Origin: Rhodobiaceae bacterium
GTDB taxonomy: Bacteria; Pseudomonadota; Alphaproteobacteria; Rhizobiales; JANQQB01
Length of the DNA stretch: 58,937 nt
Direction: 5' to 3'
NCBI GenBank assembly: GCA_028285165.1
Contig: JANQQB010000058.1
Coordinates: forward strand, 1-58,937
Part shown: one piece after another, positions 1 to 58,937 of the stretch
Numbering within the stretch: position 1 is the stretch's first letter
How the letters are laid out: each line of letters begins with the position of its first letter
Notes under the pieces: model-generated
What the model was told of the DNA's origin: nothing
Databases searched by the model: none
Seen by the model: only the letters and a program-made list of their open reading frames with translations
Program-made: the position numbers and the translations under genes

Positions 1-114
1 GCGCAGCATGGTGAAGGCCAGGGAATGCGCCTTGGACCAGTAAATGAATTGCGGATCCGGCGCCATCAGAAAAGGGCGCTGCGTCAATCCAAAATGGGCA
101 TCGTAAATGGACAT
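1..114 (-). CDS. ExeA/GspA-like AAA ATPase, N-terminal fragment (PEP-CTERM/XrtA-associated ATPase type), truncated by window edge
   Basis: Reverse translation from ATG at 114 gives MSIYDAHFGLTQRPFLMAPDPQFIYWSKAHSLAFTMLR, typical YexxFgLxxxPFxxxPDPxF N-terminus; open to the window edge. Confidence 0.7.
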   Translation of the reverse strand, partial: MSIYDAHFGLTQRPFLMAPDPQFIYWSKAHSLAFTMLR

Positions 115-147
115 GTGCCGGTTCCCAACTGCCGCCGCAATGCGGCT

Positions 148-2628
148 TTACTGACCCTGTTGTGGTGTGGTCTCAAGACCCTTCAATGTCGATTTGACCG
201 CAGCGAGCTGCGGAAACGTCTTGCCATCCGCCATCGCCACGACTTTTTCCAATTGCTTGCGAGCCAACTCGGTCTTCTCCGCTTTGGCGTAGGCCATGCC
301 GAGATGGTACTGGACCAACAGATTGTCCGGCAGGGCCTCGGCCGCAGGTTCGAGAATGCTGACGGCCTCTTGATACTCACCACGCAGGTATTGAACCCAG
401 CCGTAGGTGTCTTGGAATTGCGGAATGTCGGAATTGCTCAGGCGCTGGGCCACCCGACCGGCCCGTTCCAGCGAGTCCGGGTCGCTGCGGAAATCCGTCA
501 ACAGGCTCGCCAGATTGTTGGCGACCAGATAGCTCGACGGCCGAAGCGCATAAAGCCTTTCATAATCTTCGATGGCCTTTTCGAACTCGCCGGTCTTTTC
601 GTACAGATTGGCCCGCACGAGGATGAGAGGCGCGGATTCCGGCCGCCGTTCCAGGCCGGTATTCAAGACCTGTCGCGCCTCGTCCGGGCGATCTTGCTGG
701 ACATAGAAGGCAGCGAGCGTGGAATAGGCACGGATGCTTTCCGGATCGCTTTCGACTGCGGCGCGAAGATGCTCCTCGGCCGGGGCAAAATCCCTTTGGC
801 GCAGGTTCAGCGTCGCCATCAACATATGCGCTTCGGCGTTTTGCGGATTATCGGCCAGAACACCGGCAACGAATTCTTTTGCCGCCGCTATTCTGTCAGA
901 GCGCAACAAGGCGGCGACCATGGCAGCCATATTGGACCGCGTGTTGCCGCGTTGTTCGTTGGATTCCTGAAGCAGCGAAATGCTCTCGTCGAACCGCTCT
1001 TGGCCGCTCAGCGAGGCGGCGATGATCTGGTCGGCCGAGCCGCCATCCTCCAATTGCCGCAATTGCTGGGCGATTTCCTCCGCGCCGACCCAGTCATTCA
1101 ATTGCAGGCGCAGGTTGGCGAGCGCCCGCAGCATTTGTACATTGCGCGGCGACCGCTGGATGGCATCTTCCAGGACGCCGGCAGCGAACTCGCGCTTGTC
1201 GGGACTGCGCGCCAGGAAGCGGGCATAGGCAAGCGCGGCTTGCGGGGCGTGATTGGACACCTGAACCGCCGATGCCATGCGTTCACCAGCCAGATCTGGG
1301 CGTCCGGCGCGTTCGTGGGCGGTCGCAAGAAGCAGCAGAACCGGGGCCGAATTCGGCGCTTCGTTCAGTGCCGAGCGCAGGTATTCGATGGCCCGGTCGT
1401 AATTGTCCTCGGCCAGTTCCAATTGACCGCTCAGGTAGAGCGCATCGGTGTTGCTGGCGTCAGCCGTCAGAACATCCTGCAAGATCCCTTTCACTTCGGT
1501 GCGCACGGCCGCGTCGCTCGAGGCGTTGATCAGTTTCAGCCGGGCAAACAAAACCTGGGCGGAATTTCGAACCTGAGGGATGTCGCTTGAGGAAATGATG
1601 GCGCGCAATTGCGCCAAGGCTTCGTCCTGCTTGCCGTTGGACGCGTCCAGACGGGCCAAATTGGATTCGAACTCAAACCGGCGCTCGGTGTCTTCGGTGC
1701 CGGCGATCAACGACACCAGTTCGGCGCGCGCCGCGTCATAGCCCTTTTTCTGGTTGAGGAATTGCACGACATTGATTGCCATGCTCGTGTTGTCCGGGTT
1801 CTGCGCGGCGATCGTGCGCAGTTCGGCTTCCGCTTCGGCGTCATTGCCGCGGCGCAAATGCCAGCGCACTAGCGACTGCCGGTAATTGGCATTGTTCGGA
1901 TAATGGGCGAACAACGCTTCCAGCGCCGGGCCGATTTCGCCAATCCGCCCGGCCTGTTCAAGAATGTTCACCCGGAAAATATGCACCGCGACGTTTTTCG
2001 GATCGTGCTCCATCGCGATCGCCAACTCACCGAGCGAACCGGGCAAATCCCCGTCTCTTGCCGCCAAGGCCGCCAGGACCATTCGGGCATCGGTGTTGGT
2101 GCCGTCGATCGCCAGCGCTTCGTTGGCGGTCTTGCGGGCCGAATCGACGTTTTCGAGCTTCAAGGCGACAGCGGCCTTCAGCGCCAGGATGCGGGGATCC
2201 TGCGGTGCCAGTTGAAAGGCCGTGGTCGAGTATCGCAGCGCTTCGTCCAACTGACCGGCGAGCAGCATGATCTGCCCGATCCGGTAATGGGCGTCGAGCA
2301 AGGTCTCGTCGATTCCCACTGCGACCTGATAATGGCCAAGAGCTCCGCGGAGGTCGCCGGCGGATTGGGCAATCCGACCGAGTTCCATATGCACGCCGGG
2401 CATGTTGTTGCGCAGCTTCAGCGCGTTCCTGAACTCCAGGCTGGCCTTGGTCGAATCGCCGTCCTTGAGAAGTTCCAGGCCCCGTTCATAGTGGCGTTGG
2501 GCCCTTTCGTCGGCCGATTCGCAGGCCGCAAGCGCCAGACTTGCCACGACGAGCGCAACGGTAGCGGGTACGCGGAACAGCTGACAAGACAATGGAACCC
2601 CCATCAAAACTCTACTCTGATCGTTCAC
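148..2628 (-). CDS. TPR-repeat lipoprotein, PEP-CTERM/exosortase-system PrsT-like
   Basis: 826 aa, lipobox-like SLALAAC, many TPR repeats; next to the exosortase and ExeA-like ATPase. Confidence 0.8.
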   Translation of the reverse strand: MNDQSRVLMGVPLSCQLFRVPATVALVVASLALAACESADERAQRHYERGLELLKDGDSTKASLEFRNALKLRNNMPGVHMELGRIAQSAGDLRGALGHYQVAVGIDETLLDAHYRIGQIMLLAGQLDEALRYSTTAFQLAPQDPRILALKAAVALKLENVDSARKTANEALAIDGTNTDARMVLAALAARDGDLPGSLGELAIAMEHDPKNVAVHIFRVNILEQAGRIGEIGPALEALFAHYPNNANYRQSLVRWHLRRGNDAEAEAELRTIAAQNPDNTSMAINVVQFLNQKKGYDAARAELVSLIAGTEDTERRFEFESNLARLDASNGKQDEALAQLRAIISSSDIPQVRNSAQVLFARLKLINASSDAAVRTEVKGILQDVLTADASNTDALYLSGQLELAEDNYDRAIEYLRSALNEAPNSAPVLLLLATAHERAGRPDLAGERMASAVQVSNHAPQAALAYARFLARSPDKREFAAGVLEDAIQRSPRNVQMLRALANLRLQLNDWVGAEEIAQQLRQLEDGGSADQIIAASLSGQERFDESISLLQESNEQRGNTRSNMAAMVAALLRSDRIAAAKEFVAGVLADNPQNAEAHMLMATLNLRQRDFAPAEEHLRAAVESDPESIRAYSTLAAFYVQQDRPDEARQVLNTGLERRPESAPLILVRANLYEKTGEFEKAIEDYERLYALRPSSYLVANNLASLLTDFRSDPDSLERAGRVAQRLSNSDIPQFQDTYGWVQYLRGEYQEAVSILEPAAEALPDNLLVQYHLGMAYAKAEKTELARKQLEKVVAMADGKTFPQLAAVKSTLKGLETTPQQGQ

Positions 2629-3151
2629 GTGACATCTGCACGATCACGAACTACTGGATCGAAAGTCTTGCCCCGACCGAATTATGCCTTGAAACACGCG
2701 AAGAATACCAGTTTCGCCGCCGGACCACAACACTATGCAAGGTCTCCATAGCAAACACCGGTGCGACATCATATTGCCACGTTTCGATATCGTGAACACG
2801 CACGGTTAATTGCGCGGCGCTTCACAATACCTGAGCGTGCCGCTTTGCGCCCCCTTGTCGACACATTTCGGGCCCATTCTTGTTCCAACTCTCGATGATC
2901 GACCTTATAAGGCAATTGTATCGCCCGGATTCAAGTCCGATGCCGTAAGTTGCGGTAACATGGCCGTGCCGCACAGAGCGGTCGCACCGCCAGACCGCAA
3001 CCGGCAGGGCGGAACCGAAGGGTCAACGCATTCGGCAGTCCGCAGACGGCGCGGCGGTGCGGACAGCCGGTCGATGGGAAACAATGCCGTCGTTCGGGAA
3101 CCTGGCTGGTCCGGCGCTGCGGAATCGGGCAGCACGTGTGAGACGAGGTCG

Positions 3152-3167
3152 TAACCTGTTAAGGTTA
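3152..3167. promoter_or_regulatory. Perfect inverted repeat TAACCT-GTTA-AGGTTA in AT-rich upstream region
   Basis: Read directly; followed by AATATTTATTTATATTCG, upstream of the PssD/PssE-like pair. Confidence 0.35.
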
Positions 3168-3388
3168 ATATTTATTTATATTCGTTGAAACGTGTTGTAC
3201 AAATGCATAGTTCTTGTAGCAGACGGAAGGCAACGACTTTCGAACGACGCCTGGTCGCCTCAGGCGTTGCAGCAAAAAGAGTGCATAGTGGAAATGGTCC
3301 GCAGGCCAGTCGATGGCCACGCCACCGGAGCATTTCAGATGAGTGTCCTGGAAGATCAAGTTCTTCCGCGTATGGGGGTTGGGTCGCG

Positions 3389-3931
3389 TTGAAGAGTCGC
3401 ACCGGTGAGGACGGCGATTTACCTTTCGTAAAAGGTAATTCTGTTCGGGAAAATCTGCTGTCAGGCAAGAAAGTTTTGGCAATTGCGTCGGGTGGCGGTC
3501 ACTGGGTGCAATTGAGGCGGATTCGCAATGCCTGGCAAGATGCCGAAGTCACCTATGTGACGACGGATGCGGGGTATCGCGACGAGGTCGTGCGCGACGC
3601 CTGCCATGCAAAAGTCCCTGACTTTTTCGTCGTCCCGGATGCCAACAGGTGGAACAAGTTCCGGCTGGTCCAGCAATTGGCGGCCATCCTGATCGTGCTG
3701 TTGCGCGTGCGTCCGCATATTGTCGTGACCACGGGTGCCGCGCCGGGTTACTTTGCCGTTCGCCTTGGGCGATATCTGGGCATCCGTTCGATCTGGATCG
3801 ACAGCATCGCAAATGCCGACGAACTCTCACTGTCCGGCCAAAAGGCTGCCCGTCATGCCGATCTCTGCCTGACGCAATGGAAGCATCTGGCGCGGCCGGA
3901 AGGCCCGCATTTCTGGGGGTCGGTCCTATGA
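3389..3931 (+). CDS. Alg14-like glycosyltransferase membrane subunit (PssD/EpsF type); start uncertain (in-frame TTG chosen)
   Basis: KVLAIASGGGHWVQLRRI ... VVTTGAAPGYFAVRLGRYLGIRSIWIDSIANADELSLSG; overlaps the next ORF by ATGA. Confidence 0.75.
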   Translation: MKSRTGEDGDLPFVKGNSVRENLLSGKKVLAIASGGGHWVQLRRIRNAWQDAEVTYVTTDAGYRDEVVRDACHAKVPDFFVVPDANRWNKFRLVQQLAAILIVLLRVRPHIVVTTGAAPGYFAVRLGRYLGIRSIWIDSIANADELSLSGQKAARHADLCLTQWKHLARPEGPHFWGSVL

Positions 3932-4428
3932 TTTTTGTAACAGTGGGGACGCAACTTCCCTTCGACCGGTTGATCGGCGCCGTCGATTCCTGGGTCGAAG
4001 AAACCGGACGGACGGACGTATTCGCCCAGATCGCCAATCCCGGGCCCGACGGATACCGGCCGCAACATTTCGACTACACCGCTCATGTTTCGCCAGCCGA
4101 GTTCAAACAGCGCTGTCAGGAAGCGGAGTGCATCGTCGCGCATGCCGGCATGGGCTCCATCATCACCGCGATGACCTATGCGAAACCGCTGGTTATTATG
4201 CCGCGGCGCGCGCATCTGGCCGAACACCGCAACGATCATCAATACGCGACCGTCAAGCAGTTCGGCGGTCAGCCGGGCATTCATGTCGCGGACGATGCGG
4301 ACGCGCTGAGCCAGACGCTCAACGCCTTCTTCACCGACGTGCCGTCAAACCGGTCGGCGACGCCGATCCCGTCGGCGGCCGAACACCGCCTGATCGATGC
4401 GGTGCGGTCCGCAATGGCGCAATTGTAG
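3928..4428 (+). CDS. Alg13-like glycosyltransferase catalytic subunit (PssE type)
   Basis: MIFVTVGTQLPFDRLIGAVD ... IVAHAGMGSIITAMTYAKPLVIMPRRAHLAEHRNDHQ; ATGA overlap with upstream gene. Confidence 0.85.
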   Translation: MIFVTVGTQLPFDRLIGAVDSWVEETGRTDVFAQIANPGPDGYRPQHFDYTAHVSPAEFKQRCQEAECIVAHAGMGSIITAMTYAKPLVIMPRRAHLAEHRNDHQYATVKQFGGQPGIHVADDADALSQTLNAFFTDVPSNRSATPIPSAAEHRLIDAVRSAMAQL

Positions 4429-4675
4429 CGCCGTATCCGTTTCGCCGTCATCCGCGCCCGACACACGTTGTTTTGTCAGCTTCAGCCGTAGGATCGGCCT
4501 GCGTTGAAACGCACGTGGTGCGCTCGGTCAGAACGGACGATCACTCGCAGAAATGATGTCTGGAAATCAGGATCGCCTGCCGGGCGCAGTCGGATTGCCC
4601 TGGCTGCGGTTGCATGCAAGCGATTCAGTTATTTGACTCACTGCGTTGTTGGGCATCAGCATTGTCGGTCCGAGG

Positions 4676-4703
4676 AGAGCCCGCCAAACCGGCGGGACGC
4701 TCT
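4676..4703. terminator. Possible stem-loop (AGAGC-CCGCC-AAACC-GGCGG-GAC-GCTCT) downstream of the exosortase gene
   Basis: Inverted repeat in the intergenic gap; no strong T-run. Confidence 0.35.
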
Positions 4704-4778
4704 GCCTGCCAGGCCTCATCAACCTGCTGATTGCCGACAGATCGATCGGGCCGTCCGTCCCCTCTCAGGATACGGTAT

Positions 4779-6392
4779 CTATTGCGGCACGAATTCCGGC
4801 AGGCGAGAGACCATGCCCGGCAGGAAGCGCTGCAGACGCGCATCCGCGTCGGCTTCGGTCTCGCCGGCACCGATCGGCGTGATGATACGAACGAGGGCGC
4901 CATCGCTCCGGCTCATGGTGATCTGATCAAGCACGGTGTAGGCCTTGGCGACATAATCGCTCGTCAGGCGGCGGCCGCGGCCCTCAAGCCAGTAATAGAC
5001 GACCTGCTGGGCCAGGCCCTTCTGGATCACGGCGCGATTCACGTCGAACGACACCTGGCTTCCCGCGGAATCGGTGAACGAGACCGGCTTCTGGCTCCAG
5101 GTGGACACTTCCCAGCCACCGACAGGCAGGCAGACCTCAGGTGAGTGGATGCCGCTGCCTTCGGTCTGGCTGTCGTAATAGGCGATGAAGAGGCCGACCG
5201 GTCCGTTTTCTTGTTTGCTCTCATAGTGTGCAGAGAGATAGTCGTCGGCGCCGAGCACAACCTCGATTTCCGGTTCGACGAACGACAAGCTGCCGCTCCA
5301 GCCGTCGAATGACCGGGAAAACGCCACCAGTTGAGCGCGCTCCACGGTGACGCTCTGGGCGCCCGGAGAGGCGTACCAAGCCGTTGCGCAGATCATCGGC
5401 AGGATCGCGGACACGATCAGCGCGCGGGACGGAACGATCGTCTGGATCTTGGCAAGCTGTGTCCCGGCGCCGTTGAAGTCGAGCTCGATCGCATCGGCAA
5501 TCGATCCCTTCGAGCCGCGCGTCAAAAGGCGCAGGCAGACCACGAGACCGATCAGGAGAAGCACGCAGGCCAGGAAGATCACCCAGCCCTCGAACATGTG
5601 GAGGAAGCCTTCAGCGTGCCCGATCCCGTACGAATTGACCAGGACGCCGATCACGCCGATCCGGAACGAGTTCAACAACACCGTGATCGGGACGCATGAC
5701 AACAAAAGTACGGCCTTGTGCCACATCGGACCGCGATAGAGCAGCGCAAATACGTAGCTGAAGCTCATGATCGGGAACAGATAGCGCAGCCCGGAACAGG
5801 CTTCCGCCACATGCAGTTTGTAGACGCCCAGATCGATGATGTTGCCATCCAGGAAGACAGGAATGTCGAACAGCATGATCAGCCAGACGCCGATCTCCGA
5901 AGAGACGGTCTGGAGGTAAATCGACACCTTCCAGTAAATGAATTGCGGCAGCGGCAGCATGAAGACGAGATGCAGGATGGACGGCCACAGCATACGGCCA
6001 CGGGTCCAACCGTTCACGACCAGAACCAGTCCCCAGAGATAGAGGATCATCCCGTAGGTGACGATATCCGGGATCTGCGTCAGGTTGCCGAGCAGTCCGA
6101 CCAGCAGTGCCGCCGTGACGACGCTGACACCCGGCCACCATTGATCGGTAATGGCGCCGCGCCGCGGCGGCAAGTGGCGCATTTCCTGCAGGAAAAGGAA
6201 ACCGGAAATGATCGGGATCAGCGGGCCGTGGCTGTATTCCGGTGTTTGCCAGGCCTGGCCGAGCGAGACGATGCCGTACCAGAAAAACGCAATACCGGCT
6301 GCAATCGCGCAGATGAACCAGAACGCCGGTGCCAGCGACACACCGGAATCGCCCGATCCGACACGCTGAAATTTCTCAAACGGTACACTCAC
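4779..6392 (-). CDS. Exosortase (EpsH-type) fused to a C-terminal EpsI domain, XrtD-like
   Basis: Multi-TM N-terminus with AEACSGLRYL (Cys), LNSFRIG (Arg), GHAEGFLHMFEGW (His); C-terminus with FIAYYDSQTEGSGIHSPEVCLPVGGW (EpsI signature). Confidence 0.85.
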   Translation of the reverse strand: MSVPFEKFQRVGSGDSGVSLAPAFWFICAIAAGIAFFWYGIVSLGQAWQTPEYSHGPLIPIISGFLFLQEMRHLPPRRGAITDQWWPGVSVVTAALLVGLLGNLTQIPDIVTYGMILYLWGLVLVVNGWTRGRMLWPSILHLVFMLPLPQFIYWKVSIYLQTVSSEIGVWLIMLFDIPVFLDGNIIDLGVYKLHVAEACSGLRYLFPIMSFSYVFALLYRGPMWHKAVLLLSCVPITVLLNSFRIGVIGVLVNSYGIGHAEGFLHMFEGWVIFLACVLLLIGLVVCLRLLTRGSKGSIADAIELDFNGAGTQLAKIQTIVPSRALIVSAILPMICATAWYASPGAQSVTVERAQLVAFSRSFDGWSGSLSFVEPEIEVVLGADDYLSAHYESKQENGPVGLFIAYYDSQTEGSGIHSPEVCLPVGGWEVSTWSQKPVSFTDSAGSQVSFDVNRAVIQKGLAQQVVYYWLEGRGRRLTSDYVAKAYTVLDQITMSRSDGALVRIITPIGAGETEADADARLQRFLPGMVSRLPEFVPQ

Positions 6393-6789
6393 TCGGAAAC
6401 TCGCTCTTTTTTCTGGTTTTCAGAGATCGGTTGACGCCGCTGTAGCCTTCGCTGCCACCTGCAACCGCTCCCAGGACAAGTAAACCTGCAATAGAAAAGG
6501 TGTCAGATCGCCTGTCGCCCGCATAAACCCTGCGAAAATTCCCTAACATGAAACCTGTGATGCCGAAAGTTCAAATAAGATTGACCGCGCGGTACTTAAA
6601 GGCTGGGATTGTCCGCAGATTTCCGTTTGCAGGATCGGGATCTAACATACATTCCCGACCGCCCAAACCGGGTTCAGGCAAAGTGCTTAACGTCGAAAGT
6701 GCTTGTTTCCCGGCTTTGCCAGGCCGAATCCGGCGCTACGGAACGAACCACTTCTGCGCGGACAGACGCCCGACTGGCGTCGCGACCGA

Positions 6790-6927
6790 TCAGTCGTCGT
6801 CGAGAATGCGTTCGGCGGCGCCGTCCAGGTCTTCGTACTGGCCGGAATTCAGGCTCCAGATGAAGGCCGCCAGACCCAGGCCTCCCAGAAACAGCGCGAT
6901 CGGGATCAGGATGATCAGGTGGTTCAT
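6790..6927 (-). CDS. ccoS: cbb3-type cytochrome oxidase assembly protein CcoS
   Basis: 45 aa MNHLIILIPIALFLGGLGLAAFIWSLNSGQYEDLDGAAERILDDD, absent from ORF track; ATGA overlap with ccoI stop. Confidence 0.93.
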   Translation of the reverse strand: MNHLIILIPIALFLGGLGLAAFIWSLNSGQYEDLDGAAERILDDD

Positions 6928-9245
6928 GCCGTACCTGCCTGTTTCTGCCGCAGGCCGCTTGGACGCGGCGCTGCGGGTACGACGGGACGTCGGGCAGCCG
7001 CAGATGCGCCGCCCCTATCCAGGTTCAAGCGGAAACTGTTGGCGACAACCAGGATCGAGGACGCAGACATCGCGATGGCGGCCACCAGCGGTGAGGCATG
7101 GCCGGACACCGCGATGGGAATAGCGATACAATTGTAGGCAACGGCAAGGCCGAGATTCTGCCGGACGATACGGCCGGTCTGTCGCGCGACACGAACGGCC
7201 GTGTCGAGGGCACCTAGGGTCTTGCCCGTCAGGACGAGGTCGGCCGACAACCGACCGATATCGGAACCGCTTGCCGGCGCGATCGATACATGGGCAGCGG
7301 CCAGCGCCGGCGCATCGTTGAGACCATCCCCGACAAAAAGAACCTTCCGGCCCTCCTCCTGCAGGGATTCGATGCAGGAAATTTTGTCTTGCGGTGTGAG
7401 CCCGGCCCGCCACTTCGCGATATCAAGGCGTGCCGCTACCGGCGCGACTGCTCCGGCCGTGTCCCCGGACAGAATCCAGGTATCCAGTCCGCTTCCGGCC
7501 AAACGGGCCACCGTCTCGCCAGCATCGGAACGCAAGGTATCGGCCAGGCCAAACCGCATCATCGGTCCGCCTTCGCGGGCGAAACAGACTTCGCTTCCGC
7601 CCTCGCTGGATGCGGCTGGAAGCTCGTTTGGGGCGGCGATCTCGGCGACCCAGCTCCGTCGGCCGAGGCGGGCTATCTTTCCGTCATGGCGGGCCTGCAT
7701 GCCGAAGCCGGCCTCTTCGCTTATGTCGGTAAGTGCCATATACGCGGACGGTTTGCCGGTCTCGGCAATGGCACGCGCCGCCGGATGGACCGAGCGACCG
7801 GCCAGCGCCGTTGCGATGTCGCGATCGCGCGGGCTGCCGCCCGAAACATCGGCAACGCGCAATTGCCCAAGCGTCAGCGTGCCGGTCTTGTCAAACACGA
7901 CCGTGTCGATCTCTTTCAGTTTTTCGAGCGCGGCCCCGTCCTTCACCGGAATACCGGACCGAAACAGCCGGTTGGCGGCCACGACCTGGGCAATCGGGAC
8001 AGCAAGTCCGAGCGCGCACGGACAGGTGATGATCAGAACCGAAATGGCGACGAACAGCGAGGTGCGCCAATCGCCGCCGGTCCATATCATCCAGCCGACA
8101 AAGCTGATGGCGGCCAGAAGATGCACGACAGGCGCATAAATACGGGCAGCCCGGTCGGCGATGCGCACGTAGCGTGACTTGCCTTGTTCGGCCGCCTCCA
8201 TCATTTGCATGATTTCTGCGATGAAGGATTCGGTGGCGACGCGGGTAACGCCGATGCGCAGCGGCGCCGACAGGTTGAGAATGCCGGCTTCCACGTCGAG
8301 GCCCGGACGGGCCGGCGTGGGTTCGCTTTCCCCGGTCACCAGCGACCGATCGAGATCACTGGTGCCTTCTTTGACTTTGCCATCCAGCGGCACGCGTTCG
8401 CCGGCGGCGACGACGATCTCGTCGCCCGGGCCGATATCGCCCAACGGTCGGTAGGACAGGGTGCCGTCGGGCAGGACCAGCGTGGCGCCGCTTGGAATCA
8501 TGCGGGACAGGCGGGTGACTGCGCCGCGCGCCCGTTGGCGCATCATATGATCCAGGTAGCGACCGATCAGCAGAAAGAAAAGCAGCGTGACGGCGGCATC
8601 GAAATAGGCCGCCTTACCGCCTGACATGCTTTCGGCGATGCTGATGCCAAGAGCCAGCAGTACGGCAAGCGAGATCGGCACATCCATGTTGAGACGGGCC
8701 GCTTGTAGGGCGGACAGGGCCGAGGCAAAGAATGGCCGCCCGGCGTAGAGCACGGCCGGGACTGCGATGACACCGGAGATGAGATGGAACAGATCGGCGG
8801 TTTCCGCTGTCGCTCCCGACCAGACAGACACCGACAAGAGCATGATGTTGGCCGCTGCGAATCCGGCGACGGCCAGGCTGAGGAGCAACCGGCGCCCGAC
8901 CGGATCGCCTTCTTCTTTCAGGTTGGCCAGATCAAAGATATCGGCTTCGAAACCGAGATCGGCCAATGCGCCGACAAAATCTGACGGGCCATTGTCCTCA
9001 GGACACCAGCGCACGCTGACACGGCGGGTCGACAGGTTGGCGCGGACGGTGCGCACGCCGGGCAGGCGGGTGAGGCCGGTCTCGATCGCCTTGATGCAGC
9101 CGACGCAATGCATGGCAGGCACCAGAAAATCGCTTTGTACACACGTATCGTCGGTCTTGTGCGAGGCGGCCAGCAGGCGTTCGCGTTCAAGCCGGGTGCG
9201 GATGGCCGCTTCGTCGGGCCGTGCTTCCATGCCGCAGCAGGTCAT
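6924..9245 (-). CDS. ccoI: Copper-translocating P1B-type ATPase CcoI/FixI
   Basis: HMA CVGCIKAIETGL, CPCALGLAVP, DKTGTLTLGQL, GDGLNDAPALAAA; in cco cluster. Confidence 0.95.
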   Translation of the reverse strand: MTCCGMEARPDEAAIRTRLERERLLAASHKTDDTCVQSDFLVPAMHCVGCIKAIETGLTRLPGVRTVRANLSTRRVSVRWCPEDNGPSDFVGALADLGFEADIFDLANLKEEGDPVGRRLLLSLAVAGFAAANIMLLSVSVWSGATAETADLFHLISGVIAVPAVLYAGRPFFASALSALQAARLNMDVPISLAVLLALGISIAESMSGGKAAYFDAAVTLLFFLLIGRYLDHMMRQRARGAVTRLSRMIPSGATLVLPDGTLSYRPLGDIGPGDEIVVAAGERVPLDGKVKEGTSDLDRSLVTGESEPTPARPGLDVEAGILNLSAPLRIGVTRVATESFIAEIMQMMEAAEQGKSRYVRIADRAARIYAPVVHLLAAISFVGWMIWTGGDWRTSLFVAISVLIITCPCALGLAVPIAQVVAANRLFRSGIPVKDGAALEKLKEIDTVVFDKTGTLTLGQLRVADVSGGSPRDRDIATALAGRSVHPAARAIAETGKPSAYMALTDISEEAGFGMQARHDGKIARLGRRSWVAEIAAPNELPAASSEGGSEVCFAREGGPMMRFGLADTLRSDAGETVARLAGSGLDTWILSGDTAGAVAPVAARLDIAKWRAGLTPQDKISCIESLQEEGRKVLFVGDGLNDAPALAAAHVSIAPASGSDIGRLSADLVLTGKTLGALDTAVRVARQTGRIVRQNLGLAVAYNCIAIPIAVSGHASPLVAAIAMSASSILVVANSFRLNLDRGGASAAARRPVVPAAPRPSGLRQKQAGTA

Positions 9246-9760
9246 TGTTTTGCAATCCCGTTTGCCGCCTCGTCCTGGCCCACGGTGATACGTGCTTCGA
9301 TCCGGTACGGGCCCTGTTCATGGTTTCCGGTCACGGCAACCTGCCAAACGCCGGGTCCAAGCGGATCCTTTGCCCAATACAGACCGTCGGACCGATAGGT
9401 CAGCGCGACTTCATGGTCCATCGCTTCGTAGGCCGGACGGCCGATCTCGGCACTGGCGTCCGTGAGATGGACCGGGGCACCGTCCTTGTCCGTCAGCTTG
9501 AATTCGATGCTGCCGTCCCGATAGTCGATCGTTGCCTGCCATTGCCGGGCCGCCTGTTCGCGGGAAGCCGCCAGACGTTCATTGTATTGTTGCGAGGCGA
9601 CATAGGAATTGCGCACGACCAGGCCGGTCCAGGATTGTGAGGCGAACGTCGCCATGGTCAGGTTGACGGCAATGATCACGCCGAAGAAGCAGAGCATGGC
9701 AATCAGCATATGCTTGCCTGTGAACGGGTGCTCGTCGCTGAAGGCAAACGGGCTTTTCAT
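9242..9760 (-). CDS. ccoH: FixH/CcoH family protein
   Basis: MKSPFAFSDEHPFTGKHMLIAMLCFFGVIIAVNLTMATFA; position between ccoG and ccoI. Confidence 0.92.
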   Translation of the reverse strand: MKSPFAFSDEHPFTGKHMLIAMLCFFGVIIAVNLTMATFASQSWTGLVVRNSYVASQQYNERLAASREQAARQWQATIDYRDGSIEFKLTDKDGAPVHLTDASAEIGRPAYEAMDHEVALTYRSDGLYWAKDPLGPGVWQVAVTGNHEQGPYRIEARITVGQDEAANGIAKQ

Positions 9761-9785
9761 GGCGATGTTTCCTCCTTGACCTGTG

Positions 9786-11336
9786 TTACTGGGGCGCTTC
9801 GAACCGGGTATCGGCCCGGGCGCTTTCTGCACCGTCGGCCTCGCGCACGACGATGGTAAAGTCGGTGATGGTCGCTTCGATCGCATCCGCGGGCACCGTG
9901 ATGAAGGCGCGCACGTTGCGAAGTTGATTGGCTTCCACGGGTACGCGCCATTCCGCGCCTTGCGGCTGATCGATGCCGGTCAGCCGCAGAGATGCGCCCG
10001 GCAGTCCTTCCAGCGTGACCAGGAAACTGCGCGGTTCGATGCGCATGTTCAGGATCTTGAGCTGGTAGCCGTTGCGGATCGATCCGTCGCTGAGCCGCAC
10101 GTAGACCGGATTGCGGTCGCGCAACACGTTGACGTCGAGGCGGTCGCGCACGAACAACGCCGTCAACAATGCCAGGCCGATGGCGCAGTATATGGCGGTA
10201 TAGATGAGGGTGCGTGGCCGGATCACATGCCGCCAGTTGAACGGGCCGGTGTCGGTCGACAATCTGCCGTCCGGCGTGCGGATGCGCGTCGGATCGATGG
10301 GCGCGGCCGGATCGCCGCCGGTCGCCAGCGCCATGTTACGACTATAGGTGTCGAGGGTGGCATAGGAGATCAGGCCCTTGTCCCGGCCGACCTTCTCCAT
10401 GACGCCATCGCACGCGTCGATGCACAGGGCGCAGGTGATGCATTCCAATTGCTGGCCGTCGCGAATGTCGATGCCCATCGGACAAACGGCGACGCAGGCA
10501 TTGCAGTCGACGCAATCGCCGACAACCTCACCGGCCGCCGCGGACTTCTTTGCGTGCCGCGTGCGTGGCTCGCCGCGCCAATCGTTGTAGGTGACGGTCA
10601 GCGAGTGCTCGTCGAGCATGGCGGCCTGAACCCGCGGCCACGGGCACATATAGGTGCAGACCTGCTCGCGCATCAGGCCGCCGAAAACGTAGGTCGTGGC
10701 GGTCAGGATTGCGACGGTGATGTAGGCGATCGGATGGGCCTGACTGGTGATGAAATCCCAGGCGAGCGTCGGAGCGTCCGCAAAATAAAAGATCCACGCG
10801 CCGCCGGTCGCCACGCCGATCAGCAGCCAGACCACATGTTTGGCTGTGCGTTTTGCGACCTTGGACGAGGTCCACGGCGCCTTGTCGAGACGGATCCGGG
10901 CATTGCGGTCGCCTTCGAAGAACCGTTCGACCACCAGGAAAAGGTCGACCCAGACGGTCTGCGGACAGGTGTATCCGCACCAGGCCCGGCCGACCGTGGA
11001 GGTGACCAGGAACAGGCCGATACCGGCCATGACCAGCATGCCCGCAACAAAGAAGAATTCGTGCGGCCAGATCTCGATGAAAAAGAAGTAGAACCGCCGA
11101 TTGGCCATATCGACCAGCACGGCCTGGTCCGGGGCATAGGGACCGCGGTCCCAGCGCAGCCAGGGCGTGATGTAGTAGATGCCGAGCGTCACCGCCATGA
11201 TGATCCATTTGAGCGACCGGAAATACCCGGTCGCCCGCTTTGGATGGATCTTCTGCCGGGCCGCATAAAGCTGTCTGTTCTGCTTTGAATTGACGGCTTC
11301 GGCATCAAAGGTTTCGACGGCAGTTTCGCTCGCCAT
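9786..11336 (-). CDS. ccoG: Cytochrome c oxidase accessory protein CcoG (FixG)
   Basis: GYTCPQTVWVDLFLVVER, ferredoxin motifs CVDCNACVAVCPMGIDIRDG and CITCALCIDACD. Confidence 0.95.
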   Translation of the reverse strand: MASETAVETFDAEAVNSKQNRQLYAARQKIHPKRATGYFRSLKWIIMAVTLGIYYITPWLRWDRGPYAPDQAVLVDMANRRFYFFFIEIWPHEFFFVAGMLVMAGIGLFLVTSTVGRAWCGYTCPQTVWVDLFLVVERFFEGDRNARIRLDKAPWTSSKVAKRTAKHVVWLLIGVATGGAWIFYFADAPTLAWDFITSQAHPIAYITVAILTATTYVFGGLMREQVCTYMCPWPRVQAAMLDEHSLTVTYNDWRGEPRTRHAKKSAAAGEVVGDCVDCNACVAVCPMGIDIRDGQQLECITCALCIDACDGVMEKVGRDKGLISYATLDTYSRNMALATGGDPAAPIDPTRIRTPDGRLSTDTGPFNWRHVIRPRTLIYTAIYCAIGLALLTALFVRDRLDVNVLRDRNPVYVRLSDGSIRNGYQLKILNMRIEPRSFLVTLEGLPGASLRLTGIDQPQGAEWRVPVEANQLRNVRAFITVPADAIEATITDFTIVVREADGAESARADTRFEAPQ

Positions 11337-11369
11337 GGCAGCTCCGGTCCAGGCTGTGAGAGGTCGCGT

Positions 11370-12254
11370 TTACTCTTCCGCGGGCGGTTCTTCGCCACCG
11401 CCCAGACTGTGCACATAAAGGGCCAATTGTTTGACCGAGGCTTCACCCAGCCGTGCGCCCCAGGGCGGCATCACGCCATGCCTGGGCTGTGCGATCTGCA
11501 GGGCGATCTCATCCGCGGTCCCGCCATACAGCCACAGGGCATCGGACAGACGCGGCGCGCCGAAATCACGACCGCCTTCGCCGGCTTCGCCGTGGCAGGC
11601 CGCACAGTTTTCCGCATAGGGCTCGGCACCGCGGGCGGCGGCCTCCGCATTGTGGTCAAGGCTGGCGAGCTGCATCACGTACTGGGTGATGTCGCTGATT
11701 TGCGCGCGTTCAAGCAGCCCGTCTCCGAAGGCGGGCATTTCTGAAAACCGCGCTTCGTCGTCATCCTGGTTGCGCACACCGTGTTTGATGGTGACGTAAA
11801 GCGCATCCAGATGGCCGCCCCAGATCCAGTCGTCGTCGTTCAGGTTGGGATAGCCCGGTGCGCCCTGGGCGCCCGATCCGTGGCATTGCGAACAATTCAC
11901 CTTGTAGAGGGATTCGCCGCCGGCGACGGCAAAGCGCAGAAGGTCTTCATCCTTTCGGATGTCCTCGAGCGGCGTGGTTTCAATGCGCGTCAGCCGGTCT
12001 GCGTTCGCCTCACGAACCGCGGCCAATTCCTGTTCCACGACCTGGCGGTTGGTGACGCCGGAAATGCCCATCGTCGAACCTTCGATGAGGGGAATGGCCG
12101 GATAGTAAAGCATGTAGCCCACAGACCAGATGATGGTCGCATAGAAGGTCCACAGCCACCAGCGGGGCAGGGGCGTGTTGAGTTCCTTGATCCCGTCCCA
12201 TTCGTGACCGGTCGTTTCTGTGCCGCTAATCTCGTCAACTTCATTGGTCGCCAT
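11370..12254 (-). CDS. ccoP: cbb3-type cytochrome c oxidase subunit III (diheme CcoP)
   Basis: Two CxxCH motifs (CSQCH, CAACH) and N-terminal TM segment. Confidence 0.95.
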   Translation of the reverse strand: MATNEVDEISGTETTGHEWDGIKELNTPLPRWWLWTFYATIIWSVGYMLYYPAIPLIEGSTMGISGVTNRQVVEQELAAVREANADRLTRIETTPLEDIRKDEDLLRFAVAGGESLYKVNCSQCHGSGAQGAPGYPNLNDDDWIWGGHLDALYVTIKHGVRNQDDDEARFSEMPAFGDGLLERAQISDITQYVMQLASLDHNAEAAARGAEPYAENCAACHGEAGEGGRDFGAPRLSDALWLYGGTADEIALQIAQPRHGVMPPWGARLGEASVKQLALYVHSLGGGEEPPAEE

Positions 12255-12258
12255 GGGA

Positions 12259-12408
12259 TCAGTCCTCTTTCAGCGGTATCTGCGCATTCTCGTCGGCGGT
12301 GCGTTTGCTGCCCGGCCGGAAGGTGAAAATCACGATGGCGACAAAGACGACCACCAGGTAGAGCAAGCCCCAGGAATCCGCAGCCTGGCGCAGGGTTTCG
12401 TAATCCAT
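12259..12408 (-). CDS. ccoQ: cbb3-type cytochrome c oxidase subunit CcoQ/FixQ
   Basis: 49 aa MDYETLRQAADSWGLLYLVVVFVAIVIFTFRPGSKRTADENAQIPLKED, absent from ORF track; between ccoO and ccoP. Confidence 0.93.
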   Translation of the reverse strand: MDYETLRQAADSWGLLYLVVVFVAIVIFTFRPGSKRTADENAQIPLKED

Positions 12409-12420
12409 TGATCAATCCTC

Positions 12421-13155
12421 CTAGCGCAGGTTTTCTTCGGCTTGGTAGGTTTCGAAATCGACCAGCGTGCCGAGCATCTGCAGATAGGCGACAAGCGCGT
12501 CCATCTCGGTCAGATTGGCCGCATCGCCATCGAAATTGCTGACGACCGCCTTCGGATAGCGTTCGCCGACGGCATCGGCTCCGTCGCTGTCGGGATTGGC
12601 CTGGGCACGCATGTCGGTGAGCGCGTTTTCAACCATTTCGTCGGTGTACGGCACGCCGACGGCCCGATTGGCGGACAGTCTTGCGGCGATGTCGTCGGCC
12701 TTCAACTGGGTTGTGGCCAGAAAGGCGTAGCTCGGCATGATCGATTCGGGCACGACGCTCTTGGGGTCGATGAGGTGGGCGACGTGCCAATCATCCGAAT
12801 AACGCCCACCCACCCGGGCCAGATCCGGCCCGGTGCGCTTCGACCCCCATTGGAACGGGTGGTCGTACATGCTTTCGGCAGCCAGGGAATAATGCCCGTA
12901 GCGTTCCACTTCGTCGCGGAACGGGCGGATCATCTGACTGTGGCAGACATAACATCCCTCACGGATGTAGATGTCGCGTCCCGCCAGTTCCAGCGGTGAG
13001 TAGGGACGCATGCCTTCGACCTTTTCGATCGTGTTCTTGACGTAGAATAGAGGCACGATCTCGACGATGCCGCCGATCAGAACGACCACCAGCGACAACA
13101 CCATAAGAAGGCTGACATTGCGCTCGATCTTGGCGTGGCTTTTCAGGATCTGCAT
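12421..13155 (-). CDS. ccoO: cbb3-type cytochrome c oxidase subunit II (CcoO)
   Basis: [37 protein letters not shown] heme c motif. Confidence 0.96.
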
Positions 13156-13160
13156 GGTTC

Positions 13161-14807
13161 TTACTCCGCGGGAACGGGGGCCGCACCGGTGGCGCCCATG
13201 GGCACTTCGTCGCGCAGGTCGCCACGGATCGTGCGGGTGATGTTGTAGGCCATGATGAGCGCTCCGATCAGGTAGAGCAGGCCACCGAACATGCGCATGA
13301 CATATTCAGGATGGATGGCCGTCACGGTCTCGATGAAGGAGTTCACGAGGAAACCCTGATCGTCGTATTCACGCCACATCAGGCCCTGGGTGATGCCGGC
13401 CACCCACATCACGGCGGCGTAGATCACGATGCCGATTGTGGCGAGCCAGAGATGCCAGTTCACCAGGCGCAGCGAATACAGCCGCTCGCGGTTCCACAAT
13501 TTCGGCACCAGGTAGTAGACCGCGCCGAAGGAGATCATGCCGACCCAGCCGAGCGCGCCGGAATGCACGTGGCCGATCGTCCAGTCGGTGTAGTGCGACA
13601 GCGAATTGACCGACTTGATGGACATCATCGGACCTTCAAAGGTCGACATGCCGTAAAACGCGATGGACAGGACGAACATGCGCAGGATCGGGTCGGTGCG
13701 CAGCTTGTCCCAGGCGCCGGACAAGGTCATCAGGCCGTTGATCATGCCGCCCCAGGACGGCATCCACAGCATGATCGAGAACACCATGCCCAGCGTCTGC
13801 GCCCAATCAGGGAGCGCGGTGTAATGCAGGTGGTGGGGCCCGGCCCAGATGTACAGGAAGATCAGCGCCCAGAAGTGGATGATCGACAGGCGGTAGGAAT
13901 AGACCGGCCGGCCGGCCTGTTTCGGCACGAAATAGTACATCATGCCGAGGAAGCCTGCGGTCAGGAAGAAGCCGACCGCGTTATGGCCGTACCACCATTG
14001 TGTGAGGGCGTCCTGAACGCCTGAAAAGGCGGAATAGCTCTTGGCGCCAAGGAACGAGACCGGGACGGCCAGGTTGTTCACCACGTGAAGCATGGCAATG
14101 GTGATGATGAAGGCCAGATAGAACCAGTTCGCCACGTAGATGTGCGGTTCCTTGCGCTTCATCAGCGTGCCGACGAAGACGATCAGATAGGCGACCCAGA
14201 CCACCGTCAGCCACAGATCGACATACCATTCGGGTTCGGCGTATTCGCGGGACTGGGTGATGCCGAGCACGTACCCGGTGGCCGCGAGCACGATGAACGC
14301 CTGGTAGCCCCAGAACACGAACCAGGCCGTGCCGTTGCTGAACAGATTGGCGCGGCAGGTGCGTTGCACCACGTAGAAGGAGGTGGCGAGCAGGGCATTG
14401 CCGCCGAATGCAAAAATCACGGCCGAGGTGTGGACCGGACGCAGCCTGCCGAAGTTCAGATAGGGCTCGATGTTGAGCTCCGGCCAAGCCAGTTGCGCGG
14501 CGATCAGCACGCCGACCAGAAGACCGACGACACCCCAGAACATGGTGGCGATCACGCCGTATCGCACAACGCCATCGTCGTAGTCCGGCCGGGCGTCCCC
14601 GCCAGCCGCCACGGCGACCGTCTGATCGGGCGTCTGTCCGGCCGCGGAGAAGTCCATGCGCCGGAAAATGAAGATCGAACTTCCGAGCAGAATGAGCAGA
14701 ACAATCCAGGCGTGTGCCTGAAACAGGGAATCATGCGCGAATGCTGCGCCCATCAAAGCGAACAGCGAGCCGATGAGCAGCGCGATGAGAAGGAAACCGT
14801 TATTCAT
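13161..14807 (-). CDS. ccoN: cbb3-type cytochrome c oxidase subunit I (CcoN)
   Basis: [40 protein letters not shown]; start set to MNNGFLL (14807). Confidence 0.96.
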
Positions 14808-14887
14808 GTCTGGAGCCCCAAGAAAAAATGCCCGGAACGGGCGGGCGTATGCCAGAATCATGCTGCGGACTTATGGGCGCTACCGTA

Positions 14888-14901
14888 TTGATCCAGATCA
14901 A
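14888..14901. promoter_or_regulatory. FNR/FixK/Anr-type box TTGATCCAGATCAA upstream of ccoN
   Basis: Perfect TTGAT-N4-ATCAA, about 80 bp upstream of the ccoN start. Confidence 0.9.
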
Positions 14902-14992
14902 GAGGGCCGGCATTCATGCTGCGGTGCGGCATAATGTGCGCGCAACCTCAGGGCGACTACTCTCAGAATCGATTGCCGGTTCGGTTCGAGTT

Positions 14993-16252
14993 TTAGACGA
15001 GACCCCCGATCTCGCGGATCGTGTCCCTGATCGCGGAAGCGTCGGCATCGCGCCGTGCAGCCGCGACACCGGCGGCCTCGCCGCTGGCGAAACCGGTCCC
15101 CATCACGCGGACGGATCCGTAGGCGGTCGCATCGGCGCCGATGACACGGCCGGCGTAATACAGGTTGTCGAGACCGCGGGCGCGCAGGGCATCAAGCGGG
15201 ATGTGCGCATAGCCGTCGCCGCCGACGGGGATGTAGACCGGTTTGCCGGCCTCGCCGTGCAATTCGGCCGGCCAGGCCGCACGCGCGACGCCGTCGGCAC
15301 GCTGCCGGCCGGTGCGCAGATCCTCGCCGGTCATTTCATACCGAGCCTCGGGGTGGCGGCTTTCACGAATGCCGATCTGTGGCCCGGTCTGGACCAGATG
15401 ACAGGCTTCGAATCCCGCAACCTCGCGGCGCAGGAGCGCCACGTAATCATGGGCCGCGGCGCGCATGGTCCGTTCGGCCTCAGAAATCGTCCGTGACGAT
15501 AGATCGCCGAGCGGCAGGTCGATGATCATCCACCACATGTCGCCGCTGCCCGGCAGGCGCGTGTAAATGCCGCCGTCCGTGCGCGCACTCGGGTAAGCGC
15601 CGCCTTCCTGCGCATAGCGTGCCAGCGCCGCGACGAGTGCCGCCCGATCGATGGTCATGTCGTGGGCGAGGCCACCGATGCGGATCGGGGCGGTCGCCGC
15701 CTGGAGATGGCCCGTTTCGTCGCCGACGCGATGGGCGAGACCGGCAACCAGGGCAAGGTTCGCGTCGCCGGTCGCATCGACGAAGGCTTCGGCGACAATT
15801 CGGCTGCGTCCGTCCATGCCGGCGGCGACGACGGATTCGATCGCGTGGGCGGTACGGCTGGCCGCGGCCACGCGGGTATGCAGCAGGACATCGACACCAT
15901 GGTCGGCAAGCACACGGTCAAGGGCCCGTTTCACGCCTTCCGGTTCGAGCAGAATGATCCAGTTGCCGGTTGTCTCGGATCGGAACGGCTGGCCGTCCAT
16001 GCCGAGCCGCCGCAATTCGTCGCGCACGAGATAGGCCGCGCCGGCGATTGCCGGGATCGGATCCGGGCCCTGCTGAAAGAAGCCGCAATAGGCGAGCACC
16101 TGCGAATGCGTCGCGGCGCCGCCCAGAAAACCGTATTTCTCGATCAGGCAGGTCCGGGCGCCGGCGCGTGCAGCGCCGAGCGCTGCGCCGACGCCGCCCG
16201 CGCCGCCGCCGGCAACCACTACGTCGTATTCGGATTCCGCCTTGCGGCTCAT
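14993..16252 (-). CDS. FAD-dependent oxidoreductase (FAD_oxidored type)
   Basis: YDVVVAGGGAGGVGAALGAARAGARTCLIEK; C-terminal GSVRVMGTGFASGEAAGVAA. Confidence 0.8.
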   Translation of the reverse strand: MSRKAESEYDVVVAGGGAGGVGAALGAARAGARTCLIEKYGFLGGAATHSQVLAYCGFFQQGPDPIPAIAGAAYLVRDELRRLGMDGQPFRSETTGNWIILLEPEGVKRALDRVLADHGVDVLLHTRVAAASRTAHAIESVVAAGMDGRSRIVAEAFVDATGDANLALVAGLAHRVGDETGHLQAATAPIRIGGLAHDMTIDRAALVAALARYAQEGGAYPSARTDGGIYTRLPGSGDMWWMIIDLPLGDLSSRTISEAERTMRAAAHDYVALLRREVAGFEACHLVQTGPQIGIRESRHPEARYEMTGEDLRTGRQRADGVARAAWPAELHGEAGKPVYIPVGGDGYAHIPLDALRARGLDNLYYAGRVIGADATAYGSVRVMGTGFASGEAAGVAAARRDADASAIRDTIREIGGLV

Positions 16253-17058
16253 ACCCGCCAGCCGAGCAACCGGTTCTCGATCGCGCCGATTGCCGTGCTG
16301 AGCACGACGCCCATGATCGACAGGATGGTCACGCCGGCAAACAGGCGTTCCAGATCGTAAAGCGATCCGGCTTCCAGGATGTAGGCGCCGACACCGTATT
16401 CCGCACCGAGCATTTCTGCAGCGACTAGCAGAATGATCGCGATCGCGAGGCTGACCCGCAGGCCGGACAGAATGCCGGGCATCGCGCCGGGCAGCACGAT
16501 CTTGGTGACGATCGACGTCCAGGACAGGCTGAAACTCTGGCCCATGCGGATCAGCGTGCGGTCGACATTGTCGACCGCGCCATAGGTCGCGACCACGGTC
16601 GGCGTGAACGTGCCAAACGCGATGAGCGCGTATTTCGAGGCTTCGTCAATTCCGAACCAGATGACGAAGAGCGGCAAGAGCGCAATCTTGGGGATCGGGA
16701 AGATCGCCGCGACAAGCGGCACAAGGCCGGCGCGGATGAAGGAAAACAGTCCGATCAGCACCCCGACGCCGATGCCAAGCGAGGCGCCGATCGCCGCGCC
16801 AATGAAAAGCCGAGACAGCGAGGGCAAGAGGTGTTTCCACAAGAGACCCGTCGTCCACAAATCGACAAACGTGGACACCACGTCCGACGGGCGCGGCATG
16901 GTGAGCGCGGAAATGAAGCCCAGCCGGGTGCCGAATTCCAGAAAGACGATCAGCACGACAAAAACCAGCGGGCCGACCCAGCGTTTCGCCTTCGGCGCAA
17001 AACCGCCGCCGCGAAAGACAACCGTGCGCTCGACGGGAGAGAGGGCGGTTTCAGACAT
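16249..17058 (-). CDS. ABC transporter permease, NitT/TauT type
   Basis: SsuC/TauC-like TM protein; ATGA overlap with the FAD gene. Confidence 0.88.
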   Translation of the reverse strand: MSETALSPVERTVVFRGGGFAPKAKRWVGPLVFVVLIVFLEFGTRLGFISALTMPRPSDVVSTFVDLWTTGLLWKHLLPSLSRLFIGAAIGASLGIGVGVLIGLFSFIRAGLVPLVAAIFPIPKIALLPLFVIWFGIDEASKYALIAFGTFTPTVVATYGAVDNVDRTLIRMGQSFSLSWTSIVTKIVLPGAMPGILSGLRVSLAIAIILLVAAEMLGAEYGVGAYILEAGSLYDLERLFAGVTILSIMGVVLSTAIGAIENRLLGWRV

Positions 17059-17818
17059 CGATCAATTCCTGGTCTGCGGCCATGGCCTCGGCGCGCATCA
17101 GGGTCCAGAGATGTTTCTGGTGGACCTCGAGATCGGCATCGCCGAACTCGCGGTCGCTAAGCGGCTTGTCGATGGCGACGATCTCGCGGATCCGGCCGGG
17201 ACGCCGCGACAGGACCACGATGGAATGTCCGAGCCGCACGGCCTCGTGCAGGTTGTGGGTGACATAGACGGCGGTGAACGGCTGGCGGGTCCACAAGCCG
17301 ACCAGATCGTCCATCAGGAGTTCGCGGGTCTGGCTGTCGAGCGCGGAAAGCGGCTCGTCCATCAGCATGACCGCCGGCTTGACGGCAAGCGCGCGGGCGA
17401 TCGCCACCCGCTGCTTCATGCCGCCGGACAATTGTTTGGGCAATGTCTTGCGGAAATCGGAGAGTTTGGTGCGGGCAAGCACGTCGGCGATGATCGTTTC
17501 GGCATCGGCGCCGCGAATGCCGTGGTCTTCCAGGACCAGGCTGACATTGCCTTCCACCGTGCGCCAGGGCAGCAGGGCGAAATCCTGGAAAATGTAGGTC
17601 AGCGGATTGATGCTTTCCGCCGGCGGCTCTCCGACTTGCACGATGCGCCCGGATGTCGGGCGCTCAAGACCACCGATCAGACGCAACAGGGTCGACTTGC
17701 CGCATCCGGAGGGGCCGACGATGCAGACGATCCGTCCGGCCGGGATTTCCAGATCGATGTCCCGCAGAACCTCCGTCTCGCCGTAGGCATGCCTGATCGC
17801 CTGAAGATGGAGGTCCAT
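17051..17818 (-). CDS. ABC transporter ATP-binding protein, NitT/TauT type
   Basis: GPSGCGKSTLLRLIGGLERP, LSGGMKQRVAIARALAVKPAVMLMDEPLSALD. Confidence 0.93.
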   Translation of the reverse strand: MDLHLQAIRHAYGETEVLRDIDLEIPAGRIVCIVGPSGCGKSTLLRLIGGLERPTSGRIVQVGEPPAESINPLTYIFQDFALLPWRTVEGNVSLVLEDHGIRGADAETIIADVLARTKLSDFRKTLPKQLSGGMKQRVAIARALAVKPAVMLMDEPLSALDSQTRELLMDDLVGLWTRQPFTAVYVTHNLHEAVRLGHSIVVLSRRPGRIREIVAIDKPLSDREFGDADLEVHQKHLWTLMRAEAMAADQELIDV

Positions 17819-17865
17819 TGTGTTGGTATCCGCTTTTCATTCCAGAAGGCGACCGCATCCGGGGT

Positions 17866-17889
17866 GCGGGACGGGCGGACCCGTCCCGC
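17866..17889. terminator. Perfect 10-bp stem-loop GCGGGACGGG-CGGA-CCCGTCCCGC between the solute-binding gene and the ATPase gene
   Basis: Inverted repeat read directly; no U-tract, so more likely an mRNA-stabilising intercistronic stem. Confidence 0.6.
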
Positions 17890-17897
17890 TTATCGGG

Positions 17898-18911
17898 CTA
17901 TGACGCTTCGACGTAGGATTTGTCGACCAGGGTGTCGAGCGTGACCGAGGGCTTGATCAGGTCTTCGGACTTGAACCAGTCGATCTGGTCCTGGATCGAG
18001 GCGACGTTCATCGACGCGTTCTTGTTGATGCGCATGGCGCCGTTGCGGATGCTGACGGAGGCCTTTTCATAGGGCCGGTCGGCATAGACATATTTGTGGA
18101 TCAGCTTGACCATTTCCTCGGCGGCGTCGTCGCCGGCTGTCTTGTCAACCAGGGCGGCGTTGAAATCGTCGGCACCGCGGGAGAACGCCTTCAGGAACGC
18201 CTCCGTCTTTGCCCGTTCGCCCGAGGCATTATCGGCGGACGTAAAGACTGTCGTTACCTGATAGTTCGGCAGGTAATCCGCGATATCGCCGATAATGTGC
18301 ACGGCGCCGGCGCCGGCCAGCGGCTTGGCGATGTGCGGAACGATCGACCAGGCATCGACCTGGCCGGTCTTGATGGCACCGATGATCGCGCCGACCTTTT
18401 GCAGCGGCTTGTAGGACATCGAGACGCCTTCTTTCGCGGCGACCTTGGAGCCCATGTAGTGGAAGGACGACCCGGACTGGGTCACGGCAAAAGTCTTGCC
18501 GTCCAGTTTCGAGGGATCGGTCACGCCGGCGTCGAAGGCGGCCTTGGAGACGAGGATCTTCTGGCCGTCGATGCCGGGTTCCTCCGACAAGGCGCCGCCG
18601 ATGACTTTCGCCGCGCCCTTTTCGGCCAGTGAAATCAGACCGCCGGACACAGCGGTCACGGCGTAGTCGGCATCGCCGGACGCGATCGCCACGGCCATGG
18701 GCTGGGCGGCCTGGAAGAACTTGAACTCGACGTCGAGGCCGGCTTCGGAAAAATATCCGCGTTCGAAGGCGACAAAACTGGCGGCGTGGCTTGTGAAGCG
18801 CAAGGCGCCGACCTTCACTTTGGTGCTGGCAAGCGCAGGCATTCCGATAAGGGACGCCGCGGCGGCCCCTCCCATCAGGCCGAGCGTGTGCCGTCTGCTG
18901 ATCGCTGTCAT
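17898..18911 (-). CDS. ABC transporter substrate-binding protein (SsuA/TauA/NMT1-like), Tat-like signal
   Basis: MTAISRRHTLGLMGGAAAASLIGMPALAS; GGAGG-like SD before 18911. Confidence 0.88.
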   Translation of the reverse strand: MTAISRRHTLGLMGGAAAASLIGMPALASTKVKVGALRFTSHAASFVAFERGYFSEAGLDVEFKFFQAAQPMAVAIASGDADYAVTAVSGGLISLAEKGAAKVIGGALSEEPGIDGQKILVSKAAFDAGVTDPSKLDGKTFAVTQSGSSFHYMGSKVAAKEGVSMSYKPLQKVGAIIGAIKTGQVDAWSIVPHIAKPLAGAGAVHIIGDIADYLPNYQVTTVFTSADNASGERAKTEAFLKAFSRGADDFNAALVDKTAGDDAAEEMVKLIHKYVYADRPYEKASVSIRNGAMRINKNASMNVASIQDQIDWFKSEDLIKPSVTLDTLVDKSYVEAS

Positions 18912-18981
18912 GGTTTTCCTCCCTTTCAAGGCGCGCCCGGAGCGGATGCGCCTGTTGATCCCTGTTCAGCGGCTTTCCGAG

Positions 18982-19647
18982 TCAGGGGTTTCCAAGAACG
19001 GATTCGATCACGGCGGTCAGCGCTGCGACGGCGCGGTCCGCGTCGCGATCGAGAATGGCGGCCACCAGATCGGCATGCCACCTGGTTTCGGCGGCGAAAT
19101 CGAATTGGCCTTCGCGCAGGGCGGCCAGGCGAAACCGGCGCGACTGGTCGTAGAGTTGTGCCTGGAGGGCGATCAGCCGCGGCGATTCACAGGCTTCCAC
19201 AAGGCTGGCATGAAACTGCCGGTTGGCTTCGTCCCAGGCAAGAGCCGCCTCGACCGGTTCCGCCATCACGTCGTCGCGGGCGCGGCCGAGCGCATGCTGC
19301 GCGGCAATGACCCGGCCTTCCCAGGCCACGTCGCCGTTTTCGAGCGACCAGCCCAAGCCGAGCCGTTCGATCTCGGTGCGCAGGCGCACGATGTCCTTGA
19401 GATCGTCTTCGGTTGCTGACGCGACCCGGAATCCGCGCTGGGCGGTCGCCTCGACGAGACCTTCCGCGGTGAGCAGCGTCAACGCCTCGCGCATGGAATG
19501 GGTCGATCCGCCGTAGCGCGCGCGCAATTCCTCGATCTTGAGCTTCTTGTCCGGGGGCAGGTCACCGAAAGATATATCGCGGCGGACGGCGCTGGCGATC
19601 AGCCCGACGACCGTTTCGTTTTCCGAACTCTTGCGCGTGAAGATCAT
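18982..19647 (-). CDS. GntR-family transcriptional regulator (FCD type)
   Basis: N-terminal wHTH, GSTHSMREALTLLTAEGLVEATAQRGFRV; FCD-like C-terminus. Confidence 0.88.
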   Translation of the reverse strand: MIFTRKSSENETVVGLIASAVRRDISFGDLPPDKKLKIEELRARYGGSTHSMREALTLLTAEGLVEATAQRGFRVASATEDDLKDIVRLRTEIERLGLGWSLENGDVAWEGRVIAAQHALGRARDDVMAEPVEAALAWDEANRQFHASLVEACESPRLIALQAQLYDQSRRFRLAALREGQFDFAAETRWHADLVAAILDRDADRAVAALTAVIESVLGNP

Positions 19648-19771
19648 ATTTTTGACTATTTCCCAAAATGTGTCATATTTTTACATCTATGCAACAAACA
19701 ATGTCAACGCCGCTGCTTACCCCGATGTAACCAAAGGGTGCAAGCATGCCGGTTCGGAAACACATGCCAAT

Positions 19772-20572
19772 TTGACCGATTCCGCGAAGACGGCCCTCAG
19801 AACGCTGGTACCGGTGATCGGCGATCCGGTTGCACAGGTGGCAACGCCCGGACTCTGGAATGCCCATTTCGAGCAGACCCGGCAAAATGCGCTGGCGATC
19901 GCGCTGCAGATCGCGCCGGCGGGTCTGCCGGCGCTTGTCGACTGGGTTCGCCATACCGTCAACGTGCCCGGATTTGTCAGCACGATCCCGCATAAGCCGG
20001 CGCTGCCGGCCCTGTGCGACCGGCACAGCGATGCCGTGCGGTTTCTCGGCGCGGCCAATGCGGTCCGGCGGAACGCGGACGGTCGGTTGGAATGCGAGAT
20101 GTTCGACGGTGTCGGCATGATACGGGCGATCTCGGCCCTCGGCGGGTCAATTGCGGATGCCCGTATCCTGATTGTCGGTGCCGGAGCTGCGGGCAGTGCC
20201 ATTGCCTATCAGGCGGCGGTCGAGGGAGCGCGCTGCGTGGACCTGCAAGACGTGGACAGCGCAAAAGCCGAGGCGCTGGCGGCACGGATCGAGGCCTTGC
20301 CCGGGCGGCCCACAACCTGCCGGATCGACGGATCCGGTGACGATTACGATATTGTCGTCAACGCCTCCCCGCTCGGCATGCATGCCGACGACCCGTTGCC
20401 GGTCGATCCGACCCGGTACGGGGCGACGACGATCGTCGCCGATGCGGTGACGGGCGCTGCGCCGACGCCGCTGATGCGGATGGCCGGACGCATCGGCCTG
20501 CGCACAGTTGACGGCGCCGCGATGGCGGCAGGCCAGGCGGCACCGCTGCGCACATTCTTGGGATTGCTGTGA
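19772..20572 (+). CDS. Shikimate dehydrogenase (AroE)-like protein, divergent; start uncertain (TTG)
   Basis: VIGDPVAQVATP, VSTIPHK, ILIVGAGAAGSAIAYQAA, DIVVNASPLGMHADDPLP. Confidence 0.8.
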   Translation: MTDSAKTALRTLVPVIGDPVAQVATPGLWNAHFEQTRQNALAIALQIAPAGLPALVDWVRHTVNVPGFVSTIPHKPALPALCDRHSDAVRFLGAANAVRRNADGRLECEMFDGVGMIRAISALGGSIADARILIVGAGAAGSAIAYQAAVEGARCVDLQDVDSAKAEALAARIEALPGRPTTCRIDGSGDDYDIVVNASPLGMHADDPLPVDPTRYGATTIVADAVTGAAPTPLMRMAGRIGLRTVDGAAMAAGQAAPLRTFLGLL

Positions 20573-20661
20573 TCGACCGGCCGGGACATGCCGGCGCGCC
20601 TGTCCGAAGGGCACCGACCCTGCCTGCGAGGCCGGCGATCTTCCACGCTGACGGGACCAAC

Positions 20662-21861
20662 TCAGGTTACCACCGGCAGGTCCGGTGGCGCGCGGGTCGT
20701 CAGAAGCGTGCAGCCGTCCTCCTGAATGACGATGTTTTCCTCGTGCACCATGATGCGGCCAGGCACGACGCTCATGCTCGGTTCCAGCGTGAGAACCATG
20801 CCCTCGGCGAGCGGCGTTTCGTCGAACGGTGTGAGGGAGGGCGGTTCGGTCAATTGCATGCCGAGTCCATGGCCCACGCGGCCGACATCGCCGACCGAAT
20901 CGGGCGATGCGCCGATGCAGTTTTGCATGGCCCGGAACAGATCGGCGCAGGTTGCGCCGGGCCGGGCGACCGCCAGGCCGGCGTCGACCGCCTGATGCAG
21001 CGTTCGATAGGCCCGCCGGGCCGCATCCGATGCGGTTCCAACTGCAAAGTTGCGGTCGAAATCGCAGAAATAGCCGTCATAGACACAGCCGGTGTCGAGC
21101 ATGAGGATGTCCCCGGAGCGGATCTCGCGGCCGGTCGGTGGGGCGATCACGTCTGCCGTACCGTCGGGACCTGCGCCGCCGACAAGATAGGGTACGGCGT
21201 CGACTCCCCTGTTCAGGCAGTCGATCCGGAACCGGCGCATGATCTCGGTGTCGGCAAAACCCGCGCCGATCCAGTTCGGCAGGGCGGCAAAGGCATCGCT
21301 CGCACGACCGCAGGCCCAGGCGATCTTTTCGATTTCCAACGTGGATTTTTTCCTACGGGCCGTGTTCACGATCGCCGTGGCGTCTTGAAACCGGCGGCCG
21401 CCGAGCCCCTCGCGCAGCCGTTCGAAATCCTGAAACGGCATCCGCAAACTGGTTTCCGCACCCATCGGCATGCCGATGCGTCCCTGATCGGGCACGGCAC
21501 CGGCAAGTGCGTCGGCCAGCAGCGACACGCCGTCATCGACCGGATCGGGCGATGCCCAGGTGCGGATATCGTCGACCCAGGTGGCGGCCATCAGAGCGGC
21601 ACCGATCTCGGGAATGACAGCTATGGGCTTGCCTGTGCCGGGCACGATTACGAACCAGGGTCGGGTCGGGCTTTGGAAAAACGGCGTTTGAAAACCGGTG
21701 ATGTAGCGAATCGGCTCTTCCGTTGTGAAGAACAGAGCGTGCAGACCGTCTCTTTCCATAAGGCTTTGCAACCGGTCGAGACGGGTTTCGAATTCGCTGA
21801 CGGGAAAACCCCGTTTAGGAGCGCCCGAAGCGGGGCCGGACGCACTCGATGGTTCTGACAT
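20662..21861 (-). CDS. M24-family peptidase (Xaa-Pro dipeptidase/creatinase-like)
   Basis: GDILMLDTGCVYDGYFCDFDRNFAVG, RVGHGLGMQLTEPPSL, GMVLTLEPSM. Confidence 0.87.
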   Translation of the reverse strand: MSEPSSASGPASGAPKRGFPVSEFETRLDRLQSLMERDGLHALFFTTEEPIRYITGFQTPFFQSPTRPWFVIVPGTGKPIAVIPEIGAALMAATWVDDIRTWASPDPVDDGVSLLADALAGAVPDQGRIGMPMGAETSLRMPFQDFERLREGLGGRRFQDATAIVNTARRKKSTLEIEKIAWACGRASDAFAALPNWIGAGFADTEIMRRFRIDCLNRGVDAVPYLVGGAGPDGTADVIAPPTGREIRSGDILMLDTGCVYDGYFCDFDRNFAVGTASDAARRAYRTLHQAVDAGLAVARPGATCADLFRAMQNCIGASPDSVGDVGRVGHGLGMQLTEPPSLTPFDETPLAEGMVLTLEPSMSVVPGRIMVHEENIVIQEDGCTLLTTRAPPDLPVVT

Positions 21862-21902
21862 GCCGCGATCCAGTCCTTTGGCGGGTCGGTGCGCGAGGGT
21901 GA

Positions 21903-22714
<812 letters not shown>

Positions 22715-22715
<1 letters not shown>

Positions 22716-23329
22716 TGGTGCAGGATCTCAATCGCCTCAAGGAATCGGCTTCGCAGACCGCCGGTCCCTATGTGCATATCGGATGCACGCCGAACTTTGC
22801 CGGCATCGACGGCGTCTATGACACCGATCTGGGAAGCCGGATGGCCGGCCCCAATGCGAGGGGACACCGCATCGTCCTGACGGGGTCGGTGTTCGACGGC
22901 ACCGGCACGCCCCTGCGCGATGCGCTGGTCGAGATCTGGCAGGCGGATGCGGACGGGATCTATCCGTCGCCGGCGGACCCGCGCGGCCCAGCCGATCCGG
23001 ACTTTACCGGGTTCGGCCGCTGCGCCACCGATCTCGACACCGGGATCTATCGCTTCGAGACGATCAAACCCGGTTCCGTCCCGTTCAAGGACGGCACCGC
23101 AATGGCGCCGCATATCTCCATGCTGATCTTTGCGCGCGGCATCAATATCGGGTTGCAAACGCGGGTCTACTTCGCCGACGAAGAGGCCGCGAATGCATCC
23201 GATCCCGTGCTGTCGCGGATCGAACATCGCAACCGCGTGCCGACGCTCGTGGCGGCGATGGACGGCGATACCTATACGTTCGACGTGCACCTGCAAGGTG
23301 CGCACGAGACCGTTTTCTTCGATATCTAA
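22715..23329 (+). CDS. pcaG: Protocatechuate 3,4-dioxygenase alpha subunit
   Basis: TAGPYVHIG ... PLRDALVEIWQADADG ... FGRCATDLDTGIYRFETIKPG; TGATG overlap with pcaH. Confidence 0.92.
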
Positions 23330-23345
23330 AACCCGTTTGGACATC

Positions 23346-24179
23346 ATGACGACACCCTGCATCATCACGGTCGCGATCACCGGTTCGGTCGCCACAAAAA
23401 AAGACAACCCCGCAGTCCCGATCTCCGTCCCGGAACAGATCGAATCGACGCAGGCCGCCTTTGAGGCGGGCGCGACGCTGGCCCATTGTCACGTGCGCAA
23501 GGATGACGGGTCGCCGTCATCGGATCCGGAACGATTCAGTCTCCTGCTTGACGGCTTGCGGAAACATTGTCCGGGCATGATCGTGCAATTGTCGACCGGC
23601 GGACGGTCCGGTACGGGCCGCGAACGCGGCGGCATGCTGCCGCTGGCGCCCGACATGGCGTCGCTGTCGACGGGGTCGGTGAATTTCCCGACCCGTGTGT
23701 ACGAAAACAGCCCGGAACTTATCGATTGGCTGGCTGCCGAGATGCAGGCGCATGACGTCAAACCGGAGATCGAGGCGTTCGATCTCTCGATGATTTTCCA
23801 GGCGGTACGCATGGCCGAGGACGGCCGGATCGTCGGCCCGCTGCACGTGCAATTCGTCATGGGCGTGCGCAATGCCATGCCGGTGGACCGCGAGGCGTTC
23901 GAGTTCTTCGTGACTTCGCTGAAACGGCTCGCACCAACGGCGACATGGACGGGTGCCGGAATCGGCAAGGACCAGATCACGCTCAATCGATGGTCGCTCG
24001 AACTGGGCGGGCATTGCCGTACCGGTCTGGAGGACAATATCCGGCTCGACCGCGAAACGCTCGCGCCCTCGAATGCGGCGCTCGTCGAGCGGGTCGTGGA
24101 CATGTGTCCCGAATACGATCGGCATCCGGCCAGCGTGGCGGAAGCCCGCAAATTGCTGTCGCTGCCGGAGGCGGCGTGA
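23346..24179 (+). CDS. 3-keto-5-aminohexanoate cleavage enzyme family (BKACE, DUF849)
   Basis: IITVAITGS...NPAVPISVPEQIESTQAAFEAGATLAHCHVRKDDGSPS...GGRSG...EIEAFDLSM. Confidence 0.9.
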   Translation: MTTPCIITVAITGSVATKKDNPAVPISVPEQIESTQAAFEAGATLAHCHVRKDDGSPSSDPERFSLLLDGLRKHCPGMIVQLSTGGRSGTGRERGGMLPLAPDMASLSTGSVNFPTRVYENSPELIDWLAAEMQAHDVKPEIEAFDLSMIFQAVRMAEDGRIVGPLHVQFVMGVRNAMPVDREAFEFFVTSLKRLAPTATWTGAGIGKDQITLNRWSLELGGHCRTGLEDNIRLDRETLAPSNAALVERVVDMCPEYDRHPASVAEARKLLSLPEAA

Positions 24180-24210
24180 TCCACCGGACTTGACCGTATT
24201 TCAAAAGACA

Positions 24211-24237
24211 ACGGCGGGGCAAGGACTGCCCCGCCGT
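24211..24237. terminator. Stem-loop ACGGCGGGGCA-AGGAC-TGCCCCGCCGT downstream of the BKACE gene
   Basis: Perfect 11-bp arms, 5-nt loop, 31 bp after stop codon. Confidence 0.7.
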
Positions 24238-24352
24238 CAGGTCACTGTTTCCTGCGGTAAGTGCTAGAGCACGGCAATGTTACATGGGTGCCGTGTATCC
24301 GTGTCGCGCTGGACCGCACATCGTGTGTCGCACACCCACGCTTTCTGCGCCG

Positions 24353-24955
24353 TTATCGGGGCCGGATGGAAGCCAGATAGGCAATGACGTCGGAGACTTG
24401 GACGGGCGTCATGTGGATCACCGGCATGTCGGGATGGCCTGTGACGATGCCCTCGGAAAAGCCTTCTTCGAGTGCGTCGATCGGGTAAAGCCGGTAGACC
24501 TCCCGCAGCGGCGGCGCGCCCAGATGCGGGCTTTCGCCGGAGGCGTCGATCGCATGGCAACCGGCACATGTCTGCTCAAGGAAACGCCGGCCATGGGCGA
24601 CCGGCTGAACCCAGGCGATCCAGGCGGCCAGCGCCTCGGCCTGATCGGCCGACATTTCGAAATGCGGCATGTCGCTGTGCCGCGGCGTCGCTTTTGTCAG
24701 AAGCATCTCGGCAATGGCGTCGACAGGCACCCGCTCAGACATCATCCAGAAGGGCGGCGCAACCCGATGGGCGCTGGCGCCCTGCAGGTCGATGGCATGG
24801 CATTCCGCGCAATTGGCTTCGGCAAGCGCCTTGCCGCGGGCGGCTTTTGCCGGATCCGGTTGCAGCGTATCCGCTCCGGCATGCGATGCCAGGCTCAGCG
24901 CCAGAAGCAATGCACACGCCAACGATGTTCTGAAAACAGGCCGATTCATGGGCAC
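24353..24955 (-). CDS. Diheme c-type cytochrome with signal peptide
   Basis: Two motifs CAECH and CAGCH; N-terminal signal LACALLLALSLASHAGA. Confidence 0.87.
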   Translation of the reverse strand: MPMNRPVFRTSLACALLLALSLASHAGADTLQPDPAKAARGKALAEANCAECHAIDLQGASAHRVAPPFWMMSERVPVDAIAEMLLTKATPRHSDMPHFEMSADQAEALAAWIAWVQPVAHGRRFLEQTCAGCHAIDASGESPHLGAPPLREVYRLYPIDALEEGFSEGIVTGHPDMPVIHMTPVQVSDVIAYLASIRPR

Positions 24956-25054
24956 CTCTTTCGGATTGAATCAAGCTCAACATGCCGGTGAATCGCGATG
25001 GCCGCCTTGCGGGAGATCAAGACGGGCCGGCGCGTGCCTGACCTTTCCGGCCGA

Positions 25055-25711
25055 TCAGGTCAGCCGCAGCCGCGCCTTGTGGGCTTCGCGGATATGACGC
25101 CGACCGGCAATGTCCGCACGGTCGAAGTCGCGGGCCTCGATCGCATCGACGATCGCCTCGTGCTCTTCGATGGCCGCCTTGCGCCGATCCGCGTCGCTGA
25201 AAGTCGTGCCGTCCAGCAAGAGCAGGGATTGTTTCATGTGGTCGATCTGGGCGGCCAGATAGGTGTTGTGGCCGGCCAGTGTCAGACGACGGTGGAAGGC
25301 GCGATTGGCGGCGGCCAGTTCGTAGGGGTCCGCGCCGCGCGTCCGGTCGTGCGCCACCATCTCGCGCAACAATGCGATTTCCGCCTCGCTGGCATGCTGG
25401 GCGGCAAGGCGGGCGACCATGCCCTCAAGCACTTCGCGCACCACATACAATTCGTTCAATTGGTCGTTGTTCAGCGTCGGGATCACCATGCCGCGATTCG
25501 GCTGGTGGACGGCGAGGCCCTGGGCTTCGAGACGTTTCAAGCCCTCGCGGATCGGCGTCCGGCTGACGCCGAAGCGGTCGGCCAGGTCGGTTTCGCGCAG
25601 GCGGGTGCCCGGCTTCAGGTCGCCCTTTTCGATCGCAGCGACAAGCGCGGTATAAATGTCGTTTCCATTGGCGGTGGCCACAGCTTTGTCTCTTGGCAAT
25701 CTATTATGCAT
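25055..25711 (-). CDS. GntR-family transcriptional regulator (FCD type); real start may be GTG at 25681
   Basis: GTRLRETDLADRFGVSRTPIREGLKRLEAQGLAVHQPNRGMVI; the annotated ATG overlaps a candidate operator. Confidence 0.9.
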   Translation of the reverse strand: MHNRLPRDKAVATANGNDIYTALVAAIEKGDLKPGTRLRETDLADRFGVSRTPIREGLKRLEAQGLAVHQPNRGMVIPTLNNDQLNELYVVREVLEGMVARLAAQHASEAEIALLREMVAHDRTRGADPYELAAANRAFHRRLTLAGHNTYLAAQIDHMKQSLLLLDGTTFSDADRRKAAIEEHEAIVDAIEARDFDRADIAGRRHIREAHKARLRLT

Positions 25712-25726
25712 ACATTAGTATACAAA
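25704..25726. promoter_or_regulatory. Candidate operator (minus strand TTTGTATACTAATGTATGCATAA) at the GntR/TSUP divergent region
   Basis: Aligns with a similar site upstream of the TcuA-like gene (30535-30557). Confidence 0.55.
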
Positions 25727-25830
25727 AATCGATCCTCTGACAAACAGGACCTGACCTGACCCGACGTCCTGCGGGGCCGCATTGTCTGTCCTGTTCTCAG
25801 ATCTTGTTCCCGTCCCGCCGGTGCGCCCCG

Positions 25831-26601
25831 ATGCTCGAACCGCTGCAGACTCTCCTGGACCTCTACGGTGTCTGGACATTGGTTCTTATCGGTCTGTTGG
25901 CGCTGATTACCTCGGCGATCCATGGCGCCACGGGCATTGCCGGTGGGTTTCTCCTGTCCGCGGCGCTGGCGCCGCTCATCGGCGTCAAGCCGATCGTGCC
26001 GCTGATTTCGGTCGCGCTTCTGATCAGCCATTCGTCACGGGCTATCCTGAACATCCGGGACATCGACGTGAAGGCGTTTTTCTGGGTTACGCTGCCGGCC
26101 GTGCCATGCATTGTCGCGGTTGCGGTTCTTTATGGTCGCATGTCGGCGAGTGCGATCGCCCTTGTGCTCGGTCTTGTGATCCTGTCGTCGATCCCGATGC
26201 GCCGCTGGGCCCAGCGCCATGCGATCCGGGCCGGGCGGAACACCCTGCACGGCGCGGGCGCGGTCTACGGTGCGCTTTCGGGCGCGTCGATCGGACCCGG
26301 CATGCTTCTGGTGCCGTTCCTGCTGGGCTACGGCCTGACCAAGGAGGCTTTTGTTGCCACGCTGGCACTGATTGCCCTGGTCACCAACATCTCGCGGGTT
26401 TCCGTATATGGCAGCACCGATCTGCTCGATCCGACCTTCGTGGCGCTCGGCATCTGTGTCGGGCTCGTCACGATTCCCGGCAACTGGATCGGCCGGTCCG
26501 TGCTGCGTCGCATGACAAATGAATCGCATGCGGGCTTCGTCGACGTTCTGACCGTGGTGGGTGCGGCGAACTTCTTCTGGCTGGCCTACCAGAATTTCTA
26601 A
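25831..26601 (+). CDS. TSUP (TauE/SafE) family permease
   Basis: Multi-TM protein with N-terminal AAxHGATGIAGGFLLSAAL and C-terminal half repeat. Confidence 0.85.
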   Translation: MLEPLQTLLDLYGVWTLVLIGLLALITSAIHGATGIAGGFLLSAALAPLIGVKPIVPLISVALLISHSSRAILNIRDIDVKAFFWVTLPAVPCIVAVAVLYGRMSASAIALVLGLVILSSIPMRRWAQRHAIRAGRNTLHGAGAVYGALSGASIGPGMLLVPFLLGYGLTKEAFVATLALIALVTNISRVSVYGSTDLLDPTFVALGICVGLVTIPGNWIGRSVLRRMTNESHAGFVDVLTVVGAANFFWLAYQNF

Positions 26602-26616
26602 GGTGATCTTGTGCCG

Positions 26617-27720
26617 TCAGGTCGACGGCAGGTCCGCTGCAAGGGGTTCGGGTACGTAGACCAGCCCCTCGAACAATTTGCGCGCCGTTCTCAACAAACC
26701 GGCCGATGCCATTTTAAACGTACCGTCCGCAACCCGGTAGTCGAACACGACGTCGATCTCACCGAGCGGGTGTTCGATCGCGATACGTGCCGGGACACCG
26801 TCCGGAAGCGTGGCGATGCCGTCGGCGACGGTACCCGGAGCGAGCAGGCAGGATCCGGTGCAGATTGCACCGGTCGTCGCATAGGTCGGGTGGCATTGCC
26901 ACGGCATGAAATAGCGGGCGGTTACGGCTCCGCCGGATCGTGGCGGCGCCAGGATCGCGACTTTCGGGACGACCGAGGACGTGACATCGCCGAGGCCCAT
27001 GCGCGCGCCGGCTTCGAGCCGGATCGCCTCGATCCGATCGAAAAACGCGCGGTCGGCGTCGAGCGCCTCGCGCGTTTCGGTGCCGGTGACGCCTAGGTCG
27101 GCCGCGCGGGCAATCACCATCGGCATCGCGACATCGATGCAGGTGACCTCGACGCCGTTGATCGTATCGATGGGACTGCCGGTGGGAAACAGGGCGCCGG
27201 TCTTGGAGCCGGTCACGTTCATGAAATTCAGGATGACCGGTGCGGCGGTTCCGGGTACGCCGTCGATGCGGGCGTCGCCGTCATAGCGCACCCTTCCGTC
27301 CGGCGTTTCGACAATAGCCTCGATCAGACCGCCGGTATTGACGTTGCGGATGCGGACGGCGGTTTTGTCGCCGGTCGGCTCAACGAGGCCCATTTCAAGC
27401 GCTGCCGGGCCGACACCGGCCAGGATATTGCCGCAGGAGGGGGAGAAGTCGACGCTGTCGTCATCGATACCGACCTGTCCGAAAAGGTAATCGATTTTGG
27501 CCCAGTCGTGGTCCGACGGTGAGAGAATGGCGGTTTTGCTGGTCGTCGGCTGCGCCCCGCCGATCCCGTCGACCTGGAGCGGCGAGGCGGATCCCATGGC
27601 AGCTGCGAGGACCCGGGCCATGCGGTCCCGGTCCGCGGGCAGGTGGGCTGCGTTGAAATAGGGGCCGCGCGACGTGCCGCCGCGCATAAGGATACAGGGG
27701 ATCGCGTTTGGTGCGGTCAT
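26617..27720 (-). CDS. PrpF-family isomerase/tautomerase, resembling 4-oxalomesaconate tautomerase GalD
   Basis: IPCILMRGGTSRGPYF, QVDGIGGAQPTTSKTAILS, SCGNILAGVGPAALEMGLV, TCIDVAMPMVI. Confidence 0.85.
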   Translation of the reverse strand: MTAPNAIPCILMRGGTSRGPYFNAAHLPADRDRMARVLAAAMGSASPLQVDGIGGAQPTTSKTAILSPSDHDWAKIDYLFGQVGIDDDSVDFSPSCGNILAGVGPAALEMGLVEPTGDKTAVRIRNVNTGGLIEAIVETPDGRVRYDGDARIDGVPGTAAPVILNFMNVTGSKTGALFPTGSPIDTINGVEVTCIDVAMPMVIARAADLGVTGTETREALDADRAFFDRIEAIRLEAGARMGLGDVTSSVVPKVAILAPPRSGGAVTARYFMPWQCHPTYATTGAICTGSCLLAPGTVADGIATLPDGVPARIAIEHPLGEIDVVFDYRVADGTFKMASAGLLRTARKLFEGLVYVPEPLAADLPST

Positions 27721-27772
27721 GGCCGGGGCCCTCCCCGGCCAGATCTCATCGGGTTATCGCGTCCGGTCCGGA

Positions 27773-27916
27773 TCAGCGTTTTTGCGGAAAGCGATCGGCG
27801 AATTCGGCCGGCAATCCGGCAGCGATCAGATCTTCGCGGCGCGGTTTGCGGTGCGCGGAGATGGCGGTGGTCAGGTTTTGAGCGGCCCGGATACGATCGA
27901 GAAGGCGTAACATCAT
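27773..27916 (-). CDS. Small basic protein of unknown function (47 aa)
   Basis: MMLRLLDRIRAAQNLTTAISAHRKPRREDLIAAGLPAEFADRFPQKR; AAAGGAG SD 7 nt upstream of ATG; fills the gap between tcuB-like and prpF-like genes. Confidence 0.6.
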   Translation of the reverse strand: MMLRLLDRIRAAQNLTTAISAHRKPRREDLIAAGLPAEFADRFPQKR

Positions 27917-28045
27917 GGCAGGGCTCCTTTCGGTGTTGCTGCGGTGCAGCATTTCTGTTGGTTCTCATGTAGCCCTCCTTCAGGCCGGGCGGTAGGCCCT
28001 GATCGGCATGCCGGCCATGCCGGTGTGCATGGCTCGGCAATCCGT

Positions 28046-29152
28046 TCATGGCGCATCCGCCTTCTGTTCGGTTGCGTGGCGCACAAGCGCCGCAAAGCGA
28101 TAGAGACCATGGACAAACTTGCCGTAGGGCATGGTCAGGAACAGCGCGAACACGACGCCGAGATGGATGGCCAGCAAGGACCCCATCGCGGCGGTGTCGC
28201 GCAGAACAAGCAGGGCCAGGCCCGTCAGACTTGTCAGGAACAGCATGGCGAGGAACGCCACATCCATACCGCCCGGCGATGCAGCCTTAAGTTCGGCGGC
28301 GCGGGTGCGCTTGGCGTGATAGAGGCCGGCCGGGCCGATCAGGAGCCCGATGCCGCCAAGCGTGCCGAGGATCACGACCGGGCTCGTGACGGGATAGGGG
28401 GCCTGCCAACCGAAAGCGTAATGATAGACGGTGCCGAGGCTGGTTGATGCCAGGCACAGGAGGAAGCCGTAGAATGTCGCGTGATGATAGAACCGGCGAT
28501 TGTCCGTCGGCGTGTCGTCCTCGTTCATGCAGCCGATACCGCCGCCGTCCAGGTTGCGCAGGCGGGCGGCGCTTGCCGCGGCTTCACGAAGCGCGGCCAG
28601 GGATACGCTGCCTCCGCCGGTCGCCCGCCAGAAGGTGCGCAGGCTCATGGCCATGGCGAGCAGCGCATAGACAAAGACGGTTCCGAACAGGGCGACCATC
28701 GTGTTGTGCGGCATCAGGGCATAAAACGCACCTTCGCCCGTCTGAACGGCAAACAGGGCGCCCGGGTCGTTGAAGGCAACGAAACCCGCAATGAACAGAG
28801 CGACCGAAAGGGCCGTCAGGAGGGCGATGATCAGCCCGTTGCGGGCAAACAGGCCGGCAAACGCACCCGGCCAAGCATACCGCGCATAACTTTCCTCGCG
28901 CAGGTCGGCAAATGCGACCGGGACATTGACGGCGAATTCATGGGGCGGTGCATATTGGCAATCGTGGTAGCAGGCACCGCAATTGTGACAGAGGTTGGCA
29001 AGGTAATCGACATCGCCGAGCCCGAACGTGCGCCGTTCCTCCATGGCGGGAAAGACGGCGCACAGCCCTTCGCAATAGCGGCAGGCATTGCAGATGCCCA
29101 TCTGCCGGGCGGCTTCGTCGGCATTGGCGCTCGCTAGATCAATTAGCGACAT
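28046..29152 (-). CDS. Tricarballylate utilization 4Fe-4S membrane protein, TcuB-like
   Basis: CNACRYCEGLCAVFPAMEERRTF, CHNCGACYHDCQYAPPHEFAVNVP plus C-terminal TM helices. Confidence 0.88.
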   Translation of the reverse strand: MSLIDLASANADEAARQMGICNACRYCEGLCAVFPAMEERRTFGLGDVDYLANLCHNCGACYHDCQYAPPHEFAVNVPVAFADLREESYARYAWPGAFAGLFARNGLIIALLTALSVALFIAGFVAFNDPGALFAVQTGEGAFYALMPHNTMVALFGTVFVYALLAMAMSLRTFWRATGGGSVSLAALREAAASAARLRNLDGGGIGCMNEDDTPTDNRRFYHHATFYGFLLCLASTSLGTVYHYAFGWQAPYPVTSPVVILGTLGGIGLLIGPAGLYHAKRTRAAELKAASPGGMDVAFLAMLFLTSLTGLALLVLRDTAAMGSLLAIHLGVVFALFLTMPYGKFVHGLYRFAALVRHATEQKADAP

Positions 29153-30521
29153 AGCGACCGGCCTCCCGTCCCGCAATGCGTCCGAAGACGGCGCCGATGG
29201 TCATGCCGATGCCGGCGAGATAGCCCTTGCCGAGGATGTTGCCGGCCATGATCTCGCCGGCCGCGAAGAGATTGGGCGACAGCTTGCCGTCGGTTCCGAT
29301 CATCCGGGCATCGGCGTTCACCTTGACCCCGAGGTAGGTGAAGGTGATGCCGGGCCGCAGCAGATAGCCGTAATAAGGCGGCGTATCGATCGGCCGCGCC
29401 CAATGGGATTTCGGCGGGTCGAGGCCCTCGGTGGTGCACGTGTCGTGAACGGTATGGTCGAAGGCGCCGGGCCGGCAGGCGGCGTTGAAGTCGGCGACGG
29501 TCCCGGCAAGCGCCGCCGGATCGAGACCCATGGTTTCGGCCAATGCCTCCAGCGTGTCGGCGCGCTCGGGTGGAAACACCGACGGCATGAACAGGTCGAT
29601 CGCCTTGGAATCGATGATGACGTAGCCGACCTGATCCGGCTGGTCGGCCACCAGTCGACCCCAGATCGCATAGCGTTTCGGCCAGAAATCCTCGCCTTCG
29701 TCGTAAAACCGTCGGCCCTCGGCATTGACGACGATGCCGAAGGGCACGCAGTCGAGACGGGTGACGATGCCGCCGTCGAATTTCGGCGCGCGCCCGTCAA
29801 TGGCCACCGCATGGCATTGCTTGGGGTCGCCGACCGGCTGCAAGCCCTTGTCGAGCAGGAGCCGCAGCACACCGCCCCTGTTGTAAGGCGTGCCGCGGAT
29901 CAGGAAGTTCTCCGCCGCGTCTCCCCAGGCCTCCTTCAGCCAGTCGATATTGGCCTCAAAGCCGCCGGCCGCCGCGACGAAGGCCCGTCCGGGCATGTAA
30001 TCCGACCGGTCGCCGTGGCGGACCTGAGCGCCCAGAAAAAAGCCGTCCTCAATGAACAGGTCGACGATCTCCGCATCGTAGAGCACCGATACACCAAGCG
30101 CTTCGGCCGCCCTGTACAGACCGTTCAGAAGGGCCTTGCCGCCGCCCAGAAAGAAGGCGTTGGTGCGTCCGAGCGATAGGGTGCCGCCGAGCGAGGGCTG
30201 GAAGCGGACACCATGCGCCTCCATCCAGTCCCAGAGCGTTTTCGATTCCTCAAGGGTCAGGTGTGCAAGCTCCCGATCGGTCTCGCCGCCGGTTACGCGC
30301 AAGAGGTCTTCCATGAACTCATCGACCGGATAAGGGCCCGTCAGGATGCCGTTGCCCTCGTCATGGGCGCAGCGCAGGTTTCGCGTGTGCCGCGTGTTGC
30401 CGCCGCGCATCGGCTTGGGCGCGGCCTCGACCACAAGAACCCGGGCGCCTTCCCGGCGCGCCATGATCGCGGCGCACAGGGCCGCGTTGCCGCCGCCGGC
30501 GATGATGACGTCGTAATCCAC
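29139..30521 (-). CDS. FAD-dependent tricarballylate dehydrogenase, TcuA-like (GTG start)
   Basis: DYDVIIAGGGNAALCAAIMARREGARVLVVE, GGNTRHTRNLR, TFTYLGVKVNADARM; AGGAGG SD before GTG at 30521. Confidence 0.88.
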   Translation of the reverse strand: MDYDVIIAGGGNAALCAAIMARREGARVLVVEAAPKPMRGGNTRHTRNLRCAHDEGNGILTGPYPVDEFMEDLLRVTGGETDRELAHLTLEESKTLWDWMEAHGVRFQPSLGGTLSLGRTNAFFLGGGKALLNGLYRAAEALGVSVLYDAEIVDLFIEDGFFLGAQVRHGDRSDYMPGRAFVAAAGGFEANIDWLKEAWGDAAENFLIRGTPYNRGGVLRLLLDKGLQPVGDPKQCHAVAIDGRAPKFDGGIVTRLDCVPFGIVVNAEGRRFYDEGEDFWPKRYAIWGRLVADQPDQVGYVIIDSKAIDLFMPSVFPPERADTLEALAETMGLDPAALAGTVADFNAACRPGAFDHTVHDTCTTEGLDPPKSHWARPIDTPPYYGYLLRPGITFTYLGVKVNADARMIGTDGKLSPNLFAAGEIMAGNILGKGYLAGIGMTIGAVFGRIAGREAGRYVAN

Positions 30522-30534
30522 GTGGCCTCCTAGA

Positions 30535-30557
30535 TTGTATGCAATTGTGTACAATAA
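30535..30557. promoter_or_regulatory. Candidate operator TTGTATGCAATTGTGTACAATAA upstream of the TcuA-like gene
   Basis: Near-palindrome, matches the site at 25704-25726. Confidence 0.55.
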
Positions 30558-30617
30558 GAAGGCACGCAAATCAAGCCCTCCGGGAAAGAGGTCCCGGATT
30601 TTCTTTCGGCGCTGGTT

Positions 30618-31208
30618 TCAGGATGCGGCGGGAGCGATATCGCGGCCGATCGTGTGGAATTCGGTGTTCGGACGGGCGGAAGCCATGTTGGCCAGCCGAT
30701 TGCCCATGGCAAAAAACGCGGCGATCGCGCCGATGTCCCAGATTTCGTCTTCGGTGAATCCGGCCTCGGCGAGCCGGTCGAAGTCAGCCTCTTCCAGCGT
30801 GTGAGAGGCTGAAGTGACCTTAAGCGCGTGATCGAGCATGGCCCGATGCCGCGGCGAAAGGTTTGCTTTGCGATAGTTCACCGCGATCGTGTCGGCAATC
30901 AGCGGATCCCGCGCCCGGACCCGCAGGATGGCGCCGTGGGCGATCACGCAATACTGGCAATTGTTGTGGCTCGAAGTGGCGACCACGATCATTTCGCGTT
31001 CCGCCTTCGTCAGCCCCTCGTCCTTTTCCATCAACGCGTCGTGGTAGGCGAGGAAGGCGCGGAATTCGGCGGGCCGATAGGCGAATGTCAGGAAAATATT
31101 CGGGATGAACCCGGCCTTTTCCTGAACCGCCCGCAACCGGTCTGCAATGTCGGGCGGCAGGTCGTCCAGGTCGGGAACGGGAAAGCGGCTGATCGTCGGA
31201 TCGGACAT
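30618..31208 (-). CDS. Carboxymuconolactone decarboxylase/alkylhydroperoxidase-fold (peroxidase-related) protein
   Basis: LTKAEREMIVVATSSHNNCQYCVIAHGA (CxxC-type AhpD motif). Confidence 0.88.
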   Translation of the reverse strand: MSDPTISRFPVPDLDDLPPDIADRLRAVQEKAGFIPNIFLTFAYRPAEFRAFLAYHDALMEKDEGLTKAEREMIVVATSSHNNCQYCVIAHGAILRVRARDPLIADTIAVNYRKANLSPRHRAMLDHALKVTSASHTLEEADFDRLAEAGFTEDEIWDIGAIAAFFAMGNRLANMASARPNTEFHTIGRDIAPAAS

Positions 31209-31327
31209 GGCGGCGTCTCCATCGGCAAGGGCGGGCCGATGCTAACAAGCACGCAAACAATGGGAAACCGACCCCATCGGAATCCCGCGGCCTAAAGCGC
31301 CTTGGGATCCCGACGGCGATCGAGGGA

Positions 31328-32377
31328 CTAGCCCGCCAGCACGTGCCGGCCGAGACTGCGATCCAGATCGTGATAGATCGTGTGCAGGTGCTGGGCTTCG
31401 CGATCCACCGTGCCGAGTTCGATCAGGAAGGTCGGGCCGGAAACCCGGTAATAGAACGGCTCGCGTTCCCGGTTCGATCCGGCCCAGGCGAAATGAACCG
31501 CATTGCGGTCGCCGGTGCGGATGCGGGTGCGCTGATTGTCGGCGATCGAATAGCCGAGATGGTCGACGGCGTAGGTCTCGACAAGCGCCCACAAAAGGTC
31601 CGTCTGCCCGGCCGTCAGATCGGCTGCCGGCACGCCTTCGAGCGCCGTCAGACTGTCTTCGCGGCCGGCGGCGGTGCGGATGTTGCGATACGCCCTGTCC
31701 GAAATCAGGGCATGGCGCGCCGATGCGCCTTCCAGGTCGGCGAACAGCGTGCGAGCCAGCGTTTCCTCGTCGGTCAACGCCACCATGCCACGCCGCTCGC
31801 CGGTCTCCACCGCGTTCGGATTGCAGGAAAACGACGACGGCGTCACGGCGATCAGGGCGTCGCCCATGAACGTCGCCGTGGCGGTCAGGTGGTGCCCTTC
31901 AAACCGGAAGGCCCAGGGGCTTTCGGCTCCGGGTTCTCCGAAGACTGCAAAGGAAAAGTTCTCGCTCGAACGCCTTGAATCGCCACGTGCCGCAAGCACG
32001 TCCTGCAGGTGCATGACCCGATCCGCCTTTTCCAGTCCGTGCGCGGAAAACACCGAACCCAGCAACCCATAGGCCGCTTCTTTCTGGGTTTCCGTCATCT
32101 CACGCAGCGGCACGCCCGGCTTGATCAGGTTCAGGCCGAAATAGTTCCACGTGCGCCAGGTCGGCGACCCGAGTTCGAATTGCGCCTTGGCCCGCAGGTC
32201 CTCGTCCAAAGCGGAAAGGAACGCCGAGACCCGCGTGCGCGCCTCCGGCACGACGGCGATCGTCGCCTCCGGGTCCGCCGAAGCCGCAAAGGCCGGTCGG
32301 ACCAACACACTTGCCGCCGCGCCGGCGAGCACCGAGCGGCGCGTCAAATCCCATGAAGCCACCGTGCTTCTCCTCAT
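31328..32377 (-). CDS. DUF3500 domain protein with Tat-like signal
   Basis: MRRSTVASWDLTRRSVLAGAAASVLVRPAFA; NAVHFAWAGSNREREPFYYRVSGPTFLIE...HTIYHDLDRSLGRHVL. Confidence 0.75.
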   Translation of the reverse strand: MRRSTVASWDLTRRSVLAGAAASVLVRPAFAASADPEATIAVVPEARTRVSAFLSALDEDLRAKAQFELGSPTWRTWNYFGLNLIKPGVPLREMTETQKEAAYGLLGSVFSAHGLEKADRVMHLQDVLAARGDSRRSSENFSFAVFGEPGAESPWAFRFEGHHLTATATFMGDALIAVTPSSFSCNPNAVETGERRGMVALTDEETLARTLFADLEGASARHALISDRAYRNIRTAAGREDSLTALEGVPAADLTAGQTDLLWALVETYAVDHLGYSIADNQRTRIRTGDRNAVHFAWAGSNREREPFYYRVSGPTFLIELGTVDREAQHLHTIYHDLDRSLGRHVLAG

Positions 32378-32574
32378 GATGGTGGGGGTAACCGGTCCTG
32401 AGGCCGCCATGGCGCAGGCCGGATTTGCGAACAGATATTGGGTTAGGCCGGCGTGAAATCACCCCGTCGCGATACGCGTTGCCCGATTCTCGCAATCACT
32501 TCAACGTGACGAAACCGGTTTTGCCGACCCTTGTGTCGGGCAAACGGGGTCAGGACTCCTGAGAGCCGTCCGTC

Positions 32575-33936
32575 TCACGCCGCCGCCAAGTGACCGTCGG
32601 AATGCAGGTCCGAGACCACGGCGCGCAGGGTATCGGCAAGGCGGGTTTCGAGTTCGCCGAGCACGGTTTCGTCGATCGTCAGCGGCGGGCTGATCATCAC
32701 CCATTCCCCGAACACCCCCCGACTGGTGCGCCGTGCATAGACGATGAGGCCGTTCTGCATGGCGGCCCGTCCCAGCCGGCGGGTGATGTCCACCTCAAGC
32801 GGGAACAGGGCCTTGGTTGCCTTGTCGGCGACGAGTTCGATCGCCATCAGCAAACCCTTGCCGCGGACGTTCCCGACGATCGGGCTCGACGCGGCCACCC
32901 GTTCCAGGGCGGCGGTCAAGGCGTCTCCCATGCGCGCGGCGTTTTCGATCAGGCCGAGCCTCCTGGTTTCGTCAAGCACGGCAACGCCCGCGGCACAGCT
33001 CAATGGGTTGGCGACATACGTATGGCCGTGCAGGAATCCGCCCGATGCGGCGATTTCCTCGACCATGGACCGCGACGCCATCATGACGCCGAGCGGGGCA
33101 TAGCCGGCGCTCAGCCCCTTGGCGAGACCGACAATGTCCGGTCGGGCGTCGGACCAGTGATCGGCGGCCAGGAACCGGCCCGTGCGGCCGGCGCCGCTCA
33201 TGATCTCGTCGAAGATCAGAAACAGGCCGTACCGGTCGCACAGGGCGCGCAGGCGTCGGTAATAGGCGCCGTCCGACACAAGCGCCCCGGTCGCGAGCCC
33301 TCCGACGGGTTCCACAATGACCGCCAGGCAGGTGTCGGGGCCTTCCGACAGGATCTGCTGTTCCAGGATGTCCAGCGTGCGGTCGGGCCAGGCCTCGGCC
33401 GTCTCGCCGTCGGGCACGCGATACGTGAACGGGGCCGGAAATTTCGGCATTGGTGCCATCATCGGACCGAACACCGCCTCGGCCTCGTCGTCGCCCGTCA
33501 CGGAAAGCGCGCCGAGCGTCGAGCCATGGTAGGACGGATTGCGGGCGAGCACTTTCCAGCGGCCGGTCTCGCCGCGGGTCACGGCGACCTGGCGGGCGAA
33601 TTTCAGGCAGGTCTCGATGGCCTCCGAGCCGCCGGCCGTCGGGAAGCAGGCATCGAGACCCGGGCCGCAGAGCGCCGCCAGTTTCTCGGCGAGTTCGGCA
33701 TTCGCATCGCTGATGAAGGCGGTCCGCGACGCGAAGGCACAGGCGTCGAGCTGGCGTTTCATCGCATCGATGACACGGGTATTGCCATGGCCGATATTGG
33801 TGACAACGGGACCGCTCGCGGCATCGAGATAGCGGCGTCCGTCCGTGTCCCAAAGGTAGGGGCCGTCGGCGCGAGCGATCCGCGGCAGGGGCGGCGAGCC
33901 CGGCGGGAAGTAGAAGGACTGGACGGGGTTCGTCAC
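32575..33936 (-). CDS. Class III pyridoxal-phosphate aminotransferase (GTG start)
   Basis: YLDAASGPVVTNIGHG, FDEIMSGAGRTGRF, GLAKGLSAGYAPLGVMM; GTGA overlap with GNAT gene. Confidence 0.9.
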   Translation of the reverse strand: MTNPVQSFYFPPGSPPLPRIARADGPYLWDTDGRRYLDAASGPVVTNIGHGNTRVIDAMKRQLDACAFASRTAFISDANAELAEKLAALCGPGLDACFPTAGGSEAIETCLKFARQVAVTRGETGRWKVLARNPSYHGSTLGALSVTGDDEAEAVFGPMMAPMPKFPAPFTYRVPDGETAEAWPDRTLDILEQQILSEGPDTCLAVIVEPVGGLATGALVSDGAYYRRLRALCDRYGLFLIFDEIMSGAGRTGRFLAADHWSDARPDIVGLAKGLSAGYAPLGVMMASRSMVEEIAASGGFLHGHTYVANPLSCAAGVAVLDETRRLGLIENAARMGDALTAALERVAASSPIVGNVRGKGLLMAIELVADKATKALFPLEVDITRRLGRAAMQNGLIVYARRTSRGVFGEWVMISPPLTIDETVLGELETRLADTLRAVVSDLHSDGHLAAA

Positions 33937-34466
33937 GGCGTGGGCTCCTCGGTCAAACGGTCGAATGCGCTGTCGGCAATCTGACAAATGATCTCGTCGT
34001 CGCGTTCCTGCATGCCGATCCGACGATAAAAGGACCGGCCGGCAGCATTCGCGACGGCGACCGACAGGCGCAGATGCGTGCACCCGGCGCGCTTGCCGAA
34101 CTGGGCGGCGGCCGAGAGCAGATGTCGCCCGTACCCCATTCCGCGGCATGCTTCAATGACATGCAGGTCCTGGACGTACAGTCCGGGCTTTCCGCGCCAG
34201 CTCGAAAACGTTCTGAAAAACAGCGTCATGCCAACCGGTTTCGCATTGATCTCGGCCAGGATCACATGAAAGGCCGGGTTCGCGCTAAATCCGCCTTTCG
34301 CCAGATCTTCTTCCGTTGCCCGGAAGGCTTCGGTTTCATTCAGCGCAACGGCGAGATCGGTCAGCAGCGCATGGACTGCCGGCACGTCGTCGCGACCGGC
34401 AAGACGGGTTGTCGGCACCGTTCGTCCGGCAGGCGGCGCGGGATTCGATGAATCAGGCAGGTTCAT
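33933..34466 (-). CDS. GNAT family N-acetyltransferase
   Basis: LYVQDLHVIEACRGMGYGRHLLSAAAQFGKRAGCTHLRLSVAVANAAGRSFYRRIGM. Confidence 0.88.
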   Translation of the reverse strand: MNLPDSSNPAPPAGRTVPTTRLAGRDDVPAVHALLTDLAVALNETEAFRATEEDLAKGGFSANPAFHVILAEINAKPVGMTLFFRTFSSWRGKPGLYVQDLHVIEACRGMGYGRHLLSAAAQFGKRAGCTHLRLSVAVANAAGRSFYRRIGMQERDDEIICQIADSAFDRLTEEPTP

Positions 34467-34738
34467 GCAAGGACCTGGATAAGGGTTGGATCGCCTGCGG
34501 CGCGTGAGAGGACCGAGCGACCATATCCGGCAATCCTGCCGGTGACCATTGCCATGGGACATCCAGTCGGGGTCCGGGCCGGCGAGGAAAATTCACTGTC
34601 GGTGGCACTTCTAACAAGGGTTCCGGGCGATGCCACCACAGAGCTTCGGGTGAACGAGCGGATCCGGCACTTCCCGGTTGCAAATCCGGGCGCGTTCCCT
34701 CACACCGGAAGCATCGCATCAGGAAAAGGGGCTGTCGG

Positions 34739-36988
34739 ATGTCCTGGATCAAAGCGCTGGCGATCATTCTGTTTCTGGCGATTGCCCAGAACGGACCGGT
34801 TTTCGCCCAGGAGGCATCGGGGGACGCGGAAGCGGGGCCGACACTTCCCGCCGAGCTGACCCGTCCGGCGATCCGCGACGCGATCTCCAAGATGGACGAC
34901 GCGACCGTCCGGCAAATGCTGATCGAGCGTCTCGATGCGGTGGTGGCGGCCGAGGAAGCGCAGCAAAGCCAACAATCCTTCATCGACTTCGCCGGGTCGC
35001 TGGCCCAGGGAGTCGCCCAGAACGTTGTGGTATCCGTTGTCCGGGTGCCGAATCTCGCCGACGGGATCTGGCGCGCCTTAAGCGCATTTTTCGGACCGAA
35101 AGGCCTGGCCGGCAGCCTTCTGTTTTTCGCCTATCTCGCGATTGCCATCGGTGCCGGTTATGTGGTCGGCTACCTCTCTGACCGCCTCGTGTTCAGCAAG
35201 TGGCGGAACCGGGTTGAAACCGCCAAGCCCGACGATCTGGTGCAGACTCTGCAGGTGCTCGGCCTGCGGTTTGTGCTGGATATCGCTTCGCTGATCGTCT
35301 TTGCCATTACGGCTCACATTGCGCTTTCGATCCTGATGCCGAGCGAGAAGGATCTCGCGACGGCCTGGTCCGGCATTGCCAACCTCATGATCCTCGTGCT
35401 TGCGACCGCCGCGGTGACGCGATTTCTCGGCGCGCCGAGCCGGCCGGATCTCAGGTTGATCAGCGCGACGGACGAGACGGCGCGTTTCTTCAACAGGCAT
35501 ATGAAGATCATCGCCTTCATCGTCGGCTTGATCAATTTCCTGATCTTCTTCTTCGTGGACAACGGCATCAAGCTCGGCGAACTGAAACTCGCCTTCTGGG
35601 TCAATCTGGTGCTCTACGCCTGGATCATCCAAATGGTCTGGCGTGCCCGTCAGGGCATCACCGACATCCTGATCGGCGGCGAGGCCGATCCGTCGCCCGG
35701 TCAGCTCCGGCTGGCGCGCGCCTGGCCCATCGTGACCCTCGTTCTTGTGGTCCTGAACTGGCTCCTGATCGAAGTCCTGGTCGCGGCCGAACGCTACGAC
35801 CTCCTGCGCGGACAACAGAATGTCACGCTTGCCTTCATTCTGTTTGCGCCCGCTTTCGACACAATGATCCGCGGTCTGGTTCGCCATATCGCGCCGCCGA
35901 TGCAGGGCGAGGGACCGCTCGCCGAACAGGCCCACAGACGCACCAAGGAATCTTATGTCCGGATCGGGCGCGGCCTGATGCTTGCCGCGGGCGTCGTGAT
36001 CCTCGCCAATATGTGGGGCCTTGATGTCGAGACGCTCAGGACCGACGGCTTCGGTGCGCAAATCGCCGCCGGACTGGTCGAGATCATCCTGATCCTGGCG
36101 GCAGGCTACATCCTTTGGGAAGGCGTCACGCTATGGGTCAACCGCAAGCTCGCCGATGAAATGACGGCGGCGGGGCACGACCCGCATGCCGATGACGGCG
36201 GCGAGATCGGCGGCGCCGGCGGATCGCGGCTGTCGACCGTGTTGCCACTGCTGTTGCGGGTGGGACAGGTTTCCATCATCGTCATCACGGTGCTGCTCGG
36301 CCTTGCCCAGATCGGGATCAACATCACGCCGTTGCTCGCCGGTGCGGGTATCGTCGGTCTGGCCATCGGTTTCGGCGCACAGACGCTGGTGCGCGACGTG
36401 GTCTCCGGCATCTTCTTTCTGTTCGACGACGCGTTCCGGATCGGCGAATACATCGAGGTCGGCGAGACCCGCGGCACCGTGGAAAAGATATCCGTGCGCT
36501 CCATTCAGTTGCGGCACCATCGGGGCGCCGTGCACACGGTGCCCTATGGTGAAATCCCCAAGGTGACGAACCAGAGCCGCGACTGGGCGATCATGAAACT
36601 GCGCTTCACCGTGCCGTTCGGCACGGATACGGAAAAAGTGCGCAAGCTCTTCAAGAAAATCGGGCAGGAAATGCTTGAGGACGAGGAACTCGGCGACGAT
36701 TTCCTGCAGCCCTTCAAGTCGCAGGGCGTGCTCGAATTCGACGATGTCGGGATCGTGCTGCGCGGCAAGTTCATGGCCAAACCCGGCAAGCAGTTCACGC
36801 TGCGCAAGGAGATCTTCAAGCGCGTGCAAAAGGCGTTCGAGGAAAACGACATCGAGTTTGCCCGCAAGGAGGTCCGGGTTCGTGTGCCCGACCAGGAAGA
36901 CGGCGAGCCGATACCGCCGGCCGAGATGCGCAAGCTGGCCGCCGCCGCGGCCGAAGCGGAAACTCCTCCGCCGGCGGCCGGGTCTTAG
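34739..36988 (+). CDS. Mechanosensitive ion channel (MscS family), long form with periplasmic N-terminus
   Basis: Signal peptide, many TMs, GAGIVGLAIGFGAQTLVRDVVSGIFFLFDDAFRIGEYIEVG. Confidence 0.92.
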   Translation: MSWIKALAIILFLAIAQNGPVFAQEASGDAEAGPTLPAELTRPAIRDAISKMDDATVRQMLIERLDAVVAAEEAQQSQQSFIDFAGSLAQGVAQNVVVSVVRVPNLADGIWRALSAFFGPKGLAGSLLFFAYLAIAIGAGYVVGYLSDRLVFSKWRNRVETAKPDDLVQTLQVLGLRFVLDIASLIVFAITAHIALSILMPSEKDLATAWSGIANLMILVLATAAVTRFLGAPSRPDLRLISATDETARFFNRHMKIIAFIVGLINFLIFFFVDNGIKLGELKLAFWVNLVLYAWIIQMVWRARQGITDILIGGEADPSPGQLRLARAWPIVTLVLVVLNWLLIEVLVAAERYDLLRGQQNVTLAFILFAPAFDTMIRGLVRHIAPPMQGEGPLAEQAHRRTKESYVRIGRGLMLAAGVVILANMWGLDVETLRTDGFGAQIAAGLVEIILILAAGYILWEGVTLWVNRKLADEMTAAGHDPHADDGGEIGGAGGSRLSTVLPLLLRVGQVSIIVITVLLGLAQIGINITPLLAGAGIVGLAIGFGAQTLVRDVVSGIFFLFDDAFRIGEYIEVGETRGTVEKISVRSIQLRHHRGAVHTVPYGEIPKVTNQSRDWAIMKLRFTVPFGTDTEKVRKLFKKIGQEMLEDEELGDDFLQPFKSQGVLEFDDVGIVLRGKFMAKPGKQFTLRKEIFKRVQKAFEENDIEFARKEVRVRVPDQEDGEPIPPAEMRKLAAAAAEAETPPPAAGS

Positions 36989-36995
36989 GGCTCGT

Positions 36996-38384
36996 TCAGG
37001 AGGCGGGGCGAAAGCGGCGGTAGAAACCCGACGCAAGCGCCAACGCCGTCCAGGAGACGGCCAGGCTCATCGGCAGGATCAGCGCGATGTTGTAGCGCGG
37101 TATGCTCACGGAAATGACCGACTGGATCGCCGCGATTGCCAGGATCGGCAGACAGAGCATAACGAAGGCAAGCCGGTTCGGCGCGGCTTTCAGGATCGGA
37201 TAGGCGAGCAGGACAGGCAGCGCCACCAGCCCCCAGAGCTTGCCGACAAACAGGCCGCGCCAGAACAACAGGGCCGATGTCGCGCTGTGCCAGAGCGGAT
37301 CGCCGAGGACATACGTCTCGATCAGCTGTGAGGTCGCGGGTTCGGGACGGGTCAGTGCCCGCATTTCCGCATGCAGCACGTCCCGGCCGTAGACGTAATA
37401 GGAGTTTGCGTCCCAGCCGAGGCGGATCGGATCGACATCCGGGAACAGGGCCGGGGTGAGCGTATCGCCGAAATCCGGCAGGAAGTAGATCCAGCCGGCC
37501 AGCCATTCGCGCATGTCCATGGCGTTGTAGGCGACCCGATGCGACAGGGCCGCTTCCAGCAGGTGCGGGGCAGACAGCGAGGCCGTCCCGCAGCACAGTG
37601 AAAAATAGAGATAAAACGGCACGATGCCGGCCAGGCACACAATCAGGAATGAGCCGGCCGCTGCGGCAACACGCGCCGGTCGCGGATCCTTTTGCAGGAC
37701 AAGCGTCGCGGCCAGCATGATGAGGCCAAGCGGCAAGAGGATCTGAAACGCCGGTTTCACAAGGATTGTGGCGGCAAGGGCGACGCCGAGCAATGCCGCC
37801 TTTAGGCGGCTTTGCGGGTCGTCCCAGACAGCCAGCCAGGCGGCGAGCGTCAGGCCGATGCACGCCAGGAACGACGGTTCCGTCAGGACCCGTCCGGCAT
37901 CGAATGTCAGATCGCGGCAGGCAAGCGCCAGGGCAACGGCGAGCCAGGCGACGGCGGCGTTGCCGGTAAGGCGCTTCGTGATCCACCACAGGGCCAGCAG
38001 GAAGATCGAGATTTCGACCACATGCAGCGCCTTCAGCCCGGGATAGGCGAGCGGACAGGTGTCGCCTGCATCGGGGTTTGCGGCCAGACAGAGCAGGCTT
38101 TCCCGGGTCACCGGATCGAGCGCCATGGCAACGGCCAGTTCCAGCGCCGTCAAAGGGCCGCCAACGGGCGGGGTTGGAAGCGGCGAGATGGCCGGATCGA
38201 AGGGCTGGCCCGACAGAACACCGTGCTGAAACAGGTTGGCGCCAAGCAGAATGTAGCGCGGTTCGTCGCCGACCGGTGGCTGGATTGGTGTTCCGAACAC
38301 CAGAAAGCTCAAGACGCCGACCGTCAGGACGATAAGGAGGCCGTGCAGCGCGTTGCCCGGCCCGCCCGCCGGCCAGACCATCAC
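36996..38384 (-). CDS. ArnT/GT39-like membrane glycosyltransferase
   Basis: Multi-TM with GDEPRYILLG loop and repeated hydrophobic segments. Confidence 0.65.
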   Translation of the reverse strand: MMVWPAGGPGNALHGLLIVLTVGVLSFLVFGTPIQPPVGDEPRYILLGANLFQHGVLSGQPFDPAISPLPTPPVGGPLTALELAVAMALDPVTRESLLCLAANPDAGDTCPLAYPGLKALHVVEISIFLLALWWITKRLTGNAAVAWLAVALALACRDLTFDAGRVLTEPSFLACIGLTLAAWLAVWDDPQSRLKAALLGVALAATILVKPAFQILLPLGLIMLAATLVLQKDPRPARVAAAAGSFLIVCLAGIVPFYLYFSLCCGTASLSAPHLLEAALSHRVAYNAMDMREWLAGWIYFLPDFGDTLTPALFPDVDPIRLGWDANSYYVYGRDVLHAEMRALTRPEPATSQLIETYVLGDPLWHSATSALLFWRGLFVGKLWGLVALPVLLAYPILKAAPNRLAFVMLCLPILAIAAIQSVISVSIPRYNIALILPMSLAVSWTALALASGFYRRFRPAS

Positions 38385-38388
38385 GGGA

Positions 38389-39342
38389 TCAGTCCGTGTC
38401 GGGCGCGGCGATCGGATTGACCGCGGGCACGGCCTGGTAGCCGATCATGAAGGATTGCTGACGGGAAGCGGCCATGGATTGCATGGCAAAGCCGGCCACA
38501 AGGCTGAGACAGGCGAGCGAAAACAGCGTCAGGCTGCTCATGAAGGTCGGAAAGCGCGGCACAAGCCGGGTTTCGAGGAATTGCAGACCGACCGGCACGA
38601 ACAGGACGATGCTCAGGGTCGCCAGCGCCAGGGCGACGGTGGCAAAAATCCGCATCGGCGCGTAATCGCGCAGGAAAATCATGAAGAACGTCAGGATGCG
38701 CAGGCCGTCCCGCACCCGGTTCAACTTGCTGGACGAGCCTTCAGGGCGCGCAAAGTAAGGGGTCGGCACTTCGGCGATCGGCAGTTTGTAGACCGCGGCG
38801 TGCGAACTCAGTTCGGTTTCGATTTCAAAGCCGCGCGAATAGCAGGGAAAAGTCTTCACGAAGCGCCGCGACAGGACCCGGTATCCGGAAAACAGATCCG
38901 CGACGCGGACCTTGAACAGAACCGAAAACAGCCAGGAATAGAAGCGGTTGCCCAGGACGTTGCCGAAACGGTACTGCCCGGCCGCTTCGCCCTGGCGATG
39001 GCCGATCACCATGTCGAGGCGCTCGTCGATCAGTGTGGCGACCATGCGTGTCGCGCTGTCCGGATCATAGGTGCTGTCGCCATCGGCCATCACATAAATG
39101 TCGGCATCGACGGCGGCGAACAGACGCCGCACCGCATTGCCCTTGCCGCGGAATCCCTGATGCACGACCGTTGCTCCCGCCTCGCGTGCGCGCTCGGCCG
39201 TGTCGTCCGAACTGGCATTGTCGCAGACGACGATCCGGGCCCGCGGCAGGGCGCGGCGGAAGCCCTCGATCGTCTCGGCAATCGCAACGGATTCGTTGTG
39301 GCACGGCAGGATTACGGCAACCGAGGGAAAGGCGGTGGACAT
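38389..39342 (-). CDS. Family 2 glycosyltransferase with C-terminal TM segments
   Basis: VILPCHNESVAIAETIEGFR...VVCDNASSDDTAERAREAGA...VMADGDSTYDPD. Confidence 0.9.
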   Translation of the reverse strand: MSTAFPSVAVILPCHNESVAIAETIEGFRRALPRARIVVCDNASSDDTAERAREAGATVVHQGFRGKGNAVRRLFAAVDADIYVMADGDSTYDPDSATRMVATLIDERLDMVIGHRQGEAAGQYRFGNVLGNRFYSWLFSVLFKVRVADLFSGYRVLSRRFVKTFPCYSRGFEIETELSSHAAVYKLPIAEVPTPYFARPEGSSSKLNRVRDGLRILTFFMIFLRDYAPMRIFATVALALATLSIVLFVPVGLQFLETRLVPRFPTFMSSLTLFSLACLSLVAGFAMQSMAASRQQSFMIGYQAVPAVNPIAAPDTD

Positions 39343-39449
39343 CGGGCGGACCGGGGCGCGGATGGATTTTCGGCTTCATACGGCAGGCCGCGTACAAGCG
39401 CAAACCCTGCCCTTCAGTGCGTGGGCGTCTCCTGCGTCAATATCTCCTA

Positions 39450-40874
39450 TCAATCGGGAACCGGCATCGGCTCGGACGGAAAGACGGCGGGTTGCGCCGC
39501 CAGAAAGGCGGCGGCCGCCTGCAGAACCAGCGCATCGCAATTCCTGCCCCCGACAAGGTGCAGCCCGACCGGCAGACCGTCCGCCGCCAGTCCGCACGGT
39601 ACCGACGCTGCCGGCTGCTGGGTGATGTTGAACGGATAGGAATACGGCGTCCAATGGGTCCAATGACCGTCGCTTTCCGGATCCGGCGTGTCCTGACCTG
39701 CCTTGAACGCGGTTACGGCGACGCTCGGCGTGACCAGGAGGTCGTAGGTTTCATGAAAGACATGCATGCGGGCGCCGAGTTCCGCACGGGCGGCATCGGC
39801 CTTCACATAATCCAGCGCGCTTAGTCTTGCGCCCGCCTCGGCGGCGGCGACGAGGCCCGGATCCATGCGCTCGCGATCCTCGGCGCCAAGCCCTTCGAAA
39901 ATGCGTGCCGCGCCGCTGAACCAGAAGGTCGTGAACAGGTCGATGGGATCGTCGAAACCGGGATCGACCGCTTCGACATGGGCGCCGAGATCTTCCAGTG
40001 TCGCGACCGCGCGATCCACGACGGCGCGCACGTCCGGATGCAGGTGCGCATAGCCGAGCGTCGGCGAATAGGCGATGCGCAATCCGGCGACCGAACTGGC
40101 CGCGCGCTCGGTCCAGGGCAGGGGACCGCGCGCCTGCGCATACCAGTCCCGGCCGTCGGGTCGCGCGACGGCGTCGAGCATCAGAACCAGATCGTCAACG
40201 CTGCGGCCGATCGGACCCAGATGCGACAGCAGCGTCATCACGCTTGTGGGAAGCTGCGGGATCCACCCGAAAGTGGGTTTTATGCCGACGGTTCCGGTCA
40301 AGGCGCAGGGAATGCGAATCGATCCGCCGCCGTCGCTGCCCTGGTGCAGGCAGCCAAGATTGAGGGCCGCCGCCGCGGCCGCGCCACCGGATGACCCGCC
40401 GGGCGTGCGATCAAGGTTCCAGGGATTGCGCGTGATGCCGCTCACTTTGCTGTCCGTCACTCCCTTCCATCCGAATTCCGGTGTGGTTGTCTTGCCGAGG
40501 ATGACGGATCCGGCCGCGCGCAGGTTGGCGGCATAGGGCGAATCCTCCCGTGAAGGCGCGGTATCGGTGGTCAGCGAGCCTTTGCGCAACGGCATGTCGC
40601 GGACTGCGGTCAGGTCCTTGATCGACACCGGAATCCCATCGAGCGGTCCGAGCGGATTTCCGGATTGCCAACGGGTTTCGCTTTCCCGCGCGGCTGCCAG
40701 TGCGCCCTCCGGATCAAGGTGGCAGAAAGCGTTGATTGCCGGGTTGAATGCATCGATGCGCTCAAACACATCGCGCACGACATCGACCGGCGACATCCTT
40801 CCTTGTCGGTAAAGGACAGCAAGGCCCGTAGCGTCGAGATCGGCAATGCGGGTTGCCTCCCGGGGTGATGTCAT
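39450..40874 (-). CDS. Amidase (amidase signature family)
   Basis: GIPVSIKDL, TPGGSSGGAAAAAALNLGCLHQGSDGGGSIRIPCALTGTVGIKPTFG. Confidence 0.93.
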   Translation of the reverse strand: MTSPREATRIADLDATGLAVLYRQGRMSPVDVVRDVFERIDAFNPAINAFCHLDPEGALAAARESETRWQSGNPLGPLDGIPVSIKDLTAVRDMPLRKGSLTTDTAPSREDSPYAANLRAAGSVILGKTTTPEFGWKGVTDSKVSGITRNPWNLDRTPGGSSGGAAAAAALNLGCLHQGSDGGGSIRIPCALTGTVGIKPTFGWIPQLPTSVMTLLSHLGPIGRSVDDLVLMLDAVARPDGRDWYAQARGPLPWTERAASSVAGLRIAYSPTLGYAHLHPDVRAVVDRAVATLEDLGAHVEAVDPGFDDPIDLFTTFWFSGAARIFEGLGAEDRERMDPGLVAAAEAGARLSALDYVKADAARAELGARMHVFHETYDLLVTPSVAVTAFKAGQDTPDPESDGHWTHWTPYSYPFNITQQPAASVPCGLAADGLPVGLHLVGGRNCDALVLQAAAAFLAAQPAVFPSEPMPVPD

Positions 40875-40991
40875 GCGGTGTGTCCTTTCCAGGGTGAGCA
40901 ATGCCGATGGCGGAGACTGCGGATGGAAGTCCGCATCATCGGAGAGGGCAGGCTGTGGATCAAGCGCTGTGTCGTGCGAACTGTTTCGGGT

Positions 40992-41465
40992 TTACCCGGC
41001 ATCGATCGGGTAGCCCCGCCAAGGCTTGACGGCACGCAAGGCGAGGCTCGACTGGATGCGTACCGTGCCCGGCAGGCGGGAGAGGCGGTCGCGGTGAATG
41101 CGTTCATAGTCGGCGTGGTCGACGACGCCGATGCGCAAGAGATAGTCGAACTGTCCGGTCATCAGGTGGCATTCAAGGATTTCCGGGACGCGGCGCACGG
41201 CGGCCTCGAAGGTCTCCAGCGCGTCTTCGCTCTGACGGTCCAGACTGATCTCGACGAAGAACTCCATGGCGTAACCGAGCCGGCGTCCATCGAGCCGTGC
41301 GGTGTACCCGTCAATGATGCGCCGTTCCTCCAGCAGACGGACACGCCGGTGGCAGGCGGATGCGGACAGACCGGCAATGTCCGCGAGTTCGGCGATCGAC
41401 AGGCGGCAATCCTTTTGCAGCGCGATCAGGATGCGTTTGTCGGTTGAATCGAGCTTTTCGAACAT
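40992..41465 (-). CDS. Lrp/AsnC family transcriptional regulator
   Basis: LDSTDKRILIALQKDCRLSIAELADIAGLSASACHRRVRLLEERRIIDGYTA; divergent from ald. Confidence 0.92.
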   Translation of the reverse strand: MFEKLDSTDKRILIALQKDCRLSIAELADIAGLSASACHRRVRLLEERRIIDGYTARLDGRRLGYAMEFFVEISLDRQSEDALETFEAAVRRVPEILECHLMTGQFDYLLRIGVVDHADYERIHRDRLSRLPGTVRIQSSLALRAVKPWRGYPIDAG

Positions 41466-41504
41466 CTTTTCAATTTTCGTCTGAAATTCGAAAGATCTCC
41501 CAAT

Positions 41505-41547
41505 ATCAGTCAAATTCGACGGTAAATCGACAGCAATTTCGACTGAT
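41505..41547. promoter_or_regulatory. Interrupted inverted repeat ATCAGTC...GACTGAT (plus AAATTCGAC/AATTTCGAC) between Lrp gene and ald; candidate Lrp-type operator
   Basis: Read directly in the divergent intergenic region. Confidence 0.55.
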
Positions 41548-41588
41548 CATCGAATATCTTCGGGCAAACGCTAACGGGAGGATTCGAT

Positions 41589-42707
41589 ATGCTGATCGGC
41601 GTTCCGAAAGAAATCAAAAATCACGAATACCGCGTCGGGCTGACACCGGAGAGCGTCAGCGAATTGGTGGCGCACGGGCACAATGTAATGGTCGAGAGCG
41701 AGGCCGGTCTCGGCATCGGCGCCGACAATGCGCTGTACGAAGCAGCGGGCGCGCAGATCGTCGACGGCGCCGCAACGGTGTTCGGCGAAGCCGACATGAT
41801 CGTCAAGGTGAAGGAACCGCAGGCCGGCGAACGGGCGATGCTGCGCGACGGACAGATCCTGTTCACCTACCTGCACCTGGCGCCGGATCCGCAACAGACG
41901 GAAGATCTGGTGAAATCCGGCGCGGTCTGCATCGCCTATGAGACCGTCACGGATGCCGCCGGCGGGTTGCCGCTCCTGAAACCGATGAGCCAGGTGGCCG
42001 GCCGGATGTCCGTGCAGGCCGGCGCGACGGCCCTGGAAAAGGCGCATGGCGGCCGCGGCGTGCTTCTGGGCGGCGTACCCGGCGTGCATCCGGGCAAGGT
42101 GGTTGTCATCGGCGGCGGCGTCGTGGGCTTCAATGCGACGCAGATGGCGGTCGGTATCCATGCCGATGTCACCGTATTCGACACCAACCCGTCCGTTCTG
42201 GAGAAGCTCGAAAACCATTTTGAATCCCGCGCCAAGGCGATTCATTCGACCCGTGCGGCGCTGGAAGACCATATTGCGTCTGCAGATCTGGTGATCGGTG
42301 CCGTGCTGGTGCCCGGCGCCGCGGCGCCCAAGCTCGTCTCGCGCGCCATGCTCGCCAACATGAAAACCGGGTCGGTTCTGGTCGATGTGGCCATCGATCA
42401 GGGCGGTTGTTTCGAGACCTCGCGGCCGACCACCCACGATGCGCCGACCTATGTTGTCGATGATGTCGTGCATTATTGCGTGGCCAACATGCCGGGCGCC
42501 GTTGCCCGCACCTCGACTTATGCGTTGAACAACGTGACGCTGCGCTTCGCGCTGGCGATCGCGGGCAAGGGATGGCGTCAGGCACTGGCCGACGATCCGC
42601 ATCTGCGCAACGGTCTGAATGTCTGGAACGGCGCGGTTACCTGCCAGCCGGTGGCGGTCGATCTCGGCTACGAGTACCTGCCCGCGGAGGCGGCACTCGC
42701 AGCCTGA
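41589..42707 (+). CDS. ald: Alanine dehydrogenase
   Basis: MLIGVPKEIKNHEYRVGLTPESV, VVIGGGVVGFNATQMAVGIHADVTVFD, GAVARTSTYALNNVTLRF. Confidence 0.96.
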   Translation: MLIGVPKEIKNHEYRVGLTPESVSELVAHGHNVMVESEAGLGIGADNALYEAAGAQIVDGAATVFGEADMIVKVKEPQAGERAMLRDGQILFTYLHLAPDPQQTEDLVKSGAVCIAYETVTDAAGGLPLLKPMSQVAGRMSVQAGATALEKAHGGRGVLLGGVPGVHPGKVVVIGGGVVGFNATQMAVGIHADVTVFDTNPSVLEKLENHFESRAKAIHSTRAALEDHIASADLVIGAVLVPGAAAPKLVSRAMLANMKTGSVLVDVAIDQGGCFETSRPTTHDAPTYVVDDVVHYCVANMPGAVARTSTYALNNVTLRFALAIAGKGWRQALADDPHLRNGLNVWNGAVTCQPVAVDLGYEYLPAEAALAA

Positions 42708-42720
42708 TCACCCTCAGGCT
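42701..42720. terminator. Stem-loop AGCCTGA-TCACCC-TCAGGCT shared by two convergent stop codons
   Basis: Perfect 7-bp arms; each arm contains the GCC-TGA end of one gene. Confidence 0.45.
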
Positions 42721-44720
42721 TCGGTCGACGGCCGGCCCCAGCACTCGGCGATGATCGTGGCGGCGATCAGGCCGGTATCGCCGGGGCTGTCGGGGATGTC
42801 GATGCGTTCGACATGCACGTCGATCCGATCCGGCGCGCCGCCGAGCGCTTCCGCCCGGTGGCGGGCGGTCTGGTGCGCCAGGGATCGGGCCTGTTCCAGG
42901 GCATCGCCCGGCGAGGTCGCCCGCAACGGATCCCCGTCGTGATGGATGCGAAAGCCGCCGCGTCCGTTGGTCGTGATCTCGACGACTGCCTGAACCTTCA
43001 CGAGCGCCACGGCGGCGCCGACGGCGTTTGCCACATCGGCCGCCTCCGGCAGGACGATGTCCGTGTTCAGACGGCGGCCGATCTCGGGATAAAATACCGG
43101 GGCCGGGCCGCCGACCCCGACAATCGGGATAGACGGCCGGAACACGACGTCCAGGTCGTTCAGACGCGTGCCTCCCGACAGCACCGTGCGCAGGACCGGA
43201 TCATCGCTGCCAAACGTTTCCCCGGACAAGGTCTCGACAAGAATCCGTCCGCTTGCCTTGACCAGCGCATCGACAGTTTCTGCGGCGAAGGCCCTCGCTT
43301 CAGCGTCGCCTTCATCCTCGCGGATCATGCGGCGCGACCGTTTCAACAGCAGACTGGCCAATACGGCGGCGGGGCGCGACCACTGGTTCTGCATATCCAG
43401 GATGTGGGCGGCATCGCTCGGTGTGAAGGCTGCGACCTGAACGAGACCGCGCCCTGAGAGCCGAGCCAGCGCGCGCTGGTCGGCAAGACCGTTCAGGATC
43501 TCGTGCAGCGGCACCGGCCGGTCCGGTACGACGTCCAGAAACGCCTTGTCCTCCTTCGACAGATCGGCCGGGGCCGCCGCACTTCCCGTCCCGAGTGGGC
43601 GCAGCGCAAAGCGCCCGCCATATCGCGTGCCCTGCGGGTCCGCCAGCATGGCCTGCATGCGCGGGATGATATCGGGCCAGACGGAAGCAATCATGGAAAC
43701 CGGGGCGACGCGGTTCGGTTTCAGATAGACGTCTCCCGGTCCGTCCATGGCCACTTCGCTGTCGCCGCCAAGGCCGAGCGTGCGCATGTCGACGGCCCGG
43801 ACCATGGTGCGCCAGCCGCCGACGACTGAGCCTTCGCGGTTCAGGCGGGGCCAGCCGCCCTTCAATGTCGCGACGTCCGTGGTCGTGCCGCCGATGTCCG
43901 CGATCACGAAGTCGGACAGGCCGGACAGGAATTTCGCACCGATCACGCTGGCCGCCGGGCCGCTCAGAGTGGTTTCGATCGGTCGTTCGGCGACGTGGTC
44001 GGATGCGGCCAGCGTGCCGTCGCCCTTGACGATCATCAGCGGCGCCTCGATGCCATGCCCGGCCATGCCGCGGCGGACCGCATCGATCAACGCGACGATC
44101 CGGGAAATGATGCGGGCGTTCAGCGCCGCCGTCAGCGCCCGGCGCGGCGCGTCGAGCGCTTCGGCCAGTTCGCTGGAAATCGTCACCGGCTTGCCGGTGC
44201 GGTCGCGGATAAGGTCGCGCATCCGGTGTTCGTGGGCGGGGTTTCGGACGGAATAATGGGCGGCGACGGCGTAGGCCTCGACCGTTTCGGCGGTTTCGTC
44301 GAGAAAGGCGTCAAGGGCCTCCAGATCCAGGTCTTCGCGCTCGGTGCCCGCGTGGTCGTGCCCACCGGCAAGAGAAATCAGGCGCGCATCGGGGACCGCT
44401 TCGGAAATGCCGGCCTTTTCGACCATCCGGGCGCCGAAGCCGGCAAGCACGACGCCGACCGGCGCGCCATGTCCTTCGACGATGGCGTTTGTCGCCAATG
44501 TCGTGGAGAGCGCGACCATGCCGATATCCGATCCGGGTATCGCAGGACCGCCGTTGCTGCCCGACAGGATGCCGGCCAGCGCTTCGTTGACGCCGACCGA
44601 GAGGTCGCCCTTGGTGGTTAGCGCCTTCGCCTTTGCAACGAGGCGCCGGGCGGCCGGATCCATCAGGGCGGCATCGGTGTAGGTGCCGCCGGTATCAATG
44701 CCGATTGTGTAGGCTGTCAT
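42714..44720 (-). CDS. Hydantoinase/oxoprolinase (HyuA-like) family protein
   Basis: TIGIDTGGTYTDAALMD, FVIADIGGTTTDVATLKGG, VGVGGPAPVFYP. Confidence 0.9.
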   Translation of the reverse strand: MTAYTIGIDTGGTYTDAALMDPAARRLVAKAKALTTKGDLSVGVNEALAGILSGSNGGPAIPGSDIGMVALSTTLATNAIVEGHGAPVGVVLAGFGARMVEKAGISEAVPDARLISLAGGHDHAGTEREDLDLEALDAFLDETAETVEAYAVAAHYSVRNPAHEHRMRDLIRDRTGKPVTISSELAEALDAPRRALTAALNARIISRIVALIDAVRRGMAGHGIEAPLMIVKGDGTLAASDHVAERPIETTLSGPAASVIGAKFLSGLSDFVIADIGGTTTDVATLKGGWPRLNREGSVVGGWRTMVRAVDMRTLGLGGDSEVAMDGPGDVYLKPNRVAPVSMIASVWPDIIPRMQAMLADPQGTRYGGRFALRPLGTGSAAAPADLSKEDKAFLDVVPDRPVPLHEILNGLADQRALARLSGRGLVQVAAFTPSDAAHILDMQNQWSRPAAVLASLLLKRSRRMIREDEGDAEARAFAAETVDALVKASGRILVETLSGETFGSDDPVLRTVLSGGTRLNDLDVVFRPSIPIVGVGGPAPVFYPEIGRRLNTDIVLPEAADVANAVGAAVALVKVQAVVEITTNGRGGFRIHHDGDPLRATSPGDALEQARSLAHQTARHRAEALGGAPDRIDVHVERIDIPDSPGDTGLIAATIIAECWGRPSTEA

Positions 44721-44823
44721 GAAAGTCCGGTGTTCGAATTGCGAAAACGACTCCGGCGCATATAGAGCGGGTCGGCGTGCTGCAACAAAAACGTTGCCAT
44801 GCGGGACCGATCGAGGCTTGGAC

Positions 44824-45051
44824 TCAGGTCCCCTTGCCGAAGACGCCCGGCATGGCGTGGACCGCAAAGATGCCGGCAATCGCCCGCCGGTGTTCCGCCG
44901 GCAAATCCTCGATCATGCGCCAGGCCTCCGCGGCGCAGCTCTCGTCATGGGCAGAGGCGCGGACCAGCGCCGCAATCGGGTGCTCTCGACCCAGAACCTG
45001 ATCGACCGCGTTGGCGATGGCGGGCACGTTTTTCGGATCGAATTTCGGCAT
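44824..45051 (-). CDS. Small hypothetical protein (75 aa)
   Basis: MPKFDPKNVPAIANAVDQVLGREHPIAALVRASAHDESCAAEAWRMIEDLPAEHRRAIAGIFAVHAMPGVFGKGT; immediately downstream of ribH2. Confidence 0.6.
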   Translation of the reverse strand: MPKFDPKNVPAIANAVDQVLGREHPIAALVRASAHDESCAAEAWRMIEDLPAEHRRAIAGIFAVHAMPGVFGKGT

Positions 45052-45152
45052 GCAACGTCTCCGGTCGGCAGTCATCGGACAATGGCACGGTGGCGCGCTG
45101 ACGGAAAGGATGAGGCAGCGGAACCGCGTGCGGTCCCGCTTTGCCGTTTCGG

Positions 45153-45632
45153 TCAAGCCGCGGCCCGGTAGGCCGCCATCAATTCGAGCAATGAGGCGCA
45201 GGCGTCGGCGACCTCGCGTCCCTTGCCCTTGAAGTGTTCGTGAAAGAACGCGTGATGGTCCGCGCTTTCATGAAAGTGATGTGGCGTCAGTACCGCTGAA
45301 AAGATCGGCACCTCGGTTTCGATCTGGACGTTCATCAATCCCTTGATGACGGCATCGGCCACAAAATCGTGGCGGTAAATACCGCCATCCACGACAAAGG
45401 CGGACGCCGCGATCGCGTCATAGGTGCCGCTCTTGGCGAGCGTCTTGGCCAGCAGCGGGATTTCGAACGCACCGGCCACGTCGAAGACGTCGATCCGGAA
45501 CTCCGCCTCGTCCTGCTGCTGCAATCGTTTCACGAAGGCGTGCTGGCACTGATCGACGATCTCGGCATGCCAGCGGGCCTTGAGAAAGGCGAGACGATAG
45601 GTCGGTAGGCTTTTTTCGGGGACTTGATCCAT
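45153..45632 (-). CDS. ribH: 6,7-dimethyl-8-ribityllumazine synthase, type II (RibH2-like)
   Basis: LAFLKARWHAEIVDQCQHAF, DVAGAFEIPLLAKTL, SAVLTPHHFHESADHHAFFHEHFKGKG; FMN riboswitch upstream. Confidence 0.9.
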   Translation of the reverse strand: MDQVPEKSLPTYRLAFLKARWHAEIVDQCQHAFVKRLQQQDEAEFRIDVFDVAGAFEIPLLAKTLAKSGTYDAIAASAFVVDGGIYRHDFVADAVIKGLMNVQIETEVPIFSAVLTPHHFHESADHHAFFHEHFKGKGREVADACASLLELMAAYRAAA

Positions 45633-45685
45633 GGTTTGCTTCCTTCAGCATGACAACCAGAACCAAGGCGCAACAAACCGAAAGC

Positions 45686-45705
45686 CCGGCCTGCAAAAGG
45701 GCCGG
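45686..45705 (-). terminator. Putative expression-platform hairpin CCGGCC-CTTTTGCA-GGCCGG between riboswitch and ribH
   Basis: Perfect 6-bp inverted repeat between aptamer and gene. Confidence 0.45.
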
Positions 45706-45716
45706 ACTGCCGCTTC

Positions 45717-45888
45717 GTTCTCTTTCATCCGGACTGTCACCGTCGGCTTCGGCCTTGCACCGAATCTGCTGACCCTTTCACGGCACCGGCACAGCCGGTT
45801 GACGAAAGGCGCTCGCGGGCTCGAAGCCCGGGCGCACGTGCCATGGGCTTCATACCGCCGGTGGGGACTTTCACCCCGCCCTGAGAAC
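45717..45888 (-). ncRNA. FMN riboswitch (RFN element)
   Basis: Minus strand: GTTCTCAGGGCGGGGTGAAAGTCCCCACCGGCGGTATGAAGCCCATGG...AGCCCGCGAGCG...GTCAGCAGATTCGGTGCAAGGCCGAAGCCGACGGTGACAGTCCGGATGAAAGAGAAC; P1 GTTCTC/GAGAAC. Confidence 0.96.
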
Positions 45889-46097
45889 ATCATCGCGCTG
45901 GCGATGACAGCCCAGAATAGCCGCCCGCAAATCGGTTGTCGACCGCAACCGATCCTCCCGTTTCGCTGCTCGAAACCCCGATCTTTCAGGGTCCGTGCGC
46001 CGGGGCCGGTCCGTGCGGTCACGTTTTCAGGAAGTTATCAATCCGTTTGCAATTTGTCGGTTACCGGTTTGCTAACGGAGCGGAAGAGGTGGCGGCC

Positions 46098-47987
46098 ATG
46101 AACATACGGAACACGTTATCGATGCTGGTCGGCATGCTGGTGGTTCCGATCGTGGCGAGCGCTGCCTGGATCGGATATCAGGCCAAATCCGATCTGGCGA
46201 CGATCGAGGCGCAACGTCAGAGCCTGGCGAGCATGGCGCGCGTTTGGACCGCGGCGATGACCGGGAGATCGTTCGAGCGCACGATGTTTGCAGGGCATCC
46301 GGCATGCGCACCCGAAAGTCCGCCGGAAGGCCGCAAGCAGGGTCTTGCAGCGGCGCGCGGCGCGCTGATTTGCATGAGCGGTGAGGCCGGGCTTGCGGCC
46401 AATGCCAATCGTCTCGATGCAAAACTTGCAGATCTGTTGTCCATGCAATTGCCGGAACTGGCCGTGCAGATCGATGCCATGGACTCCAACGCGGAACGGA
46501 TTTCCGGCAAAACCGCGCTCAATCATTTCGACACGATGCTGTTTCTCGTCGGCGCCGGTCAGTTCAAACTGATCGCAGACCGGATCAGCGCGCATACAAA
46601 GATGGCGTTTGAGGTGGACGGGGCCGGTGTACCGCAGGCGCTCGCGGATGCCGCGCAGGCCTATCGACAGGCCAACGGTCGCTTTCAGGGCGCCGCGGCC
46701 AAATATGCAACCGCACTCGGCAAGGCCGAAACGGGGGCCGACCTCGATCGCAGCGCGCTGGTTTCCGGCCATGAGATTATCAACCGGTCCACGGACCGGC
46801 TGTGGAACGCTGCCCGGGTTAAACTGTCGGCCGATCTGGCGGCCCAGGCCGGAGCCCAGAGCATGCGTCTGTGGATCGTGCTCGGCGGTCTCGGTCTCGT
46901 TCTGGCGGTCACGCTGATTGCGGCATGGCGGTGCTCCCGCCGGATCTTGGATTCGATCAACGGTCTCGATGCCGCGATCCGGCGCCTGGCCGACGAAGAC
47001 AGTCTCGGCAAGGATTTGCCGTTTTCGTCGGGAACGGGGGAAATCGCCCGCATCGCACGGGCCGTGGGGTATTTTCGGGATCGCACGATCGAGCAGACAG
47101 AGGCGCGCGAACGTCAGGAACGGGCCAAGAGCGAAGCCCGCCAGAAGAGTGTCGAGACCCTGATCGCGTGCTTTCGCGGCCGTGTCACAGACCTGTTGTC
47201 GATCGTCGACGGCAGTCTCGGCGAGATGCGTGAAACCTCCGGCGTGCTCGGCGAGGTCGCGACCAAGGCCGATCAGCGTGCCCAGGACGCGGCGGCCGCA
47301 TCCGCCGGTGCATCCGACAATGTGGATAAGGTCGCGGAGGCCGCGGAATGCCTCGCCCAGGATATCGCGGACATCAGCCGACAGGCCCATGACGCGACGA
47401 GTCTCGCCCGTACGGCAACCGTCAATGCCGACAAGGCGAATGCGGAAATCGAACAATTGTCGGACATCTCCCACGCGATCGGTGAAATCGTCTCGCTGAT
47501 CCAGGCCATTGCCGAACAGACCAACCTGCTTGCACTGAACGCAACGATCGAAGCGGCCCGAGCGGGAGAATCGGGGCGCGGGTTCGAAGTCGTGGCCGGC
47601 GAAGTCAAGACACTGGCCGGTCAGACGGCCAGCGCTACCGAGCAGATCGTCGCTCAGGTCACCCTGGTCCAGAACCATACGGCTTCCGTGGTCGAGGCCA
47701 TTCGGCAGACAATTTCCGATATCGAAACGATCGCCGAGAGCACAACCCTGATCGCCACCAATCTGGACGAGAGGCGTACGTCCACGGATTCCATCAAGGA
47801 CAACGTCATCCGTGCTGCCGAGCGCACCCGGTCCGTCGTCGAAGACATGGCCGATGTCGAGGAAATTGCGCAACGCTCGAACGGCGTCGCGTCCGATGTG
47901 CGTGACCGGACCGGCACGGTCATCGACCGGACCGAAGAATTGCGGCGTGAAGTCCGGGACTTCCTGGAACGCGTCGCCGCCGCGTGA
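46098..47987 (+). CDS. Methyl-accepting chemotaxis protein
   Basis: TM-periplasmic-TM, HAMP-like region, [47 protein letters not shown]. Confidence 0.93.
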
Positions 47988-48172
47988 CCGCTTGCAGCCT
48001 CGACGATTGAACCGGCGGGACCGGTTTGCTATCCCGAGTGACCTCACGGCAATCGTTGTCGGTGCCGCCTGGTCGACGCACGTTGCCATCCTGATATTGC
48101 GGTGGATCAGAAGACCGGCTTGTTTTGCGCTCCGGTTGCCGTTCCGGGCCGCCCCGATCACAAGGTCACGTC

Positions 48173-49300
48173 ATGGCGCTTCTCACCTATCTCACCACGG
48201 CTCATTTCGATTTCGGCGCGATTGCCCGCCTGCCGAAGGAAATGGCCCGGCTCGGGATATCACGACCGTTGATCGTGACCGATGCCGGGCTCGTCCGTGC
48301 CGGGCTCCTGGAGCGGGTCACCGATCAGGTGGAGGCTGGGTCGTCACTCCCGGTCTTTGACGGGACGCCGGCCAATCCGACGGAAAAGGCCGTGATGGCG
48401 GCTTTTGCCCAATACGGCGAGGAAGGCTGCGACGGCGTGATCGCGCTCGGCGGCGGCTCGTCCATGGATCTCGGCAAGGCGGTCGCGCTGCTGGCCGGCA
48501 GCGGTGGGCCGCTCGACAAGTTCGATCCGGCAAACAAGGGCACGCGTAACATGACGGCGGTCGCGCCCGTCATCGCCGTGCCGACCACGTCGGGAACCGG
48601 CAGCGAAGTCTCGGTCGGCATCATCATCGTCATGGATGACGGCCGCAAGGCGACCTTTGCCGGGCCGAAGCTGATCCCGGCCTCGGCGATCTGCGATCCG
48701 GAACTGACGCTCGGCCTGCCGCCGCTGATGACCGCGGCGACCGGCATGGACGCGATCACCCATTGCATCGAGTCGTTTCTCGCGCCGACCGAAAACCCGC
48801 CGGCTGACGGTGTCGCCCTCGACGGATTGTGGCGTGGGTGGTCGGCGCTGAAACGCGCCGTGGACGACGGCTCCGACCGGGAGGCGCGGTGGAACATGAT
48901 GATGGCGTCGACCGAAGGAGCGCTTGCCTTCATCAAGGGGCTCGGCGCCGTGCATTCCATGAGCCACGCCGCCGGTCGCCTGTCCGATCTCAACCTGCAC
49001 CACGGTACCCTCAATGCGGTGCTTTTGCCGGCGGTTCTGCGGTTCAACGCGCCGGGTCAGGAGGAGCGTTATGCCCGTTTGCGCCAGGCGATGGGGCTGG
49101 AGCCGGGCGCGGATATCGCCGATGCCATTGCCGGTCTCAATGCGTCGATCGGTCTGCCAGCGAATCTGACCGAAATGGGCCTGACGGAGGCGCGGCTCGG
49201 CGACATGGTGCCCTATGCGGTCTCGGATCTGGCGACCCGGACCAATCCGCGACCGGTCGGCGCGTCGGAATTCGAGGCATTGTATCGCGAGAGTTTTTAG
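48173..49300 (+). CDS. Iron-containing alcohol dehydrogenase
   Basis: GVIALGGGSSMDLGKAVALL, PTTSGTGSEVS, GMDAITHCIESFL, HSMSHAAGRLSDLNLHHGTLNAVLLP. Confidence 0.93.
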   Translation: MALLTYLTTAHFDFGAIARLPKEMARLGISRPLIVTDAGLVRAGLLERVTDQVEAGSSLPVFDGTPANPTEKAVMAAFAQYGEEGCDGVIALGGGSSMDLGKAVALLAGSGGPLDKFDPANKGTRNMTAVAPVIAVPTTSGTGSEVSVGIIIVMDDGRKATFAGPKLIPASAICDPELTLGLPPLMTAATGMDAITHCIESFLAPTENPPADGVALDGLWRGWSALKRAVDDGSDREARWNMMMASTEGALAFIKGLGAVHSMSHAAGRLSDLNLHHGTLNAVLLPAVLRFNAPGQEERYARLRQAMGLEPGADIADAIAGLNASIGLPANLTEMGLTEARLGDMVPYAVSDLATRTNPRPVGASEFEALYRESF

Positions 49301-49312
49301 AGCGGTTCCCGC

Positions 49313-49331
49313 TGTGGTCTTGCTGACCACA
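49313..49331. repeat. Hairpin TGTGGTC-TTGCT-GACCACA just after Fe-ADH stop
   Basis: Perfect 7-bp inverted repeat; may be the Fe-ADH terminator. Confidence 0.6.
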
Positions 49332-49376
49332 AGGGGATCGCAACGACGTCCAGCGAGCCTGCAAAACCGGCCTACC

Positions 49377-49400
49377 GCAAATCGGATGTTTCCGATTTGC
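49377..49400. repeat. Hairpin GCAAATCGGA-TGTT-TCCGATTTGC
   Basis: Perfect 10-bp stem, tetraloop. Confidence 0.85.
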
Positions 49401-49411
49401 GCACTTGAGTG

Positions 49412-49437
49412 CCAAACAGGGAAACATCCCTGTTTGG
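49412..49437. repeat. Hairpin CCAAACAGGGA-AACA-TCCCTGTTTGG, inverted relative of the preceding hairpin
   Basis: Perfect 11-bp stem; apical 10 nt are the exact reverse complement of those of hairpin 49377-49400. Confidence 0.85.
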
Positions 49438-49514
49438 TGGGCCAAATCTCCTACTTGATCAAAACGGATATTGTAGCGGCGCGGTGAGGCCAGCAAGTCG
49501 AAGAAGGCTGATAC

Positions 49515-49534
49515 TTGAGACTCCTCAGTCTCAA
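49515..49534. repeat. Hairpin TTGAGACT-CCTC-AGTCTCAA
   Basis: Perfect 8-bp stem, tetraloop, 38 bp downstream of the convergent gene's stop. Confidence 0.8.
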
Positions 49535-49572
49535 CACCGGGAGCGATGCGTCTCGTTAGAGAGGGTATCTAC

Positions 49573-50220
49573 CTAACTCATCTCGCGACTTTTGAGGTGT
49601 TCGATCAGTTTTCCGACGATCTCGGCTATGCCTGTTACTTGTTCCACAGTTGGGGAAATGTTGAGATCTCCATGCACGAGTCGATTTCGCCAATCGACCG
49701 CTTCTCTCAGCTTTTCTGCTTGGCTTGGCCTAACCAAACCAGCCCCGGCCAACAGCTCAACGACGCGACCTGGGGTCTGGGGACGTTGGGTATGCTGCGG
49801 ATCGAGCCGACGCGCTAGAGCTTCCAGAACGGCCCAAAGCAAGAGCAGGCTTCCCCGTTGGTCAGTGGAGATTGAGCTTCGCACATTTGACAGAAACTCA
49901 TCGAGACGCTCTGTCTCGACAGCAGGCAAGAGATCCGGTTCGTTGCCGGCATAAACGACTTCAAGCGTCCAGTCGTTGTCATGGGAAATCGCGCTTTTCA
50001 GACGGTCGATTTTATGCGCGATTTCCGGATTACCCTTACTGACGATTTCGACAATCACTTTGGGGTTTCGACCCAGCAGTATGGCGTCAGGCTTGAGGCC
50101 TTTCAGAAAGGCGGGCAGATTTTCCGGTGCTGGACGGCGAACCAGGCGGTAGCCTTGCGCGGTCCACGCGGGTTCATGGAGGTCCAGGACAGCGGTTTCT
50201 GTCTGTTGGGAAACATTCAC
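49573..50220 (-). CDS. Restriction-endonuclease-like (AHJR-like, PD-(D/E)xK-type) protein with HEPN-like C-terminus
   Basis: LHEPAWTAQGYRLVRRPAPENLPAFLKGLKPDAILLGRNPKVIVEIVSKG (PD...E...K) and C-terminal VDWRNRLVHGDL (Rx4H). Confidence 0.6.
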   Translation of the reverse strand: MNVSQQTETAVLDLHEPAWTAQGYRLVRRPAPENLPAFLKGLKPDAILLGRNPKVIVEIVSKGNPEIAHKIDRLKSAISHDNDWTLEVVYAGNEPDLLPAVETERLDEFLSNVRSSISTDQRGSLLLLWAVLEALARRLDPQHTQRPQTPGRVVELLAGAGLVRPSQAEKLREAVDWRNRLVHGDLNISPTVEQVTGIAEIVGKLIEHLKSREMS

Positions 50221-50648
50221 GTGCCGATATCCTCAAGCGGTGCATGTCCGATCCTAACATAGAGTGCAGGGTCATCCGATGCCATGGCTTCAAACAGGAT
50301 CGCGCTCATTGTCTGAAAAGTGTACGTGCTTGTCGGGTCAAAGCGCTGCGCTACGACACGATCAATCAACTCATCGTCCCGATAAACATTGGGCATTAGC
50401 GCGTCCAAAGTCAGTTTGATAATATTGTCGATGTCGCCGGTCATCGCTGATTGCGGAAAATAAAATATTGAAACTGAAAGTCGTGTCTCTTGAAATGACC
50501 AGTTTCCTTCTTCGAGGGAGGCTTTTGCCGCTGCTAATACTCTGTCTTTCCATTCGTTCTTTGCAGAAACGTTGCTGCTCTGGTGGCTAACGGGAGTGCC
50601 AGTTACATAGAATTCAATAGGCAGGTTTGGCCACATGGTTGCTCTCAT
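50217..50648 (-). CDS. RusA-family Holliday junction resolvase-like nuclease
   Basis: IEFYVTGTPVSHQSSN...WKDRVLAAAKASL...TGDIDNIIKLTLDALMPNVYRDDELIDRVVAQRF; ATGA overlap with next gene. Confidence 0.8.
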   Translation of the reverse strand: MRATMWPNLPIEFYVTGTPVSHQSSNVSAKNEWKDRVLAAAKASLEEGNWSFQETRLSVSIFYFPQSAMTGDIDNIIKLTLDALMPNVYRDDELIDRVVAQRFDPTSTYTFQTMSAILFEAMASDDPALYVRIGHAPLEDIGT

Positions 50649-50683
50649 TTAGAACGGTCGGGCCAGCGTATGGGTTCGCCGAT

Positions 50684-50743
50684 AAATATTTCGCGATATT
50701 TTAGATTCCGTTTCCATTATTCGTCTATAAATAGAAAAATCAA
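50684..50743 (-). promoter_or_regulatory. Putative promoter (TTGATT-N16-AATAAT) with downstream inverted repeat AAATAT-N6-ATATTT upstream of the RusA-like gene
   Basis: -35-like TTGATT at 50743-50738, -10-like AATAAT at 50721-50716, IR at 50684-50701. Confidence 0.45.
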
Positions 50744-50878
50744 CATTTTGGGTGTATGCGTGGAATCCCGAATCTGAGTCCTGAATCTGAGTTACAGAGT
50801 GTTCGGTCCAGGTCTCAGGATGCCCGGTTATACCCAGCTGCTATCGAAATGAGCTGCTGTCCATGGCGGGCAAAGCCG

Positions 50879-51268
50879 TTAGCATTCGGTCGAACACTCG
50901 ATCGGAAAGTACCCCTCGTCGCCGGTTCCGGCATCCGCCTCAGGACCCATCGGCGTGAAGAAACAGGTGCGCCGTCCGGTGTGGCAGGCGGCGCCGGTCT
51001 GGTCTACGACGAGGAGGATCGTGTCGCCGTCGCAATCGAGGCGGGCTTCCACGAGGTGCTGGACGTGGCCCGACGTGTCGCCCTTGCGCCAGAATTCCTG
51101 GCGGGAGCGGGACCAGTAGCAGACACGGCCGGTGCGCAACGTCTCGGCCAGCGAGTCAGCCGACATCCAGGCCATCATCAGCACCTCGCCGGTGTCTTTC
51201 TGTTGGGCGATCGCCGGCACCAGGCCGTCGGCATTGAAACGTACGCGGCTCAGATCGAAACCGGTCAT
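50879..51268 (-). CDS. hisI: Phosphoribosyl-AMP cyclohydrolase
   Basis: [46 protein letters not shown]...[27 protein letters not shown]; 129 aa at end of a longer ORF. Confidence 0.95.
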
Positions 51269-51427
51269 GGCATCCGTCCTTTTCTCGATCGTCGGCTGTG
51301 TATCGGAGGCAAAGCGGAAATGCAAAACCGCAAGGGAGGTCTTGCCGATCGCGGCGTCGTTGATAGTTACAAAAAGGACTGTCACAAACGGGCAACCGAC
51401 CGGAAGCCGTTGGAAAGGGAGGATGCG

Positions 51428-52726
51428 ATGACCAGTGCCTTTATGCCTGGTTTCGGCAACGATTTCGAAACCGAAGCGCTGCCCGGCGCGTTGCCGCGGG
51501 GCCAGAACTCCCCTCAGCGATGCGCCTACGGGCTCTATGCGGAGCAATTGTCCGGCTCGCCGTTCACCGCGCCGCGCGGCGAAAACGAGCGCTCGTGGCT
51601 CTATCGCATGCGTCCCTCGGTCCGGCATACCGGCCGGTTTCAGCGGGTCGACGTGCCGTACTGGAAAACAGCGCCCTGCACCGACGACCACGATATGCCG
51701 CTGGCGCAATTGCGCTGGGGTCCGCCGCCGATGCCGAATGAGACCACGACGTTCGTTACCGGCATCCGGACCATGACGACGGCGGGAGACGTGAACACGC
51801 AGACCGGCATGGCCGCGCATGTCTTTCTGGTGAACGAGTCCATGGTCGACGATTATTTCTACAATGCCGATGCGGAACTCCTGATCGTGCCGCAGGACGG
51901 CGGTCTCATGGTGTTTACCGAACTCGGCAAGATGGACGTCACACCCGGCGAGATCTGCATCGTGCCGCGCGGCATGAAGTTCAAGGTCGAGCTCCTGAAC
52001 GGTCCGGCGCGCGGCTATCTCTGCGAGAATTACGGGGCCAAGTTCACCTTGCCGGACCGCGGGCCGATCGGCGCCAATTGCCTGGCCAATCCGCGCGACT
52101 TCAAGACGCCGATCGCGGCCTATGAAGACAAGACTGCGGCTTGCCGCCTGACCGTCAAATGGTGCGGCAAGTTCTTCCAGACCGAGATCGGCCATTCGCC
52201 GCTCGACGTGGTCGCTTGGCATGGCAATTATGCGCCCTACAAATACGACCTCAGGACGTTCTCACCTGTCGGCGCGCTGATGTTCGACCATCCGGATCCG
52301 TCGATCTTCACCGTCATGACAGCGCCGTCGGAAACGCCGGGCACGGCCAATATCGACTTCGTCATCTTTCCGGAACGCTGGATGGTGGCGGAAAACACGT
52401 TCCGGCCGCCCTGGTACCACCTCAACATCATGTCGGAATTCATGGGCCTGATCTACGGCGTCTATGACGCCAAGCCGGACGGCTTCGTGCCGGGCGGCAT
52501 GAGCCTGCACAATTGCATGCTGCCGCACGGTCCGGATCTCAACGCCTTCACCAAGGCGAGCACGGAAACCTTGAAACCGGAAAAGCTCGGCGGCACGATG
52601 GCGTTCATGTTCGAGACCCGCTTCCCGCAGCATCTCACGGCCTACGCGGCCAATCTGGAAACCCTGCAGGACGACTACATCGACTGCTGGGCGGGACTGG
52701 ACAAGACTTTCGACGGCACGCCGTAA
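51428..52726 (+). CDS. hmgA: Homogentisate 1,2-dioxygenase
   Basis: [44 protein letters not shown]...[13 protein letters not shown]...[12 protein letters not shown]. Confidence 0.96.
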
Positions 52727-52773
52727 TACCAACGGTGATACCCCTTGCCGTCCTTTGCTTCTGAGAGAATTCG

Positions 52774-53787
52774 ATGAAACTTGCCACCTTGAAGACCGGC
52801 GCCCGCGACGGGCGCCTTGTCGTTGTCTCGAACGACCTGACACGCTGTACCTCGGCAGAGCTGATCGCGCCGACCCTGCAGGCCGCGCTCGACGATTGGG
52901 CCCATGCCGCGCCGAAGCTGGAGGCGCTGGCGCACGACCTGGAACTCGACGCGGTGCCGAGCGAACGATTCCACGAGCACGACGCTTTGTCGCCGCTTCC
53001 ACGCGCTTATCAATGGGCCGACGGCTCGGCCTATGTGAATCACGTGGAACTGGTGCGCAAGGCGCGCGGCGCGGAAATGCCGGCGACGTTCTGGACCGAT
53101 CCGCTGATGTATCAGGGCGGGTCGGATGCCTTTCTGGCCCCGCGGGATCCGATCCTGATGGCGGACGAGGCCTGGGGCATCGACATGGAAGGCGAGGTCG
53201 CGGTCATCGTCGACGATGTGCCGATGGGCGTCAGCGTGGAGGCGGCCGGCGACCACATCAAACTGATCATGCTGGTCAACGACGTGTCGCTGCGCGGCCT
53301 GATCCCGGCGGAACTCGGTAAGGGATTCGGCTTCTTCCAGGCCAAGCCGTCGTCCGCATTCTCACCGGTTGCCGTCACGCCGGATGCGCTCGGCGATGCC
53401 TGGGACGGCGGAAGACTGAACCTGCCGCTCCGGGTCGACTACAACGGCCAGGCCTTCGGCCGCGCCGAAGCCGGTGTCGACATGACCTTCGACTTTCCGC
53501 AATTGATTGCCCATGCCGCCAAGACGCGACCGCTGTCGGCCGGCGCCATCATCGGTTCGGGCACGGTGTCCAATAAGCTCGACGGCGGACCTGGCAAACC
53601 GGTAACCGACGGCGGGGTCGGATTTTCCTGCATCGCGGAGATCCGGATGATCGAAACCATCAATGACGGCGCGGCGACAACGCCGTTCATGCGGTTTGGC
53701 GACATTGTGCGCATCGAAATGCATGACCGGGACGGGCACTCGATCTTCGGTGCGATCGAACAGCGGGTTGAAGCATACACATCCTGA
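52774..53787 (+). CDS. Fumarylacetoacetate hydrolase family protein
   Basis: MKLATLKTGARDGRLVVVS; FAH-fold metal-site motifs (WGIDMEGEVAVIVDDVP); next to hmgA. Confidence 0.92.
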   Translation: MKLATLKTGARDGRLVVVSNDLTRCTSAELIAPTLQAALDDWAHAAPKLEALAHDLELDAVPSERFHEHDALSPLPRAYQWADGSAYVNHVELVRKARGAEMPATFWTDPLMYQGGSDAFLAPRDPILMADEAWGIDMEGEVAVIVDDVPMGVSVEAAGDHIKLIMLVNDVSLRGLIPAELGKGFGFFQAKPSSAFSPVAVTPDALGDAWDGGRLNLPLRVDYNGQAFGRAEAGVDMTFDFPQLIAHAAKTRPLSAGAIIGSGTVSNKLDGGPGKPVTDGGVGFSCIAEIRMIETINDGAATTPFMRFGDIVRIEMHDRDGHSIFGAIEQRVEAYTS

Positions 53788-53831
53788 TCCGGCCTGAGAC
53801 CGGACGGCAACAGACAGGCGGGAGGAGTTTC

Positions 53832-54782
53832 ATGGCAAAGGCATTTGCATCCCAGGGGGACATGCAGGCCAAGACGATTTCGTTCACCGAGATCGGCGAT
53901 CGGCTTTACGCATTCACGGCCGAGGGCGACCCGAATACGGGCGTGATCATCGGCGATGACGGTGTGATGATCGTCGACGCCCAGGCAACGCCGATGATGG
54001 CGGAATGGGTGATCGAAAAGATTCGCGGCGTGACCGACCTGCCGATCAAATATGTCGTGCTGTCGCATTATCACGCCGTGCGGGTGCTTGGCGCTTCGGC
54101 CTACGACGCCGAACAGGTCATCGCGTCCGACACCTGCCGGTCGATGATCCATGAACGCGGCCAGGAAGACTGGGATTCCGAATTCGCACGGTTTCCGCGG
54201 CTGTTCCAGAACGCGGATACCATTCCCGGCCTGACCTGGCCGAGCCTGACCTTTTCGGACTCCATGACGCTCTATCTCGGCTCGCGCCGGGTCGACCTGA
54301 TGCATCTGGGCCGGGCGCATACGGCCGGCGACATCGTTGCCTGGGTTCCGGACGAGCGGGTCATGTTTACCGGCGACATCGTCGAGTATCATTCGGCCTG
54401 TTATTGCGGCGATGCGCATTACGGCGACTGGCCGGAGACGCTCGCAGCGATCGACGCCTACGAACCGCAATCGATCGCACCGGGTCGGGGTGATGCACTG
54501 GTCGGCCCCGAAAAGGTCGAGGAAGCCCTGATCAACACCGCCGATTTCGTCACATCCACCTATCGCGCGGTGGAACGGGTGACGGCGCGCGGCGGTTCGC
54601 TGAAGGAGGCGATGGCGGCCTGCCGCGCCGCGTGCGATCCGAAGTTCGGCGATTACGCAATCTATGAACATTGCCTGCCGTTCAATGTCGCCCGCGCCTA
54701 TGACGAAGCGCTCGGCATCGATACGCCGCGCATCTGGACGGCGGCGCGCGACCAGGAGATGTGGGCGGCGCTGCAGGATTGA
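53832..54782 (+). CDS. MBL-fold protein with degenerate metal-binding motif
   Basis: LSHYHAVRVLG in place of HxHxDH; GRAHTAGDIVAW, MFTGDIVEY retained; PGRGD in place of PGHG. Confidence 0.85.
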   Translation: MAKAFASQGDMQAKTISFTEIGDRLYAFTAEGDPNTGVIIGDDGVMIVDAQATPMMAEWVIEKIRGVTDLPIKYVVLSHYHAVRVLGASAYDAEQVIASDTCRSMIHERGQEDWDSEFARFPRLFQNADTIPGLTWPSLTFSDSMTLYLGSRRVDLMHLGRAHTAGDIVAWVPDERVMFTGDIVEYHSACYCGDAHYGDWPETLAAIDAYEPQSIAPGRGDALVGPEKVEEALINTADFVTSTYRAVERVTARGGSLKEAMAACRAACDPKFGDYAIYEHCLPFNVARAYDEALGIDTPRIWTAARDQEMWAALQD

Positions 54783-54824
54783 GCGCTTCGGAACGCCAAG
54801 ACGGCAAAGCCAGGGGAGGCCCGA

Positions 54825-56444
54825 ATGCCCCGATATGCCTATGAACCGTTTCCTTACACAACGCCGCCGGAGCTCGCCGGCGGCGTGCCGAGCGATGCGC
54901 CCGTGCTCATTGTCGGTGCCGGTCCGATCGGTCTGGCTGCGGCCATCGATCTGGCGCTGCACGGCGTCAAATCGGTCGTGCTCGACGACAACAACGTGGT
55001 GTCGGTCGGCTCGCGCGCCATTTGCTGGGCGAAACGCACGCTGGAGATCTTCGACCGGCTCGGCGTCGGCGACCGGATGGTCGAAAAGGGCGTGACCTGG
55101 AAGGTCGGGCGGCTGTTCCATCGGGACCGGGAGGTCTATTCCTTCGATCTCTTGCCGGAAGACGGCCACAAAATGCCGGCCTTCATCAACCTCCAGCAAT
55201 ATTACGTCGAACAATATCTCGTCGAACGCTGCGCCGATTTCCCCGACCTGATCGATCTGCGCTGGGTCAACCGCGTGGTTGGAATCCACCGGGACGATAC
55301 GGGCGTGACAGCCGATATCGAAACGCCGGACGGCTCCTACACGCTCAACGCCGCCTATCTGCTCGCCTGCGACGGCGCAAAATCGGCAATCCGCGGCATG
55401 ATGGACCTGGATTTCGCCGGCCGCATCTTCGAGGAACGCTTTCTGATCGCCGACGTGGAAATGAAGGCGGATTTTCCGTCCGAACGCTGGTTCTGGTTCG
55501 AACCCCCGTTCCATAAGGGCCAGTCGGCTCTCCTGCACAAACAGCCGGACGACATCTACCGGATCGACCTGCAACTCGGCTGGGACGCGGATCCGGAAGA
55601 GGAAAAGAAACCGGAAAACGTCATTCCGCGCATAAAGGCGGTGGTCGGAGACCGGCCGTTCGATCTCGACTGGGTGTCGGTCTACACCTTCCAGTGCCGA
55701 CGCCTTGAACGGTTTGTGCATGACCGGGTGATCTTCGTCGGGGACAGCGCCCACATCGTCTCGCCGTTCGGCGCCCGGGGCGGCAATGGCGGCATTCAGG
55801 ATGTCGACAATCTGGTGTGGAAGCTGGCGGCGGTCCTGAAGGGCACGGCCCCGGCGGGACTGCTTGAGACCTATAATGCGGAACGCATTCACGGGGCCGA
55901 CGAAAACATCCTGAACTCGGCGCGCACGACAAGTTTCATGACGCCGAAAACGACGAACGAGGCGCTGTTTCGCGAGGCCGTGCTCGACCTTGCCGGAGAA
56001 TTGCCGTTTGCCCGCAAACTCGTCAATTCAGGGCGGTTGTCGCAACCCTGTTCGCTGGAGGGGTTCGACCTGCAGACGCCGGCCGACGACGGGCCCGGCC
56101 TGACGCCCGGTCTTTGCTGTCCGGATGCGCCGCTGGTCGGCACGGCTCCCGGTGCGAATGACGACAATTGGCTGCTCAATCACCTGGGCGGCGATTTCCG
56201 GGTGCTGACGCTTTCGGCCGACGATGAGGCGCCGGCAACGGATCGCCTTCCCGAAATCCGGGTCGCCCGCAATCGCAACGGGCGCGAGGCGACGTTGATC
56301 GACCGCACTGGCCAGGCATTCGAGCGATACGGATCGCATGTTTCCTACCTGATCCGACCCGATCAGCACATCGCCGCGCGGTTCGCGCCGGGCGACGGAG
56401 CTGCGCTCGATGCCGCTCTCGAACGTGCCACAGGGAGGACCTGA
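54825..56444 (+). CDS. FAD-dependent aromatic hydroxylase/monooxygenase
   Basis: VLIVGAGPIGLAAAIDLALHGVKSVVLDD, DRVIFVGDSAHIVSPFGARGGNGGIQDVDNLVWKLAAVL. Confidence 0.9.
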   Translation: MPRYAYEPFPYTTPPELAGGVPSDAPVLIVGAGPIGLAAAIDLALHGVKSVVLDDNNVVSVGSRAICWAKRTLEIFDRLGVGDRMVEKGVTWKVGRLFHRDREVYSFDLLPEDGHKMPAFINLQQYYVEQYLVERCADFPDLIDLRWVNRVVGIHRDDTGVTADIETPDGSYTLNAAYLLACDGAKSAIRGMMDLDFAGRIFEERFLIADVEMKADFPSERWFWFEPPFHKGQSALLHKQPDDIYRIDLQLGWDADPEEEKKPENVIPRIKAVVGDRPFDLDWVSVYTFQCRRLERFVHDRVIFVGDSAHIVSPFGARGGNGGIQDVDNLVWKLAAVLKGTAPAGLLETYNAERIHGADENILNSARTTSFMTPKTTNEALFREAVLDLAGELPFARKLVNSGRLSQPCSLEGFDLQTPADDGPGLTPGLCCPDAPLVGTAPGANDDNWLLNHLGGDFRVLTLSADDEAPATDRLPEIRVARNRNGREATLIDRTGQAFERYGSHVSYLIRPDQHIAARFAPGDGAALDAALERATGRT

Positions 56445-56445
56445 C

Positions 56446-56670
56446 ATGGGTTCTGAAATGATGATTGGTCCGGATCGATTTGCCGGCAAAGGAGATGACT
56501 TTTATGACGCTCTCATGGCCGCCCATGCCAATTTGACGGACCGTCAGAGTGCCGCACTCAATGCCCGGCTCGTGCTGATCCTGGCCAACCGGATCGGTGA
56601 TTTGGACGTGCTTCAAGCCGCCTTGACGGCGGCATCCGCCACGCTGCCGGATACGGATCCGGTCTTGTAA
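56446..56670 (+). CDS. DUF2783 domain protein (74 aa)
   Basis: MGSEMMIGPDRFAGKGDDFYDALMAAHANLTDRQSAALNARLVLILANRIGDLDVLQAALTAA; starts 1 nt after the upstream stop. Confidence 0.8.
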   Translation: MGSEMMIGPDRFAGKGDDFYDALMAAHANLTDRQSAALNARLVLILANRIGDLDVLQAALTAASATLPDTDPVL

Positions 56671-56695
56671 CATCTGACTTGAAGGAAATCTCCCG

Positions 56696-57337
56696 ATGAG
56701 CGATGTCAATCTGTACGACTATTGGCGATCCTCGGCGAGTTATCGGGTGCGTATCGCCCTCAATCTTCTCGGCATCGCCTATACGGCTGTTCCGATCGAT
56801 CTCACACAAAAGGTGCACCTGACGGAAGCGCACATGACGCGCAACCCGCAAGGCTTCGTTCCGGCTCTGGAAATCGACGGAAAACTTCTGACGCAGTCGC
56901 TGGCCATTCTGGAATATCTGTCGGAGACTCGCGGAAACGGCGCCCTGGTGCCGACCGAGATCAACGCACGAACACGCGTGCGGACGCTTTCCCACGCCAT
57001 CGCCATGGACATCCATCCGATCTGCAATCTGAATGTCGTGACCCATGTCATGGACATCACGGGCGGCGGCGATCAGGCGCGGCTCGACTGGATGCAGCAT
57101 TTCATCGGTCGCGGGCTCGCCGGGTTCGAGAGGTTGCTGAACGACGGCCGCACGGGCACGTTCTGTCACGGCGATGCGCCGACGATGGCCGATTGCTGCC
57201 TGGTGCCGCAGATCTACAATGCGCGGCGCTGGCAGGTCGACCTGTCGGGACTGCCGGCGATTGCCCGGATCGTCGAGGCCTGCGAGGCGCTGCCGGCCTT
57301 CGCCACCGCGCATCCGGACGCGGTCGGCGCACCGTAG
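56696..57337 (+). CDS. maiA: Maleylacetoacetate isomerase
   Basis: LYDYWRSSASYRVRIALNLLGIAY...NPQGFVPALEIDGKLLTQSLAILEYL; GST zeta type. Confidence 0.94.
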   Translation: MSDVNLYDYWRSSASYRVRIALNLLGIAYTAVPIDLTQKVHLTEAHMTRNPQGFVPALEIDGKLLTQSLAILEYLSETRGNGALVPTEINARTRVRTLSHAIAMDIHPICNLNVVTHVMDITGGGDQARLDWMQHFIGRGLAGFERLLNDGRTGTFCHGDAPTMADCCLVPQIYNARRWQVDLSGLPAIARIVEACEALPAFATAHPDAVGAP

Positions 57338-57342
57338 CGCGG

Positions 57343-57367
57343 AGGGGTTCCGATAAGCGGAACCCCT
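57343..57367. terminator. Bidirectional stem-loop AGGGGTTCCG-ATAAG-CGGAACCCCT between maiA and convergent dehydratase gene
   Basis: Perfect 10-bp arms between convergent genes. Confidence 0.8.
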
Positions 57368-57375
57368 TGCATGCC

Positions 57376-58937
57376 TCAGTGATTGTCCCGCGGCGTGAAT
57401 TTGTGGCCGATATCGTGGTATTTCACGGCCGGCTTCAGCACCATGCCCTCATCGAACTGGTCGACGATAGACCGCTGGATTTCCTGCCATGGGCTCTGGT
57501 GGTCCGGATAAGCGAAGCCGCCCTTGTCGGCGAGCGCCTGTTTGCGCGCGGCGAGTTCGTCGTCTGAGATCAGGATATCGGCCGTGCCCTTGTTCAGGTC
57601 GATGCGCACCCGGTCACCGGTTTCCACCAGGGCCAGCCCGCCGCCAACCGCGGCTTCGGGGGCGGCATTCAGGATCGACGGCGATCCGGACGTACCGGAT
57701 TGCCGGCCGTCGCCGATACAGGGCAGTTCGGTGATGCCTTGTTTGAGCAAGGCCGTGGGCGGCTGCATATTGACCACTTCCGCACCGCCCGGATAACCGA
57801 TCGGACCGGCACCTCGGATAATGAGAAGCGTGTTTTCGTCGATCCCGAGATCCGGATTGTCGATGTTGTCGTGGTAATCCTCGCGGCCGTCAAAGACGAC
57901 AGCGCGGCCTTCGAACGCGTCCGGGTCGTCCGGATTGGACAGGAAGCGCTGGCGGAAGCCTTCGGAGATCACGCTGGTCTTCATGATCGCGGAATCGAAG
58001 AGATTGCCCTTCAGGTTGATAAAGCCTGCTTTTTGCATCATCGGCCGGTCGAAAGGCCGGATAACTTCCTCATCGATGATCGTTGCCTTGGCGACGTTCT
58101 CGCCCATCGTGCGACCGTTTACGGTCGGCGCGCCCTCGCGCAAGAGGCCGGCCTTCTGCAACTGGTTCATCACCGCCGGCAGGCCGCCGGCACGGTAATA
58201 ATCCTCGCCGAGAAAGTCTCCGGCCGGCTGCATGTTCACCAGAAGCGGCACGTCGTGGCCGATTGCCTGCCAATCGTCATTGGTCAGCGACACACCGATA
58301 TGGCGGGCGACCGCATTCATGTGGATCGGCGCGTTGGTCGATCCGCCGATGGCGGAATTGGCGAGGATGACGTTTTCAAACGCCTCACGGGTCATGATGT
58401 CGGACGGGCACAGGTTTTCGTGCACCATTTCCACGATCCGCATGCCGGTCCTGTAGGCCATCGCGCCGCGATCCTTGTGCGGCGCCGGGATGGCGGCACA
58501 GCCGGGCAGCGACATGCCGAGCGCTTCGGCAAGCGCGTTCATGGTCGAGGCCGTTCCCATCGTGTTGCAATGGCCGGGCGACGGCGCGGACGAGGCGACC
58601 AGCTCGATATATTCCGAATAGTCGATTTCGCCGGAAGCCAGCAGTTTGCGGGCTTCCCACTTGATCGTGCCCGAACCGGTGCGGCGACCCTTGTACCAGC
58701 CGTTCAGCATCGGCCCGCCGGACAGGATGATGGCCGGGATGTTGACGGTGGCCGCCGCCATCAAGAGGGCCGGGGTGGTCTTGTCGCAGCCCGCCGTGAG
58801 CACGACGCCGTCGATCGGATAGCCGAACAGGGTTTCGACGAGCCCGAGATAGGCCAGATTGCGATCGAGGTTGGCGGTCGGCCGCTTGCCGGTCTCCTGG
58901 ATCGGATGCACCGGGAACTCGATGGCGAGCCCCCCGG
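57376..58937 (-). CDS. IlvD/Edd family dehydratase (sugar-acid dehydratase-like), truncated at window edge
   Basis: [45 protein letters not shown]...[28 protein letters not shown]; frame open to the window edge. Confidence 0.9.

Follow-up and report, generated by a model that had tools for sequence, protein, structure and literature searches.

The gene pair and its surroundings

The window, i.e., the whole stretch of 58,937 nucleotides that was analysed, carries a cassette of about 1.1 kb on the minus strand (49573-50648). It consists of two genes, encoding a RusA-family endodeoxyribonuclease and a protein in which a restriction endonuclease-like (REase) domain is fused to a HEPN domain. Both open reading frames (50217-50648 and 49573-50220) were found where a preliminary description of this DNA had placed them. 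hisI lies upstream of the pair on the same minus strand, with its stop at 50879, and the Fe-ADH gene, which is encoded on the plus strand and ends at 49300, is convergent to the pair. The features are as follows:

50217..50648, minus strand: RusA-family endodeoxyribonuclease gene, 143 aa, first gene of the pair (Pfam, PHROG, AlphaFold2)
49573..50220, minus strand: REase (AHJR-like)-HEPN fusion gene, 215 aa, GTG start, second gene of the pair (Pfam, AlphaFold2, Foldseek)
50217..50220, minus strand: GTGA overlap joining both genes, 4 nt (sequence)
50415..50438, minus strand: RusA motif GDIDNIIK with D72, D74 and K78 (alignment of relatives)
50373..50378, minus strand: RusA acidic pair DD, D91 and D92 (alignment of relatives)
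49924..50208, minus strand: AHJR-like REase-fold domain, residues 5-99 (PF18743 match), probably without nuclease activity in the window copy
49579..49914, minus strand: HEPN (HepT-like) domain, residues 103-214 (PF01934 at residues 129-189; boundary from model helices)
49672..49689, minus strand: HEPN catalytic motif R178-x4-H183, RNRLVH (alignment of relatives)
50649..50878, minus strand: AT-rich leader that separates hisI from the pair; weak sigma-70-like matches lie at 50716-50743 and 50698-50727

The overlap had been described as ATGA, but its letters are GTGA, as the second gene starts with GTG. The lower GC content that had been noted for the pair holds: it amounts to 52.1% versus 62.8% for the whole window, which ranks the cassette among the 0.7% of same-sized windows with the least GC, with 47.9% for the RusA gene and 54.9% for the fusion gene. 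The sigma-70-like matches in the leader (50649-50878) are not significant (two found versus 1.2 expected by chance). SOS control was rejected, as no GTTC-N7-GTTC box was found upstream (0 versus 0.6 expected).

Downstream of the pair, two perfect palindromes at 49376-49401 and 49413-49436 have a common core, GGATGTTTCC (CGCAAATCGGATGTTTCCGATTTGCG, CAAACAGGGAAACATCCCTGTTTG), and the region has a strong predicted fold (z -4.1). The core CGGATGTTTCCG is present in 59 copies in the genome versus one for the reversed control. The copies often form inverted doublets spaced by about 36 nt and often lie at contig ends. The palindromes are a REP/BIME-like family of the source genome.

Domains and catalytic residues of the two proteins

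The product of the first gene was assigned to the RusA family by Pfam (PF05866, 2.8e-8, 34.8 bits versus a curated cut-off of 22.8) and its PHROG match is RusA-like. The AlphaFold2 model, built from an alignment of 63 sequences, has a mean pLDDT of 90.0, and in a Foldseek search of the PDB it matched E. coli RusA (1q8r) with a probability of 1.00 and a TMt of 0.77. The signature GDIDN..K..DD, on which the first assignment had been based, is present. D72, D74, N75 and K78 are kept in all 63 relatives, D91 in 60 and D92 in 62 of them. Based on the residue roles in E. coli RusA, we take the Asp/Asp/Lys/Asp set D72, D74, K78 and D92 to be catalytic, and given these invariant residues the nuclease activity of RusA appears to be required.

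The second protein combines two domains, both above the Pfam cut-offs for the respective families. The N-terminal part (residues 5-99) matches the AHJR-like REase family PF18743 (2e-13, 50.4 bits versus 26.1) and the C-terminal part (residues 129-189) the HepT-like family PF01934 (2.2e-6, 27.8 bits versus 23.5). Its AlphaFold2 model (alignment of 74 sequences) reaches a mean pLDDT of 94.9. With Foldseek against the PDB, the helical half matched HEPN toxins (2hsb, 6m6w, 7ae9; probability 1.00, E-values from 4e-3), among them toxins of MNT-HEPN pairs, as well as other HEPN proteins, and the model also matched archaeal Holliday-junction resolvases (4tkd, 2eo0, 1ob8; probability 0.95-0.99). The E-values are modest because each target spans only one of the two domains. 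Direct sequence searches of the PDB gave no meaningful match for RusA or the fusion. The proposed combination of a REase and a HEPN fold in one protein is therefore borne out by the model and its structural matches, and so is the HEPN motif RNRLVH (Rx4H).

The catalytic residues of the two domains have fared differently. In the HEPN domain R178 and H183 are kept in 74 of 74 relatives and N179, the polar residue after the arginine, in 70 of 74. In the REase domain 73 of the 74 have P44 and D45 and 67 have E58, but the canonical E-x-K lysine (E58+2) is present in only 22, and the window copy has V60 at this position (E-I-V). From the PD...E...K motif that had been read in the window sequence, PD and E therefore stand; the proposed lysine is located at E+4 instead of E+2. 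Thus, by the criterion for an active PD-(D/E)xK nuclease, P44, D45 and E58 are present in the window copy and the lysine is absent. Loss of the lysine follows the tree: in one clade of 22 members the residue is kept by 18, and it is kept in 4 of the 52 other sequences, the window included. Purifying selection acts on both genes (dN/dS 0.02-0.17 for pairs where dS could be estimated).

Invariant RusA and HEPN residues together with a decayed REase lysine, missing in 52 of the 74 sequences, the window copy among them, argue against the idea of a bifunctional REase/RNase for the window copy. Judged from these residues, the HEPN RNase activity appears to be required and the REase catalysis dispensable. 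The REase domain of the window copy is probably devoid of nuclease activity, and it is more likely a reader of DNA structure than a nuclease.

The two genes form an obligate pair

A GTDB-wide search of contigs with the RusA alignment yielded 115 loci, of which 80 were listed, nearly all of these in Alphaproteobacteria; when the single HEPN-fusion sequence of the window was used as query for the contigs, no match was obtained. Among the 80 listed loci, the fusion lies directly downstream of RusA on the same strand in 78. One of the two unpaired loci ends at a contig edge (L114) and only the other (L056) truly lacks the fusion. The genes overlap by 4 nt in 45 and by 1 nt in 28 of these listed pairs, i.e., in 73 of 78, and chance adjacency was therefore rejected. 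In this set the pair spans five named orders and no fewer than 33 genera.

Other samples gave the same picture. Among 150 relatives, the HEPN fusion and RusA have their relatives in exactly the same genomes, where they lie side by side; on plasmids, all 6 records with one gene have the other adjacent. As an independent check, the Pfam AHJR-like model was searched in 399 genomes of the phylum, and all five matches have RusA directly upstream. In the control, none of 8 ordinary RusA genes (class search, E 1e-5 to 1e-9) has a HEPN fusion within flanks of about 1.5 kb. The distances of RusA and HEPN correlate in a mirror-tree comparison that ignores shared host ancestry (r = 0.69 versus a permutation maximum of 0.18), which, host ancestry aside, fits joint inheritance.

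Obligately paired and translationally coupled, the two genes move together. Neither a lack of the REase or HEPN fold nor a confinement of the pairing to the source genome, both of which had been named as grounds against the preliminary description, was found.

Some relatives deviate from this layout. A distant solo HEPN-REase relative (L008, 1498-2145, E 4e-14) lacks RusA as well as the PD/E residues and was not counted as a family member. In a decayed cassette (L144, G330:C1:3064369-3065125), RusA is split into two fragments that lie in different reading frames, and a fragment of HEPN comes after them. Dankookia rubra (L040, L094) and Methylobacterium sp. J-026 (L055, L111) each carry two divergent cassette copies, one from each main clade.

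Mobility and origin of the cassette

The distribution is patchy, with a match in 8 of 385 genomes of the class, one of these being the solo relative L008. In 73 of 76 listed loci the GC content of the cassette is below that of its flanks, on average by 8 points. The flanking genes change from locus to locus: 264 of 401 lack relatives elsewhere among the loci, and for 388 there are three at most.

Precise empty sites were found in two genera. Between the same two genes, G116 has 1,264 bp, compared to 47 bp in its sister genomes G907 and G879, and in G860 about 1.1 kb stands against 34-40 bp in G1000, G993, G1034 and G1036. As the sister genomes lack exactly both genes, the cassette is self-contained and moves as two genes, and the suggestion that it is a standalone cassette is supported. 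On pTi plasmids the common left flank stops at ligD, and the cassette is not common to them. The junction sequences contain no transposase, integrase or obvious target duplication, which makes the cassette a unit without a recognisable mobility gene. It probably spreads by homologous recombination of its flanks or as cargo.

Two other origins were rejected. Against an origin from a phage or prophage, phage records and IMG/VR yielded no relatives of the HEPN fusion, and the nearest RusA that was found in a phage is remote (39.6% over 52 aa). Against tRNA-linked integration, there is no tRNA in the window, and only 2 of 60 loci have one.

Genomic neighbours

PADLOC was used to scan 268 genes flanking the cassette loci. 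In Rhizobium sp. PDO1-076 (L097, 3586-12414) the cassette is located between GajA of Gabija (6.9e-221) and a PD-T7-1-like gene (2.5e-59). Other neighbours match the dCTPase defence model (L103, 4e-157), the 'Hydrolase' model (L105, 2.5e-57) and AbiEi/AbiEii (L015), and further loci adjoin matches to the type IIG restriction and PD-Lambda-3_B models. Among 135 control genes from 15 alphaproteobacterial regions nothing comparable was found except one match to mad3, a model that also matched several cassette-flanking genes. Most flanks consist of metabolic genes, so the association with defence islands is weak. Neither RusA nor the fusion itself has a match in PADLOC-DB 2.0 up to E = 10. One pTi copy adjoins ligD and imuA/error-prone polymerase genes.

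On two Rhizobium plasmids (L015, 8718-13650; L018, 8708-12087) the pair is followed by genes for an ATP-binding protein and a restriction endonuclease. The latter weakly matches type IV (methyl-directed) enzymes. This block is common to both plasmids, one of which has an IS5 insertion.

From the patchy, mobile distribution and the few loci beside defence genes, a defence role of the pair is plausible.

Possible functions of the pair

The pair is a compact, widespread and strictly conserved module with a clear presence/absence polymorphism, for which we found no reported function. HEPN proteins can be regulated in many ways. We tentatively favour, as the most probable of several readings but with less than even confidence, a horizontally moving, self-contained conflict module of Alphaproteobacteria, made up of two genes and either defensive or toxin-antitoxin-like, whose HEPN RNase would be under the control of branched DNA. 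The AHJR-like domain would read branched, Holliday-junction-like DNA instead of cutting it, and branched DNA that piles up, for example during replication and recombination of a phage or plasmid, would switch the HEPN RNase on. RusA would act on the same branched DNA, either by making the cut ends that activate the RNase or, alternatively, by removing the trigger and thereby keeping the RNase inactive in healthy cells. Cleavage of RNA by HEPN would then stop growth and hence the invader, in an abortive type of defence.

Two features lead us to propose branched DNA as the signal: RusA and the Hjc-like domain both carry folds of enzymes acting on four-way junctions, and in most copies the latter domain is without its lysine yet keeps the fold; it is this resemblance of folds that suggests the junction as trigger. 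The components point to a link from DNA branch processing to RNA destruction; among HEPN effectors, such a trigger would be uncommon. The more far-reaching proposal, that a nuclease-dead, AHJR-derived sensor of branched DNA fires the HEPN RNase, with RusA making or removing the trigger, and thereby represents an undescribed class of innate immunity, we consider unlikely.

The main rival to a conflict module with a branched-DNA signal is a protein toxin-antitoxin pair, in which the HEPN fusion would be an RNase toxin that is bound and restrained by RusA, much as HepT is by MNT, and which would be addictive or plasmid-stabilising and would not act in phage defence. Two small overlapping genes, a HEPN domain structurally closest to HepT toxins, the carriage on plasmids in 6 records, one copy beside AbiE and the patchy mobile distribution would all suit such a pair. 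However, RusA keeps every catalytic residue, which would be needless for a purely binding antitoxin, the pair contains no MNT gene, and the tyrosine at H+2 that is modified by MNT in HepT is absent in the HEPN domain of the window (HGD). We therefore regard a toxin-antitoxin pair as possible, though somewhat unlikely.

An accessory function in recombination or repair, without any role in conflict, is improbable. RusA would in this case resolve Holliday junctions or branches derived from R-loops and the fusion would trim RNA or chaperone the junction, in line with the junction-resolvase-type folds of both proteins and with the pTi copy beside ligD and imuA/error-prone polymerase genes. The patchiness, low GC content, changing neighbours and precise empty sites, however, misfit housekeeping repair, and no LexA-type box is present upstream in the loci.

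A restriction-like DNase module, in which REase (in the E-x-K copies) and RusA would cut foreign DNA with HEPN as back-up and the window copy would be a degenerate descendant, could draw on the one clade in which 18 of the 22 members keep the lysine. It is very improbable, as 48 of the 52 members of the larger group, which includes the window, have lost this lysine, with no change in the HEPN and RusA residues and with purifying selection on both genes.

With its small size and precise empty sites, the cassette should be easy to clone, delete and test in laboratory Alphaproteobacteria.

Comparison with known systems

With the E. coli Holliday junction resolvase RusA, the window RusA has family, fold and the catalytic Asp/Asp/Lys/Asp in common; it differs in being coupled to a HEPN fusion, with no phage gene adjacent.

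The MntA-HepT (MNT-HEPN) system likewise consists of two small genes, one of them encoding a HepT-like HEPN protein with R-x4-H, and MNT-HEPN structures are among the Foldseek matches. In this system MNT modifies the HepT tyrosine at H+2 (RX4HXY). The PDB entry of MntA-HepT Y104A, found with the fusion model, served as comparison for this tyrosine. In contrast, the window HEPN domain lacks the tyrosine of H-x-Y (H183-G184-D185), its protein has an extra N-terminal REase-fold domain, and the partner is RusA and not an MNT nucleotidyltransferase.

The CBS-HEPN system DS-11 is a validated HEPN-containing defence system (PMC13092281). As in DS-11 and other HEPN defence systems, a HEPN RNase would be coupled to a sensing domain in a small locus; sensing domain and partner differ, and the pair is absent from PADLOC. 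Two recent defence surveys, one of them PMC13092281, do not mention RusA. In a full-text literature search for RusA and HEPN together, covering main texts, no report of such a pair was found; a text match to RusA in a toxin-antitoxin paper was rejected, as it was the surname Rusanova.

The closest precedent is the fusion of HEPN-M (DUF86/HepT) to a REase domain resembling the archaeal Holliday junction resolvase (Anantharaman et al., 2013; PMC3710099). The window protein, with its matches above the PF18743 and PF01934 cut-offs, has the same architecture; the main text of that paper makes no mention of RusA. The present analysis adds the obligate RusA partner, the lost REase lysine, and the mobility of the cassette together with its empty sites.
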